A DNA stretch of 64,000 nt from Nelumbo lutea (taxonomy: Eukaryota > Streptophyta > Magnoliopsida > Proteales > Nelumbonaceae), in contig JAKGHH010000002.1 of the NCBI GenBank assembly GCA_022828595.1, forward strand, positions 66,622,383 through 66,686,382, given 5' to 3'. The notes beneath the pieces are model-generated. The model ran no database searches. It had not been told where the DNA came from and was given only the letters and a program-made list of their open reading frames with translations. How positions within the stretch are numbered: the stretch's first letter is position 1; each line of letters starts with the position of its first letter. Positions 1 to 64,000 of this stretch are shown here, in pieces. The translations under genes were made by a program, and so were the position numbers.

Positions 1-19
1 AATAGTTGTAATCTATTAG

Positions 20-232
20 AAGGTTCAAAATATTGATACGTAGCAGCTCGTATCAGGAGCTTCCCGATACACCCCTACAGAGGGTGTATCAGGGTTTTGA
101 CCGGTTCAAGGGGTGAATGGACCTTAAACCGGCCCCTCTTAACTGAATTTGAAAAAAAAAAACTAAAAAAACTACTGATACTACCCAATGTGCTTCTAAC
201 GACGTATTGGGTGTATCAATATTTTGAACCTT
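20..232. repeat. MITE with near-perfect 20-bp terminal inverted repeats
   Basis: The left end (20-39) and the right end (213-232) are inverted copies of each other: AAGGTTCAAAATATTGATAC on the left and its reverse complement on the right. The 213-bp body has no coding capacity and contains an A-rich stretch near 150-175. I see no clear target-site duplication. Related sequence occurs at 39290-39430 (right half) and 54838-55058, so this is a dispersed family. The transposon superfamily is not assigned. Confidence 0.7.
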
Positions 233-318
233 GATCAATTAAGAAAGCCTTAGTGAAAGAAGGAGAAGAAGATAAGAGGAAAGGAAGAAAGAAGCTAAAC
301 ATAGAGAAGGAAATCTGA

Positions 319-455
319 TGGGTAAGTGGCAGCTCCTACTTTAACCAATTATATTATAAAATATAAATATATATAGGGTAGTCCTTGAAGTAAAACAATT
401 TACAAAACCCCCTGCAGTATTGCCATATATAAAAAAATAGCCCTTACAACACTCC
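319..455 (-). repeat. Probable 3' LTR remnant of degraded copia element C1
   Basis: This stretch lies just beyond a polypurine-tract complement (ACTCCCCCTCAAG, about 456-468) that precedes the 3' LTR of minus-strand copia elements. It holds TATA-like AT runs (365-378, 425-437). No partner LTR is visible in the window, so both edges are estimates. Confidence 0.35.
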
Positions 456-1080
456 CCCTCAAGTTGAGTTGTAAATGTCATGGATACACAACTTGTTATA
501 TAGTTTTTCATGATGTTAGGTCAAAAACCTTTTGTAAAAATATTAGCCACTTGATTTTTTAATTTAACAAATGGTATACATATTTCACCTCTTTCAACCT
601 TCTTATGAATAAAGTGCTTGTTGATTTCAATGTGCTTAGTTCGTTCATGAAGAACCGGGTTATGATCAATACTGATGGCTACCTTGTTGTCACAATATAA
701 AGTCATTGGGTTTTAATTCTACATGCCCAACTTTGTAAGAAGATTTATTAAAGTGGTGGACCTTGTTCATTGGATTTGAATACTAATGGCTACCTTGTTC
801 ATCCACTCATTGAGATATGGTACTTGGCTTCTGCACTTGACTTTATTACTATAGTTTGCTTCTTACTTTTCCCTGTAACCAGATTGCCCCCTACAAATGT
901 GCAATAACTAGTGGTGGACCTTCTACCATTAATAGAACTATCTCAACCATCATTAGTATAACCCTCTACTCTAGTATGGTCTTGTTTGATGAAGAGAAGG
1001 CCTCTACCAGGCTGTCTTTTTAGATATGCCAAATGAGTCTTTGATACACTTACAAATGCTATGTTTGGCTAAGTCATAGA
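456..1080 (-). pseudogene. Ty1/copia RNase H fragment (element C1)
   Basis: Minus-strand translation gives copia RNase H pieces in order. One is a segment resembling RRSTTSYCTFVGGNLV followed by SKKQTIVIKSSAEAKY (about 860-960). The other is the C-terminal piece with the YCDN motif and HERTKHIEINKHF (521-706), ending in IFTKGF. In an intact element this domain removes the RNA strand of the RNA/DNA hybrid during reverse transcription. Stops and frame changes separate the pieces, so it is not functional. The rest of pol and gag are absent, making this a 3'-end remnant. Confidence 0.8.
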
Positions 1081-1354
1081 CAGATATAGTAGCCTCCTAA
1101 TGAGATACTATTGAATATCTGAAAGAGTTTCACCCTCACAATTTCGCTTTCGATTAAGATCCAACATACACAATTATCTTATTTCATTCAATAAAAAAAA
1201 AGTTAGAATACATCAATCTAATTGGAATTGAGGGTATATACTGTCTAGTAGAATCAATGTTACTTGCTCTCAAATTGATGAACAAATAATAAGATAGACT
1301 AGTTAATGACTTAGAAAGTTTGCATACCTTATGGTCCTATCCATTCAACTTTCT

Positions 1355-1985
1355 AGAGCCCGATGACAATGTTGCCCAAGGAAGTCTCAACTTTAATGAT
1401 CTTATCTGTGAGGTTGTAGACTTTATCAGCCAAAATCTCCAACTCACTGTCATCGTCAAACTTGAACTATGATTCGGTATTTGGCCACTGTTATTCCTTA
1501 ACCAGCTCTACAGGGATGGAGTTAGATTCACTTCTGTAGTTTTCATCTTTTGTGATGCCATTTTTATGATCAAGAGCACAACTAGAGATTCTTAATGTAG
1601 GTACGGTGGGAAGCACTAAGATGGTCTATCTGAATGACGATAAATGGTAGTGAAGAGAGGCCAGGGAAGGATAGAGTTTGAGTCTAGCAAAGCTTACACA
1701 GAGCTTAACGAAGAACTTATGAGGGGATTCTCAAAGATCCCTTATTTATAGAAATCTCCTTGGGAAAGGAGGTAAAGTGTTCTTGCTTTGCGAAAGTTGT
1801 TACGAGTTTGTTGGATTTAAGGTACAAGGGCTAGTTAGGGTTTCGCCATGTCCATGCAATTACACCAATGCTGAAGTTCTTGCTTTTCATTGGAGTTTTC
1901 ATGTCAGGACGAGTGAAGCTACTTCCCCTTCTAGAAGCTTGACTATAGGTACTATGAGAGAAATTATCTTGAAAATGCCTAAGTG
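1355..1985 (-). repeat. Duplicated leader-plus-ORF unit, copy 1 (inverted relative to 55092-55735)
   Basis: Read on the minus strand, this matches the plus strand at 55092-55735 almost throughout. It includes the segment that in the other copy encodes a 69-residue ORF starting MASQKMKTTTEV and, upstream of it, the leader containing the matching CTTATTTATAG segment (1740-1750). In this copy the reading frame is disturbed by substitutions and small indels, for example around 1455-1500. Weaker similarity continues to about 2100, matching 54740-54850 in reverse. It is a dispersed duplication of unknown nature, perhaps a gene fragment moved by a transposon. I do not recognise the encoded protein. 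Confidence 0.65.
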
Positions 1986-2984
1986 TTAATTAAAGTCAAG
2001 CAACGAGGGACGTAGGTCTAATGCGGATGAGGTTGCAAAGTGAGATCACACATGTGTTGGCTACTTGGCTGTCTCACTATTGGTCTTTCATCGCAGGTGA
2101 TGCAATGTCTAATTCTACATACTTACATTAGGCGTTCACTCTTGATTGGTAGGAAACCTAATGTGCACACCCTTGTTTGGAAAACACTTTCAGTCCGTTT
2201 AATTTGTAGGAACAATCGCTTTTAACAGTGTATAATGATAATCCACCCCTCCTTGTTTTTGTCAAAATTTTTGAATGCTCAATTAGATGGACTTAAATCC
2301 ACTGTGAAAAGCCGATTGTACCTACAGCTTAATAGGAGCCAAAGTTCTCTCCTTTGTTTGTGTTGATAATTGAGAAATAATGGAGAAGATTTGGACAGAT
2401 TTAAGGGCCCATCTGGTAGGGTTGGTCATGAAAAACCAAAAAATTGAGCCAAAACCAATAATTTTTGTCCATCCAGATCTTTTCATGTACAAAAGCATTT
2501 CTTATAAGCTATTACGGTTGAGCCCACCTTACAAAGCCAAAGCAATCACCCCAAAAACCCTCCCAGACGGGCACACACATGTTCATTATTGATTGGTTCC
2601 ATAGTCCCTTTATACATAGTTCTTTGTTTGTAACCTATTCCATTGTACCAAGTGGATACCTCAATAACGACTTTAACCAAGACTTGTGTCCTAAACTGGT
2701 ACTTTCTTTGTTTCTTGTTTCTTCTCAAAGTCATTTATCTTTTTTCTGTTTTCTTCTAAAAAGCACTTGTCATTTTTTGTTTGTTTTTAATTTTCTAATT
2801 TTAAAATTGAATAGAATAGCTCAAGTGACCAATACATTTAAGATTTTTAATACACATTAACTTAACTTTAACTTGTTAGACAGTTTTGTATGCCCTTAGC
2901 TTCAATCAAAATGATGTATTTTATGAGTTTATTGTAAATGAATAAAAGTGCATATTTGATTCATGGTCCCTTGGTATGTTTCTG
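1986..2984. other. Non-coding stretch, nothing recognised
   Basis: Apart from weak similarity of about 1990-2100 to the reverse strand at 54740-54850, I see no coding region, terminal repeat or RNA gene here. The short open frames show no known motif. The stretch 2740-2860 is T/A-rich. Confidence 0.5.
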
Positions 2985-4822
2985 TGTAATACCCTTAAAC
3001 TGGACACTTAATGAGACTCATGTTAGTTTAGAATATTCATAGCCAGTGGGTCGGTCTGGGGAGACCTATCCTGACAAGGCTGACACTGTGGTGCCACCAA
3101 GTCGGTTGGGGTGGCTTGTCTCAGCTACCAAGGTAAGACCCTAGGCACATATAGTGTGGGATTAATTGAATCTTTGAACTGGACCAGATTTCCAGTATTG
3201 CCCTGGACCTTGGAGACTGATGGGCAAAACTGAAAAGTTACACTCGACCCCTAGACTCGATTATGATACTGCACTAGGTGTCAGATTGGGCTGCCTTTGA
3301 TGTACCAATAAGTGAGATCCTTAGTGGGGGTCAAAACCTGGGTATGTTGGGACAGTCTGAGAATTCATCTGAGTGGGTGATCATAGTGACAGGATCATCC
3401 ACATTGTCGGACAAAGGTAATGATCGGGGATGCACTCTCACTGATGGAAACCAAGACTGCCGACAGCCGATTTCAATCGTTGAGATTTGTTTTGCAAAAT
3501 ATATTTTATATGAGATATAAAAGTATATAAATTATGGTTTTGAAATGATTTGCAAAAGGTTTTAATTCCTGGGATCCATATATGAAAGAGTGCAACACTG
3601 TTCCTTGTAGCCGGGGGAGAGGTCCTCTCTTGTCGGGCAGTGTATGATCATTATGGGCTGAGAGGTTAAGTGTATGACCATTGAGGATAATACCTGATGG
3701 GCTAATCTTGCATCTGCCCATAGTCCCTAGGTGTTACAAGGTGGCTTGGCCCAAGGACCACTTAGGGTAAGTGTTGGGCCCATAGAGCCCATCTGATGGG
3801 TTTCAATGGGTGCACTGTCTATAACAGTGTATTCTGCCAAGCCTTGTAACAAAGGCTGGGTTGAACCCATGTGGCTGATGTGTAAATCAATGTTTGGGTC
3901 CCATGCCATACAAGGAAGCTCAACTGGGCAGCAGTTTGGAAGGCTAAATGAATACATAACCCTAAATGGACCTTTAGCCCATTTCGAACTGGGCTAATTT
4001 GATTAGTCATTAAGGGGCGAATTCTGAGATAAGATAAGCTGATAGGATTGGGCTCACACCCTATCCACTCAGAGAGTCCAAGATCTAAATGAGATTTAGA
4101 TCTGGAAACTTCCTAATTAGAATAGGAGATGGCTGATCTAATCTGTAGATAAGATAAGGGTTATCCCTTATCTTAAAGGGACTTCTAATCCAGATATGAT
4201 TGGGGTTAGCAACTCCTGATGGGATTAGGAGCTGTTCCCTTTAAGTCTATAAAAGGAAGAGGGGGCGGCAACCTTTAGACACACAATCACCAGCAACATT
4301 CTTATCTTCAAAGCTGAGATCACAGAAGAGAGAATTCTACACCCTACAAATACTCTCTAGCCGCCTCCTTCCTACAGCCGCCGCCTATAGCAGTTCAATC
4401 TCTATTCCTTGGGAGAAATCAAGATTGGATCTTGATTCTAATCTTTTGGAAAAAAGATTGGTGGGATTTGTATTCACAAGCCGTCTAGGTGATTCTTGAG
4501 AAGGATCAAGTTCTTTTGGAAGAATACTGCTGATTCTACTCCATCCTGCACTACGCCATCTTCAGTGGGAGCTGATTTTGGATCCTACCTTGGGCGTGAA
4601 CACCTCCATTGAGAGATATTATTTCTCTGTATCAAGTATTATCTCTCCCTACTCATTTTGGTTCAGATCTGGTTCAGTTTATGGTTCAAGAAGGATCATT
4701 GAAAATATGATTTTCTAAATAGGGAATTCGATTCCCAGTTGAAGGGAAAGAAAAATTTTTGAAATTCGCCCCCCTTATTCCGCAATTTTTGGGCATCCAT
4801 ATGATGGATTTCCTATCCCTTC
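2985..4822 (+). mobile_element. Candidate solo LTR of a gypsy-type retrotransposon
   Basis: The stretch begins TGTAATACCC, a common start of plant gypsy LTRs, and can be closed at ...CCCTTCA near 4822. A clear TATA box (TATAAAAGG, 4248-4256) is followed by a leader-like region. This arrangement of a long U3, then TATA, then R/U5 is that of an LTR promoter. There is no internal retrotransposon sequence and no second copy in the window. I found no convincing target duplication, so a solo LTR is an inference. A promoter with first exon of a lost gene is the alternative. Confidence 0.35.
4248..4256 (+). promoter_or_regulatory. TATA box of the candidate solo LTR
   Basis: TATAAAAGG is followed within about 30 bp by a purine-rich segment and then a C/T-rich leader, as expected for a plant RNA polymerase II core promoter. 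No intact gene follows. Confidence 0.45.
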
Positions 4823-4824
4823 AT

Positions 4825-4826
<2 letters not shown>

Positions 4827-4857
<31 letters not shown>
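4827..4857. repeat. (CT)n microsatellite
   Basis: About 15 uninterrupted CT dinucleotides lie directly beyond the candidate solo LTR. Confidence 0.95.
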
Positions 4858-4860
<3 letters not shown>

Positions 4861-6016
4861 CTTTCCATTAACTCTTTTAACTAATGCCACTAATTCTCCA
4901 TTAAGATATTGAATGATATGTTATATTCTAAATAATCTACTTCCATTTAAAATTACAATCAATTTGTATTCCATTCGAAAGTAATAAAAATTAGTTAATC
5001 ATAACAAAAATAATTTAATAATTTATTTAAATAAAATAAAAATAAAAATAATTATTGTTATTGATAAAGAATTTATTATTATAATAAAAATAATTTAATT
5101 AACAAAATTAATAAGATAAATCAAAACTACTATCAATTTAAAATTAATATAAAACTAATACAAAATTATCTAATAATTATTAATTTTATAATTAATTTTG
5201 AATAATTTAAAACCAACTTAATTTCTACTAAAAAATAAAAACAAAATATAGTTAATTAAATTTAATTTTTACTGATTTGAAAAATTAATATAAAATATTA
5301 TTTTTAAATATAATTTAATTATTTTAAAATAAATTTAAATTCCATTTAAATAAAGGAAAATTATAATAACCTCCTTGGAATTTTCTAACAATCCTATGAA
5401 ACTCTCCAATGTTTTAACCTGAACAAAAACCTCCTCCATTGTTTTGAAAAAAGGTGCAAATACTTTCTTTCGTCATCATACCAAATGTCGACACCTGATT
5501 TTTGCTCAGCTCCCTCTCTAACTCACTTTTCACATTCCAGATGCCCGATAAGACCTCACTGATCTTTCCAAAATATGCCAAAACCTTAGGAAACCAAATT
5601 TCAGCTCAAATGTCCTCAAATCCATCGTTAAAATATACAATTTTGCCTTCCGACGATCATGATTGCACCACATCACCAAACCTCTCTACCAATCAGACTC
5701 CATCATATGTAGGAAATGGTTTGGAGAAATGAAAAAATTAATACCATTGGTTTGGTTTGCAAAAATTTTCCATGATTCGGTTAACCACTATAGACACTCT
5801 TAGTGTTCCCATGCAGCGAAAAAAAATGGTAAAAGATAGGATCTGTTTGATTCAATCATACGAGGAGCTAGCAAGGTTTTTGTAGGAGACTAAACTCATA
5901 CAGTTGCGGCATTGGGCCTTTTCAATTCACCTTGCTGTCTTCATGTTCAGACAATGAATTTGATATATATTGGGACAAGTAATTGTAAAATTCACCAAGG
6001 GGTTATACTCCTAAAA
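4858..6016. other. AT-rich intergenic stretch with an orphan MULE-like terminal repeat
   Basis: The part 4900-5360 is extremely AT-rich with no coding signal. At about 5372-5480 lies a sequence resembling the long terminal repeat of element M1 (6017-6285) in the same orientation, with the recurring AAAACCTCC motifs. It has no partner in the window and is probably a remnant of a related element. The remainder up to 6016 shows nothing recognisable; the 76-codon open frame at 5502-5732 has no known motif. Confidence 0.55.
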
Positions 6017-6285
6017 GGGTAAAATACAAAAACCTCGCTTGGAGTTTCTGACAATCTTAAAAATCTCTCCTATAATTTCACTTAAACATAATCCTCCCCT
6101 GAACTTTCAAATAACTCAACAAAAACCTCCCTTTTGTCACTGACCCACCCAGACAGAAAATGTTAGACTGATGCATATTTTTTCCAAATACTTATTTTAC
6201 CCTTTGGTAAATTAGTTTATATACATTTTCACTAAAATAACCAAGTACACATAAGCTTTCTCTTCCTTCTGAAGTAAAATGCGAA
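6017..6285 (+). repeat. M1 left terminal inverted repeat
   Basis: Matches the reverse complement of 20527-20790 over nearly its whole length with scattered substitutions. It contains several AAAACCTCC-like submotifs. Confidence 0.8.
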
Positions 6286-6467
6286 CAGTGTATCGGATGG
6301 TGATGAAGGAAGATTTGGCCCGACCTCACAGTTATGCGACACATGGCAAAAGCAACAGCTCGACACAAAAGCAAGCCTAAGGCACGAAGCACCAAGGGGA
6401 GAAACCAACGGTCTGAACTCCCTACTAGGGGTCCGAACTCACCCTTGGCCCCAAACCAGAAAGTAAT

Positions 6468-6707
6468 CCGAACTGGCCTGCCTTGCAATAGTTCGGGACA
6501 TACTTCGCCGAACTGGCCCGCCTTGCAACAGTTCGGGATATACTTCACCGAACTGGCCCGCCTTGCAACAGTTCGGGATACACCTTGCCGAACTGGCCTG
6601 CCTTGTAACAGTTCGGGATACACATCGTCGAACTAGCCTGCCTTGTAACAGTTTGGGATACACCTTGCCAAACTGGCCTGCCTTGTAACAGCTCGGGATA
6701 CCCCTCG
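6468..6707 (+). repeat. Six 40-bp tandem repeats inside the G1 5' LTR
   Basis: Six exact-length 40-bp units. Each starts CCGAACTGGCC and contains AGTTCGG 15 bp further on, so each unit can form a 7-bp stem (CCGAACT/AGTTCGG). The same six-unit array occurs in the 3' LTR at 16351-16590. The array lies about 350 bp upstream of the TATA box, in U3, where repeated protein-binding sites would act as an enhancer. That function is inference. Confidence 0.9.
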
Positions 6708-7052
6708 CCGAACTGACCGGCCCTATACATACCTCCTAACTCAAGACTTCGCATCGCTCACCACTCCACCACATCACCTTCAGGGCACCAAAGCCAAACA
6801 AATCGTACTATGCCTGACACTGAGGAAGTCCGTACTTGAGGGCACCACACTTGACTAACTTGGGATCTAACGCTTGATGCCTGCACTCTAAACGGCCACC
6901 TGCCACCGCCTCCTAGCACCGCCATCTCCCGTTAGAGAGATGGTTAGGCAATGGCGGTTCTGTCCCAGTAGAAAGGACAACGGTCGAATTGGCAGACACA
7001 AGGGTAATCATACCCGACCTGACAAGGGCCTCGGAGCGAGTGCGCGAAGTGG

Positions 7053-7061
7053 TTATAAAAG
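7053..7061 (+). promoter_or_regulatory. TATA box of the G1 5' LTR
   Basis: TTATAAAAG in a GC-rich setting, about 200 bp before the LTR end. It is conserved in the 3' LTR near 16935-16943. It marks the expected transcription start of the genomic RNA shortly downstream. Confidence 0.8.
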
Positions 7062-7269
7062 GCCCCCTGCCCCCAACAAAAAAGGTATGTGAACTTTGCA
7101 CTATTTGGTCTACACTTTGCCTTTGGGAGATTACTGACTTGAGCTTCGGAGTTATCACACCGGGTTCCCCCCGGAGTTCTCTCATCTTTCCTGTTTCAGG
7201 CTCCCCGATGCTCCAGCTTAGAGGCAAATTCGTTGATAGCTAAGACCGGCCGGATTGCGCTCCATCAAT

Positions 7270-7287
7270 TGGCGCCGTCTATGGGAA
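7270..7287 (+). other. G1 primer-binding site
   Basis: TGGCGCCGTCTATGGGAA begins 2 bp after the LTR end. The TGGCGCC start complements a tRNA 3' end of type GGCGCCA. I do not assign the exact tRNA. Confidence 0.8.
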
Positions 7288-7364
7288 CGCTTCTAAAAGC
7301 CTCCCTCTAAATCTCTTTTACCTAGCCTTATTTCAAAAACTCCAACACCCACTCCAACACCGAA

Positions 7365-9043
7365 ATGGCCTCCTCCAGCAGTGCCGGACATGGAACCGAA
7401 GCAGCCGCTACCGGAGAACAACTTCTTGTTCCGGCGGTGTGCATTGGGCAGTTCACCATCCCCCTTTCAATGGATGGGATCCCAAGTTTGAATGTGCCAC
7501 GGGCAGTGGCACCTCTGAACACTCCCTCGCTGAACATTCCTCTTCCATTCCCCATCGAAACCAACTTTTCACAGAACCAACTGCTGTCCCACTAGCAACC
7601 CACCAAAACCAGCTAGATGATATGATGCAATGCATGCGGGCAATGCAGGCCCAAATGCAGCAATTCCAGCAGCACCAACTCCAGCAACACCAGGTGTTGC
7701 ACCACCTTTCCCAACACCATTATCAACAACAGTTCCCTCAGCTACCCTTGAACCAATCACTGCTTCCTCCCCGGCACCCTGTTTCAAAGCCGGTCAAGGC
7801 CTCCCCTCAAGGTGGACGACCTCACCAAGGAGAGGCTTCCCGACCACAGAACCCCCCTAACAGTCAGACCTCATCCCTGGGCCGAAAGCAAAGAAAGATC
7901 ACCCCCACCTCGCATCTCGCGGGTGGGTCGAGAACCTCGCCAACAAAGTCACCTCAGTGCTCCAAGCCCGAGTTCCCACTCACGGAGAACCGCTTCAACG
8001 CCTTAGCAGCAGGCCAGCATTCCAGGCCCATCGAGCTCGACAACACGGAGGCAAGCAGCGCCAACACCAGGCCCACTCAAAGAAGGTGCCGGCGAAGTCG
8101 CTGAACTGCTACCCGCGTGCTACCCGAGCTCAGAGGCAAGGAAGAAACGAGCTCGGGCGAGGTAAAAACCATCCCCATTCTCTCAGTTTTTTCCCCCCTT
8201 TCAGCAGAACTTCTGGTAGTCCCTTTGCCTAGAGATTTTAAACTCCCATCTCTGGACAAGTATGATGGGTCCTTTGACCCCAATGACCACGTCAACGCAT
8301 TCCAGTCGCAAATGCACCTCGTTAGGGCCAGCGAGTCGTGTATGTGCGTGGCCTTCACCACCACCTTTAGAGGGGTGGTCCGCACCTGGTACCGGAACCT
8401 TGCTTCTAGGTCAATAAGAAGCTGGGCCCAATTCGTGCAGATCTTCACTGCGCACTTCATTACCAGCAAGAGGTGCCCCAAAACTGAGGAAAGCATCTTC
8501 GAGGTAATCCATAGAGAGGGAGAACCGATCCGGAGTTACATCAAGCGGTTCAATGAAGCATGCTTGCAAATCCCTCGGTTAGACCCCGTGGTACAGCTCG
8601 CCGCGGCCAAAAGAGGGGTGACGCACAAAGAGTTCAAGTGGCACATGGTGGCCAGCCAACCAGCAACCGTAACCGACTTCCTCAAGCTCGCGGACAAGTT
8701 TATGAGAACAGAGGAAGAGATCAACTAGATAAACGAAGGCGGGGTTGAAAAAAGAAAAAGAGAAGGCGAGCCCTCCAACCCCAGCGACAGAAGAGGTCAG
8801 AACCGAGAGGCGAAGCCAAGCCAGCCGTCCTGAGCTCCCTTAGCAGTTTGGATGGATTACACGCCATTGAACTCAAGGCGGACTGAGATCCTGATGACGA
8901 TCAAGGACGCCCCTTACGTAAAGTGGCCACCTCGCCTGAAGAGCAACCCTAACGAGAGGAACAAAAATTTATATTGTAGTTTTCATAAAGATCACGGTCA
9001 TAGCACCGAGCAATGTAATAATCTCCACGACGAGATAGAATGA
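7365..9043 (+). pseudogene. gag: G1 gag (broken)
   Basis: The likely start is the ATG at 7365 (MASSSSAGHGTEAAATGEQ). After a frame change near 7590 the frame continues through a Gln-rich coiled segment (MQCMRAMQAQMQQFQQHQ, about 7620-7690). The capsid-like retrotrans_gag domain (8200-8728) follows, with LDKYDGSFDPNDHV, TWYRNL, SWAQFVQIFTAHF and REGEPIRSYIKRFNEA. A knuckle-like motif, CSFHKDHGHSTEQC, is at about 8980-9015. Gag forms the particle in which reverse transcription occurs. In-frame stops at about 8105, 8726, 8833 and the TGA at 9041-9043 disable it. Several fit C-to-T changes of Gln or Arg codons. Confidence 0.85.
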
Positions 9044-9958
9044 CTCATCCGTCGCGGGTACTTAAGAAATTTTGTACATTATGACAATAGTAATAAGGCA
9101 GGTCGGCAAGGGGAACACGGGAAGGATGTCCCCGAGCCGAGTAACAGACCGACCGAAGCCTTGCAGCGACCTCCCCCAGAAAAGAGGCCAGTTCGGGGAA
9201 CCATCCACGTGATAGTGGGCGGTTCAGTGGTGGCAGGATGCACTTCGGCGGCAGCAAGGACGTCAGTTCGCGAAGCAGCCCGAGAGGAGCAGAACCCTCC
9301 CAAGAGGCCGAAGAAGGAAGAACCAATCTTTTTTACAGAAGATGATGTGTGAGGTGTTCACTACCCCCACGACGACGTGCTCGTCATAAAGCTAAGGATC
9401 AGCGACTTCGAAGTCAGGCGCGTACTAGTAGACTCAGGCAGTTCGGCGGGCATCCTATTCAAATCGGCGTTCGACCAATTGCAGTTGCAGAAAAGCGAAT
9501 TGAAACCTGCACACACTCCTCTGGTGGGCTTCGGTGGAGAGGAAGTCAGGCCCATGGGGAAGATAACAGTACCTATGGAAGTCGGCACATGGCCATGCGC
9601 GGTAAGACTCAACCACGATTTTCTGGTGGTCGTGACCCCCTCCCCATACAACGCCATAATAGGGCGACCAATTACGCATACTCTGCGTGCTGTAGTCTCC
9701 ACCTATTATCTGGCAATGAAGTTCCCAACGGACTTCGGTGTGGGGGTAGCGCGGGGCGACCAACTTGAGTCCCGCAAATGCTATGTTGCCGCCCTAAAGG
9801 GAAAAACCAAGGCATCCGACGACCTCGAACTAGAGCGGCCTGTGGAGCAGGGCGAGGAACGAGCTTCGCCCACTGAGGAAATAGTCGCAGTCCCGACCTC
9901 AGCTACAGATCCGGCGCGAACACTCCAGATCGGTGCATCCATCAAGAAGCCTTTGTGA
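9044..9958 (+). pseudogene. G1 aspartic protease region
   Basis: This continues the gag frame. The retropepsin motif VDSGSSAGILF (about 9430-9462) includes the catalytic Asp in DSG. The flap and second-half features follow in LVGFGGEEVRPMGKITVPMEVGTWP and NAIIGRPITHTLRAV. The enzyme would cut the Gag-Pol polyprotein. A TGA at about 9350 separates the gag linker from the protease, and the frame ends at 9958, after which RT continues in another frame. The matching region in G2 (35936-36889) is uninterrupted, which confirms the reading here. Confidence 0.85.
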
Positions 9959-9999
9959 ACTGAACTGGTAAGTTTCTTACTCCAAAATTTAGATATTTT

Positions 10000-11740
10000 T
10001 GCATGGTCCGTGGCAGATATGCCCGGTATTGACCCTAGCTTTATAACTCACAAGCTTAGCACTGACCCTGTAGTCAGACCCATTAGACAGAAGAAACACA
10101 ACTTAGCCCCGGAGCGCTAGAGGGCGGTCGACGAAGAAGTCAAAAAGCTCCTCGCAGAAGACTTCATAAGGGAAGTTCATTACCCGAGCTGGGTAGCCAA
10201 CCCAGTGCTGGTAAAAAAAAGCCAACGGCAAGTGGTGCATGTGCGTCAACTACACCGACCTCAACTGAGCTTGCCCAAAAGACTGCTTCCCCCTGCCCCG
10301 AATTGACCGCCTAGTGGACGTGACCTCGGGACACGAGCTGCTAAGCTTCCTAGATGCCTACTCAGGCTACAACCAGATCAAGATGGACCAGTCCGACCAA
10401 GAAAAAACCAGCTTCACTACCGAGTTTGGCCTGTACTGTTACAAGGTCATGCCCTTCGGGCTAAAGAATGCTGGTGCGACCTTTCAAAGACTTGTAAATC
10501 AAATTTTTCGGCCTTTAATTGGCACAAAAATCGAATGTTATGTAGACGACATGGTTGTCAAAACACAGTTTTTGTGAGAATTAATAAAAGACTTGGATTC
10601 TGTCTTTCAAATTCTGCGTCAATATAACATGAGACTAAACCGGAACAAGTGTGTCTTCGGTGTCACCTCGGGTAAGTTTCTAGGGTACATTGTCAACCGG
10701 CGCGGTATTGAAGCCAACTTGGACAAAATAAAGGCCATCCTTGATATGAGACCACCTCGGAAAGTAAAAGAAGTTCAAAGGCTCAATGGCCGCATAGCCG
10801 CTCTGAGCCGCTTCATGTCTAAGTCGGCAGACCGCTGCCTGCCTTTCTTTAAGGCAATCAAAGGCAAAGGGTTCGAATGGACCCAAGATTGCCAGCTCGC
10901 ATTCGACGAGCTAAAGACTTACCTCGCCATCGTACCAACCTTAGCCAGACCCGAGGAGGGCGAGGTCTTAGAACTGTACCTCTCGGCGAGTGACGAGGTG
11001 GTCAGTTCGGTATTTGTAAAACAAGTAGATCAGGTCTAGCGGCCCATCTATTATGTTAGTAAAATTATGTAGGGAGCAGAGACGAGGTACCCGCAGATAG
11101 AGAAAATAGCCTACGCACTGGTGGTATCAGCTCGGAAACTTCACCCATACTTCCAAGCTCACACAGTCGTCGTCTTAACCGAAAAACCCCTAAGGCAAGT
11201 CTTGCTGAAGCCCGAGGTCTCCGGTAGGCTGACAAAGTGGGCCATCGAACTCAGCGAGTACGATCTACAATACAAACCACAGACCGCAATTAAAGCCCAA
11301 GCTTTGACAGATTTTATCGTCGAGTGCACTTTCAGCCATGAAGCCCAACAGGTTGAGTCCGAGGTCCCCAGTTTGGGCGAGCCCAGAACTCCCGAGCCAA
11401 TAGAGTCTGAACCTCGTGAAGTAGCAGCCAGTGTGGCATCTCTCCTGGTCAGTCGAAACACAAACTGGGATGAGGAGCCCTGGATCCTTCACGTAGATGG
11501 TTCCTCAAACCAGCAAGGCAGCGGGGCTGGAATAGTCTTATGCGGCCCGGACGATGCAAAGTTGGAATACGCACTATGCTTTGAATTCGCGGCATCTAAC
11601 AACGAGGCAGAATACGAAGCACTGATATCCGGGCTGAACTTAGCGCAAAGGGTAAGAGCAAAGCACTTGGTCGTCTGCAGCGATTCCCAGCTCGTGGTCA
11701 ACCAAGTCACGACGAGTGTGAAGCACACGAGCTCTCTATG
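10000..11740 (+). pseudogene. G1 reverse transcriptase and RNase H (broken)
   Basis: RT begins before 10130. It includes VKKLLAEDFIREVHYPSW, WCMCVNYTDLN, LLSFLDAYSGYNQIKM, KVMPFGLKNAGATFQR and the catalytic YVDDMVVKT (about 10540-10566). The thumb and connection follow (GKFLGYIVNRRGIEANLDK, GRIAALSRFMSK). RNase H is at about 11480-11715, with HVDGSSNQQGSGAG, AASNNEAEYEAL and CSDSQLVVNQV, so its catalytic Asp and Glu are visible. A frame change precedes WCMCV near 10217. Stops occur at about 10119, 10267 (an Arg codon in relatives), 10576, 11038 and 11069. A one-base loss near 11710 shifts the frame into integrase. Confidence 0.9.
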
Positions 11741-13192
11741 ATCTTATACTTGGCGAAAGAAAAAGAGGCCCTGCTCAACCTCCAATCACACTTCATTCGG
11801 AAAATCCCGAGGTCAGAGAACACTGAGGCCGACGCTCTGTCCTGGCTAGCCAGCACAAGTCACAACAACACGAGAACCGTGTACATAGAGAATTTACCTC
11901 GGCCTAGTATTCTCGGGGGGGGGGGGGCAGAGGAGGTCGCTCCTGTCCTAGAAGCAGAGCCGAGCTGGATCGACCCACTTGCAAGCTTCTTGATAGACGG
12001 AACCCTCCCTGCAGAACGCAATGCGGCCAAGAGGGTGCAGCGCTAGGCAACCAAATACGTCATAATTGATGAATGGTTGTACCGACGGTCCTACACGCTC
12101 CCCTACTTGCATTGCCTGCGACCAGCCGAAGTCGAGTTCGTACTCCGAGACACTCATGAAGGCCTATGCGGCAAACACCTGGGTGGTAGAGCACTTGCCC
12201 AAAAAGCACTTCGACAAGGATACTACTGGCCAACGATGAAGGTAGAAGCAGTCGAGCTCGTTAGGAAATGCGACAAATGCCAGAAGCACGCCAATATCCA
12301 CCATCAGCCTACTTCCGACCTCAAATACCTCGCCAGCCCCTGGCCCTTTGCACAATGGGGCATCGACCTCCTGGGGCCATTCCCGCTAGCAACAGGAGGG
12401 AGAAAATTCCTAGTTGTAGCAGTGGATTACTTCACGAAGTGGATAGAAGCCGAACCTCTGGCAACAGTTACGGCCTGAAACATACAAAACTTCTTTTGGA
12501 AGAACATAGTATGTCGTTTTGGGTTACCTCGGGTACTAATCTCCGACAATAGCAAGCAGTTTGAGGATATCAAGTTCCAAGAGTGGTGCTAGAGCATGGG
12601 GATTCAGCAGAACTTCACATCAGTCGTGCACCCGCAGGCAAACAGTCAGACGGAAGTTATGAATAGAGTCATCCTGCGTGGACTGAAAGCACGTTTAGAT
12701 CGAGCTAAGGGATTGTGGGCCGAAGAGCTACCAAGCGTTTTATGGGCTCACTAAACTACAGAAAAAACCGCCACGGGAGAAACCCCCTTCAACCTCACCT
12801 ACGACACTAAAGCAGTGATCTCGGCTGAAATCAAAGTACCAACATTGCGACTAGAAACATACGACGATCGGACAAATGGAGACGAGTTACGGACCAACCT
12901 TGACCTACTGGACGAGGTAAGGGATCTTGCGCACATTCGGATAGTGGCCTATCAGCAGTAGGTAGCTCGCTACTACAATGCCAGAGTAAAGCAGCGAAGC
13001 TTCCGGGTTGGCGACCTAGTCCTTCGTAAGATTATGGTGCCCAAACCCAGCGTGGGCAAGCTTGGACCAAACTGGGAAGGGACCTATAAATTAAAGAGAG
13101 CACTCGGGGGGGCATACGAGCTCGAAACCTTAGAAGGCAAACAAGTACCTCGAGCGTGGAACATTGTGAACTTAAGGCGATACTACCTATAA
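11738..13192 (+). pseudogene. G1 integrase (broken)
   Basis: The tail of RNase H (MILYLAKEKEALLNLQSHF) leads into the zinc-binding domain (HEGLCGKHLGGRALAQKAL, CDKCQKHANIHHQP). The catalytic core follows: WGIDLLGPFPLA has the first Asp, VLISDNSKQF the second, and QANSQTEVMNR the Glu. The C-terminal domain has FRVGDLVLRKIMVP and ends VNLRRYYL at 13192. Integrase inserts the cDNA into the host chromosome. Stops at about 12045, 12477, 12590, 12753 and 12959 inactivate it. There is no chromodomain. A run of eight or more G lies at 11917-11927. Confidence 0.9.
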
Positions 13193-13287
13193 ACCGCCAA
13201 GGGAAGTGGATGAAATCGCTTCAAGGGCCTAAGGGCCATGATGCAGAGCCAAGAGGAACCTCGGCGTAAGCAAGCAAAGAAAAGTCG

Positions 13288-13440
13288 GGCATATTATCAG
13301 CTTGGCAAAAAATTAGTTCGCTAAAAAATCCTTAGCGCCGAAACAGGTCGCGTAAGTACAATAACCCGGACGAGAGTGGCATATTATCAGATCGACAAAG
13401 AATCAGTTCGGGAAAAAGAACACTTAGGCAAAAAGATTGT
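13288..13440 (+). repeat. Imperfect 90-bp tandem repeat between G1 pol and the antisense ORF
   Basis: GGCATATTATCAG occurs at 13288 and again at 13378, each followed by a related segment (GACAAA-like, then AGTTCG). This gives about 1.7 copies of a 90-bp unit. The same position in G2 and G3 holds unrelated tandem repeats. Confidence 0.7.
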
Positions 13441-13511
13441 CTATTCCGTTGCAAGAAATAAGAGTACATTGGCCATCAGAAGGCACTTCAAAAAAAAAAA
13501 AATCTGCGTCT

Positions 13512-15482
13512 TTACATGCCCGGAGCTACTTCTTTGCCATTAGAAGGCACTTCAACAACACCCGAAGACCCTGCCTCTCCTTCAGAATCCGGCTCGCCAT
13601 CGGCAGCATTGGCCATCTCCTGAGTTATACGTGAAGTGGATATGGCACTAACATCGAGGTCAGGGTACGTGCTCCGGATCATCCACCGGCTCAGCTTGAA
13701 CCCCCTTCTGTAAGAATCCACCATCAGATCGTCAAAACGCAGAGAGGCAATATAGTCTTCAACGGCCTTCTTCTTGGCGTCTTTAATGCCTTGGGAAAAA
13801 ATCTGTGTTTTTTCCCTGATGTCCTCCTAAAGATATTTGACTTGATGCTGCAAGTCCAACTTCAAGTCCGCCATGTGCTTGATGACTACCCCCATGGCCT
13901 CGACATCACGCTGAGACATCGCCTGCCTGGCCATGGCGAAGCGAGCAGCCTCTTCGGCAGCATAAGCGGCCACCTCAACAGCTCGGGTATTCGCCTCGGC
14001 AGCACGAAAAGCCTCTTCAGCAGCATGGGCGGCAGCCTCAGCAGCTCGCGCCTGTTGCGAGCTCCTCTCCACTTGGGCTGCTAAGGCGTGAATTGAAGAA
14101 TTCACCTACCAAAAGAAACAAGTGAGCAACAACAGCAAAAGCGATAGAAAATGAACAAGGTCAGACTTACCACCATAGCATGTGTTACGACGCGGCAGGC
14201 GACCTTATTCAAAGGAAGATCGGTCCACGCTGCGATCTCCTCAGGGAAAGTAGCCTCCCTACTCTTTTGAAGAGCGTAGTTCAGCATCAACACGCTCCTG
14301 AACTCCCCTTGAGCTCCCGAGCCCGAGGGCCCAGCTCACATATGAGTGGACCCAGAGTGAGTAGGAGCACTGGAGTATGCAGGAGCACCCGTATGAGTGG
14401 TCTCAGCGTAAGGCGCCCCGGTAGTTTCATGCATCAGCGGAGTCACCTTGGGCTCCCTGGGCAGATCCTTCGGCATGTGGCCTGGAACTTGAGTCTCCTC
14501 ATTCGGGGGCAGCTCGGTACGAGTTCACTTGGCGACCCGCTTCCTCCTCTTCATGCCCTGGAACAGGCGCCCCCCACGAGTTCTCTTCGCATCCATCACA
14601 CCTGCAGAAACGAGTTCGACATCAGAAAAAATGAAGGAACAAAGCAAACAAGAAATCGCAGAACTAGAAACCTACCGGAACTCAGGCCGGCCGCAACAAG
14701 CTTGGCCTCTGTTAAGTACTTATGGCACTTTAAACCTTGTCGTGCCCATTGCCGGAGGCCCTTCACCGTCTCTTTGTAAAGAATAACACCAGAATCAGGA
14801 GTGGCCTCACCCCACCCGGTCTGAAAGGGCCATCCTTGTGCACTTTGCACACCAAAGTAATCCCACTTCCACGCCGGGACCTTATTAGGAAGATCGTGCA
14901 GAAGCTTAAAGCCCGGGCGAGGAGAAAGGTAATACGCCCGTCTTCCCCCAGGAAGAGAACCTGCTTGTCTCTTGAGCATCAAGATGGAGGAGAATATCTC
15001 CAAGTCTAAAGGGAAATTCTGCTCGCAAAAAAGGGAGACTGTCCCCACTAGGTTCCGAATAGAGTTCGGGTGAAGCTGGCCAATGGTAACACCAAAGTGG
15101 TTTATGACTTCGACTAAAAGGGGGTGGAAAGGCAGTCGCAGCCCCGCAGTGAGCTGCTCTCAAAAAATCAAGATCTTGTCAGGAACGTGTTCCCAAGGAA
15201 AACTACCCAAGGGAATGAAATATGTATACCCCCAGGCAGACTGTAAGACATGAGTATAGATTGGAGCCCCTCGGGCGTCATGGTCGAGGGACCAAACCTG
15301 TCTAGCATCCGACCTCGGCGAGAGGTAGACGCCAAACTGCCCGAAGTGGCTCGGCCTACGGGTTCATAGTCACCCTCAAGTTCCACCTCGGGATCACTAA
15401 GGCAGTCAGGGGATACGGCTCGATTTGTAGAACCTACATCAGTCCTACTTGAAGAGTCATCTGAGCTATCAAAGCTAGACAT
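13512..15482 (-). pseudogene. G1 antisense ORF (Tat-lineage aORF), broken
   Basis: This ORF is antisense to the element's pol, between integrase and the 3' LTR, as known for several Tat-lineage elements. It starts MSSFDSSDDSSSRTDVGS (15482). A conserved core follows at 14800-15050 (FPLDLEIFSSILMLK, YYLSPRPGFKLLHDLPNK, then WKWDYF and GWPF). Next come an Ala/Glu-rich coiled coil (13827-14105) and an acidic tail ending at 13512. G2 has the same layout and core (SPRPGFKLLQGLPNK, WKWGYF). The function of this protein is unknown. The frame is broken into at least four pieces here, though some breaks could be introns, such as one around 14106-14590. Confidence 0.75.
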
Positions 15483-15676
15483 CGAGGAAAAGAGGTGAAT
15501 TCAGGAAGGTACTCACCGGAAAGTTTTGAAGGCTCCGGAGACGGGAACAAGCCAAAAACTTTGAAGGCTAAGTAACCAGGCTAGACGCAAGCTGAAAAAC
15601 TTGGACGCGAGCTGAAAAGTTGGACGCAAGTTCAAGAGGCAAACTGCAGAAGTGACAAATCGACTGGGGTCCCCCA

Positions 15677-15687
15677 CTATTTATAGC
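15677..15687 (-). promoter_or_regulatory. TATA box in front of the G1 antisense ORF
   Basis: On the minus strand this reads GCTATAAATAG, about 195 bp before the antisense ORF ATG. The identical 11-mer precedes the antisense ORF of G2 at 30039-30049, followed in both by a G-rich then C-rich stretch. This suggests a dedicated internal promoter. Transcription itself is not shown by the sequence. Confidence 0.65.
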
Positions 15688-16165
15688 TACAGTAACCAAG
15701 AACCGACCGCGCAGATTAAAGACAATCCGACGACCCACATTCACGCTAACCGCATGTCCCCTAAGGTCGAGACGTGATTGGCGCACGTCTTTCCGAAAAG
15801 AGTGAAACATCAGCGCACGTCTTTTTGAAACCGACGTCGCACTAGCGCACGTCTTTCTGAAACTGACCGTGCCGCATGTCTCCCTACAACTGACAAAACT
15901 ACCAGCGCACGTCCCTTCAGAACGGCAGTGGCGCGCTTTTTTCAAATTTAAATGACCCGGTGTCACGTCCTTGCGGTGTGAATTTTTGAAATTTAAACGC
16001 GCGCTGTCATGACCGTCAACATTTATGAGCAGTAGGCATGTTTTCCGCCTTCTCAGAACCGAAGAACCCTGGCAAAAGTAAATCGTGCAGTCAAGATTCG
16101 AAGAACGGGACAAATCCACCTACCACCTCGCAAAACTCCCCGCACCAGGGCAAGACCCTTGGCGC

Positions 16166-16179
16166 GAGGAGTGGGGGGG
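16166..16179 (+). other. G1 polypurine tract
   Basis: GAGGAGTGGGGGGG lies 4 bp before the 3' LTR. It is the expected primer for plus-strand DNA. G3 has the same type of tract at 52386-52397. Confidence 0.85.
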
Positions 16180-16183
16180 CAAT

Positions 16184-17148
16184 TGATGAAGCAAGATTTG
16201 GCCCGACCTCACAGTTATGCGACACGTGGCAAAAGCAACAGCTCGACACAAAAGCAAGCCTAAGGCACGAAGCACCAAGGGGAGAAACCAGCGGTCCGAA
16301 CTCCCTACTAGGGGCCCGAACTCACCCTTGGCCCCAAACCAGAAAGTAATCCGAATTGGCCTACCTTGCAATAGTTCAGGACATACTTCGCCGAACTGGC
16401 CCGCCTTGCAACAGTTCGGGATATACTTCGCCAAACTGGCCCTCCTTACAACAGTTCAGGATTCACCTCGCCGAACTGGCCTGCCTTGTAACAGTTCGGG
16501 ATACACCTTGCCGAACTGGCCTACCTTGTAATAGTTCGGGATACACCTCGCCGAACTGGCTTGCCTTGTAACAGCTCGGGATACCCCTCGCCGAACTGAC
16601 CGGCCCTGTACATACCTCCGAACTCAAGACTTCACCTCGCTCACCACTCCACCACATCACCTTCAGGGCACCAAAACCAAACAAACCGTACTATGCCTGA
16701 CACTGAGGAAGTTCGTACCTGAGGGCGCCGCACCTAACTAACTTGGGATCTGACGCTTGACGGCCGCACTCTAAACGGCCACCTACCACCGCCTCTTGGC
16801 ACCGCCATCTCCCGTTAGAGAGACGGTTAGGCAGTGGCGGTTCTGTCCCAGCAAAAGGACGACGGCCGAATTGACAGACGCAAGGGTAATCATACCCGAC
16901 CTAACAAGGGCCTCGGAGCGAGTGCGCGAAGTGGTTATAAAAGGCCCCCTGCCCCAACAAACAAGGTATGTGAACTTTGCGCTATCTGGTCTACACTTTG
17001 CCTTTGAGAGATTACTGACATGAGCTTCGGAGTTATCACACCGGGTTCCCCCTAGAGTTCTCTCATCTTTCCCATTTTAGGCTCCCCGATGCTCCAGCTC
17101 ATAGGCGAATTCCTTGACAGCTAAGTTCGACCGGATTGCGCTCCATCA
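16184..17148 (+). repeat. G1 3' LTR
   Basis: 965 bp, the partner of 6301-7267, with the same six 40-bp repeats (16351-16590) and TATA box (near 16935-16943). It is followed directly by the target duplication GATGG. Confidence 0.95.
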
Positions 17149-17153
17149 GATGG

Positions 17154-17633
17154 TTAATGGAAGACTCGGCCCTTTCTCTGGCGGTGCTCAAAAGATCTGA
17201 TACCCCTTTCTCATGGGTGGGTGAAGATGAGGATGATGAGAACTCTAAGAAAGCCACAAGGATTGAAATAAAGAGTGGTATCTGATCTGATTGGATTTCT
17301 TCCACCTCAGGCCAAGGAATGCCAGAGCAATTAGAGTGGTTCTTGGGCCAATAATCAACAAAATGGCAAAGGGGATGTGGTGGTTGTTGTTCTCTGTCAT
17401 TGAGTTTAGCAATTCATGTAAGAGCTTCGTTGTGAAGGGTTGAGAAGAAAACCAGAGGAGATAAGTCCAAACTCCATACGAGAGGAATCCTCAAATGGGA
17501 TTTGTTGTTTTGGAACGGAAAAAACCTTAGCTTTCAGGTTCATCGAGGGAGATAACACAAGCATTCCTTGGGAATCTTGGACTTGGTCACCAAATTTCTC
17601 TTTATTTAGTAGAATCCTACTATAGAGAACCAA
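17154..17633 (-). pseudogene. Unidentified coding fragment inside M1
   Basis: The minus strand has one fairly continuous frame over about 17154-17450. It includes PHPLCHFVDYWPKNHSNC, then GIPWPEVEEIQSDQIPLF, then a Ser-rich run and DLLSTARERAESSINHL. One stop (TGA) breaks the upstream part, and an adjacent frame is open to 17633. The composition is protein-like, and G1 inserted into it at the GATGG target. I do not recognise the family. It may be a host gene fragment carried by M1, in the manner of a Pack-MULE, or the end of an unrelated gene. Confidence 0.35.
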
Positions 17634-17834
17634 GGAACAAAGAAGAAAACGAGGTGGAAAAAGATGATCGTGGATAGGTTAGTTACTATGGAGAGTGAAG
17701 CAGATGGTTAGTTACTAAGGAGAGTGAAGTAGATGGGAAACAAATCTCAAATCTAAGAGGCTTATTTCTCACCTGTTGATGTGAGTAGTTGTAGAAGGAT
17801 TAGCAACACCTATTGGATGCACCACTATTTCTTG

Positions 17835-18610
17835 AGCTATATGGGTCCCAGAACGGCATGGCTAGTCTGGCATTCCATAGGCTTTCTTGAATGACGGCGG
17901 CCCCTGTTCATGTGCCGCTCAGTACCGATGGGAAGAAATGGCAGTACTCAAAATGCGGTGCTGAAAAACCGAATCAAACCGAACCGAAAAAACAGAACCG
18001 CAAAATGTGGTTAGTCGAATCGGTTGGTTCGGTTTCGTTTTGGAATTTTTGAGAAACTGAAGGATTGGTTCGGATTTTGATTAATCTATAAAAAACCGAT
18101 AGTTAACCAAATCAATCATATATATATTTATATATATATATATGTTTTATATATATTTTTAATATACGTTACATATTTTCTATGTATTTTATATAAATAC
18201 ATATTCATTATATATAAAAATATATTTATAATGATCTAATTACAAATATATAATATATTTTTAAAATATTTATAATATATTATATATCATTTATTATTTA
18301 TAATATAATATTATACATATGCTTATATAATACATATTATAAATATAAAAAACTGAAAAATCGAAGAACCGAAACTGGCAGACCGTTTAACCGGTGGTAC
18401 TGGTTTGATTTCAATTTGATGAAATAAAAAAACCAGTACCACTGATTCGGTTTACAAAAAGGGGCCATGTAACCGAACTGTGGGCACCCCTTCAAAAAGA
18501 TGCAATTGCCGACCAGAAATACTGAGGGGCACATGAACAGGGCCCGCCATCATTCAAGAAAGGCTATGGAAGGCCAGGCTAGCCGTGTCCTCTCGGGCTC
18601 AACATTAGTG
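17835..18610. mobile_element. Foldback element with long inverted arms
   Basis: The outer arms (about 17835-17943 and 18496-18610) are inverted copies sharing segments such as CTTTCTTGAATGA and CCTGTTCATGTG. The inner arms (about 17944-18120 and 18345-18495) are inverted copies rich in AACCGAA/TTCGGTT. The loop (18120-18345) is almost pure A/T with TATATA runs. There is no coding capacity. The inner part matches the foldback element at 46102-46567, so the outer arms may be the target element into which the inner one inserted, or extended arms of the same one. Confidence 0.65.
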
Positions 18611-18810
18611 TTGTTGGAGAAACCTAGATGGAAAGAACCCCATCCAAGAGAAATCAACGGAGAAAATAGGATGATCTCTCATTAAATTGTGCCAATCAGA
18701 TGGTTAATTTATCAATACATCAAGTTTTATCAAATCATTCTACCCAAATCATCGAAGGACAATTCCATTCAATGCCGAGGAAAGAAAAACGGTAAGGCAT
18801 GGGCGTGGAA

Positions 18811-20401
18811 GATCAATATATCACTATTACCCTTATGATTTAGCTAATTGACTAGATGTATTCTTATTGTTTAAAAATTGATTAACACTGTCCCTAATGT
18901 TTTTGACAATTGACTAACTCTGCCTTAGCATCTTTTAAATTTCCTTTATTTATGACATCACGTGACTGATATATTTATTTAAAATTCCTAAAATACCCTT
19001 TCCACATTCATTCTTAAAAATACCCTTTGATTTCTGTTACTAGAATACCATCCCTACAACCCTTCTTCATTACTTCTTTATCTATTTCAAATGAAAACCC
19101 AGGAGCAAAGATGTCGATCTCAGTTCCGGCGAAGAGATCTTAATTCTAACATTCTCAGTTCCAAGGAAAACCCTGGAACTAAGATCTATACTAAGGCTGA
19201 GATCTTAGTTCGCGAAAACCCAAGAATCACGCGATACCCTCTCTCTTCATCGCTACTGTTGATCCCTGTATAACTGGTGGTTCTTATTGTTCTTGGATTT
19301 TCATAATACTTGCTCTAACAGAAAGCGGTGGTGCTCTGCTCTGAGAGAGAGAGAGAGGGGAATGTGTACTCCCTCTGGCTTCGGCTGCAACCAAATCAAA
19401 TTCTGACAGGTTCCAGAGAAGAGAACAGAACCAGAAAAGAACAAATTCCCTCTACAGAAATGTCGATCTCAGCTCCAGCGAATAGAACGAGAGTGTAGAT
19501 ATCAGTTCCGGCGGGTTCCAAAGAAGAAAACAAGAAGGAGAGGGAGAAATCTACAGAGATGTCGATCCCAGTTCCGACGAAGAGAACTGAGAAACTGAGG
19601 ACAAACAAAAAGAGGAAGAAGAAATGTAAAATGGGTTTCTGTAAGAAGTTTCTTTTCTGTTATTGAGAGTTACAGGAAAGAGGGTCTAACTATGGCCCTC
19701 TCTCTTTGCTCTCTGCTCAATTCTCCTATGCCTCCCTCTATTGATATATTCATATTGTGCCCAAATGCTGGAAGGTGGGTTTAGAGCTGTTTCTCTCTCC
19801 GAAACCATGGGTGACGGTTTGACCTTTTCACGGTTGTAAGTTGGTTTGACCTTTTTTGTATAAAAAATCTACTGGTTTCTCTGAGGTCTGGATTTGTTTC
19901 CAATTCCCATTGCCTGGTTGGGGGATTGACTAATGGTTGAATCACATCTCCTTGTATGGAAACGTAACTGTAATCACAACTTTCAAACTCAGAAAAGAGA
20001 AGAGAAACTAGAGGGAGAGGAAGAGATCTGGGAGATTTACAGATTCCACAGTTCCGGTGGTTCCAGACGAGAGAACGAGAGGGAGAGGGAGAGATTTGAA
20101 AAATCTACTGGAGTTGTAGGGAGAAGATAACAAAAGGGAGAGGGAGAGACTTACAGTTCTGGCAGTTTTGGAGGTTCCGAAGAAGAGAACGGGCAGGAGA
20201 GGGAGAGATACACTTTTTGAAAATTTAAAGAAAAGTGGAGGGTAAAATAGCCTTTTTCAAGTTAACGTTGACACATGCTGCTGACAAATAAGGATTAGTC
20301 AATTGTCAAATACAATAAGGATAGTGTAAGTCAATTTTCAAATAGTAAGGGTACACTTAATCAATTAACTAAACCAGGAGGATAGTTTAAAAAATTTACC
20401 C
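18811..20401. mobile_element. M4: MULE-like inverted-repeat element
   Basis: Left (18830-18935) and right (20265-20401) segments are inverted copies sharing TTAGTTAATTGA-like, CTTATTGT and TTGACAATTGACTAA blocks. The right end closes ...AATTTACCC, the same GGGTAAA terminus as M1, M2 and M3. It also matches the M2 right terminal repeat (45330-45453). The left terminus is degenerate, and I see no target duplication. The interior (19090-20200) contains several repeats of a GTCGATCTCAGTTCCGGCGA-like segment but no recognisable protein. Confidence 0.65.
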
Positions 20402-20526
20402 TTGATTATTTCAGGGAAAAATGAAAAGAAAACAAAAAACCCAGTTTTAAATATCAAGTTCTTAGTATGATTTATTGATTCAACTTGGGATAGATATCAA
20501 CTTGCGTGGAAACCACTGTTGGCAAC

Positions 20527-20790
20527 TTCGCATTTTACTTTGGAAAGATGAGAAAGCTTATGTGTATTGGGCTATTTCAATAAAAATGTATGTAAATTAA
20601 ATAACAAAAGGGTGTAATGGATATTTAGAAAAATTGATGCTTCGTCTAAAGTTTTCCATTAGGTTAGTGACAGAATGGAGGTTTTTGTTGAGTTCTTTGA
20701 AAGTTTATGGAAGGTTTTTGTTAAAGTGAAACTAAAGTGGAAGTTTTTATGATTGTCAAAAACTCCAGGGGAGGTTTCTGTATTTTACCC
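20527..20790 (-). repeat. M1 right terminal inverted repeat
   Basis: The reverse complement matches 6017-6285. It ends ...TTTTACCC at 20790, followed by the nonamer CTCGTAAAA (20792-20800), or CCTCGTAAAA counted as ten. Confidence 0.8.
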
Positions 20791-21095
20791 CCTCGTAAAA
20801 ATCATAAACCAGTAGCTTCCCTGTATTAGAGACGTAATACGGAAAGCATGCATAGAATGTTGATTAACAAAATTAATTAAACATGTTTCTCAATTCTAAT
20901 TTTCATTTTGGTTTAACAAATTAACTGGTGATTCAATTCAAACTCACAGACAGAAACATTTTGAGTGGAGAACTTCAAATTCAATAGTAAATTAATTAGG
21001 ACAATATAAATGGAAACCCATTATAAATTGATAAAATTAAGTAGAGCAAACTAGCTAATTCTCTGGCTAATTGGTGAGATAGCTTCAATTAAATA

Positions 21096-23270
<2,175 letters not shown>

Positions 23271-23629
23271 GCATTAAAGAATCAAAGTGAGAACGACTCC
23301 ATTACAATAAGAGCTGAGAGCGAGATTATATAATTTCCAAGAAAAAAAGAAGCTGAGAGATTATATTTGAAAGGAAATCATGTAGAAATTTACAGACTTT
23401 GAACAAGACTAGGATCGTGAAACTTTAGCGAAGCTTGAACTTATAGAAAGCATATTGGACCCTCCAATAATATTACAATTGCAGAATGCCATGGGAGTCC
23501 AACGTGCACTTTTTTTTTTCTTTTTTGGTAATCAGTCCAACGTACACTTGAAGACCCGCATTTGCTACCTGGACCCTACAATATTATTGCACAACGCTAT
23601 CACAACTACCTCATTTTAAAATGGGTAAA

Positions 23630-23852
23630 TGAATCGAGATACACTCAGATTGAAGAGTACAATAATTTTTATTGATGTGTAATCTGGTATATATAAGTAC
23701 AGATACAAGAGTTTGAGATAAATACAAATACTGGGAATATTGTATCTCTGTTGTTGACAGATAACAGAGGAGATAAGGATAAACAATATAAATGTAGGGG
23801 CTTATTGCAAGAATCACATAGATTGGTTGTGTGATGCTGGTGTGGTCCGACA
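23630..23852 (-). repeat. C2 3' LTR
   Basis: 223 bp, partner of 27257-27476. It starts TGAATCGA and ends GTCCGACA as written on the plus strand. It is followed by a polypurine-tract complement (TCCCCCTTC, 23853-23861). Confidence 0.9.
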
Positions 23853-23889
23853 TCCCCCTTCAAGCGATGCATGGGGTGTTGCAATGCAC

Positions 23890-25918
23890 AGCTTGCTTTG
23901 TAGTAGTTGGAATTGATGTCTATTCAATGGCTTGGTGAAGATGTCAGCCCCTTGATCATGAGTGGAGATGTATTGAACATGAAGTGTACTCTTGGCAATC
24001 TGCTCTTGAACAAAATGGAAGTCGATTTCGATATGTTTGGTTCGGGCATGAAAGACACGGGATTGACACTGAGGTAAGTGACACCAATGTTGTCGCACCA
24101 CAGTAGTGTAGGAGAGCGTGAAAGAGAGAATCCAAGCTTGCGGAGGAGAGTGAGAATCTAAAGAGCTTTGGAAGTTGCGAGCGCAAGACTACGATACTCC
24201 GCTTTAGTGCTGGAGCGTGAGATAGTAGCGTGTTTGTGAGATGACCAGGAGAGGAGATCGTTGCTAAGATAGATGCAATAACCTCCTTGCAAGCAACGAT
24301 CATCAGGACATCCGGCACAATTAGAACCAAAGAATATGTGCATGGAGGTGATTGAAGAGAGTGTAATATAGAGGCCAAACACAATGGTCGACTTAAGATA
24401 ACGCAGGATGCGCTTGACAAAAAACCAGTGAGCAAGAGTAGGGGATTGCAAATACTGACAAGCTTTATTTACAACAAAAGCAAGGTCAGGCTGAGTGAGA
24501 AGAAGGTACTGTAGTGCACCAATTGTACTGCGATAAAGTTGTTGGGAATCGGTCCCCATCGAATTTGGAGAGAGTAGTACCAAGGGCCATGGGAATATGA
24601 ATGGGTTTCCTTCCAGCAAGACCAATGCGCTCAAGGAGATCTTGGGCATAGCGACGTTGATTTAGAAACAAACCATTAGGCATTCGATTGGCTTCGATAC
24701 CTAAAAAGAAAGATAGAGGGCCAAGATCATTGACCGCAAAGTGAGACTCCATAGCTGATATGAGATCAATAATAGCAGAATGTTGGGATCCAGTGAGAAT
24801 GATATCATCAACATATACAAGGATATAGAGGCAGTGAGCATTGCTGCACAAGATTAATAGAGAGGAGTCGGTTTTGCTAGCTGTAAACCCATAATCTAGA
24901 GGAGCCGAATGTTGGGATCCAATGAGAATGATATCATCAACATATACAAGGATATAGAGGCAGTGAGCATCGCTGCACAAGATTAATAGAGAGGAGTCGG
25001 TTTTGCTAGCTATAAACCCATAATCTAGAGGAGCAGATTGTTGGGATCCAGTGAGAATGATATCATCAACATATTCAAGGATATGAAGGCAGTGAGCATC
25101 GCTGCACAAGATTAATAGAGAGGAGTCGATTTTGCTAGCTGTAAACCCGTAATCTAGAGGGAAGGAGTTGAGCTTGGAGAACCAGGCACGACGGGCCTAT
25201 TTGAGCCCGTAGAGGGACTTTCTTAGGTGATAAATGTAAGAAGGCTGAGAATCATCAACAAATCTAGGTGATTGGGACATGTATACCTCTTCACATAGAT
25301 CTTCATGTAAGAAAGCATTTTGTATACAATATGATGCAAAGGCTAATAGAGAGATACAATAAGAATGAGAAGAAGCCAAATAGTCAAGGGTTTGACAACG
25401 GGGCTGAATGTCTCAGTGAAGTCAAAACCCTCCCTTTGATGAAAGCCCTTAGTGACGATACGTGCTTTGTAGCGGTCAATGGTACCATCTGGTTTGTGCT
25501 TGTGACGAAAAACCAACTTACAGCCGATGATATTGCAGCATGGAGGGGGAGGGACTAGCTCCCAAGTTCCATTGCGAAGAAGTGCATTGTATTCCTCAAC
25601 CATGGCTGCATGCCAATGTGGATCTTTGTTTGCTTGTGAGAAGCATGTAAGCTCAGAGGAGGAAGCTGGAATGGGATGGCATGTGGCAACAAGAGATAGA
25701 GGTTTGCAGGTTTGAAGATGTCTTTGGCCCAAGTACGCATGGGATGAATGGAGATAGGAGCCTTGACAGGTGGGGGAAAGTGATAACTGATGGTTCTTTC
25801 CAAGAAGACAGGTAGTGCAGCGTGGAGAGGAATTATCAGTGAGAAATATTAGAATTCCGAAGCACATTCTTGACAACCTAAAGAGAGGGATGACCAAGTC
25901 TGTGCTGCTAGATATCAA
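23890..25918 (-). pseudogene. C2 pol: reverse transcriptase and RNase H, integrase core missing
   Basis: Reading on the minus strand from 25918, a GAG_pre-integrase remnant comes first (CTTCLLGKNHQLS). RT follows (AAMVEEYNALLRNGTWELVP, IDRYKARIVTKGFHQREG, FTETFSPVVKP). The palm segment with YVDDIILTGS is present three times (24781-25167). Next come FLGIEANRMPNGLFLNQRRYAQDLL and RNase H (STKAEYRSLALAT, then HARTKHIEIDFHFVQEQ and GADIFTKPLNRHQFQLL at 23940-24060). Between the pre-integrase motif and RT only about 110 codons remain, with no DD35E core. Several frameshifts and stops are present. Confidence 0.85.
24781..25167 (-). repeat. In-frame 129-bp tandem triplication of the RT catalytic segment in C2
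   Basis: Units start at 24781, 24910 and 25039 (each TGTTGGGATCCA on the plus strand), giving a period of exactly 129 bp or 43 codons. Each unit encodes LYILVYVDDIIL(T/I)GSQ followed by SAPLDYGF.ASKTDSSLL, so the catalytic YVDD appears three times in one open frame (24486-25109). Units differ by only a few bases. The third diverges at its last few bases near 25160. Confidence 0.95.
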
Positions 25919-27239
25919 GGGACTTTATTTCAGCAACTAAAGCAACTGGAGAAGAACTATTTTGCAGGTGACAATCTGAAGCATCGAACACATATAAGCC
26001 GTCTTTACTTTTCCCGCGAAGGAGAATCTCCCCCATGTTGCAATCCTTAACAACACAATAAGAAGAGTGAAATTCAAATAGAGTACTATTGTCATGAGTA
26101 AATTGTGCTACCGAGAGAAGATTCTTATGAAAATGGGGAACATGTAATATGTTAAGTAAGACGAGAGGTCGAGAATTCCCATGAAAAGTATATGTACCAA
26201 TATGTGAAAAATGCAAACCTTGGTTCGTTACCTATGGGAACTTGGTTAGGACCATGATACTCTAAACGAAGTTGGAGCTTGCCAAGATCAGCGGTGAGAT
26301 GGTGGTGCCTAAGTAAGGATACCAACAATTGTTAGTAGGCTTGTGATTTTTGGGCTTGAAGGATTGGCTGAACTGATTTTTGCACCAGAATGCCAAGTAG
26401 TTCCGGCCACTATAGATATGACAGGGGTTCAATGCATACTTCAATGGTTTTTGAGGTGGACGATCCTTGTCAGAAGTAGAGTTATCCAACTTGGGAAAGG
26501 GAAACGAGCTCTTGTACTTGGGAGTTCTACTTGCAGTATTGGTCGAGGGAAATAAAGTGGAAGTTTGACAATGAGCTTTCATTCTGAGTTCTTGAGAACG
26601 ATAACTCATCCAATCAGGTGGTTATTGAAGTGAAAAAGGCATCGTATTCAACACGTAGACCATTGAGTGTATAGTGAGAGAGTTCTGAGATTGTTAAGAG
26701 TTCTCCAGAAGCAGCAAGGTTGTCAGAGATAGTCTTGACTTTCTATAAGTAAATTGGCATGGAGCTGTCATTTTTCTTGATAACAAGCAGTTCATTCTGA
26801 AGTTGGCTAATATGAACCTTGGAGCGAGAGGCATAAAGGGATTCGAGGGTGGTCCAGAATTCATGAGAAGACTTGCAGCCGACAAGTTGAGCAATAACAT
26901 TTTTGGTTAGGAATGACGAAAGTCATTCCATTAGAAGTTCGTCCTATTGAACCCACGAGGAGTATGCAAGATTTTCTTCAATACGATTTTCCAGCAATTG
27001 AGGTGGGCACTTGTTAGTGCCATTGACAAACCTAGTAAGTTTCGCACCACTCAAAATAGAAAGAATGTGGAATTTCCAAAGTGGATAGTTTTTATTATCC
27101 ATTTTGACTAAGACAAGATTTGTGAGACTGTTTCCAAAATACACCAATGATGAAGTTGAAGACTGGGCTGTTGAGGTTGCTGTAGTTGAGGAATCAAAGG
27201 CCGTTGGAACACAAACAGAGTTATCACCATCAGCCAAAT
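25919..27239 (-). pseudogene. gag: C2 gag and protease region (broken)
   Basis: Near the 5' end, the minus strand encodes a UBN2-type gag start with NYPLWKFHILSILSGAKL (about 27040-27105). Further on, a segment with HSYCVVKDCN and LLRGKSKDGLYVF (25990-26070) belongs to the region around the protease and pre-integrase domain. Several stops and frame changes occur. Gag would form the particle and the protease would process the polyprotein. Confidence 0.7.
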
Positions 27240-27256
27240 TATTGGCTCTGATACAA
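27240..27256 (-). other. C2 primer-binding site
   Basis: On the minus strand, TTGTATCAGAGCCAATA follows the 5' LTR directly. It matches the initiator-methionine tRNA type (TGGTATCAGAGC) except for one base. Confidence 0.85.
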
Positions 27257-27476
27257 TGAACCGATACACTCAAATTGAAGCGAATACAATAATTTTCATT
27301 GATGTGTAATCTGGTATATATGAGTACAGATACAAGAGTTTGAGATAAATACAAATTCTGGAAATGTATATCTGCTATTGACAGATAACAAAGGAGATAA
27401 GGATAAACAATATGAATACAGGGGCTTATCGCAAGAATCACGGAAGTTGATTGTGTGATTCCCGTGTGATCCGCCA
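27257..27476 (-). repeat. C2 5' LTR
   Basis: 220 bp, partner of 23630-23852, ending at the right-hand target duplication GTAAA. Confidence 0.9.
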
Positions 27477-27610
27477 GTAAATTGCAGTTGAAACCACCCC
27501 TAAATTTCAGGTTATTGTTAAAATCTCCCTTGAAATTTGGTAATTGCAATTAACTTCTCTAGATATTTTGATATAAAGTTTGTATTTGTTTTTCTGTAGA
27601 ACCAGCCAGC

Positions 27611-28070
27611 TTGATTTATAACTGTATAACCATTTTGGACATTTTCATACCTCTTTTTAGAAAATTTAATTTTAATAAAGGAGGTCTATTTATACGTAAC
27701 GGTAGCATAAAGACCAGCTTTGGTGTAATAATCAGAGGCAGCATTGGTTTCAGCGTAGCGGCTTGTTTCGGCTCGACTTTTGTTTCATCAGCAGCCCAAG
27801 CAGAGGCTTTTGCGATCAACTAGGCTTGCGGGTTTTGAGAAATGTGTGATTGAAACTGACTGATAGTCACTAGCTCTTGTTTTGAATGGAAAGAGTCGTG
27901 ACATTGCAGCAGATCTATCTCTGTTGGTAAATGACATTTCTTCAGCGATTGCAAACCTGGATTGTTCTTTTCGTTTTGGTAACAGGAACTGTAATAGTGC
28001 TGCCTGGATAGTGAATCTTGAGAGGGAATTTTTCTTTTTGATTGCCCTGATTGGATAGTGAATCTTGAGA
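27611..28070 (+). pseudogene. RNase-H-like (RVT_3 type) gene fragment inside M3
   Basis: The plus-strand frame gives FGVIIRGSIGFSVAACFG, SAAQAEAFAIN and then interrupted text including IVTSS. This resembles the plant RVT_3/RNase H domain found in LINE-derived proteins (a GVIRD..G.FVAA start, an EAEA motif, then VETDS). Multiple stops follow 27820. A 34-bp segment (GGATAGTGAATCTTGAGAGG...) is repeated directly at about 28007 and 28050. It is probably a captured fragment rather than a live gene. Confidence 0.5.
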
Positions 28071-28513
28071 GGGCAATTCTATCTAGTGATAGCCCTGAGC
28101 TGTTGATTTTGTATTGTAACTGCCTTTTTTTTTATATCGTAATACATTCTTATTCTTTTCAAAAAAGGAAGTGATTACAATTATCAATTTTCAAACTTCA
28201 GAAGAGGTTTTACCGTTTTAACAACAATCCAAAATTTCAGAGGAGGTTTCAACAATTTATCCTTTTAATTACTTGAGAGAGATCATCTGGATTGATCACA
28301 TGTTTCTGTCTTTGGTGAAAGATGCGTCACCACCAAAAAAATACCTGCTTAAGTGGACTTACCAGTATTCAAGAATAGGGAATAAAATAAGGTCAATTAT
28401 AGTTCAAGTTGGGAACCACCTCCACCATTCCAATTTCCAAGTCATGTCAGTGGTAGCTTGGAAATATCTCCAAGAATTAAGAAATAAATCAACTACTTAG
28501 AAAAATAAGTGTC

Positions 28514-28990
28514 ATTTACTAGAACAACCCCCATAGTTTTACAAATTTATTTAAACCTATCCAATAGTTTATATTTTACTAAAACACTATTTATAGTTTC
28601 TAACTTATAGGTGGAAAATGTTTAAGGGAATGGACCCATGGTTATTTATTCCAAAAGTACCCCTAAACTGAGTGGATAATGTTCAAGGATATGGATCCAT
28701 GGTTGTTTATTTTAAAAATACCTTTAACACTTTTTTGCATCGAAAGTAAAATTTGACCAAATTGAAAAAAATAAAGTAGTTGTCCATGTTTTACTAGAGG
28801 CAAAAATGAAAATTTTGTTTTTAGTTGATTTTGGTTAAATTCATTTGAATGGATGTTGGTATTTACACACTGTCATTTTCAACTTTTTATCTAATGGAGA
28901 TCGATTGCAATCTATAGGAATCTTTTAATAAAACACCAACTATAATGTGATTTTAATAAATTCATGAAACTATACGGGGGTTCTATAAAT
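28514..28990. repeat. MITE with inverted ends and an internal direct duplication
   Basis: The left end (ATTTACTAGAACAACCCCC) and right end (GGGGGTTCTATAAAT) are imperfect inverted copies extending about 40 bp. Within it, a segment of about 58 bp containing ATGGACCCATGGTTATTTAT is repeated in tandem (about 28611 and 28671). It is non-coding, with no clear target duplication. Confidence 0.6.
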
Positions 28991-29405
28991 AATCAAAAAA
29001 AGCAAAACCTACTACATTATACCTCTTTTTCTAATCCTCACATCAAGATAGTTGCATATAAGATTGAGATATTAGGGGTTTGGCCTCTATGTGTGAGTGA
29101 CTGTTGTCCGTAAATAACCTTACCGCCGCCGGTGGTTATTGTGCAATTTCATTGCAGGAATGCTCTCATTAATTTTGAAATGAGATGGATGGAAATGGGG
29201 TGGTGCAATATTATATATTAATTGGAGGGTCTAGTTAGGTGATGGACCCAAGGGCCCAGCAGATGCACGTTCAATTTATAGACCTCGTGTATGTTTTTAC
29301 ATTACACGTCCTTGTCAAGGTTGCTGAATGTGGCAGAGGCACTGAATGATCACTCTGGTACAGTGCGGACCACATGTCCTACTTCCAATCACACCGTCAA
29401 ACAAA
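28991..29405. other. Non-coding stretch, nothing recognised
   Basis: No coding region or terminal repeat is apparent between the MITE and the edge of G2. Confidence 0.5.
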
Positions 29406-29785
29406 TAACACTGCAGCGAGATACCCCGTAGAGAGCTAATCTATGGTGACTTACCCCATAGCGAACTATTCTATAGCGTGTTACTCCGTAGCGAGCTACC
29501 GGTGACATGCCGAAGTGATTCTGCTTGAGGCGAGTTGTCTTCGGGATGACCCACTTGCTTGGGCTTGGAGTGAACTATTTCGCGGACTGAGGTGAGCTTA
29601 GCTCGGAGTGCAACTCGGGACGCTAGTGCACTCAAGCTTGCTTTGTGGCCAGCTGATACTTGGTGAGTTATTACCTGCGTCGAGTCATGTCCATGTGTCG
29701 GTCTGCCTGTGCTGAGCTGTTATATATGCTGAGTCACGTACATGTGTCACCTTCTTAGGGGGTCGGGACAAGTCACCCTTCATCA
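29406..29785 (-). repeat. G2 3' LTR
   Basis: About 380 bp matching 37495-37861. The first 100 bp hold short degenerate repeats of type TACCCCGTAGCGAGC, and the end is TTCATCA. The outer edge is approximate because of those repeats. Confidence 0.85.
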
Positions 29786-30038
29786 ATTGCTTCCCACACC
29801 TCGAGCAAGGAGTTTTGCCCTGGCGCGGGGAGTTCATGAAGTGACAAGTGAATTTGACCCGTTGTCCAAACTGTCTTGTTGGGCTGTGTAAGGCGTATGC
29901 GCGGACGTCACGCGATTATAGATTCAGCGGGTGCCAAAAAATGTGTTAAATTGTTTTCGATCTCGAAGAACGTGCAGCCAGTTTTGCTATAGGCTATCGG
30001 ATTGCTTTAATCGGGGTTGTTGCTTTTCGGGCATAATG

Positions 30039-30049
30039 GCTATAAATAG
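30039..30049 (+). promoter_or_regulatory. TATA box in front of the G2 antisense ORF
   Basis: GCTATAAATAG, about 150 bp upstream of the antisense ORF ATG at 30198. The identical 11-mer is found at the equivalent place in G1 (15677-15687, minus strand). A pyrimidine-rich leader lies between it and the ATG. Confidence 0.7.
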
Positions 30050-30197
30050 GAGGGCCCCAGGCCCCATTTTTTTGTACCAACCGTCCTTGCTTTTTGGCTC
30101 TTAGGTGGTGCCTTTGCCGTGCTTGCTCGAGTTCCTTTCGTTCGTATCGTTCTTTTTAGCTCATCTTCTTTGGTGAGTTCCTCTTGCCTTACTCAAT

Positions 30198-32056
30198 TAT
30201 GTCTGGGTATTCGTACGATAGTGTCCATTCTCGGGCTGGCAGTCAGAGCGAAGCCCCCTCGAGCTCGGGAACTTCCCAAAGAGCAATCTCCGGAGGCTCA
30301 GGAAGCCTCTGGTAATTTGGTTTCCTCCTCCTGCAATTGGGAGCCGAACAGTTTCGGTCCTTCTTCTATGTCGATGGAGAGACTCCGGGCCCTAGTCTTT
30401 CAATAAGACCTCCCTAGGGAGCTTATCTACAGCCTTCCAACCGGTGATTATCCTTGAGAGCATGGTCATGACGAAATTGTGATCTCCGAGGAACAGCTCG
30501 TGGCTGGTCTTCGCCTTCCCCTGCACCCTTTGATAGTAGAGGTTCTCACTCATTTCAATGTTACCATCGAGCAGTTGCACCCGAATTTTGTTCGGAACTT
30601 GGTTGGAACTATTTCTTTGTTTTTCGAGTATTGTCTTTCCCTTTCTCTTGATATTTTTTCCTCTATCTTGTCGATCAAGAACGCTTCCCCCGGAGCCCCT
30701 GCAAATAGGCGCTTCTATTATTTTTCCCCCCGTCCTGGTTTCAAGCTCCTCCAAGGGTTGCCCAACAAGATCCCGATTTGGAAGTGGGGCTACTTTGTAG
30801 TTCGTAATCCCGAGGGGTGGCCCTTCCCGACCCACTAGAGGGTTGCCATTCAGGATTTGGGTGCTAGTTTGGATCCAATGACGCGGGAAATGCTACAATC
30901 CTGGGCCGAGATCGACATCCTCTACGTAGACTACTTGGTCGAGGACAAGCTTGTGCAAGCCGACATGAGCCCCAGTAGGTTACCTTTAGATTCTTTTTTT
31001 TTTTTTTTACGTACTAAGCTAACACCTCTCTATTTTTGCAACTGTAATGTTGGATGTGGACGCGCGCTGCCTCCTATCGAACTCCCAAAGGAGCAAGCGC
31101 AGGGCGAAGAGGTTTCTACAGGACGAAGTGTCTTCTTCCAGGGCCGCCGAGTTCGAGGTCGTGGACCCGTATTTCGTTCCACCATAGGAGGTCCCGTCCA
31201 CGTTCTCTAAGGAGGTAGCCATAGAAGGTGGTGAAGGAGAGGCCCCTGCGATGGTCGGCTCCTCTGCCATGCTGGTGTTCCCCATCAAGTGGCGTGATGA
31301 GAGCATCACCAACCCCGTCCTGGCCACGCGGAGGAGCCGGGACTCGATCTTCCACGAGGAGATAGTAGAGTGGTCGAAGATACACCCTAGGTAGCTTCTG
31401 GGGCTGGCCTTGACTCACTGTATGGTGGTAAGTACCTTCCCTTCTTCTCCCCCCCCTTTTTTTTTTACTTACCTTGGCTCTCTATTGGTAATTGAACTCC
31501 GCCCTCCATGCCATGGCCTATCAGAGGGCCGTTCATTCCAAGGATACCACCACCCAGAGGACGGAAGTGCGGAGGCTTAATTGCGAGCTGGACCAGGCTC
31601 AGGGTGAGGTCCTCCGGGCCAAGAAGGGGAGCGAGGCCCAGGGGCAGCTCGTTCAGGACCAGGAAGCGCAAATCTCCAGGCTGATGGAGGAGAACTCCCG
31701 TTATAGGGAGGAGACCTCAAGGACGGCTGAGGACAAGGAGCATCTTCGTCAAGAGGTTCGAAGTCTGGAGGCCACCCTCATTGTACAAGCTTGAACCTTT
31801 AAGCTCGAACGGGTCAAGGTCATGGGCCGTTTCAAAGAGTCCCCAGAGTTTCGTGACCTCCAGGTTGAGTAGCACAAACTCCTACCGCTCGGGGTTGAAG
31901 CTTTGTCGGTACCTGGTCCAGAAGAAGTTTTCTAACCTTAATCTTGATGGCATTACCATGAAGGGCCTGGCCCCTTAGACGACATATGCATCGGAGGAGG
32001 AAGAGCTCGATTCCTTGGAGGAGACCGATGAGGATGTGGAGGTGCTGGATCCTTGA
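30198..32056 (+). pseudogene. G2 antisense ORF (Tat-lineage aORF), broken
   Basis: It starts MSGYSYDSVHSRAGSQSEA (30198). A conserved core follows at 30479-30838 (LSLDIFSSILSIKN, FYYFSPRPGFKLLQGLPNK, then WKWGYF and GWPF). A long coiled coil is at 31492-31794 (heptad-like RRLNCELDQAQGEVLRAKK and RLMEENSRYREETSR). An acidic C-terminus (SEEEELDSLEETDEDVEV) ends at a TGA at 32056. Frames change near 30300-30480 and stops occur at about 30836, 31868 and 31976. Some gaps may be introns (one is plausible around 30975-31060). Domain order matches G1. The function in this lineage is unknown. Confidence 0.75.
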
Positions 32057-32537
32057 TGTTGGGGTGTTTCTTGATTCTTTTCTCTTTCTTTTCTGACCTC
32101 TGGATGCATGTTCCCGGGTGGTTGAGCCCGATTTTCTCCTCTTTTTCTTTCTCTTTCTGATGGCCTGGTTTTTTATGAAGAACCTCAGTATTTGACAAAA
32201 TATTGTTTTTTGCTTAGAATGACTCCTTTCTGATCCAAGTAATACGTATATAGTTTACCCGAGCCGTCGAGCTACCGAGCTGACAACAAACAAGGGTAAC
32301 TGAAGCAGGAGTCATTCCGAATTATGTGAGTTACCTCTAACTATCAGTTCTACCGGTCTTGGTAGTGAGTAAGAGTAACCTTTGTAAGATTTTCCTAAGT
32401 TTCTTGCCTCGAGTCATCTGCATTTTGGACTTTAGCGGGCGAGGCAGTGAGGTCTTATACTTTGCTTGAAGCCACTATTAGTTTGGTTTCGTAGTCCTTA
32501 GGCTCAGGGAGCAACTCGGAGTCCATTACTAAGCTTT

Positions 32538-32702
32538 GCCCATGCCGTGGAGGCGACTAGGGCTTAGTTCGCCCATGCCCTAGAGGCGACTAAGACTTAG
32601 TTTGTCCATGCCATAGAGGCGACTGGGACTTAGTTCTCCCATGCCATAGAGGCGACTGAGACTTTGATTGCCCATGCCATAGAGGCGACTTGGACTTAGC
32701 TC
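32538..32702. repeat. Five 33-bp tandem repeats in G2 between antisense ORF and pol
   Basis: Five units of exactly 33 bp with the consensus core CCCATGCCATAGAGGCGACT. They lie between the end of the antisense ORF and the end of integrase, the same position as the 90-bp repeat of G1 and the roughly 72-bp repeat of G3. Confidence 0.9.
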
Positions 32703-32836
32703 GCCCATTCCATCGGTCACAGGTAGTATTGCCTTAGGATGCTAATGTTCCAGGCTCGGGGTATCTGCTTTCCTTCCAATGTTTCGAGCTCATACTTACC
32801 TTCCCCGAGTATTCGCTTTACCCAGTAGGGACCTTC

Positions 32837-34270
32837 CTACTTTGGCCCCAGCTTACCCACTCTGGGCTCAGGTACCATTACTTTTTGGAGGACTAGGTCG
32901 CCTACACGGAAGTGCCACTTCCTAACCCGATTGTTATAGTACCGAGCCACCTTTTGCTGGTATGCTACAGTCTGGATATATACGAGGTTCCGTACCTCTT
33001 CTATCAGGTTGAGGTTGGTGTGGAGCTCATCATCGTTGGCCTCTTTGTCGTATACTTCTAATCGTAGCGTAGGCACCTCGATTTCAACTGGGGTTACTGC
33101 TTCTGTGCCACAGGTGAGATTGAAGGGGGTTTCGCTTGTGACGGTCTTGATGGTGGTTCGATAGGCCCATAATACACTGGGTAGTTTGTCCACCCATAAC
33201 CCTTTGGCTCGGGCTAGGCAGGCCTTCAGTCCACAGAGTATAGCCCTATTTGTGACTTCTATTTGCCCATTCGCTTGAGGATGTGCTATTGAGGTAAAGT
33301 TTTGTTGTATCCCCATCTCGGCACACCAATCTTGAAACTTGATATCCTCGAACTGCTTGCCATTATCTGAGATGAGCACTCGAGGTAGACTGAAGTGACA
33401 TACTACATTTTTCCAAAAAAAGTTTTGTGCCATTCGAGTTGTGATTGTCGTTAGGGGTTCCGCCTCTATCCACTTTGTGAAGTAATCCACTACTACCACC
33501 AGGAATCTCCTCTGTCCTGTCGCTGGTGGGAATGGTCCAAGAATGTCAATTCCCCACTGTGCAAAGGGCCATGGGTTGGTGAGGTACTTCAGGTCGGCAG
33601 CAGGTTGATGATGGATATTGGCGTGCCTCTGGCATTTATCACATTTCTTGACGAGCTCGAGTGCATCTGCTTTCATCATTGACCAGTAGTATCCTTGTCG
33701 CAATGCTTTCTGAGCGAGGGCCCTGCCCCCCAAGTGTCCGCCACATAGCCCTTCATGAGTGTCACGGAGAACGAGCTCGACCTCTGAGGGTCGTAAGTAG
33801 CGCAAGAAGAGGAGCATGTAAGATCTTCTATACAGCTGCCCGTCTATAATGACGTACTTGGCTGCCTGTTGCTCTACCCTTCTGGTTGCATTACGATCTG
33901 CAGGGAGGGTCCCGTGTAGCAGGTAGCTCGCGAGTGGGTCAATCCAACTCGACTCTGCTTGAATAATAGGAGCTACCTCCTCTGCCCCCCCGAGAATGCT
34001 GTGTCGAGGCAAGTTCTCTATAAATACGGTCCTCATGGAGTTGTTGCTTGTGCTGGCTAGTCGAGATAAGGCATTAGCCTCAACATTCTCAGATCCTGGA
34101 ATTTGCTTGATGTAGTGCGATTGGAAGTTGCGTAGAACTTCCCTAGCCTTACAAAGGTAGGCGACCATGGTGGGATCGCGAGCTTCGTAATCGTCGGTTA
34201 CCCGGTTAAGCACGAGCTGCGAGTCGCTGCAAATAACAAGGTGCTTCTCTTGTACTTTGTTTGCTAGCAT
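32837..34270 (-). CDS. G2 RNase H end plus integrase, 477-codon open frame
   Basis: The longest open frame in the window. It begins within RNase H (HLVICSDSQLVLNRV), then has the zinc-binding domain (HEGLCGGHLGGRALAQKAL, CDKCQRHANIHHQP). The catalytic core follows: WGIDILGPFPPA, VLISDNGKQFED and QANGQIEVTNRA give D, D and E. The DNA-binding C-terminal part is FRVGDLVLQKVMVP. The frame ends early, at LGPK followed by TAG where G1 has a Trp codon (NWEG), so about 40 residues are lost from the end. The listed start is internal to the polyprotein; the true start lies far upstream in gag. Confidence 0.9.
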   Translation of the reverse strand: MLANKVQEKHLVICSDSQLVLNRVTDDYEARDPTMVAYLCKAREVLRNFQSHYIKQIPGSENVEANALSRLASTSNNSMRTVFIENLPRHSILGGAEEVAPIIQAESSWIDPLASYLLHGTLPADRNATRRVEQQAAKYVIIDGQLYRRSYMLLFLRYLRPSEVELVLRDTHEGLCGGHLGGRALAQKALRQGYYWSMMKADALELVKKCDKCQRHANIHHQPAADLKYLTNPWPFAQWGIDILGPFPPATGQRRFLVVVVDYFTKWIEAEPLTTITTRMAQNFFWKNVVCHFSLPRVLISDNGKQFEDIKFQDWCAEMGIQQNFTSIAHPQANGQIEVTNRAILCGLKACLARAKGLWVDKLPSVLWAYRTTIKTVTSETPFNLTCGTEAVTPVEIEVPTLRLEVYDKEANDDELHTNLNLIEEVRNLVYIQTVAYQQKVARYYNNRVRKWHFRVGDLVLQKVMVPEPRVGKLGPK

Positions 34271-35720
34271 GAGTCCGACTATTAGTGCTTTGTATTCCGC
34301 TTCGTTGTTGGATGCCGCAAACTTGAAGCAGAGCTAGAGTCATCTTATACGGTCTAGGCGGAGCGAAACTAGACCCAGGTTGACTTCATTCTAATTGGGG
34401 CTGGTTCTGCACTGGTGGAGGCTTCTTCTGCGTACTTGATCTCCATCAGTTCGGGCGTGGTGGTGCTAAAAGTGCATTCTACCATGAAGTTGGCTAAGGC
34501 TTGGGCCTTGATTGCCGTTCGAGGTTCGTACCGAATGTCGTACTCGCTGAGCTCTATAGCCCACTTCGTCAACCTCCTATACACTTAGGGCTTGAGTAGT
34601 ACCTGTCTCAGAGGCTGATTGGTAAGGACGATGATTGTGTGAGGTTGGAAGTACGATCAAAGTTTCTGAGCTGCTGTGATCAGTGCATATGCTGGCTTCT
34701 CAATCTCTGGATACCTAGTTTCAGCACCCTACAAAACTTTGCTCACGTAGTAGATAGGTCATTGGACCCGGTCTACTTCTTTTATCAGTACCGAGCTGAT
34801 TACCTCATCACTTGCGAAGATGTACAGATTTAAAACGTCACCCTCCTCGGGCCAGGTCAAAACCGGGATGCTAGTCAGGTAACTTTTTAGTTCGTCGAAG
34901 GCGGACTGACATTCCTTAGTCCACTCGAAGTCTTTACTTTTTTTAATGGCCTTGAAGAAAGGCAGGCAGCGATCTACCAACTTGGACATGAAACGGCTCA
35001 GGGCAGCCATTCGGCCATTCAACCTCTAAACTTCTTTTATCTTGCGAGGGGGCTTCATGTGCAAGATAGCCTTTATCTTTTCGGGGTTAGCTTCGATGCC
35101 ACGTCGGCTAACTATGTAGCCTAGGAATTTTCCCGAAGTGACACCGAAGACACATTTGTTCGGGTTTAGTTTCATATTATACTTGAGCAAGATTTCGAAT
35201 ACGCATTGCAGGTCACTTATTAAATAGTTTGAAATTCGGGTCTTGATGACCATGTCGTCTACATAAAATTCAACTTTGTCACCAATTAGTGGCTCAAAAA
35301 TTCAATTTACAAGTCTCTAGTAGGTCACCCCAGCATTTTTTAGCCCGAAGGGCATGACCTTATAGCAGTACAGGCCCAGTTTGGTAATGAAAGCTATTTT
35401 TTCATCGGCGGGGTCCATCTTGATTTGGTTGTAGCCCAAGTATGCATCCAAGAAACTTAGCAACTCATGCCCCGAGGTCGTGTCCATTAGACGATCAATC
35501 TTGGGGAGTGGAAAGCAGTCCTTCGGGTAGGCCCAATTCAGGTCGGTATAGTCGACGCACATGCACCATTTACTGTTGGCCTTCTTTATCAGAACGGGGT
35601 TAGCCACCCAGCTCCGGTAATGGACTTTCTTGATGAAGTTGGCCGCAAGAAGTTTCCCGACCTCCTCGTCGACTATCCTCCAGCGTTCTAGGGTGAGGTT
35701 GTGTTTCTTTTGTCAAATGG
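34271..35720 (-). pseudogene. G2 reverse transcriptase and damaged RNase H
   Basis: RT reads ANPVLIKKANSKWCMCVDY, SFLDAYLGYNQIKMDPAD, KVMPFGLKNAGVTY, then a stop, then FYVDDMVIKT (about 35250). It continues with GKFLGYIVSRRGIEANPEK and MAALSRFMSKLVDRCLPFF. In RNase H the stretch carrying the first catalytic Asp (HVDGSS in G1) is absent: KSTWV is followed by about 60 unrelated bases and then FKFAASNNEAEYKAL-like sequence (about 34320). The enzyme could not work even if the stops were ignored. Confidence 0.85.
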
Positions 35721-35935
35721 GCCTGACTAGAGGATCAGTATTTCGCTCGAGTAATTATTTTCGAGTCTATGTCAGGCATTTTTTCCCCAGACCATGCAAA
35801 TATGTCTAAATTTTGGAGTAGGAAACTTACTAGCTGAGTTCGGAGGGGTTCTTCTACTGTTGCTCCGATCTAGAGGAATCTGGTCGGGTCTTCCTTTGAA
35901 GTCGGGATGGAGACCGTTTCCTCGATCGACGTGAC

Positions 35936-36889
35936 TCATTCTTTAGAGTATTCCATGGGCCGCTCGAGCTTAACACCTTCTGTCAGCTTGGCTTTCCCCT
36001 TTAGTGCCGCTACGTAACATCTTTGAGACTCGAGCAGATCACCTCGGGCTACTCCTATGCCGAAGTCCATGGTGAACTTCATCATCAGGTAGTAAGTGGG
36101 CACCACGGCGCGAAGCGCGTGGGTGATTGGCCTTCCTATAAGGGCGTTGTATGGGAAGGGCATGGCCACCACCAGGAAGGTGTGCTTGAATCTTGTAATG
36201 CAGGGCCACGTCCCGATCTCCACAGGCAACGAGATTCGACCGAGGGGCCTAACTTCTTCTCCACTAAAACCCACTAGAGTGGTGCTAGCGGGCTGGAGGT
36301 CATCCTCCTGGAGCTGTAACTTATCAAAGGTGCTTCTGAATAGGATGTCGACTGAGCTTCCTGAATCCACCAAGACACGTCTGACCTCAAAGTCATTGAT
36401 CTCCATCCTTATGGCCAGTGCGTCATCATGGGGGTACTGGACTCCTCGCACATCATAAGATATGGGGTTTGCAGGCCACGGGCGCTTCGACGGGTTCTGC
36501 TCTTCATGTTCTAGTTCGCGGATCGAGGTCCTTCCTGCTGTCAAGGTGCAGCCCGTGACGATGGATCCACATGTGATTGTATTTATCACCCCGCGGACTG
36601 GTCTTTCTTTGGGTGGTTCTTGCTGCACAGCTCGCTTGTTACTGGGCTCGGGGGCGTCTCTCCTCTGTTCCCCTTGCCGATCTACCTGGGTTTTATTATT
36701 TTTTTGTACAAAATTCTTTAAGTACCCGCGACGGATGAGTTCCTCAATCTCGTCATGGAGACTTTTACAGTTTTCGGTACTATGACTGTGGTCTTTATGG
36801 AAATGGCAATATACATTCTTACTCCTGGTGGCGAGGTCCCCCTTCATCTGGGGTGGCCACCTTACAAATGGTGCATCTTTAATTGTCAT
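35936..36889 (-). CDS. G2 gag C-terminus plus protease, open frame
   Basis: 317 codons without a stop. The knuckle-like motif CHFHKDHSHSTENC and the segment EIEELIRRGYLKNFV are followed by a basic linker. Retropepsin then has VDSGSSVDILFRSTF (catalytic DSG), VGFSGEEVRPLGRI and NALIGRPITHALRAV. It is one frame in the same arrangement as G1, so gag and protease form one polyprotein in this lineage. The ATG at 36889 is internal. Upstream the frame is interrupted near 36895. Confidence 0.85.
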   Translation of the reverse strand: MTIKDAPFVRWPPQMKGDLATRSKNVYCHFHKDHSHSTENCKSLHDEIEELIRRGYLKNFVQKNNKTQVDRQGEQRRDAPEPSNKRAVQQEPPKERPVRGVINTITCGSIVTGCTLTAGRTSIRELEHEEQNPSKRPWPANPISYDVRGVQYPHDDALAIRMEINDFEVRRVLVDSGSSVDILFRSTFDKLQLQEDDLQPASTTLVGFSGEEVRPLGRISLPVEIGTWPCITRFKHTFLVVAMPFPYNALIGRPITHALRAVVPTYYLMMKFTMDFGIGVARGDLLESQRCYVAALKGKAKLTEGVKLERPMEYSKE

Positions 36890-37480
36890 TAAGATTTCCC
36901 CTTACCTCGCGTTGAGAAGGGTGTAACTCGTCCTCTCAACTAGAGGATCTCGGGGGTGCCAACCCGACTTGTCTCCCCTGGTCGGGGACTTGCTCTTCTT
37001 CCTCTTACTATTTCCATGGTGTGCCTTGTCATCGTTTCTCCTCCTCTTCTCTATTGGGGCTCTGGCCTTCTAGTTCATTTCCTCTTTAGTCTTGATGAAC
37101 TGGTCAGCGAGCTTGAGGAAAGCGGTGATGTCCTTAGGCTTGTTCACTACCACATGCCACTTGAACTCCCGATGACTGACCCATCTCTTGGTGGCGGTGA
37201 GTCTCACTGTGGGGTCCAAGTTCGGGATTGAGAGGTAGGTGTCGCTAAAGCGCTTGATGTAGCTCTAGATGGACTCTCCCTCTTTCTGGGTGATGCTCAA
37301 AGGGCTTTCCTGCGACCTCGGACACTTCTTGCTAGTGATGAAGTGCGAGGTGAACGCTTCCACGAACTGCGCCCAGTTCGAGAGACATGGGCATAGTTCT
37401 CTGAATCTACAGGTGCTATGTCACTAGACAAAGGACACAGGAGCAGTGTGGCAGGTACGGTTCTGTTAGATAAGAAGCTT
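36890..37480 (-). pseudogene. gag: G2 gag capsid domain, N-terminally truncated
   Basis: On the minus strand, NWAQFVEAFTSHFITSKKCP starts about 100 bp after the primer-binding site. KEGESI, a TAG, SYIKRFSDTYLSIPNLDP and EFKWHVVVNKPKDI follow. In G1 the same point lies 1.1 kb from the primer-binding site, so G2 has lost its leader and the first half of gag. Confidence 0.8.
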
Positions 37481-37494
37481 CTCGTTGGGCGCCA
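37481..37494 (-). other. G2 primer-binding site
   Basis: On the minus strand TGGCGCCCAACGAG lies next to the 5' LTR. It differs from G1 after TGGCGCC. It resembles the tRNA-Lys type found in other plant elements, but that assignment is tentative. Confidence 0.65.
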
Positions 37495-37861
37495 GATTAC
37501 CCTACAGCGAGTTACTCTACAGTGAGCTACCCCGTAGCGAGCTATTTTGTAACGGGTTACCCCATAATGAGTTACCGGTGACGTGCTGAAGTGATTCTGC
37601 TTGAGGCGAGTTGTCTTCGGGATGACCCACTTGCTTGGGCCTGGAGTGAACTAGTTCGCGGACTGAGGTGAGCTTAGCTCGGAGTGCAGCTCAGGACGCC
37701 GGCACACTCGAGCTCGCTTTGTGGCAAGCTGATACTTGGTGAGTTGTTACCTGCGTCGAGTCATGTCCATGTGCCGGTCCGCCTGTGTTGAGCTGTTATA
37801 TATGTTGAGTCACGTACATGTGTCACCTTCTTAGGGGGTCGGGTCAAGTCACCATTCATCA
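37495..37861 (-). repeat. G2 5' LTR
   Basis: 367 bp, partner of 29406-29785. Confidence 0.85.
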
Positions 37862-38338
37862 ATTCCCAACACCGATGCCAAACACGTAGTTAGTCATTGG
37901 TTGCGCTTTTTCTTTTCTTTTTTTTTTTTGTTAATTTCTTAAACGGTTCATGGTTAGGTGAAAGAGATTGTCCAATTATCATACATATTGGTTTTAATAG
38001 TGGGTGGGTTGAAAATATTGATATTTAGCAATATGTATTTGTTAGAGAGTCAATTGATCGAGCAAAAAATGGATACAGCTACGGGATAAAACGATTAGAT
38101 TTGGTTTGGGTTATATTAAAAGGAATTGTGTTGCTGCCTAGGATGGGGTCAAGGGCAACAAGGTAACTTCCCTTCTGGCTGAAGCCGATGAGTCTAACCT
38201 GAGAGTAAGAGGAGAGCACAGAATAGAGACCCTGGGTGTTCTCCCAAGGGCGGAGACTCTGACGATCAAGTTAGTCAAGTGCTTGAGAGGGGTCAAACCA
38301 GGCTTGAGACGAGGGCTTAAATGAAGTCGCTCGAGAGC

Positions 38339-38512
38339 AGGAAAGCTAGAGAGCAAGAGTGAGCAAGATGCTTTACCTTGAAGCTAGGCACCCCCTTTTA
38401 TACTTGACCTTGCCATGGAGTGGTTGGAGGCAATTAGAGATAAACGGTGAGGATTCCATCCGACCGATGCCATGTGGCACCATCTGGGGCCTTGCCATAT
38501 TCACCTATATCA
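38339..38512 (-). repeat. Promoter-bearing direct repeat, copy 1
   Basis: About 170 bp matching 39028-39203. On the minus strand it has a TATA box (TATAAAAGGGGG, about 38390-38402) followed by a CTTGCTCACTC-rich leader, as in an LTR. Confidence 0.75.
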
Positions 38513-39027
38513 CTTGCCCCCCACTCTCGAGGTTGAGCGGTGTGCTGAATGGATGCCTTGACTTCAGTCGAAGAGAGTATTATAATGCTTGGGACATCAA
38601 ATGGCACGTTTAGCAGAGGCCTCAGCTTGGTCAAAGAGAGCATCATTTGGAGGCATGGAGGCGTCGGCCTCGGCTGCTGAGAGCTCCACTTGGTCGTCCT
38701 GTGGCAACTACTTCCTTGTTCACTTCACCTCTTTGGAGAATCTTGGTAGGCTGAGAGTGCGGGTCCATGCCTGGTAGGGTGTGAGGCATCCACGCTCGTT
38801 GATCGTGCCCTGTACGAGTGTTGTCGTGGACCCGTATGTGGGATGAGCGTTGATGTTGATCAATCGTGGCCGTGCACGAGACAGGCAGTGGATCGCTCCT
38901 CACCCGGAGTTGGCAGGCAAACTGACTAGTTTCTTTGGAGTCATTTCGCATTCCTGAGGTCGATGCCATGTGGCACACATTGATTCGGGTTGTCGGGTCA
39001 ACGACTCCACAGCCGTTGGACTAAAGC

Positions 39028-39203
39028 AAGTAGGAAAGCTAGAAAGCAAGAATGAGCAAGATGATTTACCTTGAAGCTGGGTACCCCCTTTTATACTTGA
39101 CCTTGCCATTGAGTGGTTGGAGGTAATTAGAGATGAATGAACAAGATCCCATCCAGCCAATGCCATGTGGCGCCATCCGAGGCCTTGCCATATCTGCCTA
39201 TAT
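39028..39203 (-). repeat. Promoter-bearing direct repeat, copy 2
   Basis: Second copy, with the same minus-strand TATA box at about 39083-39095, 689 bp away from the first. Two LTR fragments or an internal duplication of an LTR promoter would both explain this. Confidence 0.75.
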
Positions 39204-39430
39204 CAGACTGGATGTAGGCCCTCCTTGCGTATCCACCCAAGTCGAATCTAGTTAAATGTAGGAAGGCGGTAAGACCTGCAGCTAGACCTTTTTAGATTTT
39301 GAACTTTGATTTTGTTGAGTGTTAATGTTAATCAAGGGCCTTTCTGAATCAAATTCGAAAAAAAAAATTAAAAAAAAAAAAAACTATCGATAGTGCCCGA
39401 TATAAACGTATTGATATTTTGAACCTTGAT

Positions 39431-39887
39431 TTTAATTCTTTTTGGTCTTTATGACATTTCAAAAATTTATGAAATCTTTTATTTCTGAAAAATAATAAAA
39501 AATCAAATAGGAGGCCACTTTAACTCACCCATAACCAATTCAGTGTCTTTTTTTATTGGAATACTAACCTAGTTATATGGGTTATTTTTACACCAATTTG
39601 TGTATTTAGTAATTAATAAAATGGAGAGTGTAACGTGTTCAACTTGTTTTGTAGGGTTGTTCATATATATGCTTTGTTTTTTTCAAACCGACAGACTGAT
39701 TTAACCTGAGATGGTCGACTTTAAAAAGTAACCAATCTATTTTGGTTTAATAAACATTAAAGCCCGATGGTTCGATTCGGTTGGTGGTTATGTACGTATA
39801 TATAAACCCGCGATGTGTGAAAATTAAAAGGCAATTTATTAATTGGTTAACCGATTAAATCTACCAAATTACAAATCAAAATTTTAA
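39431..39887. other. AT-rich intergenic stretch
   Basis: No gene. The part 39650-39860 has AACCGA/TTCGGTT motifs reminiscent of the foldback elements at 17944-18495 and 46102-46567, but I could not pair its ends. Confidence 0.4.
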
Positions 39888-40749
39888 GGGTAAATTTATA
39901 AGGACGAAAAAGGTATGGAATTTACATTTTTATCCCTATTTTAATTTAACTCAATCCCTCTCAAACAGGCTGCCATCGCCATCGTCACCGACGGCGATCG
40001 CTGCAAATACGGAATGGCGGAGGTTCGGCAAAAGTTGACTCCGGTCAACGACGAACGGCGCTGGAACCACCATGGACTTGTCCCAGATCTATAAATCGTC
40101 GCAAGTACAGATCTGGGAGGGAGACGGAGGAAGAAGAAAATAGGGAGATAGACTCAGCCGACGACGAACGGCGTTGGAACTACCACGGACTTCCGCCCGA
40201 GGTCGGTGAGTTTTTTCTCCTCTGTTCTTTGTTCAAAGTTGTTTCTTCCTCTGTATCTAATCTCTCTCTCTCTTTTTGAAACGTCCCAAATCTACAGACG
40301 GGTGTGATGAAGGAAGAAGTGCTCTCGATCCCAGTATTCTATAGAAGTGCTCCCGATGCCAGTATTCTATAAATCTTGTCTCCAGCTCGCAGAAGCTGTT
40401 GACCACTATACCCTGGCTTTCGGAACCTGCTATGCCTTCCTCTATGATAAATTCGTAATGGGGACCGCTAAGCTCAGCCATGTCAAAGGGATGAGTGAAA
40501 TCGTTCTTAGTGAATTTGAGCCAAGGGAAATCAGGAGCGGTAAAGGGCTCGTCGTCTGATTTGACATTTGCAATGAATCAATTATGAATCACCACATGGA
40601 AGATGCTCGCGGCGAAGTCGTTCATCCCATAGAATATCGCCCTGGGTATTCCGAACTTGGACGCAGACTTTTGTGTCCACGAAAGGAAGCCGTCAGAGAT
40701 GATGTAACTGACGCTTGGAAGACTTTGGAGCACTTGTTCAAAGTCTAGC

Positions 40750-40970
40750 ACAGTCGAAGGAAAAGTTTTCTTTCTATCCTTCCTCCATCAAACGATTGCT
40801 GGGAATTTATATAGAGAGCAGAGTTCGGCTCACCACTAGGAATGTAATTACAGTCTCCTAAAAGAACAATGAAAAACAAAACCAAGAACAACTAAAACAT
40901 ACAAGAGATAAGGATAAGGTGTATAAAGGATAAGGCGATTCTAAGATAAGGCTCGCTTGCTCGCTTAATA
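40750..40970 (-). repeat. C3 3' LTR (end-truncated)
   Basis: Matches 44932-45152 with about nine differences. The segment corresponding to TGAGAAACT at the outer end of the other LTR is replaced by UGT sequence. It is followed by a polypurine-tract complement CCCCCCTCAAG (40970-40980). Confidence 0.85.
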
Positions 40971-40976
40971 CCCCCC

Positions 40977-43900
40977 TCAAGTTGGAGCATGTAAATGGGA
41001 AATGCCCAACTTGACAAGAAGATGTTCAAATTGTTGCCCGCCCAGGGCCTTTGTAAACATATCGGCAAGTTGCTCTGAAGTCCGGACATAGGAAGGCCAT
41101 ATATTCCCATTCTGGATTTCACTGCGGACAAAGTGATAGTCTACTTCAATGTGTTTAATCCTCTCATGGAAGACCGGATTCACAGCGATATGCAAGGCTG
41201 CTTGACTATCACAGTATAACCGCATAGGGTTAAGATGATCAACTCCTAATGAATGCAACAACCCTTTTAACCATTTCAACTCACATGCAGTTGTTGCCAT
41301 AGACCTGTATTCTGCCTCAGCTGATGATCTGGACACTGTAAGTTGCTTCTTTGTCTTCCACGTTATAGGTGTTCAGCCCAATAAAACAAAGTATCCTGTG
41401 AGAGAGCGTCGTGCCAGTTGACACCCGGCCTAGTCAGAGTCACAGTAGGCATACAATCGAATATCAATGTCAGCTGGAAGGAAAATTCCATGTCCCGGGT
41501 CACCTTTCAAATATCGCACCACATGCAAAGCCGCCTCCTAGTGTTCTTCACGGGGGTTCTGCATAAATTGAGCAAGCACATGCACACAATAGGACAATTT
41601 AGGATGGGTAATGGTCAAGTAAATTAAACGACCCACTAGCCTCCTATAACTCTCCGACTTTATCATCAGAGGACCATCTGCTAGAGCTAGTTTATGATTT
41701 TGTTCTAGGGGAAGTCTAGTTGGCTTAGCACCTAACAAACCAGTTTCTGATATGATATCCAACGCGTACTTCCACTGACAAAGAAAAATGCCTTTTTGGC
41801 TTCTTGTGACCTCCACTCCTAAAAAATATTTCAAAGTTCCCAAGTCCTTCATGTGGAAGCATTGGCTGAGATACTTCTTGAATCTCCAAATGGCATTGCC
41901 GTTATTTCTAGAGATGACAAGATCGTCCATGTAAACTAAAATATTTAACTGTTTGTGGTTCCATCGAAGCGTAAACAATGAGTAATCAGATTGTGACTAG
42001 GTAAAGCCATACTGTTTCAAGGGTGTTGTGAGTTTAGCGAACCAGCAACGAGGGGCCTGTTTCAAACCATAAAGCAACTTATGCAACTTGCACACCTTTC
42101 CAGGTAGTCTCGAAGCAAATCCAGGAGGCATCTTCATATACACTTCTTCTTGCAGATCTCCATGGAGAAATGCATTCTGCACATTCATCTAATGCAGTTC
42201 CCAGTTTCTAGCCGCAACAACTGCAAGGAATGTCTGAACTGTAACTATCTTTGCCACAGGCGCAAACGTTTCATTGAAGTCAATCCCTTCAACCTGTTTG
42301 TTTCCGAAGATCACCAAGTGCACCTTGTACTGCTCTATTGTGCCATATGAGTTGTACTTTATCTTGTAGACCCATTTACTTTCGAGAGCCTTCTTCCCTG
42401 GTGGCAAGTTCTCTAATGTCCAGGTTCTATTGTTTTCTAAAGCTTCAATTTCCTTTCTCATTGCTTCTCTCCAACGAGTCCTTGACAGCCTCTGAATAAC
42501 TCTAGGGCTCATGACTAGTTGTGACAGCTGCTAAGAAAGAGCAGTGTCACAAAGAAAATTTATCACAATTCACATACTGTGTTATAGGATAGGGAGTACC
42601 CGAGGAGTGTGATCGGCGAGGTGAACTGGCAAAGGGGCTTAGACTGTGGTTGGAACACCATGTGGTGTGTACGATGTAGTCCTTGAGACGACTGGAAGGG
42701 TGCTTCACTCTATGGCCTCGTCCAAGTTGCTCATTCCCTACATTCGTTTCTTCCATAGAACCCCCCTTACATCATACTCCCCTTAATTATTTTCACACCT
42801 GTCGCTTTGTTCTCCCTCTCTTATGACCTCACGAGTACTATCTCTTTTACTTTCACTATCTTCCTCGTCATACACTTCAGTCTCCACCTGGTTATAATCA
42901 AGATTACCATCATTGTGTCTGTGTTCAACTTGTTTTTCTTCAATAGCATAGGGAAATTCAGTTTCTGAAAACACCACATCCCTGGAAACAAAATATTCAT
43001 TGTTTTCTAAGTCATAAACTCTCCACCCCTTCTTGCTAAAGGGGTATCCCACAAAGACACAACGTCTGGCTCTACTAGCAAACTTATCCCTAGTACGATT
43101 TAGGCTTCGCACATAACACAAACACCCAAACGTTCCTATATGTTTGTAGCTTGGTTTCTGCCCATAGAACATCTCATACGGTGTTTTTCCCAAAAGCAGA
43201 GTGGAGGGGGTCTTATTGATCAGAGAACCAGTAGTCATAACACACTCTCCCCAAAACTCAATAGAAAGATTAGCCTGAAATCTAAGGGCTCTGGCAACAT
43301 TCAGTATATGTCTATGCTTTCTCTCGACACGTCCATTCTGTTGCGGTGTTCCAACACATGAGGTCTAATGTATTATACCTTGCTCAGAAAAATATTCCTT
43401 CAAGTAAGTAAATTCAGTATCATTATCACTTGTAACTATCTTCACCAATTTTTCATATTGGCGTTTTAACCATAGTGAAGAAGTTCCGATCGTTTTGCCC
43501 ACTTCACTTTTGTCATTAAGTAAGAAAATCCAAATAGCTCGCAAGAAATCATCAACAATAGTAAAAAAATATGAGGCACCAAAAGACGCCCGTACGGAGT
43601 ACGGACCCCATAAATCATAATGAATCAAATCGAAAATCCTTTTAGCATTATTTTCACTAGAATCAAACGTACCTCTTGTCTGTTTGGCTTTTGAACAAAC
43701 ACCACAAATCCTATTTCCACCACCACATCTAATGTTTACATCAGGAAGAAGTTTAATTACTTTCTCGGAGGGATGACCCATTCTCTTGTGCCATAACTCG
43801 TATGAAACTTCGACTTCTGCTTTATGAACCTTGCTTGACTATGCACCTTTGAAGCAGTAGAGCCCTCCACATAGTTCACCCGCACCAATCACCATCCTCG

Positions 43901-43980
43901 AAGTGCAGACTTGTATAACACAAAACTTATTAGTGAATTGGATATTACAGTTTGACATGCTTTCCATCAGGCAATCCAAC
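40977..43980 (-). pseudogene. C3 pol: integrase, reverse transcriptase, RNase H
   Basis: Reading from 43781, integrase has the zinc-binding segment (CGVCSKAKQTRGTF), FDLIHYDLWGPYSVRA and VTSDNDTEF. A TAG at about 43362 replaces the Gln codon before TSCVGTPQQNGRVERKHRHI. Then come GKTPYEMFYGQKPSYKHIG and RRCVFVGYPFSKKGWRVYDL. RT (42512 down) has [54 protein letters not shown] and ILVYMDDLVIS (catalytic YMDD). RNase H (41336-40977) is complete, with SSAEAEYRSMATTACELKWL, LYCDSQAALHIA and QLADMFTKALGGQQFEHLL. Stops and frameshifts between blocks show it is dead, but damage is moderate. Confidence 0.9.
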
Positions 43981-44772
43981 CTAACAACCAGTCACGGTCT
44001 CGGTATCATGCAAGTGATTCAAGTTCCCGGTCATATGGTGTGAGGCTCCTATATCAATTATCCAATTCATACTTGTCACCTTCTCACTTGTGTTGGGTTT
44101 GCAAGAATTCAAGAGATTAAGAAAAGTGGACCACTGTTCATTAGTCAATCCACTGAATGTTGTACGATCTCCTTCTATCGCGTAGATTGGTTCGGAAGTT
44201 TGCCCTACCGCTTGCACAGCATTTGCTCTCTGTACTACTCCACGTCCATGACCGCCATTGCCACTCCTATCGATAATTCTGACATGATCATTTCTTCTTC
44301 CCGTGACAAGTCTGTCCTTGTCTGGCATCTTACCAAAGAAGAGGGAACATATGGTGTCCCCCACCGCCGTCTCACCGGTCATTCTCACTTCGTGGAGGAT
44401 GTCGTGCTCTCCTCCAACAGTCAGTTTGCTCTCTTCGGCTCTTGGGACAGCGAGCTCCGTCTCTGGGACCTTAATACCGGCATTACCACTCGCCGTTTCA
44501 ATGGTCACACCAAGGATGTCCTCTCCGTTGCCTTCTCTATCGACAACCTTCAAATCGCCTCTGCTTCTCGGGACCGCACTATCAAGCTTTGGAATACACT
44601 TGGAGAATGCAGGTACACAATTCAGGATGCTGACAGCCACACCAACTGGGTGAGTTGCGTCAGGTTCAGCCCCAATACATTCCAACCCACTATTGTCTCT
44701 GGATCTTGGGATCAGGTCGTGAAGGTTTGGAACCTTACCAATTGCAAATTGCGTTGCATGTTGACGGGTCAC
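43981..44772 (-). other. Chimeric open frame: antisense RACK1 joined to C3 gag end and protease
   Basis: 263 codons are open on the minus strand. The first 170 or so are read from the reverse complement of RACK1. From about 44250 the frame enters genuine copia sequence ([35 protein letters not shown]) and reaches the protease motif [13 protein letters not shown] (usual DSG read as DIG). The RACK1 part therefore supplies a new, unrelated N-terminus in frame with pol. Whether it is translated is unknown. Confidence 0.6.
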
Positions 44773-44915
44773 GGAGGTTACGTGAACACTGTTGCAATTT
44801 CGCCCGATGGCTCTCTTTGTGCCAGTGGTGGCAAAGACGGTCGAACTCTACTTTGGGACTTGGCAGAAGGAAAGAGGCTCTACTCGCTTGATGCAGGGGC
44901 TATTATTCATGCTCT
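44251..44915 (+). pseudogene. RACK1: RACK1 (WD40 scaffold) cDNA fragment inside C3, antisense to the element
   Basis: The plus strand reads, without stops or introns, [117 protein letters not shown] and [13 protein letters not shown]. This is plant RACK1 from near residue 19 to about residue 240, covering roughly the first five WD repeats and part of the sixth. RACK1 is a ribosome-bound signalling scaffold. Start codon and the last repeats are missing. Substitutions at conserved positions (SGSWDG to FGSWDS) suggest relaxed constraint. Upstream codons from 44200 belong to C3. Confidence 0.95.
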
Positions 44916-44922
44916 GATACCA
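44911..44922 (-). other. C3 primer-binding site fused to RACK1
   Basis: On the minus strand TGGTATCAGAGC follows the 5' LTR end (CTCA) directly; it is the initiator-Met tRNA type. Its last five bases (AGAGC) are also the reverse complement of RACK1 codons (GCTCT in HAL). RACK1 therefore begins with no intervening leader. Confidence 0.9.
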
Positions 44923-45152
44923 TGAGAAACTACAGTTGAAGGAAAAGTTTTCTTTCTATCCTTCCTCCAACAAACGATTGCTGGGAATTTATATACAGAG
45001 CAGAGTTTGGCTCACCACTAGGAATGTAATTATAGTCTCATAAAAGAACAATGAAAAACAAAACCAAGAACAACTAAAACATACAAGAGATAAGGATAAG
45101 GTGTACAGAGGATAAGGCGATTCTAAGATAAGGCTCGCTTGCTCGCTTTATA
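44923..45152 (-). repeat. C3 5' LTR
   Basis: 230 bp, starting TGAGAAACT (plus-strand view). It has a minus-strand TATA box (TATATAAATTCCC, about 44986-44998). Confidence 0.85.
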
Positions 45153-45453
45153 GTTACATAAATCTGGTGGCTTTAGCAAACGGTACGAAGAAACTCATAG
45201 ACGAAAGTTGATTGGTGCTGTAGATCTGGGACATTTTAGAGAGGATGAAACGACTTTGAACGAAGAAGAGAGGAGAAAAAATGTAATTTTGCATAGGGGT
45301 ATAATGGGCATTTTATCTTTTTCGTCCATATTTAACGGTTAATGGTACACTTTGTCAATTGTTAAAAACAATAAGGATACACTTAGTTAATTTTCAAATA
45401 GTAAAAGAATTAGTCAATTAACTAAACCATAAGATAGTTTAAGAAATTTACCC

Positions 45454-46101
45454 AATTTTTAATTAGTTTTATTTCTTTCTCGGTCAGTTTTATTTGTACC
45501 ATTGGTCCGCTCAAGAGTATAAGTTGGATTGATATAAATAACTAAAATGGAACCGATCTAACGTGTAAATAAACCCTATTGTTTTATCAATGAGTATGTG
45601 CCTTTTTCATAAGTCTTTGACTTTTATTGGCCATTAAATATTAAAATTTAGGGATTTTTAGCCTGCACTCTATCTCAGAATTCAGATTTGAACTGTAGAC
45701 CTATAACAATTCAACTTTATGAACAGCTCCACCTATGACACCCATTCTCACTTGTGAATTGGCATCAATTCTAAGCTAGCACCTACCCCTAACTGTATGG
45801 TGGAACTAGGATTTCAAAGGTGGACTGAATGGTAAAAACCCCTAAAATTTAACGTTCAAGCATTTAATTAGTGGAATTTAATATTAAAAACAAATTAAAT
45901 TAATACCAAAAATATAGGATAATTATAGGATGTAATGAGAGTGAGTTGGGGTTAATACCTTACATATGGTAATTAGTGATAGGGAATAGAATGAACTTAG
46001 TTGTAATATTAGAGTTATAAGTTCTTCCCTTTTAATGGAGAGGAACAAACTTTAAAAAGAAGGGCATTCTATTCAAGAAAAGTTGAGAAGCCATGGAGAG
46101 T
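45454..46101. other. Non-coding stretch, nothing recognised
   Basis: AT-rich, with no open frame of interest and no paired repeats seen. Confidence 0.5.
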
Positions 46102-46567
46102 AGGAGTGCTCATAAAAAACCGAAAAACCAAATTGAACCAAAAATGCGATTAACCAAACTGTTTGGTTTTGGTTCGATATTTCTAAAGGGACTAGTTCAA
46201 TTTTTAGTTAACCAAGAAAAAAATGGTAGATAACCAAACTGACTGACATATGTATTTGTATGTATATTTTTAATATATCTCACTTATTACCTATATATTA
46301 TACATATACATATATTATATATATTTATCGTATTTATAATATATTATGTCATTTATTATTTATAATGTAATATTAATATATATTTATTTATAATATACGT
46401 TATAAATATAAAAAACTGAGAAACTGAAGAACTAAATCGGTCAAAAATCAAAACTAGCCAACTAGTTAATTAGTGGTATCAGTTCGATTTTGGTTTGGGG
46501 ACATGGAAAAACCAATTTGGTTTAAAAAAAAACCTATGGTTTGATTAAATGAATCGTGAGCACCCCT
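46102..46567. mobile_element. Foldback element related to 17944-18495
   Basis: The ends AGGAGTGCTCA and TGAGCACCCCT are inverted copies. The arms are rich in AACCGA/TTCGGTT-like motifs, with a TATATA-rich loop (46240-46410). The AT-rich loop and arms resemble the element at 17944-18495, giving two members of one family. Non-coding. Confidence 0.65.
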
Positions 46568-46933
46568 AATGGGGAGCTATTCCCACTTTTTATAGTACTA
46601 GTAAGTGTGTATGTGCTTTGCACATGGAATTTCTAGATAATGATGCTTATAAACTTTATGTATTTTTAATTTTTTGTTTTTCTATTATTAATGAGATACG
46701 GATTGAAAAATTTAAATTTGATTAAATAAACACCTAATCCAAATATGTGATAATCATATCAAATTGTAAAGTTTCAAGAATCATTGACAGCCTCACAAGC
46801 CTACCTGATTGTCTAGACTCTTCTTAAATAGAGGGAATTAAATGAGTTGTAAACTAGTACTTCAATTTATAATTTAAACCTTATAACTAAATAGGACTAA
46901 ATTCAAAAATTAATATTTTAGTCACTGTTTTAA
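46568..46933. other. AT-rich stretch, nothing recognised
   Basis: No coding or repeat signal up to the truncation point of G3. Confidence 0.5.
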
Positions 46934-49926
46934 AATTGGACTAGACTAGACAAAGGAACCTCGCCCCCAAAAGATGGAAGATAGTAGACAAGGAAGTAAG
47001 GAAGCTACTTACAACAAAATTCATTAGAGAGGTCCAATATTCGAGCTTGATTGCAAACCCAGTACTTGTGAAGAAAGCCAATGGCAAGTGGTGCATGTGC
47101 TTCGATTATGCAAACCATAATAGAGCCTGCCCAAAGGATAACTTTCCAATTTAAAAAAATTGATCGCCTAGTAGATGCGACCTCAGGGTTTGAGTTGTTG
47201 AGTTTCATGGATGCATACTCTAGCTATAAATAGACTTCGATGGACCCGACTGATGAAGAAAAAATCGCATTTGTAATTGAGATGGGTTTCTACTATTATA
47301 AAGTCATGCCCTTTAGCCTTAAAAACGTTGGGGTGACCTTCCAACGTCTTCTAAACAATGTTTTTTTAGACTTAATTAGAAACAAATTTAAGTGTTATGT
47401 AGATGATATGGTTGTAAAAACTAATTTTTCAAATTCTTTAATTTCCACGACCTAAATTGCGTTTTTAATGTCTTAAGGAAGTATAACATGAAACTCAACA
47501 CAAACAAATGTGTCTTCAGTGTCACGCCAGGCAAGTTCCTTGGTTACATAGTTAGCTGACGTGGCATCGAGGCCAAGTCGGACAAAGTTCAAGCCATCCT
47601 AGATATGCGACCTCCCATGTCGATTAAAGAAGTACAAAAATTAACTGGCCGAATAGCCGCCCTGAACCGATTTATGTCTAAGTTGGCTAGGCGATGTCTC
47701 CCATTCTTTAAGGCCATAAAAAAGAGCTAGGACCTTGAGTGGAATAACGAGTGCTAGCTCACTTTTGATGAGCTAAAATAGTACCTCAGTTTGCCACCTA
47801 TGTTGACCAAACCCAAGTCTGAATACAAGTTAAGCTCTACCTCTTTGCAAGTGATGAGGTAGTCAACTCGATACTTATTAGAGAAGTAAAGAAAGTGCAG
47901 CGACTAGTTTATTATGTAAGTAAGGTACTGCACGCTACTGAGGCTAAGTACACGGACATTAAGAAATTGTCCTTCGCATTAGTTCTAGTAGCCCAAAAGC
48001 TAAGACCTAATTTTCAGGCCCACTCTATTATAGTCTTGATCGATCGACCTCTGAGGCAAGTCCTCCAAAAGCTTGAGGTCTAAAGGAAACTTACGAAATG
48101 GGCAATCAAACTTAGTGAATATGATATTCGATTTGAGCTGTGACCAACAATTACCAACAATCAAAGTGCAAGTCTTGGCAAATTTTGTTGCCGAGTGTAC
48201 GTTCAACTTGCCGACCCTTGAAGTTGCTGAGCTAGTAACCACCTTAGAGGCATCAACCAATGTGACACCTATCCTGGCCTGGGATGAAGAGTCCTGGATC
48301 CTCCATTTGGACAACTCGTCCAACTAGTGTGGAAGCGGAGCTGGACTGATCCTCTACAGGCTAAGCGAAGTAAAGCTAGAATATGCCCTCCAGTTCACAT
48401 TCTGAGCTTTGAATAATGTAGTTGAATAAGAGGCATTTATAGCTAGCTTGTTACTAGCAAAAGAGGTTGGGGCAAAACATCTTGTACTGTGTAGTGACTC
48501 ACAACTGGTTGTTAACCAAGTGAATGGACAATATGAGGCCCAAGAACCCACCATGTCGACCTATTTGACCAAGGTTAGGGAGCTCCTGCCCAACTTGCAC
48601 TCTATGAAATGGACGACTTACATAGAAGACCTACCATGCCCAATCATAAAAAGGGTGGCAAAAGAGATCACCCCTATTCTGGTGGTAGAGCTGAGCTGGA
48701 TAGATCCTTTCATTGACTATATTCACCATGGGACCTTACCAAAAGAGCATAATGCAGCCTGGAGGGTAGAGCTGCAGGCAGCTCACTACGTGATCATAAG
48801 TGAACAACTATACAAAAGATTATTCATGCTCCCCTACCTACGTTGCTTACGTCGAGATGAAGTGGACCAAGTGCTGCGGAAGACCCACGAAGGTGTCTGC
48901 AAAGGACACACTTGGGGGGTAGGGCAATTGTCCAAAAGGCGCTACAACAAGGCTGCATACTATTGGCCTACAATGAAAGCAGATACAATTGAAGTAGTAT
49001 AGAAGTGCAGCAAGTGTCAGTGGCATGCTAACATTCTACATCAACCCATAGCCGACCTAAAATATCTTACCATCCCATGGCCTTTTGCGCAATGGGGGGA
49101 CATACTTGGTTCCTTTCCACCCGTGACTGCAGAGGAAGTTCTTAGTCATAGCAGTTGATTATTCCATAAAATGGGTGGAGGCCGACCTGCTAGTATCTAT
49201 CACAACTCGAAACGTACAGATTTTTTTCTAGAGAAGCATCGTCTATAAATTTGGGCTACCTAAGGTGCTAATCTCAGACAGTGGTAAGCAATTTGAAGAT
49301 ATCAAGTTCTAAAACCGATGTGCATAGATGGGCATACAACAAAATTTAACCTCGGTCACTCATCTCCAAGCAAATGGTCAGGCCAAAGTGACAAACTAGG
49401 TGATACTCCGTGGCCTTAAAGCTTGGCTCTCCTGAGTTAAAGTTATGTGGGTGAGTGAGCTGCCCAGTGTCCTGGGGGCCTACCAAACCAATATTAAGAT
49501 GGTGATTGGTGAAACACCTTTCAACTTAACATATAGAACTGAAGCTATAATCCCAACCAAAATTGAAGTGCCGACCTTACATTCCGAGACATATGACGAA
49601 GAGACCAACAGGATGGCCTATGGGAAAATCTAGACATGGTAGAAGAGGTTTGTGATTTGGCCTACATTTGGACTACAACATACCAACAACGAGTAACTCG
49701 ATACTATAACACCCAAGTTAGGAGACACCAATTCAAAGTTGGCGACTTAGTACTCAGGAAGATTATGGAGCCTGAGCCCAGTGTGGGAAAGCTAGGTCTA
49801 AATTGGGAATGCCCCTATAGGGTCTTTAGAGTGATTGGCAAAAACGTGTACGAGCTCGAAACATTGGAGGGGAAGCTGGTACCCCATGCGTGAAACATGG
49901 ACAACTTAAGAAGGTATTATTTGTGA
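46934..49926 (+). pseudogene. G3 pol: reverse transcriptase, RNase H, integrase (heavily broken)
   Basis: RT pieces are ANPVLVKKANGKWCMCFDY, a SFMDAYSSY-like segment, KVMPFSLKNVGVTFQRLLN and CYVDDMVVKTNFSN (about 47390-47430), then GKFLGYIVS and AALNRFMSKLARRCLPFF. RNase H has WILHLDNSSN and LVLCSDSQLVVNQVNGQYEA. Integrase has HEGVCKGHTWG, YYWPTMKADTIEVV, the core around 49090-49400 with many stops, then GETPFNLTYRTEA and FKVGDLVLRKIMEPEPSVGK, ending RRYYL. Stops and frameshifts are too many to list; it is clearly dead. Confidence 0.9.
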
Positions 49927-49989
49927 AAAAGTCCAGAAGTTCCGAGCCTCGTCCACAAAGTTCAAAAATTCCACTAAGAATGAAAAAAA

Positions 49990-50150
49990 TGTCGACCTCA
50001 TAGAAGCTCGGCCAAGACAAAGTTAAGGGATGCCAAACCACTTTCAACACTAAGGCACCCAAGTCGACCTCTAGCAGCTCAGCCAATATGAACTTAAGGG
50101 ATGTCAAATTGCTTTCAGCACTAAGGCACCTAGACTGACCTCATAGCAAC
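49990..50150 (+). repeat. Imperfect tandem repeat of about 72 bp after G3 pol
   Basis: Two nearly full units and a partial third, each with GTCGACCTC-like and AAGGGATG(C/T)CAAA motifs followed by CACTAAGGCACC. Confidence 0.75.
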
Positions 50151-50455
50151 TCAGAAGCCAAGTTCATAAGCAGAACGCCGACCTATAGGCATGTCGGCCA
50201 AAGACAATTCATACAACACATTATCGCGGCAGAATTGAGAAAAGAGATACAACATATACTAGAATAAACCTCATTGAGATTATGGAATGAGTACACAAAA
50301 GAAAAAAAAAACTCCAGGAAACAAGTTTATGAAATAGGAGCGTGCAGGCCCCAAGGAACAAGTTTGTAAAGTCTAACAGGAGCACACAGGCTCTAGGAAA
50401 CAACAACTGCAAAGAAGAACTCAGGTCACCTCAGCCACTATTCAGCATTGCCACC

Positions 50456-52077
50456 CTACAACTCATCATCGACATCGTCTGCCCCTTCGCCCTCTTCGTC
50501 ACTAACCTCCTCTTCTTCTTCTTCATCCGGAGTCAAAGGTTTCCTGTCAACTTGAACCGTCAACTCATCTGACACATCCTTAATGGATAGATTGCGAAAG
50601 TCAAAGTCAGGGTGCAGGGTCTTCAGATAACATCGACAAAGCTTAAATCCCCTCTTCATTGCAGAGACAACGTTAACAACCTGCTCTAGGGTATACTCGA
50701 GGGATAGAGGGAAATGTTCAATGACTGTAACCCTAGCTCGATGGATATCTTTAGTGTACTTAGTCTGTCGCACCTCCAATTGGCGATGTCTAGTTTGTAT
50801 TTCATCATTCAGAGTGACTATCGTCCCCTTTGCCTCCTCCAATTCGCGTTGCATGTTGGTACTGAGCTGGATAAAGTGCTAGAGATCCTCTTCGGTGCTA
50901 AGCTGAACTCCCTACAATTGGGCCTACAGAACATCCACACTCACCTGCATCTCACGCTTCTCTCTCCAAGACAAGCTAACATGGTTCAACAACACCTAGC
51001 CCATTGTGTTCGCCTTCCAAGGAAGAAAAGGATGATCAAAACAAAGGCAATAAGACAAGAGAACAAAAACATCAAATAGTAAAGGGACAAACCTAAAGGA
51101 TGCAACGAGTCATCCTAGCACCGACCTTGGAAGGGTCCATACTGCTATAGTACTGCACGTCTTCTGAAAGGAGCATACCTCTTACCATGTGAAGAGCTAT
51201 TACGGGATCGATAAGGCCGTCGAGCACAAAGACATCAATGTTGGGGACAAAACATGGTATGTCCAAGGTATAGGGGCTGGCAGGATGCTCCTCTTGGCCA
51301 ACTTGGAATGATGAGGTGGTAGGGTCCATGGGGGCCTGTTCGGGCTCAATGGACAATGGATTGCCATCCCTCTCAAGGTCAACGGCTTCAGGGGCATAAG
51401 TCAAAGACCATACCTTGGAATTGGCTGAGGTGCCCTCCATCAATGCACAATCGATGACCCTTCTCTTCTTCCTTGAAGTTTTCTTCTTTGCCGCCACCAA
51501 AAGAAACTCCATGCTCACCATATCTGAACAAGACAAAAAAAATATTAGCCGAGCTAAAATTAACTTCTGAAGCAAATATAAAGGACGTGTTGGCTGACCT
51601 ACCTACGTGACTCAAGACGGCCCTAATAAGGTGCAAGGGAAAATGGAGGCCGACAACCAACACCTCCTCAAAAACACAAGCTGCATCTCAGCCATGACTC
51701 CATGGATAGTGATCTGGGTCAGGCTGAATACAGTCAAATTCGTTGAGAATTTGATACACCGTATAAAGCTCTTTTATTCGCTCTCCACTCTGCTTGTTAT
51801 GACTGAATGGGGTTTCCACCTCTGCCTCTTGCTGAGACGTCAAGGTCTCGGCTTGAGAACCTTCCTGGTCTCGCGATGAGGCTCCCCCTTCTACCCAATG
51901 AAAATTCAATGACCTACCTTTTGAGAAACCCGAAGACCTTGCTACAAGGGAAATGGACTCACCAGTTATGGAGGACAGAAAACTGGCACCGACGGCAAAC
52001 AAACTTCGACCGACGACCAAACGACAGTACTCCAACAAAGCACTCCTCCAACCGGTCACCCTCTCCCTCAGCGACAT
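50456..52077 (-). pseudogene. G3 antisense ORF (Tat-lineage aORF), broken
   Basis: Three minus-strand open pieces lie in order. The first is 52077-51688, from MSLRERVTGW. The second is 51575-51093, with a basic KKKTSRKKRR segment and many Pro/Ser. The third is 50854-50456, with a coiled-coil segment (MQRELEEAKGTIVTLNDEIQ) and an acidic tail (DEEEEEEVSDEEGEGADD). The coiled coil and acidic tail match the end of the G1 and G2 antisense ORFs, but the SPRPGFKLL core seen there is not recognisable here. The start is a guess. Confidence 0.55.
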
Positions 52078-52385
52078 CTTCAGAACAATGCAAGTGGGAC
52101 CCTGATGGGGACCCCTCTTATGGTCTATTGCATAAAAAGATCGATGACTAAGGTGTGCTACTGGCAAATCGACAACTGAGAAGGCAGCACCACGCACGAG
52201 CTATTTTGAAGTTTGAATTTTGCACGCCCAACTTGCGTGCCTCCCTTTTAATTTTGAAATTCGAACTCTTCCACAGTCCTGCCTATCCCCGAGCTAGGTC
52301 AAGTGGGTGAGCCGAATGACTTACGAGCTAGTTAGACAAATTACCAAAGTGAGAGCTACTCCCTTCACCGATCTAACATCGACTC

Positions 52386-52397
52386 GGGAGTGGGGGG
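52386..52397 (+). other. G3 polypurine tract
   Basis: GGGAGTGGGGGG followed by CAAT and then the LTR start, as in G1. Confidence 0.8.
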
Positions 52398-52401
52398 CAA
52401 T

Positions 52402-53127
52402 TGATGAGGGGTAATTTAGTCCTTTGAAAAACATCACGACATGTAGCGTCCAAGTGACACCTCAACACTAAGTAAGCAGATCACCTCGTCAGGTTGGCTT
52501 GTAGCACCTCGCCTAGGGCCGACTTGATGTACCTCGGCTTGGCTGACCTAAAGGACCTCCGAACAGAGAGTGACCTCCTTTAAGGATTAGCTGAGCTAAG
52601 AAGAGTATGGTCGGTGACCTATAAGGTGTGCTCACCGACCTATTACGTTGATCCGTTACTAGACTAAGTTCTCCAGATTATTAATTTGGCAATTAGGCCA
52701 ACCTACCTGTATCACCTGCACTAGGATCGATCGGATGGACCTCAACCCTCTATGCAAATCTCATAACTGATACAAATACTATCTCCCAACTTAACGCAAG
52801 CTCTTTAGGAATCTAGGACTTGTTACAAAAGATCTCTAATTCCTCACACCTATATAAGGCGCCATTCTCCTTTGAGAAGGTACACATGATTAAGCTCTTG
52901 CGTTCTTTAAACTCCTTAACTTTCTAAAGAACTCTTCGTTGACTTAAGCATCAGAGTGCCCTCCCCGGGTCAAAGCAGCCTGAGCACTCCAAGTCTCTCT
53001 TTTGTAGAACAATTCAGCTCGGCCAAATCTAGCTCGGCCCAACCTAGGTCTACCTCTGACAAAGAAAACCTCCAGCTTAGTGTCTGAGTCATCTACCAAG
53101 TAAGAGCCTCCAGATCACGCACAATCA
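52402..53127 (+). repeat. G3 3' LTR
   Basis: Starts TGATGAGGGG after the polypurine tract and can be closed at ...CACAATCA (53127). A TATA box (TATATAAG) lies at 52851-52858. Without a 5' LTR the end is inferred from the TG...CA rule. Confidence 0.65.
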
Positions 53128-53708
53128 ATATCCACCTGGTGCAATGGAATAAATTATAAACAAAAGAGGTTTTTATAGTTCAGCCCACCTTAGAAATCTG
53201 ACCCCCACCGTATAGGTCAGATGAATCTTGCCCGTAGATTGATGCCAAATTCATGGACAGAATGCGGTTTATAGGGGGGCTACTTGTAGACTAGGAGGAG
53301 GCTGTAATTTCAGATTTCTGAAGTGGATTGCAGTCCACTTATCCCTAAACAAAAACCTTTGTACAACGGGCTATGGAACCAATCAAGAATGAACATGTAT
53401 GTGTTTCATACACCTGCCCGTATGGGAGGGTTTTTGGGACAATTACTTTTGGCTTTGCAAGGTGGGCCCAACCGAAACAACCTATATAAGCAATGTTTAG
53501 TGAAAAAATCTAGAAGTCCAAAAATTATTGGTTTTAGTTCTATTTATTTATTTTTTTTTTCATGACAACCCTACAAGATCGGCCCTTAAATCTGTTCAAA
53601 GTCTTCTCTCTTATTTCCCAATTATTAACACAAACAAAGGTGTGCACATTAGCTTTCCTACCAATCAGGAGAGAACGCCTAGTATAAGTATATATGTGGA
53701 ATTAGACG
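53128..53708. other. Non-coding stretch, nothing recognised
   Basis: The open frames at 53323-53743 show no known motif. The T-rich run at 53548-53560 is low complexity. Confidence 0.5.
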
Positions 53709-53718
53709 TTGCATCACT

Positions 53719-54484
53719 AAGGCTGCAAGTCGGGCTGGGTTAGGTCAGGTTAAGGCCAGCCTAGCCCAATCCTAAGTTCTAATCCCCAACCCTAGCCCAA
53801 TCCCTAAATAAATTCCTTCAACCCTAACCCAATCAAAAGTCAATTTTGTGTTGGGTTGGGCCCAACCTAACCTTCTTCCCATCCCTTAAAACTTCATAGA
53901 ATTTCTTGATTTTAGATCTTAACTCAACTTTCACTACATATATTAATCCTATGTTTCATTTTTATTTGTTTGTTGACGTTTGTTTTTTTTTTTTTTTTGT
54001 TCTTTTGGTACAAAATTCAGAAAAACAAGTGATAGAAATGACTATAGTTTATTATGAGTTATGAGTTATGATAGATCTTTTATGGGCAAAATACAACAAA
54101 GAGGAGATGAAGAATAAAATTTTCAGTGAATATAAATAATGTTATTAAGGTTTTAATCTTTCTTATTAGGATTAAGTGAAGTGATTATCTTGAAAGAAAT
54201 ACATGATACTATGTGGTGGGGATATACAAATATCATGCATCTAAATAAATCAATGTATGTTATATATTACATATAACATATAACATATATTTATATATGA
54301 CATGTACTATAGAGTCGGGTTTGGGTTGCCTAAGGGGTCAACCCTAACCCAACCCGAAGTAAAGTTGGGTTCATAAATTTTAACTCTAACCCTAACCCGA
54401 GCATCAGCCCGGCCCAACCCAACCCAACCTTTTCGGGTTGGACTAGGGTTGGATTCGGGCCAACCCGATCCAAGTTGTAGCCTT
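53719..54484. mobile_element. MULE-type MITE with a perfect 10-bp target duplication
   Basis: The ends AAGGCTGCAAGTC and its near-complement CAAGTTGTAGCCTT are inverted. The target duplication TTGCATCACT is perfect on both sides (53709-53718 and 54485-54494). The arms consist of degenerate AACCCAACCC and GGGTTGGG runs able to fold back on each other. The middle is AT-rich, and the element encodes nothing. The 10-bp duplication fits Mutator-like transposition. Confidence 0.85.
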
Positions 54485-54837
54485 TTGCATCACTATGATG
54501 AAAGACCAACCGTGAGGCACATTAGGTTTCCCCATAAATATGCTTGCTGTCCTCATGGGTCTCTCATCACAGGACTTTGTGATAGTGCACTATGTTATGA
54601 CCTCCAATTGGAACCCCTTGACACGTCCCACATCACAAAATTGTTGCAACATTGTGTTGGGTTTTGGTTTCTCCCTGTTGCAATACAACGATCTCGCATG
54701 CTTCGCAATCTCATCCTTCAACCTCACTTCATGAGCGAACCTCACAAAACCTAGTGCCCTAGCCTTGACTCACAAACATGCGTTGCTGATTTCAATGTAT
54801 GGTCTCGCTTTGCGGCCTCATCCCGCATTGAACTCAT

Positions 54838-55058
54838 GGTTCAAAGTATCGATCTGTGATGTATTGTATCTTTTGAAAAAGATACAATCTGAAAAGCCTG
54901 TTTCTATGTGTTTCCGACCCCTAATTTTTTTAATAATAAAAAGCATATTAAAAACTTTCTAAAAAACCAAAATTTGAAAAAAATAAATAAAATTTTGGCA
55001 ATTTCTATGTACCGATACAATACGACCGAAACTCGTATCGTATCCATACTTTGAAGCT
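54838..55058. repeat. MITE with GGTTCAAA-type ends
   Basis: The left end GGTTCAAAGTATCGATC and right end ATCCATACTTTGAAGC are imperfect inverted copies. It belongs to the same general type as the MITE at 20-232. It interrupts the duplicated unit, since its flanks are contiguous in the copy at 1986-2100. Confidence 0.6.
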
Positions 55059-55091
55059 TGATTGGACCATCTCCCACATCACATAACTTTA

Positions 55092-55735
55092 ACTACCACT
55101 TAGACATTTTCAAGATAACTTCTCTCTAGGAGAGGATGTAATTATACTCGTGCTCACATGAAAACTCCGAGGAAAGGCAGGAACTTCAGTAATGGTGTAA
55201 CTGCATGGATGTTGGAAACCCTAACTAGCACTTGTACCCTAAATCCAACAAACTTGTAACATTTCCCTAAGCAAGAAAATTTCTCTCCTTTTTCCCATGG
55301 AGATTTCTTGTAAATAAGGGATCTTTGAAATCCCCTCACAAGTTCTTTGATAAGCTTTGCATAAGCCTTGCTGGACTCAAACTCTAGACTTCCTTCTTTG
55401 CTCTCACCCTCCCAGAAACCTCTCTTCACTACCATCTATCGTCTTTCAAATAGACTGACTATCTTAGTGCCCCACCCTATACCTACATTAAGAATCTCTA
55501 GTTGTGCTTCTGATCACAAAAATGGCATCACAAAAGATGAAGACTACTACTGAAGTGAATCCAATTCCCAACATCGAAAAGCTGGTTAAGGAAATGCAGC
55601 AGCCAATTACCGAATCCCAGTTCAAGTTTGATGATGACAGTGAGTTGGAGATTTTTGCCGACAAACTCTACAACATCATTAAGATCATTCAAGTTGTGAG
55701 TTACTTTGACAACATGGTCATCGGGCTCTAGAAGA
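55092..55735 (+). repeat. Duplicated leader-plus-ORF unit, copy 2
   Basis: Matches the reverse strand at 1355-1985. It has a promoter- and leader-like part (TTGTAAATAAGG at about 55308, then a C/T-rich 200-bp stretch) followed by a short ORF. Confidence 0.65.
55522..55731 (+). CDS. Hypothetical 69-residue protein in the duplicated unit
   Basis: The ORF starts MASQKMKTTTEVNPIPNIEK and ends SYFDNMVIGL. It is acidic in the middle (FDDDSELEIFADKLY) and has no signal peptide or membrane segment. The ATG lies in a good plant context (AAAATGGCATC). The same sequence, damaged, is present in the copy near 1355-1560. I do not recognise the family. It may be the first exon or a 5' fragment of a larger host gene, because the stop comes directly after a GGGCTC stretch with no further similarity between copies. 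Confidence 0.35.
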   Translation: MASQKMKTTTEVNPIPNIEKLVKEMQQPITESQFKFDDDSELEIFADKLYNIIKIIQVVSYFDNMVIGL

Positions 55736-57167
55736 AACAGTAGGCAGAGATCAAAGAGATGCTTCTATAGTTGTTTCAGCATCCTCGGGCATAGTCTCAG
55801 CTTTAGAATCAACCAGCAGTTCAACCTCCACCTTGAGCTCAGCCCTCGATGGATGTCTACCAGCAGATTCAACTATGCGCCCGACACTACACTAGAATAA
55901 ATATGCATTGGCCCTTCAATTTGCACCATCAAAAACAGAGAAGGCCAATGGATCTTCAGAGACACTTGTCAACCAAGCAGAATTGCACAGGTATGTGCAA
56001 AATTTGATCAAACGTAGTTAGAACAAGGCACGTACTACTGCCACTCTCTAGAAACCCTACTCCAATTAGATCCTCCATAAATCGTTCCCAACTAGCAATT
56101 GTACCTATATAACAAGCACACAACAGCCTACAAGAACATCTCAGCAAATTTGAAGATTCTCTAGGCCCTTTTGCATTGTATGGGACCTTAAGGTACACCA
56201 ATTTTCTAAGTCAATTACCAGTCGAATTTATTCTTGGTACACAATGTATGTCTTCAGTTCCAATTAGATTGATGTATTATAACTTTTTTATTAAATAATC
56301 AACTGCTATTATTCTTTATAGTTGTTGATTATTAATTTTTACAGCTCCTACTATCATATTGCATATTTGTTTTTGTATTTGTAAATTTTTTGCTTGGTAG
56401 TTGTGTCAATCGGAGAGTGACATCTTGATTAACTACTGAACTTAATTGACTAGACCTAATATTCTGCTACAACTTGATTCTCATTATCAAAAAGGCTTAG
56501 CTTTAGTTTTAGGGGAAGATTTTGAACTTAACTTATCAAGGGTCAAAGAATTCATATTTGAATGCAAATTTTAAAGATTTGCCCAATTGGCTACCCTGGG
56601 TAAGGCCATCGGTCCCAACATTTTCATCATAGTTTGACAGCAAAACTAACCTTTTTAATTCTTTAGGGTCTAAAGTGATTTTTTGGTAAAGTTTCAGGGT
56701 TGTTAGAGCCAAAAATCATTTTTATAAATAAAATGCATCTGTGTATATATTTGTTTGAGTGGGCTCATGTTGAGTTTGTGCTACCCGAGGCCTCAACTCA
56801 ACCCCAAACCAAATTTATATACAACAATTTCGAGTTTTCTAGCCCAAGCCCTACCCATAACCCATAAGTTCAAACCCAATACCCAGGTTGGGTCAAGTCA
56901 GCCTTAGGTTGGGTCCACCTAAGTTCGCAAAATCCTCCCTTCATGTTTCAAATAAATTTGCATGCACACCTCTTTTAGTAATTGTTTTAATAGAAAACAC
57001 CAATGTAATGCTTCAAAATCTTTTAAAATCCTACTTTTCCCACGAAAATTTTTAATGGAATGAAGATTTACCAAATTACCCCTCAAAAGGTGATACACTT
57101 TATTTAAGTGGGTTTAATTTTCACTTCATCAAATGAACACCAAAAATGCCAAGTTGTGATTGAACTT
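55736..57167. other. Intergenic stretch with remnants only
   Basis: No convincing gene. The part 56755-56945 has AACCCAACC-like and GGGTTGGGT motifs similar to the arms of the MITE at 53719-54484 but without clear ends. Confidence 0.5.
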
Positions 57168-57551
57168 AGGGTTACTGTTTGGGAAGTGTGCAAATACAAA
57201 AATGATCAGTACAAATGCAAATATGTCTGGTTTATGAAAATGCAAAGTTGGTTTATTTTTGTAATGATAACTATATACTTTTGCCAAATGATATTTCATT
57301 GTAATAGGTACAAACACAAATAATGAGATTGAAATATACGATTTTAACAATGGTCAACTTTGAGTGCAAAGTTTACATCCATTTTTTGTATGCAAAATTG
57401 CTCTCATTTTGAAAGAAAACATGTCTTGAAATCTGTATTTGTTGTCATTTTCAAGACATAAATACATTCTTATCAAACACTAGCAATATTGAACCAGAGT
57501 GTATATATGTTGCATTGAACCAACATTTGCATTCTTCCCAAACAGAACCTA
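57168..57551. repeat. MITE with CTGTTTGGGAAG-type ends
   Basis: The left end (AGGGTTACTGTTTGGGAAGT) and right end (TTCTTCCCAAACAGAACCT) are inverted copies over about 30 bp, including GCAAAT/ATTTGC further in. Non-coding, with no clear target duplication. The ends resemble those of hAT-type MITEs. Confidence 0.6.
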
Positions 57552-59078
57552 AACCTCCCTTATTTCCCCAAACACCATGTTTGGGCAAACCTAAAGAGTG
57601 AACAACTATGTTCACTATTTCTATTTGTCAAAAGGGCATAGTATTAGGTCCCCTAACTCTTTGATGGTTGTTAAAAACATTTCTAAAAATTTTCTTCTAC
57701 TCAAATACTGTATTGAATGAATGGACAAAATTAATTCTTTTCATTGTTTTTTTTTATACCCTAAAAGTCTTGTAGATATCTAGCTATATATGAATGGTCC
57801 TCAAATTTGGTGGTTTACTCCTAGGAATGGCAATGGAACAGGTTCGGGAAGTGTTTCATAAATTCCAGACCCTACCTACCTCCCTAAATCTCCCAATCTG
57901 TACCCATCCCAAAACCCAAAATGAGCTGGATTCTGAGAATCTAAATCCTCCTTATGCATAAAAATGCAAAACCCTCCCCAACTCTAACTTTCCAGCATTT
58001 AAGAGCTTATCCAGTATTGCCTTCTAAGGAGCTTGTTTTTAAAAAATTAAAGGCAAAGGCGGGACTCTAATTCTAGCTATCCGGTACCAATGAGGACGCC
58101 CCACGCGAGACATAAATGCTCAGCCAGCAAGCAAGTAGATGTGAGTCATGTGCTTTTAATGACTGACGTGGGACGTTATCATTGGTTTGACAGCCAATTA
58201 TACAATCATAGCGTTTAGCTGATCCCATCTCGTGGGCCCTATCCACCAATCATGCTTTTCACCCAAAATTTATTCAATTTTTAATTTATATCAAGATGCT
58301 TAATTAGAACAGGAGGGGTGGTGAGAAAGAATTGAAGTGCTGTGACCTGATCACGGGCTACAACAATTTGTTTTCTATAAGGGCTGCATTCCCATGTATA
58401 CATGCTACCTTCTAACCAGGCGCATCAGACAAGATGTCATTGTGAAGGCAGCCACCCAACATGGCTGGAGCTGCTCCAAAATGATCTTCCAGTTTAGCTT
58501 AAGTGGCTTTCTCATAAGTATGGCCCCTAGGTCAAGTTGCCTATGAAATTAGAAAGTGTGTAGAAAATGTTGAAGGTCATATGCGAGTTCTTCTGAGTTT
58601 GTTGGCAACGGTAATATGTGCGGTTGACAGCTCTCAACTCATATGTTGATGATTTTAAGAGTGTTTTTGATGGTAGAATGGGCATAGATCTTCCTTTGAT
58701 CCTCAACATGTTGAAATATCCAATGGCCATTTGACAAGTCATATGTTGATGGAAGATGATTGTTTTATGGTTATTTCTATGCAATACTCTCACACACAAT
58801 CATTCATTTTAAATTATTGCATATTTATTTATTTTCTATAAAAATAAATTTATTTGATTGTTTATTTGAAAATGTCTTTTATGCATGAAGATATTAATAT
58901 TGTTGAATTATTCCGGATCCAAGTTCTAGCTTTTATTGGGTCAATAGATAACCAAGTGATTAGATCCTTGGCCAAGATATTTGTCTCAATCTAGAGAGGC
59001 CTTAACTTGGTCTTCCCCCCAAACGTTCAAGTTGGTTAAGTTTTCTCCTCAAAACAAGAAAGGGAACATTGGGCAAAG
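57552..59078. other. Intergenic stretch upstream of the SDR gene
   Basis: No gene recognised. The 90-codon minus-strand frame at 58527-58799 has no known motif. A GGAATGGCAATGGAACAGG segment at about 57834 resembles the edge of common plant repeats but has no partner here. Confidence 0.5.
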
Positions 59079-59081
59079 ACC

Positions 59082-59092
59082 TATATATATAT
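59082..59092 (+). promoter_or_regulatory. Possible TATA box of the SDR gene
   Basis: TATATATATAT, about 360 bp upstream of the start codon. That would give a leader of about 330 bases, long but possible. No better candidate is seen closer to the ATG. Confidence 0.35.
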
Positions 59093-59447
59093 GGCTATCA
59101 CAAATAAAAGTGTACAAATCAAGATAACTTGGAAGGTGAAACAACCTCCGAATTTCGGCCTTATCCAGATTTGACAGTAGATAAGTGTCTCCGATCCTAT
59201 ATTGTGCAGCTGCTCTATTTCTCTTTGTATGCAGGTTTGGTATGCCAAGATATCAGCCGTCCACCTCTGCATCTACTCGGTTCTTCGGTTCTTGGAGAGA
59301 ATTCAGGTGCTCTCTATTTTAGTTTGATTTTTGTGTTATGTGTTGCTATGAAGTAGATTGAAATGGGTTCTGACTTCGGAGGTTGTTAAGAATATATAGG
59401 TCTTTGCCTCTTATTCTTTATTTGCTTGGCACAACATTCAGGCAAAA

Positions 59448-60367
59448 ATGGAAGGTGGCCCATTGCTATCTAACATAACAAGAAGGTAAAACCTTGAGAG
59501 AACATTTCTCAGACTTGATGTCAGATGGAGATCACCATAAATTAACCATATATACCCATTTGTTCTAGCAGGTTAGAAGGCAAAGTGGCGTTGATAACTG
59601 GCGGTGCGAGCGGGATCGGCCGGTCCACGGCAAGGTTGTTTGCTAATCATGGCGCCAAGGTCGTAATCGCCGACGTTGAAGATGAATTAGGCCACTCTAT
59701 CTGTGAAGAAGTTGGCTCAGAAGGGACAATCTGCTTCATCCATTGTGATGTCACAAAAGATGCAGATGTTAGAAACGCAGTAGACAGCACGGTGGACAAG
59801 CATGGAAAGCTCGATATCATGTTCAACAATGCGGGCATCACCGGCAGCCCCACTAAAAAAATCTTAGATTCCGACAATGAAAACTTCAGAAAAGTCTTGG
59901 AAGTAAACACCTTCGGTGCCTTCTTGGGCGCTAAGCACGCATCTAGAGTGATGATCCCATTGAAGAAGGGAACCATAATCTTCACTTCAAGTGTTGCATC
60001 AGTCATTGCAGGCGACACGCCATATGCTTATGCAGCGTCAAAGCATGCAGTGGTAGGGTTGACAAAGAACTTGAGCGTGGAGCTTGGTCAGTATGGGATT
60101 AGAGTTAACTGCATTTCTCCCTATGGACTTGCCACACCAATGTTGAGGACAGCGACGGGGCTTGAAGAGGAAAAAATAGAGGCTTACTTGTCGGGTGGAG
60201 CAAACCTGAAAGGGGTGGTGCTGAAGGCGGAGGATGTGGCGGAGGCTGCTCTGTATTTAGCTAGCGATGAATCTAGGTACGTGAGCGGCCTCAACCTTGT
60301 CGTGGATGGGGGTTTCAGTATCACCAACCCATCTTGCCAAATGGCTGCAGCAGGACTACTTCGGTGA
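59448..60367 (+). CDS. Short-chain dehydrogenase/reductase (secoisolariciresinol-dehydrogenase-like), two exons
   Basis: Exon 1 is 59448-59485 (MEGGPLLSNITR plus AG), then GTAAAA; an 86-bp intron ends TTCTAGCAG; exon 2 is 59572-60367. The joined frame encodes 277 residues, the usual length for this family, and the tiny first exon is typical. Motifs are TGGASGIG (NAD(P)-binding loop), VIADVEDELG (an Asp that favours NAD+), NNAG, KVLEVNTFG (structural Asn), FTSSVAS with catalytic Ser, YAASK with catalytic Tyr and Lys, and NCISPYGLATPM. It oxidises or reduces an alcohol/ketone pair, probably in the cytosol. Relatives act on lignans, terpenes or alkaloids, so the substrate cannot be read from sequence. 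No lesions are seen. Confidence 0.93.
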
Positions 60368-60460
60368 TGTCACATGAAGCCATGAAATGCTTTGTCAGTG
60401 TATAATTCCATCAGATAATGTTTTCATGTTAGAGACCATTGTAGCTTGATTAATTTGCGA

Positions 60461-60547
60461 AGTTCTCTAGATCTCTAGATCTCTAGATCTCTCTCCCCTC
60501 CCGTCTCTCTCTAGATCTCTCTCTCTCCCCTCTTCTCTCTCTCTCAC
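60461..60547. repeat. CT-rich microsatellite with GATCTCTA repeats
   Basis: Repeats of AGATCTCT followed by (CT)n and CCCCTC runs, about 100 bp beyond the SDR stop codon, probably in or just after its 3' UTR. Confidence 0.9.
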
Positions 60548-61004
60548 CTCGTGACAGAGATCAGAAAAGATAGTTATCTGATCCAACCAACCAACTCTGC
60601 CCATAACTTACGCTTACCGTATGTCTGCGAGGAAGGTCATCACCGACGGCCTTATCCAATACCTACCTTATTTAATATGCTTAATTATTTATTGCTATTG
60701 CTCAACAATTTTGTGGGCCTTTGCTCGATCGAGCTGTTAACAGTCTTCTCTCCTTGGGTGAGCCCTGCGGTCCCCCGGATCTCCTGCACATTCATCCATA
60801 CGTCCTCCCATTCTATTTTTTTCCTATTAAAATTTACATTAAAATTTTGTCTTCCTCTTTTGCTCAAAGCTTTTCTCAACTAATGGACATGCGACAAACC
60901 AATAGAAAACCACATGCCTGAACATTGCATACCATTGATCTAGAAAGGAATGCTTGAGATAAAATATACACCAATTAAAGCTAGAAAGACAGAGATTAAA
61001 AGAA
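60548..61004. other. Non-coding stretch, nothing recognised
   Basis: Lies between the SDR gene and C4. The 110-codon open frame at 60551-60883 has no known motif. Confidence 0.5.
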
Positions 61005-61169
61005 TGGGTGGAATTTCACTATATTGAATAACTGTACATGGCTGAATATTTATATACCAATAATAAAGAATAAATTAGAAACAATTACAAGAGTAGAAAT
61101 AGAGAAATAAGGAAAGGTCCTTCTTCGGTAGGAAACTTGCTAAGAAGAGAGTTTCCTTTTTGCTCTGAT

Positions 61170-61345
61170 TGATCTCTCTTTGGTAAGAGTCATCTGTATA
61201 GTAGTTGATCCTTCTTTGGCAGGAAGATTAGAGTCTTCTTTGGTAGGAGATCTAGGACTCTCTTTGGTAAGAGTGCTAGAGCTCTCTTTAGCAGGAAGAC
61301 TAGAGCTCTCTTTGGTAAGAGGAGGAGAGCTAGGGCTGGCTGACC
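61170..61345 (-). repeat. Repetitive tail of C4 pol (LTKESS/LPAKE repeats)
   Basis: The minus-strand frame (61140-61421) begins MASTQASSASSPLSLEGHIE and then repeats a unit of about 7-8 codons: SLPAKESS, TLTKESP, RSPTKEDS, NLPAKEGS. The DNA shows the matching repeat CTCTTTGGTAAGAG / TTCTTTGGCAGGAAG. It lies directly after RNase H in a shifted frame, so it probably formed the C-terminus of the polyprotein. Confidence 0.7.
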
Positions 61346-61374
61346 TAGGGTTGGCCAGCTCCTCAATATGCCCT

Positions 61375-62330
61375 TCAAGCGAAAGTGGGCTGGAAGCACT
61401 TGAAGCTTGGGTCGAAGCCATTCAAATTGGGAAGACCAAAGTGGTTTAGTGAAAATATCAGCAAGTTGATCCTATGAAGGAACCACAAGATCAGACACTT
61501 CTTAACGATGAGATCCCAAAGGAAATGAAAGTCAACCTCAATATGTTTAGTACGGGCCCGGAAAATTGGATGAGCTGTAAGATGCGTGGCCCCAATATTA
61601 TCGTAGTAGAGAACTAGTGGAGACTTAAGTTTGACCCCCAAATCGGAGAGAAGAGAATTTAGCCTTTGTGCTAGAGCAAGCTATTGTAGGTTGCTTCTTA
61701 GCGCTCCACAAAATCAAATGAGAACCAAGAAAAATACCATATCCGCCAGTAGAACGTCTGTCATCAAGGCAACCAGCCCAATCAGCACCGGAGTATGCTG
61801 TCAACGTGTCTAACGAGTGTGCTGAGAAAAACAAACCAGAGTCAATGGTTCCTTTGAGATACCTTAGAATCCTCTTTACTGCGCCCTAGTGTTCATCAGA
61901 AGGAGTTGGTAAAAACTGACAAACTTTATTCACTGCAAAGGCGACATCAGGTCTTGTTAGAGTGACGTACTGAAGAGCACTTACAATGCTTCAGTACTGA
62001 GTGGGATCAGGGAGCGGTTCACCATTTAACCAATAGAGCTGGGATGAGGTGGCCATTGGACTAGAAACAGGTTTGGCCGCAGCAAGGATAGTCTTCAACA
62101 GAAGATCCAAAATATACTTATGTTGAGAAAGAAACAATCTGGTTGCATCACGATGAGATTCAATAATAAGGAAGTAGTGCAATGACCCCAAGTCTTTCAG
62201 AGCAAAGGTCTGAGATAAATTACTGATAAGCTGAGCGACATGAGCAGAGGACGATCCAGTAATAAGAATATCATCAACATAAACAAGAATGTAAATGGTA
62301 ATTTGTTCTCGGCTGTAAATGAACAAAGAG
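61375..62330 (-). pseudogene. C4 RNase H and second half of reverse transcriptase
   Basis: RT has ILVYVDDILITGSS (catalytic YVDD, about 62280), SQTFALKDLGSLHYFL and LFLSQHKYILDLLLK. RNase H has YSGADWAGCLDDRRSTGGYG, GSHLILWSAKKQPTIACSST and LYYDNIGATHLTAHPIFRAR, then TKHIEVDFHF. Frames change near 61620, 61640 and 61990, and several stops are present. Confidence 0.85.
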
Positions 62331-64000
62331 GGGTCACACTAGGAACCCTGAAAACCAAGATCATATAGACAATTACTCAACTAGGAAAACCAAGCTTGGG
62401 AGCCTATTTGAGCCCATAGAGGGCCTTATGAAATTTGCAGACATGATGGGGATAATTGCTATCCTCAAAGCCTTTCGGTTGATGCATAAAAATAGTCTCG
62501 ATAATGAAGCCATTAAGAAAGACATTATGAACATCCAGTTGCTGAATGTCCTAACCACGGAAAACTGCAAGAGCAAGAACAGTGCGCATAGTAGCAGGTT
62601 TGACTACAGGACTAAAAGTCTCTATGAAGTCGACGCCTAGAATCTGAGTGACGCCTTGTGCAACAAGACGAAATTTATAGTGATCAATGGAACTATCAGG
62701 ATGTCGTTTGATTTTAAAAACCCACTTGGAGCCAACCACATTCGTAGAAGCATCATAGGGAACCGGTTCCCAAGTACCATTCTGAAGCAAAGCATGAAAT
62801 TCAACAGCCATGGTAGCCCGCCGGTGAGGAGACTTGGAGGCATGTCTGTAGGAGGAGGGTTCCTCCTCATGAGTATGAACATCATGCAGTAAAGCAACTA
62901 GGAAAGGATGGCAAGTGCCAGTTAATTCCTGAGCCGACCTAGACGTCATAGACCTTGTCATCATTGTATGAGTGCACATTGGAAAGTCTACAATAGGAGT
63001 TGTGTCCAATAGTTCCTGAATAGGGCAGGTGGGTAGAACTGGCAGGGAATCAACATTGAGAGAAACTTCCTGTTTTGGCTTAGAGGAGGAAGTAGCAAAT
63101 GCCTCATTAGTAGCAGATATAAATGATAGGGGAGAAGAAGATACCTCAGGAGCCGCAGGAGCTGGACACGTGTCACCACTAATGGTGCCCAAAGAAGGAA
63201 GAAGAACTCCAATTGGGGTAACAAGGACAGAATGTCTCGCAATTATCTCTTTCCAATAGCAGGATTGTAACAACGGTACCCTTTGTGACTGTTGTTGTAG
63301 CCAATAAAGATACAGGGAATAGAGTGAAAATCCATCTTGTGCGCATCATAAGGCCGAAGAAGAGGGTAACACTTACAACCAAAAACCTTTAGCATAGAAT
63401 AATTAGGAGGCTTTCCAAATAATTTCTCATAAGGAGAGAGATTACCAAGGCATAGAGGTGGCAGTCGATTGATGAGGAAGATGGTAGTTTCAGCAGCATC
63501 TGCCCAAAAGGACTAGGGGAGAGAGGAGGATGCCAGTAGAGACAATGTAGACTCAATATTGTGCTGATGTTTTCACTCAACACTACCATTCTGCTCATGC
63601 ATGTTAGGACAACTAAGGCAGTGAAGAATACCAGCATTATCAAGATAACGAAAGAGATTGCAAAATTCACCACCCCAATCACTATAAAACATCTTAATTT
63701 TCGTAGAGAAAAGATTTTTCACATGATTCTTAAAGTTAATAAAAGAATTAAACACATCTAACTTCCTTTCAAGAGGAAAAATCCATGAAAATCTAGAATA
63801 TGCATCCATAAATAGAACATAGTATTTGAAGCCCTTATTGGATAAAGTTGGTGCAGGTCCCCATACATTAGAAAAAACTAGTTCAAGAGGTGTAGAAAAA
63901 GTGGTAGTTGAAGATGGTAGACTTAAAATGATGGGATTTTCCCATTTGGCAAGCATTACACACAAAAGGACAACTAAAAGATCTAGAATAAGGTAAACCA
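62331..64000 (-). pseudogene. C4 integrase and first half of reverse transcriptase
   Basis: The integrase core (63965-63573) has SNVWGPAPTLSNKGFKYYV, FMDAYSRFSWIFPL and FYSDWGGEFCNL, and ends HEQNGSVE. The position that is usually Asp in DVWGPA is Asn here, so the first catalytic acid is lost. A poorly conserved linker follows (63273-62900). RT starts with AVEFHALLQNGTWEPVPYD, VGSKWVFKIKRHPDSSIDHY and FIETFSPVVKPATMRTVLAL. Frame changes and stops interrupt the set. Confidence 0.85.

Follow-up and report, generated by a model that had tools for sequence, protein, structure and literature searches.

The window, a 64,000-nucleotide stretch of the Nelumbo lutea genome, contains a Ty1/copia long terminal repeat (LTR) retrotransposon that is a non-autonomous derivative. 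The element lies on the minus strand and displays two LTRs, a tRNA primer-binding site (PBS), a polypurine tract and an integrase region placed before the reverse transcriptase. Self-comparison of the window revealed the LTR pair (44932-45152 versus 40750-40970, 95.9% identity over 221 bp). The 5' LTR occupies 44923-45152, starting with TATAAAGCGAGC and ending with TTTCTCA in the element sense (bounds from the related copies L009, L011 and L012), and is adjoined by the 5' flank GTAAC (45153-45157). The 3' LTR (40750-40970), delimited by self-comparison and by other copies, has its final ~9 bp missing or replaced. The PBS, read from the sequence as TGGTATCAGAGC at 44911-44922, is complementary to the 3' end of tRNA-Met (...GGCTCTGATA plus CCA); the tRNA 3' end GGATCGAAACCTGGCTCTGATA had 22 matches in the genome, and ARAGORN called tRNA-Met in all six loci examined. 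Translation and a motif placed a gag tail remnant and the start of the protease, which we take to be such from its motif, at 43981-44253; the motif reads WIIDTGA or WIIDTGV in the three other copies of this element described below. The gag-pre-integrase, integrase core and SH3-like domains (Pfam PF13976, PF00665 and PF25597) fall in an interrupted region at 42783-43838, with an integrase core match that is weak and below the Pfam cut-off, and the reverse transcriptase (RVT_2, PF07727) forms two separate open pieces at 41541-42530. In the element sense, integrase (43838-42783) therefore precedes RVT_2 (42530-41541), which is the domain order of copia elements. The RNase H-like end of pol (40977-41372) was recognized by eye from the translation, the Pfam search returning no family, and comparison of copies identified GGGGGG at 40971-40976 as the end of the polypurine tract before the 3' LTR. 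The pol region of the window copy is interrupted, and ~113 bp near position 43953 are missing from it that are present in L009, L011 and the RACK1-free (native) copies L012 to L015.

Other remnants were observed in the vicinity of the copia element. A degenerate gypsy-like pol lies beside it on the plus strand at 46950-49930 (extent by eye; RVT_3 match at 48430-49002). Just past the 3' LTR, minus-strand frames at 40257-40787 resemble by eye a piece of a plant UDP-glycosyltransferase, for which the Pfam search gave no match. A 321-residue open frame on the minus strand (35936-36901) has a weak aspartyl-protease match (PF13650, below cut-off) and is perhaps a piece of a gypsy-type gag-protease.

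The PBS and the gag tail are separated by a fragment of the host RACK1 gene. The plus-strand open reading frame 44044-44922 matched plant RACK1 chains of solved structure (E=3.5e-123), its residues 68-291 aligning with RACK1 residues 18-241. Comparison at the DNA level extended the RACK1 homology over 44249-44916 and showed that an intact RACK1 gene elsewhere in the same genome is 95% identical to the insert over 662 bp. Together, protein and genome comparisons define the captured segment as 44254-44915, plus strand and thus antisense to the element, corresponding approximately to host codons 20-239 within exon 1. The first-pass annotation had proposed an antisense RACK1 sequence between the PBS and the gag tail and protease of a copia element, and this is confirmed by the RACK1 match, the flanking copia domains and the two LTRs. 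It had also described the insert as intronless, which is true but uninformative on an RNA origin. Host exon 1 extends from the ATG at L018:3513 to 4355, i.e., 281 codons followed by a GT donor site, and the alignment maps the intron outside the captured region. Since the whole fragment is inside exon 1, the lack of introns cannot discriminate mRNA from genomic DNA and was rejected as evidence for RNA.

A genome search with the RACK1 insert provided 11 candidates, all of which were scored. These were the window copy on chromosome C2, three additional captured copies on C1 (L010), C4 (L009) and C7 (L011), two intact RACK1 genes on C4 and C3, a broken relative on C8 and four short fragments. The C8 locus (L020, C8:7288500-7296000) is a third RACK1-like locus whose exon 1 lacks a match to the first 113 bp and to ~179 bp internally; it is likely a pseudogene. 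The four RACK1/WD40-like fragments (L028, L029, L031 and L032; 39-152 bp, 72-97% identity to exon 1) were rejected as further captured copies since their ~1.5-kb flanks did not match the window element.

Sequence divergence designates the intact RACK1 gene on C4 (C4:30662569) as the donor. The K values of the captured copies were 0.045-0.061 relative to this gene versus 0.19-0.20 relative to the C3 gene, which is 84% identical to the window insert. The closest RACK1 relative among the best 120 of 8000 scored candidates was that of Protea (94%). Differences from the C4 gene comprised 12 that are common to all four captured copies and 73 that are private to one copy. The 12 common differences rule out separate captures in the different copies; three of them agree with the C3 gene, and at these sites it may be the C4 gene that changed.

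Both junctions are identical in the four captured copies, barring point changes. The left junction (44249-44253), compared in the four captured copies, five RACK1-free copies and the two intact host genes, joins the element sequence ...CACGACC to RACK1 ...GTGACCGCC, and GACC is common to both parents. The right junction (44908-44916), compared in the four captured copies, four RACK1-free copies with a readable PBS and the two intact host genes, joins RACK1 ...TTCATTCTCTG to the PBS strand GCTCTGATACCA, and CTCTG is common to the host gene and the PBS. At this position, the host sequence is GCTCTG in the C3 gene and TCTCTG in the C4 gene; the bases preceding the junction are AGGCTC (or TAGGCTC) in three copies and ATGCTC in the window copy. 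The insert is an internal fragment joined straight to the PBS and carries no mRNA 3' end with poly(A), which excludes a processed retropseudogene of the LINE type. The PBS-to-junction span in RACK1-free copies was 1130 bp in L012, 835 or 873 bp in L013 (repeated PBS) and 1227 bp in L014, indicating that the chimera has lost the leader and the greater part of gag, as initially proposed. A complete gag was absent from all four captured copies, in which RACK1 stands in its place and the gag tail is kept. L012, L013 and L014 also contain a 24-bp tandem repeat at the LTR end, which is absent from the captured copies. The search for elements scored 40 of 87 candidates, so that its counts are lower bounds; it provided at least 24 RACK1-free gag-tail matches, of which 17 of 24 were taken for comparison, and L016, which matched in the LTR only, was left out.

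Movement of the chimera left additional traces. Target-site duplications of 5 bp flank two of the four captured copies (ATATC in L009 and ATAAG in L011). None is visible in L010 or in the window copy, both of which have damaged 3' ends, in the latter case because the terminal ~9 bp of its 3' LTR were lost or replaced. Alignments of the captured copies with the window end at the element boundaries. The shared junctions, the target-site duplications and the position of these alignment ends indicate that retrotransposition carried the chimera to new sites once the capture had taken place. Thus, a single capture event was followed by spread of the chimera to at least four places. The LTRs on both sides and the three further copies with identical junctions support the earlier proposal that the capture predates insertion of the window copy, and the search for identical junctions suggested in the first-pass annotation accordingly retrieved four captured copies, including that of the window, on four chromosomes. 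Divergence between LTRs (K) was 0.042 for the window copy, 0.074 for L009, 0.109 for the truncated L010 and 0.041 for L011. At the substitution rate of rice (1.3e-8 per site per year), which is not calibrated for lotus, values of 0.041-0.074 would correspond to ~1.6-2.9 million years.

Because the chimera lacks most of gag, Gag should be provided by other elements, presumably related ones, and one of the captured copies is consistent with such an exchange. The gag genes of natives L012, L013 and L014 are also interrupted by stops. In trees constructed for three pieces of the element, the gag tail, the integrase (INT) and the reverse transcriptase-RNase H (RT/RH), the captured copies fell with natives L012 to L015. 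The INT tree contained 19 of 21 rows (the piece being too short in L010 and L017) and the RT/RH tree 18 of 21 (without L017, L033 and L040). The captured copies formed one clade in the INT tree only, in 96% of the bootstraps and for three copies, since L010 lacks the piece. They were united in 4% and 2% of the bootstraps for the gag tail and RT/RH, respectively, L011 joining natives L012 and L014, and we attribute this to recombination in L011. In the RT/RH piece of L011, the 13 informative sites at 65-579 were all of the captured type and the 11 sites at 581-1178 were all of the native type, a split with a probability of 4e-7 by chance; among 12 outgroup copies, eight of the 11 native-type states were rare. 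The gag tail has five derived states of the native type at 24-101 (one of them weakly polarized, 8 versus 6 outgroup copies) and one of the captured type at 175. Of the 22 sites in the INT piece, 18 were of the captured type and the four native-type sites are probably ancestral. Comparison with natives L013 and L015 gave ratios of native to captured sites of 2:2, 3:11 and 1:4 in the three pieces. Judged from this site pattern, L011 appears to be a clear recombinant with a RACK1-free relative. Such a mosaic would be expected from an exchange, in either direction, between two RNAs packaged in one particle.

The captured fragment looks like a neutrally decaying passenger today. Private changes were counted after exclusion of seven sites differing in several copies, of the last two bases and of codons with gaps or stops. 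In the RACK1 sense frame, 46 of the 73 private changes were nonsynonymous versus 50.9 expected (P=0.116), with 12/21, 10/18, 13/21 and 11/13 in the individual copies; selection on this frame was thus not detected from these changes. The three antisense frames similarly gave no signal of selection (44, 48 and 50 nonsynonymous changes of 73). The RACK1 sense frame is open in the window copy only, the C1 and C4 copies being frameshifted and the C7 copy containing both a stop and a frameshift. One of the antisense frames of the C4 gene stays open over 220 codons and, in the window copy, continues in phase into the gag tail and protease. We do not, however, claim a working fused open reading frame in the element sense, since the frame is broken in all four copies, a start ATG is present in the window copy only and selection is not apparent. 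C>T or G>A transitions account for 56 of the 73 private changes, with an excess over CHH sites at both CG (odds 3.6, P=1e-4) and CHG (odds 3.0, P=0.002) sites, a spectrum that looks as expected for methylated, silenced DNA.

Two readings would attribute a different status to the insert. According to one of them, the fragment is functional, antisense RACK1 RNA or small RNAs produced from the element regulating the host gene. In each of the four captured copies, 222-240 of the 622-640-odd 21-mers match the C4 gene exactly, and small-RNA action in trans is for this reason possible. Pairwise dN/dS ratios, at 0.35-0.67 among copies and 0.37-0.67 relative to the C4 gene, are also below 1, which counts against a neutral reading, although mutation bias may explain part of the deviation. 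The private changes, however, display selection neither in the sense frame nor in the three antisense frames, the C-to-T decay is biased to CG and CHG sites, and the element is present in only four diverged copies, so that we regard a regulatory role as very improbable. According to the other reading, the window contains a separate RACK1 gene or processed pseudogene flanked by chance by pieces of an element, or is wrongly assembled. The open sense frame of the window copy might be quoted in its favor, but an open frame in one copy is expected by chance with a probability of ~0.30, and the three other copies are frameshifted. The fragment moreover lacks the start, the end and the intron of the gene, and the identical junctions on four chromosomes rule out an assembly error or an independent RACK1 gene, leaving a virtually negligible likelihood for this reading.

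The remaining question is how ~660 bp of RACK1 exon 1 came to be joined in antisense to the PBS, in place of ~0.8-1.2 kb of leader and gag. The route that we consider the most likely, albeit tentatively, is mis-priming by plus-strand strong-stop DNA. The 3' end of this DNA, corresponding to the copied tRNA end ...CAGAGC, would have paired with CUCUG of a packaged RACK1 mRNA rather than with the element's own minus strand. Extension along the RACK1 mRNA toward its 5' end would have placed antisense RACK1 directly after the PBS, and a switch of the growing strand at GGTC/GACC back to minus-strand DNA in gag would have restored the gag tail and pol. A single mis-priming error would therefore explain why the insert is antisense and why it adjoins the PBS. 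Several observations count against this route. The shared stretches at the junctions are short, at 4 and 5 bp. The antisense strand of the C4 exon contains seven CAGAG motifs, and a longer match (CAGAGCC) located 29 nt from the used site was not used. CAGAGC is unique, and located at the junction, in the C3 gene only; since the C4 gene reads TCTCTG rather than GCTCTG, the pairing at the time of capture is uncertain. The fragment is within one exon, which leaves the RNA template unproven, and selection for mobility would also permit a junction just past the PBS. The main rival is capture at the DNA level, in which a break in gag would have been repaired by microhomology end-joining with an inverted RACK1 exon-1 filler before the repaired element transposed. 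Short microhomologies at the two ends, filler in place of deleted sequence and confinement of the fragment to one exon are the expected signatures of such a repair. It does not account for the position of one end at the end of the tRNA-copied PBS; keeping the PBS requires only a junction beyond it. We view this repair as a possible, if less probable, origin of the chimera. If first-strand synthesis on the element RNA jumped to RACK1 mRNA, the insert should be in the sense orientation. The usual model of capture by LTR elements, in which the minus strand switches template, would consequently require a packaged antisense RACK1 transcript, and it appears unlikely here even though switching of templates at short stretches of similarity is the accepted mechanism (PMC5408686, PMC13317346). 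Overall, we consider it probable that a Ty1/copia element captured the RACK1 exon-1 fragment once and spread with borrowed Gag, that plus-strand mis-priming is the likeliest route of this capture and that the insert is now a neutral passenger. More speculatively, antisense captures may follow a distinct route for which the PBS is a hot spot, the orientation of the insert revealing which strand erred, and the gag-poor chimera may have persisted over several rounds through helper relatives, which it used and with which it recombined.

The lotus element offers a natural multi-copy case, with the donor gene, relatives that lack the insert and both breakpoints all legible in a single genome. If plus-strand mis-priming did occur, capture orientation and junction position would provide a readout of which step of reverse transcription failed. 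The recombinant copy suggests how an element without full gag can persist by sharing particles with its relatives. Titles and abstract openings among the papers listed, with thin coverage of subscription journals, contained no report of RACK1 capture or of a comparable antisense capture at the PBS; as far as that goes, they are consistent with the statement of the first-pass annotation that none was known for RACK1. Capture of host genes by plant LTR elements is described in a 2026 review (PMC13317346) and a 2020 mini-review (PMC7264820), the latter indicating that transduced gene sequences are usually in the gag-pol sense. Against this background, the lotus insert, captured in antisense at the PBS, seems to be an uncommon form of a known process. 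Host genes within full-length LTR elements are common in rice and sorghum (672 and 1343 reported, PMC3726574), the main text of that study giving no orientation data for comparison with the lotus insert. Animal LTR-mediated retroposition (Tan et al. 2016, as described in PMC5408686) similarly forms chimeras when reverse transcription switches between element RNA and packaged mRNA at a short stretch of similarity, but its switch occurs during synthesis of the first cDNA strand and should give a sense insert. Antisense sequences inside plant LTR elements are also found as the additional open reading frames of Grande, RIRE2 and Retand; as presented in PMC7264820, these differ from the RACK1 insert in being located between pol and the 3' LTR, in being conserved in the family and in having no parent gene outside the elements. 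A close parallel is maize Bs1, an LTR element with host gene fragments between its LTRs (PMC13317346). Several features of a Bs1-type capture are present in lotus, namely, a host gene fragment between LTRs, an intact donor elsewhere and a chimera transposed as a unit. Bs1 contains pieces of three genes, whereas the lotus element carries a fragment of one gene; this fragment is joined to the PBS and lies in antisense, contrary to the usual sense orientation of transduced sequences (PMC7264820).
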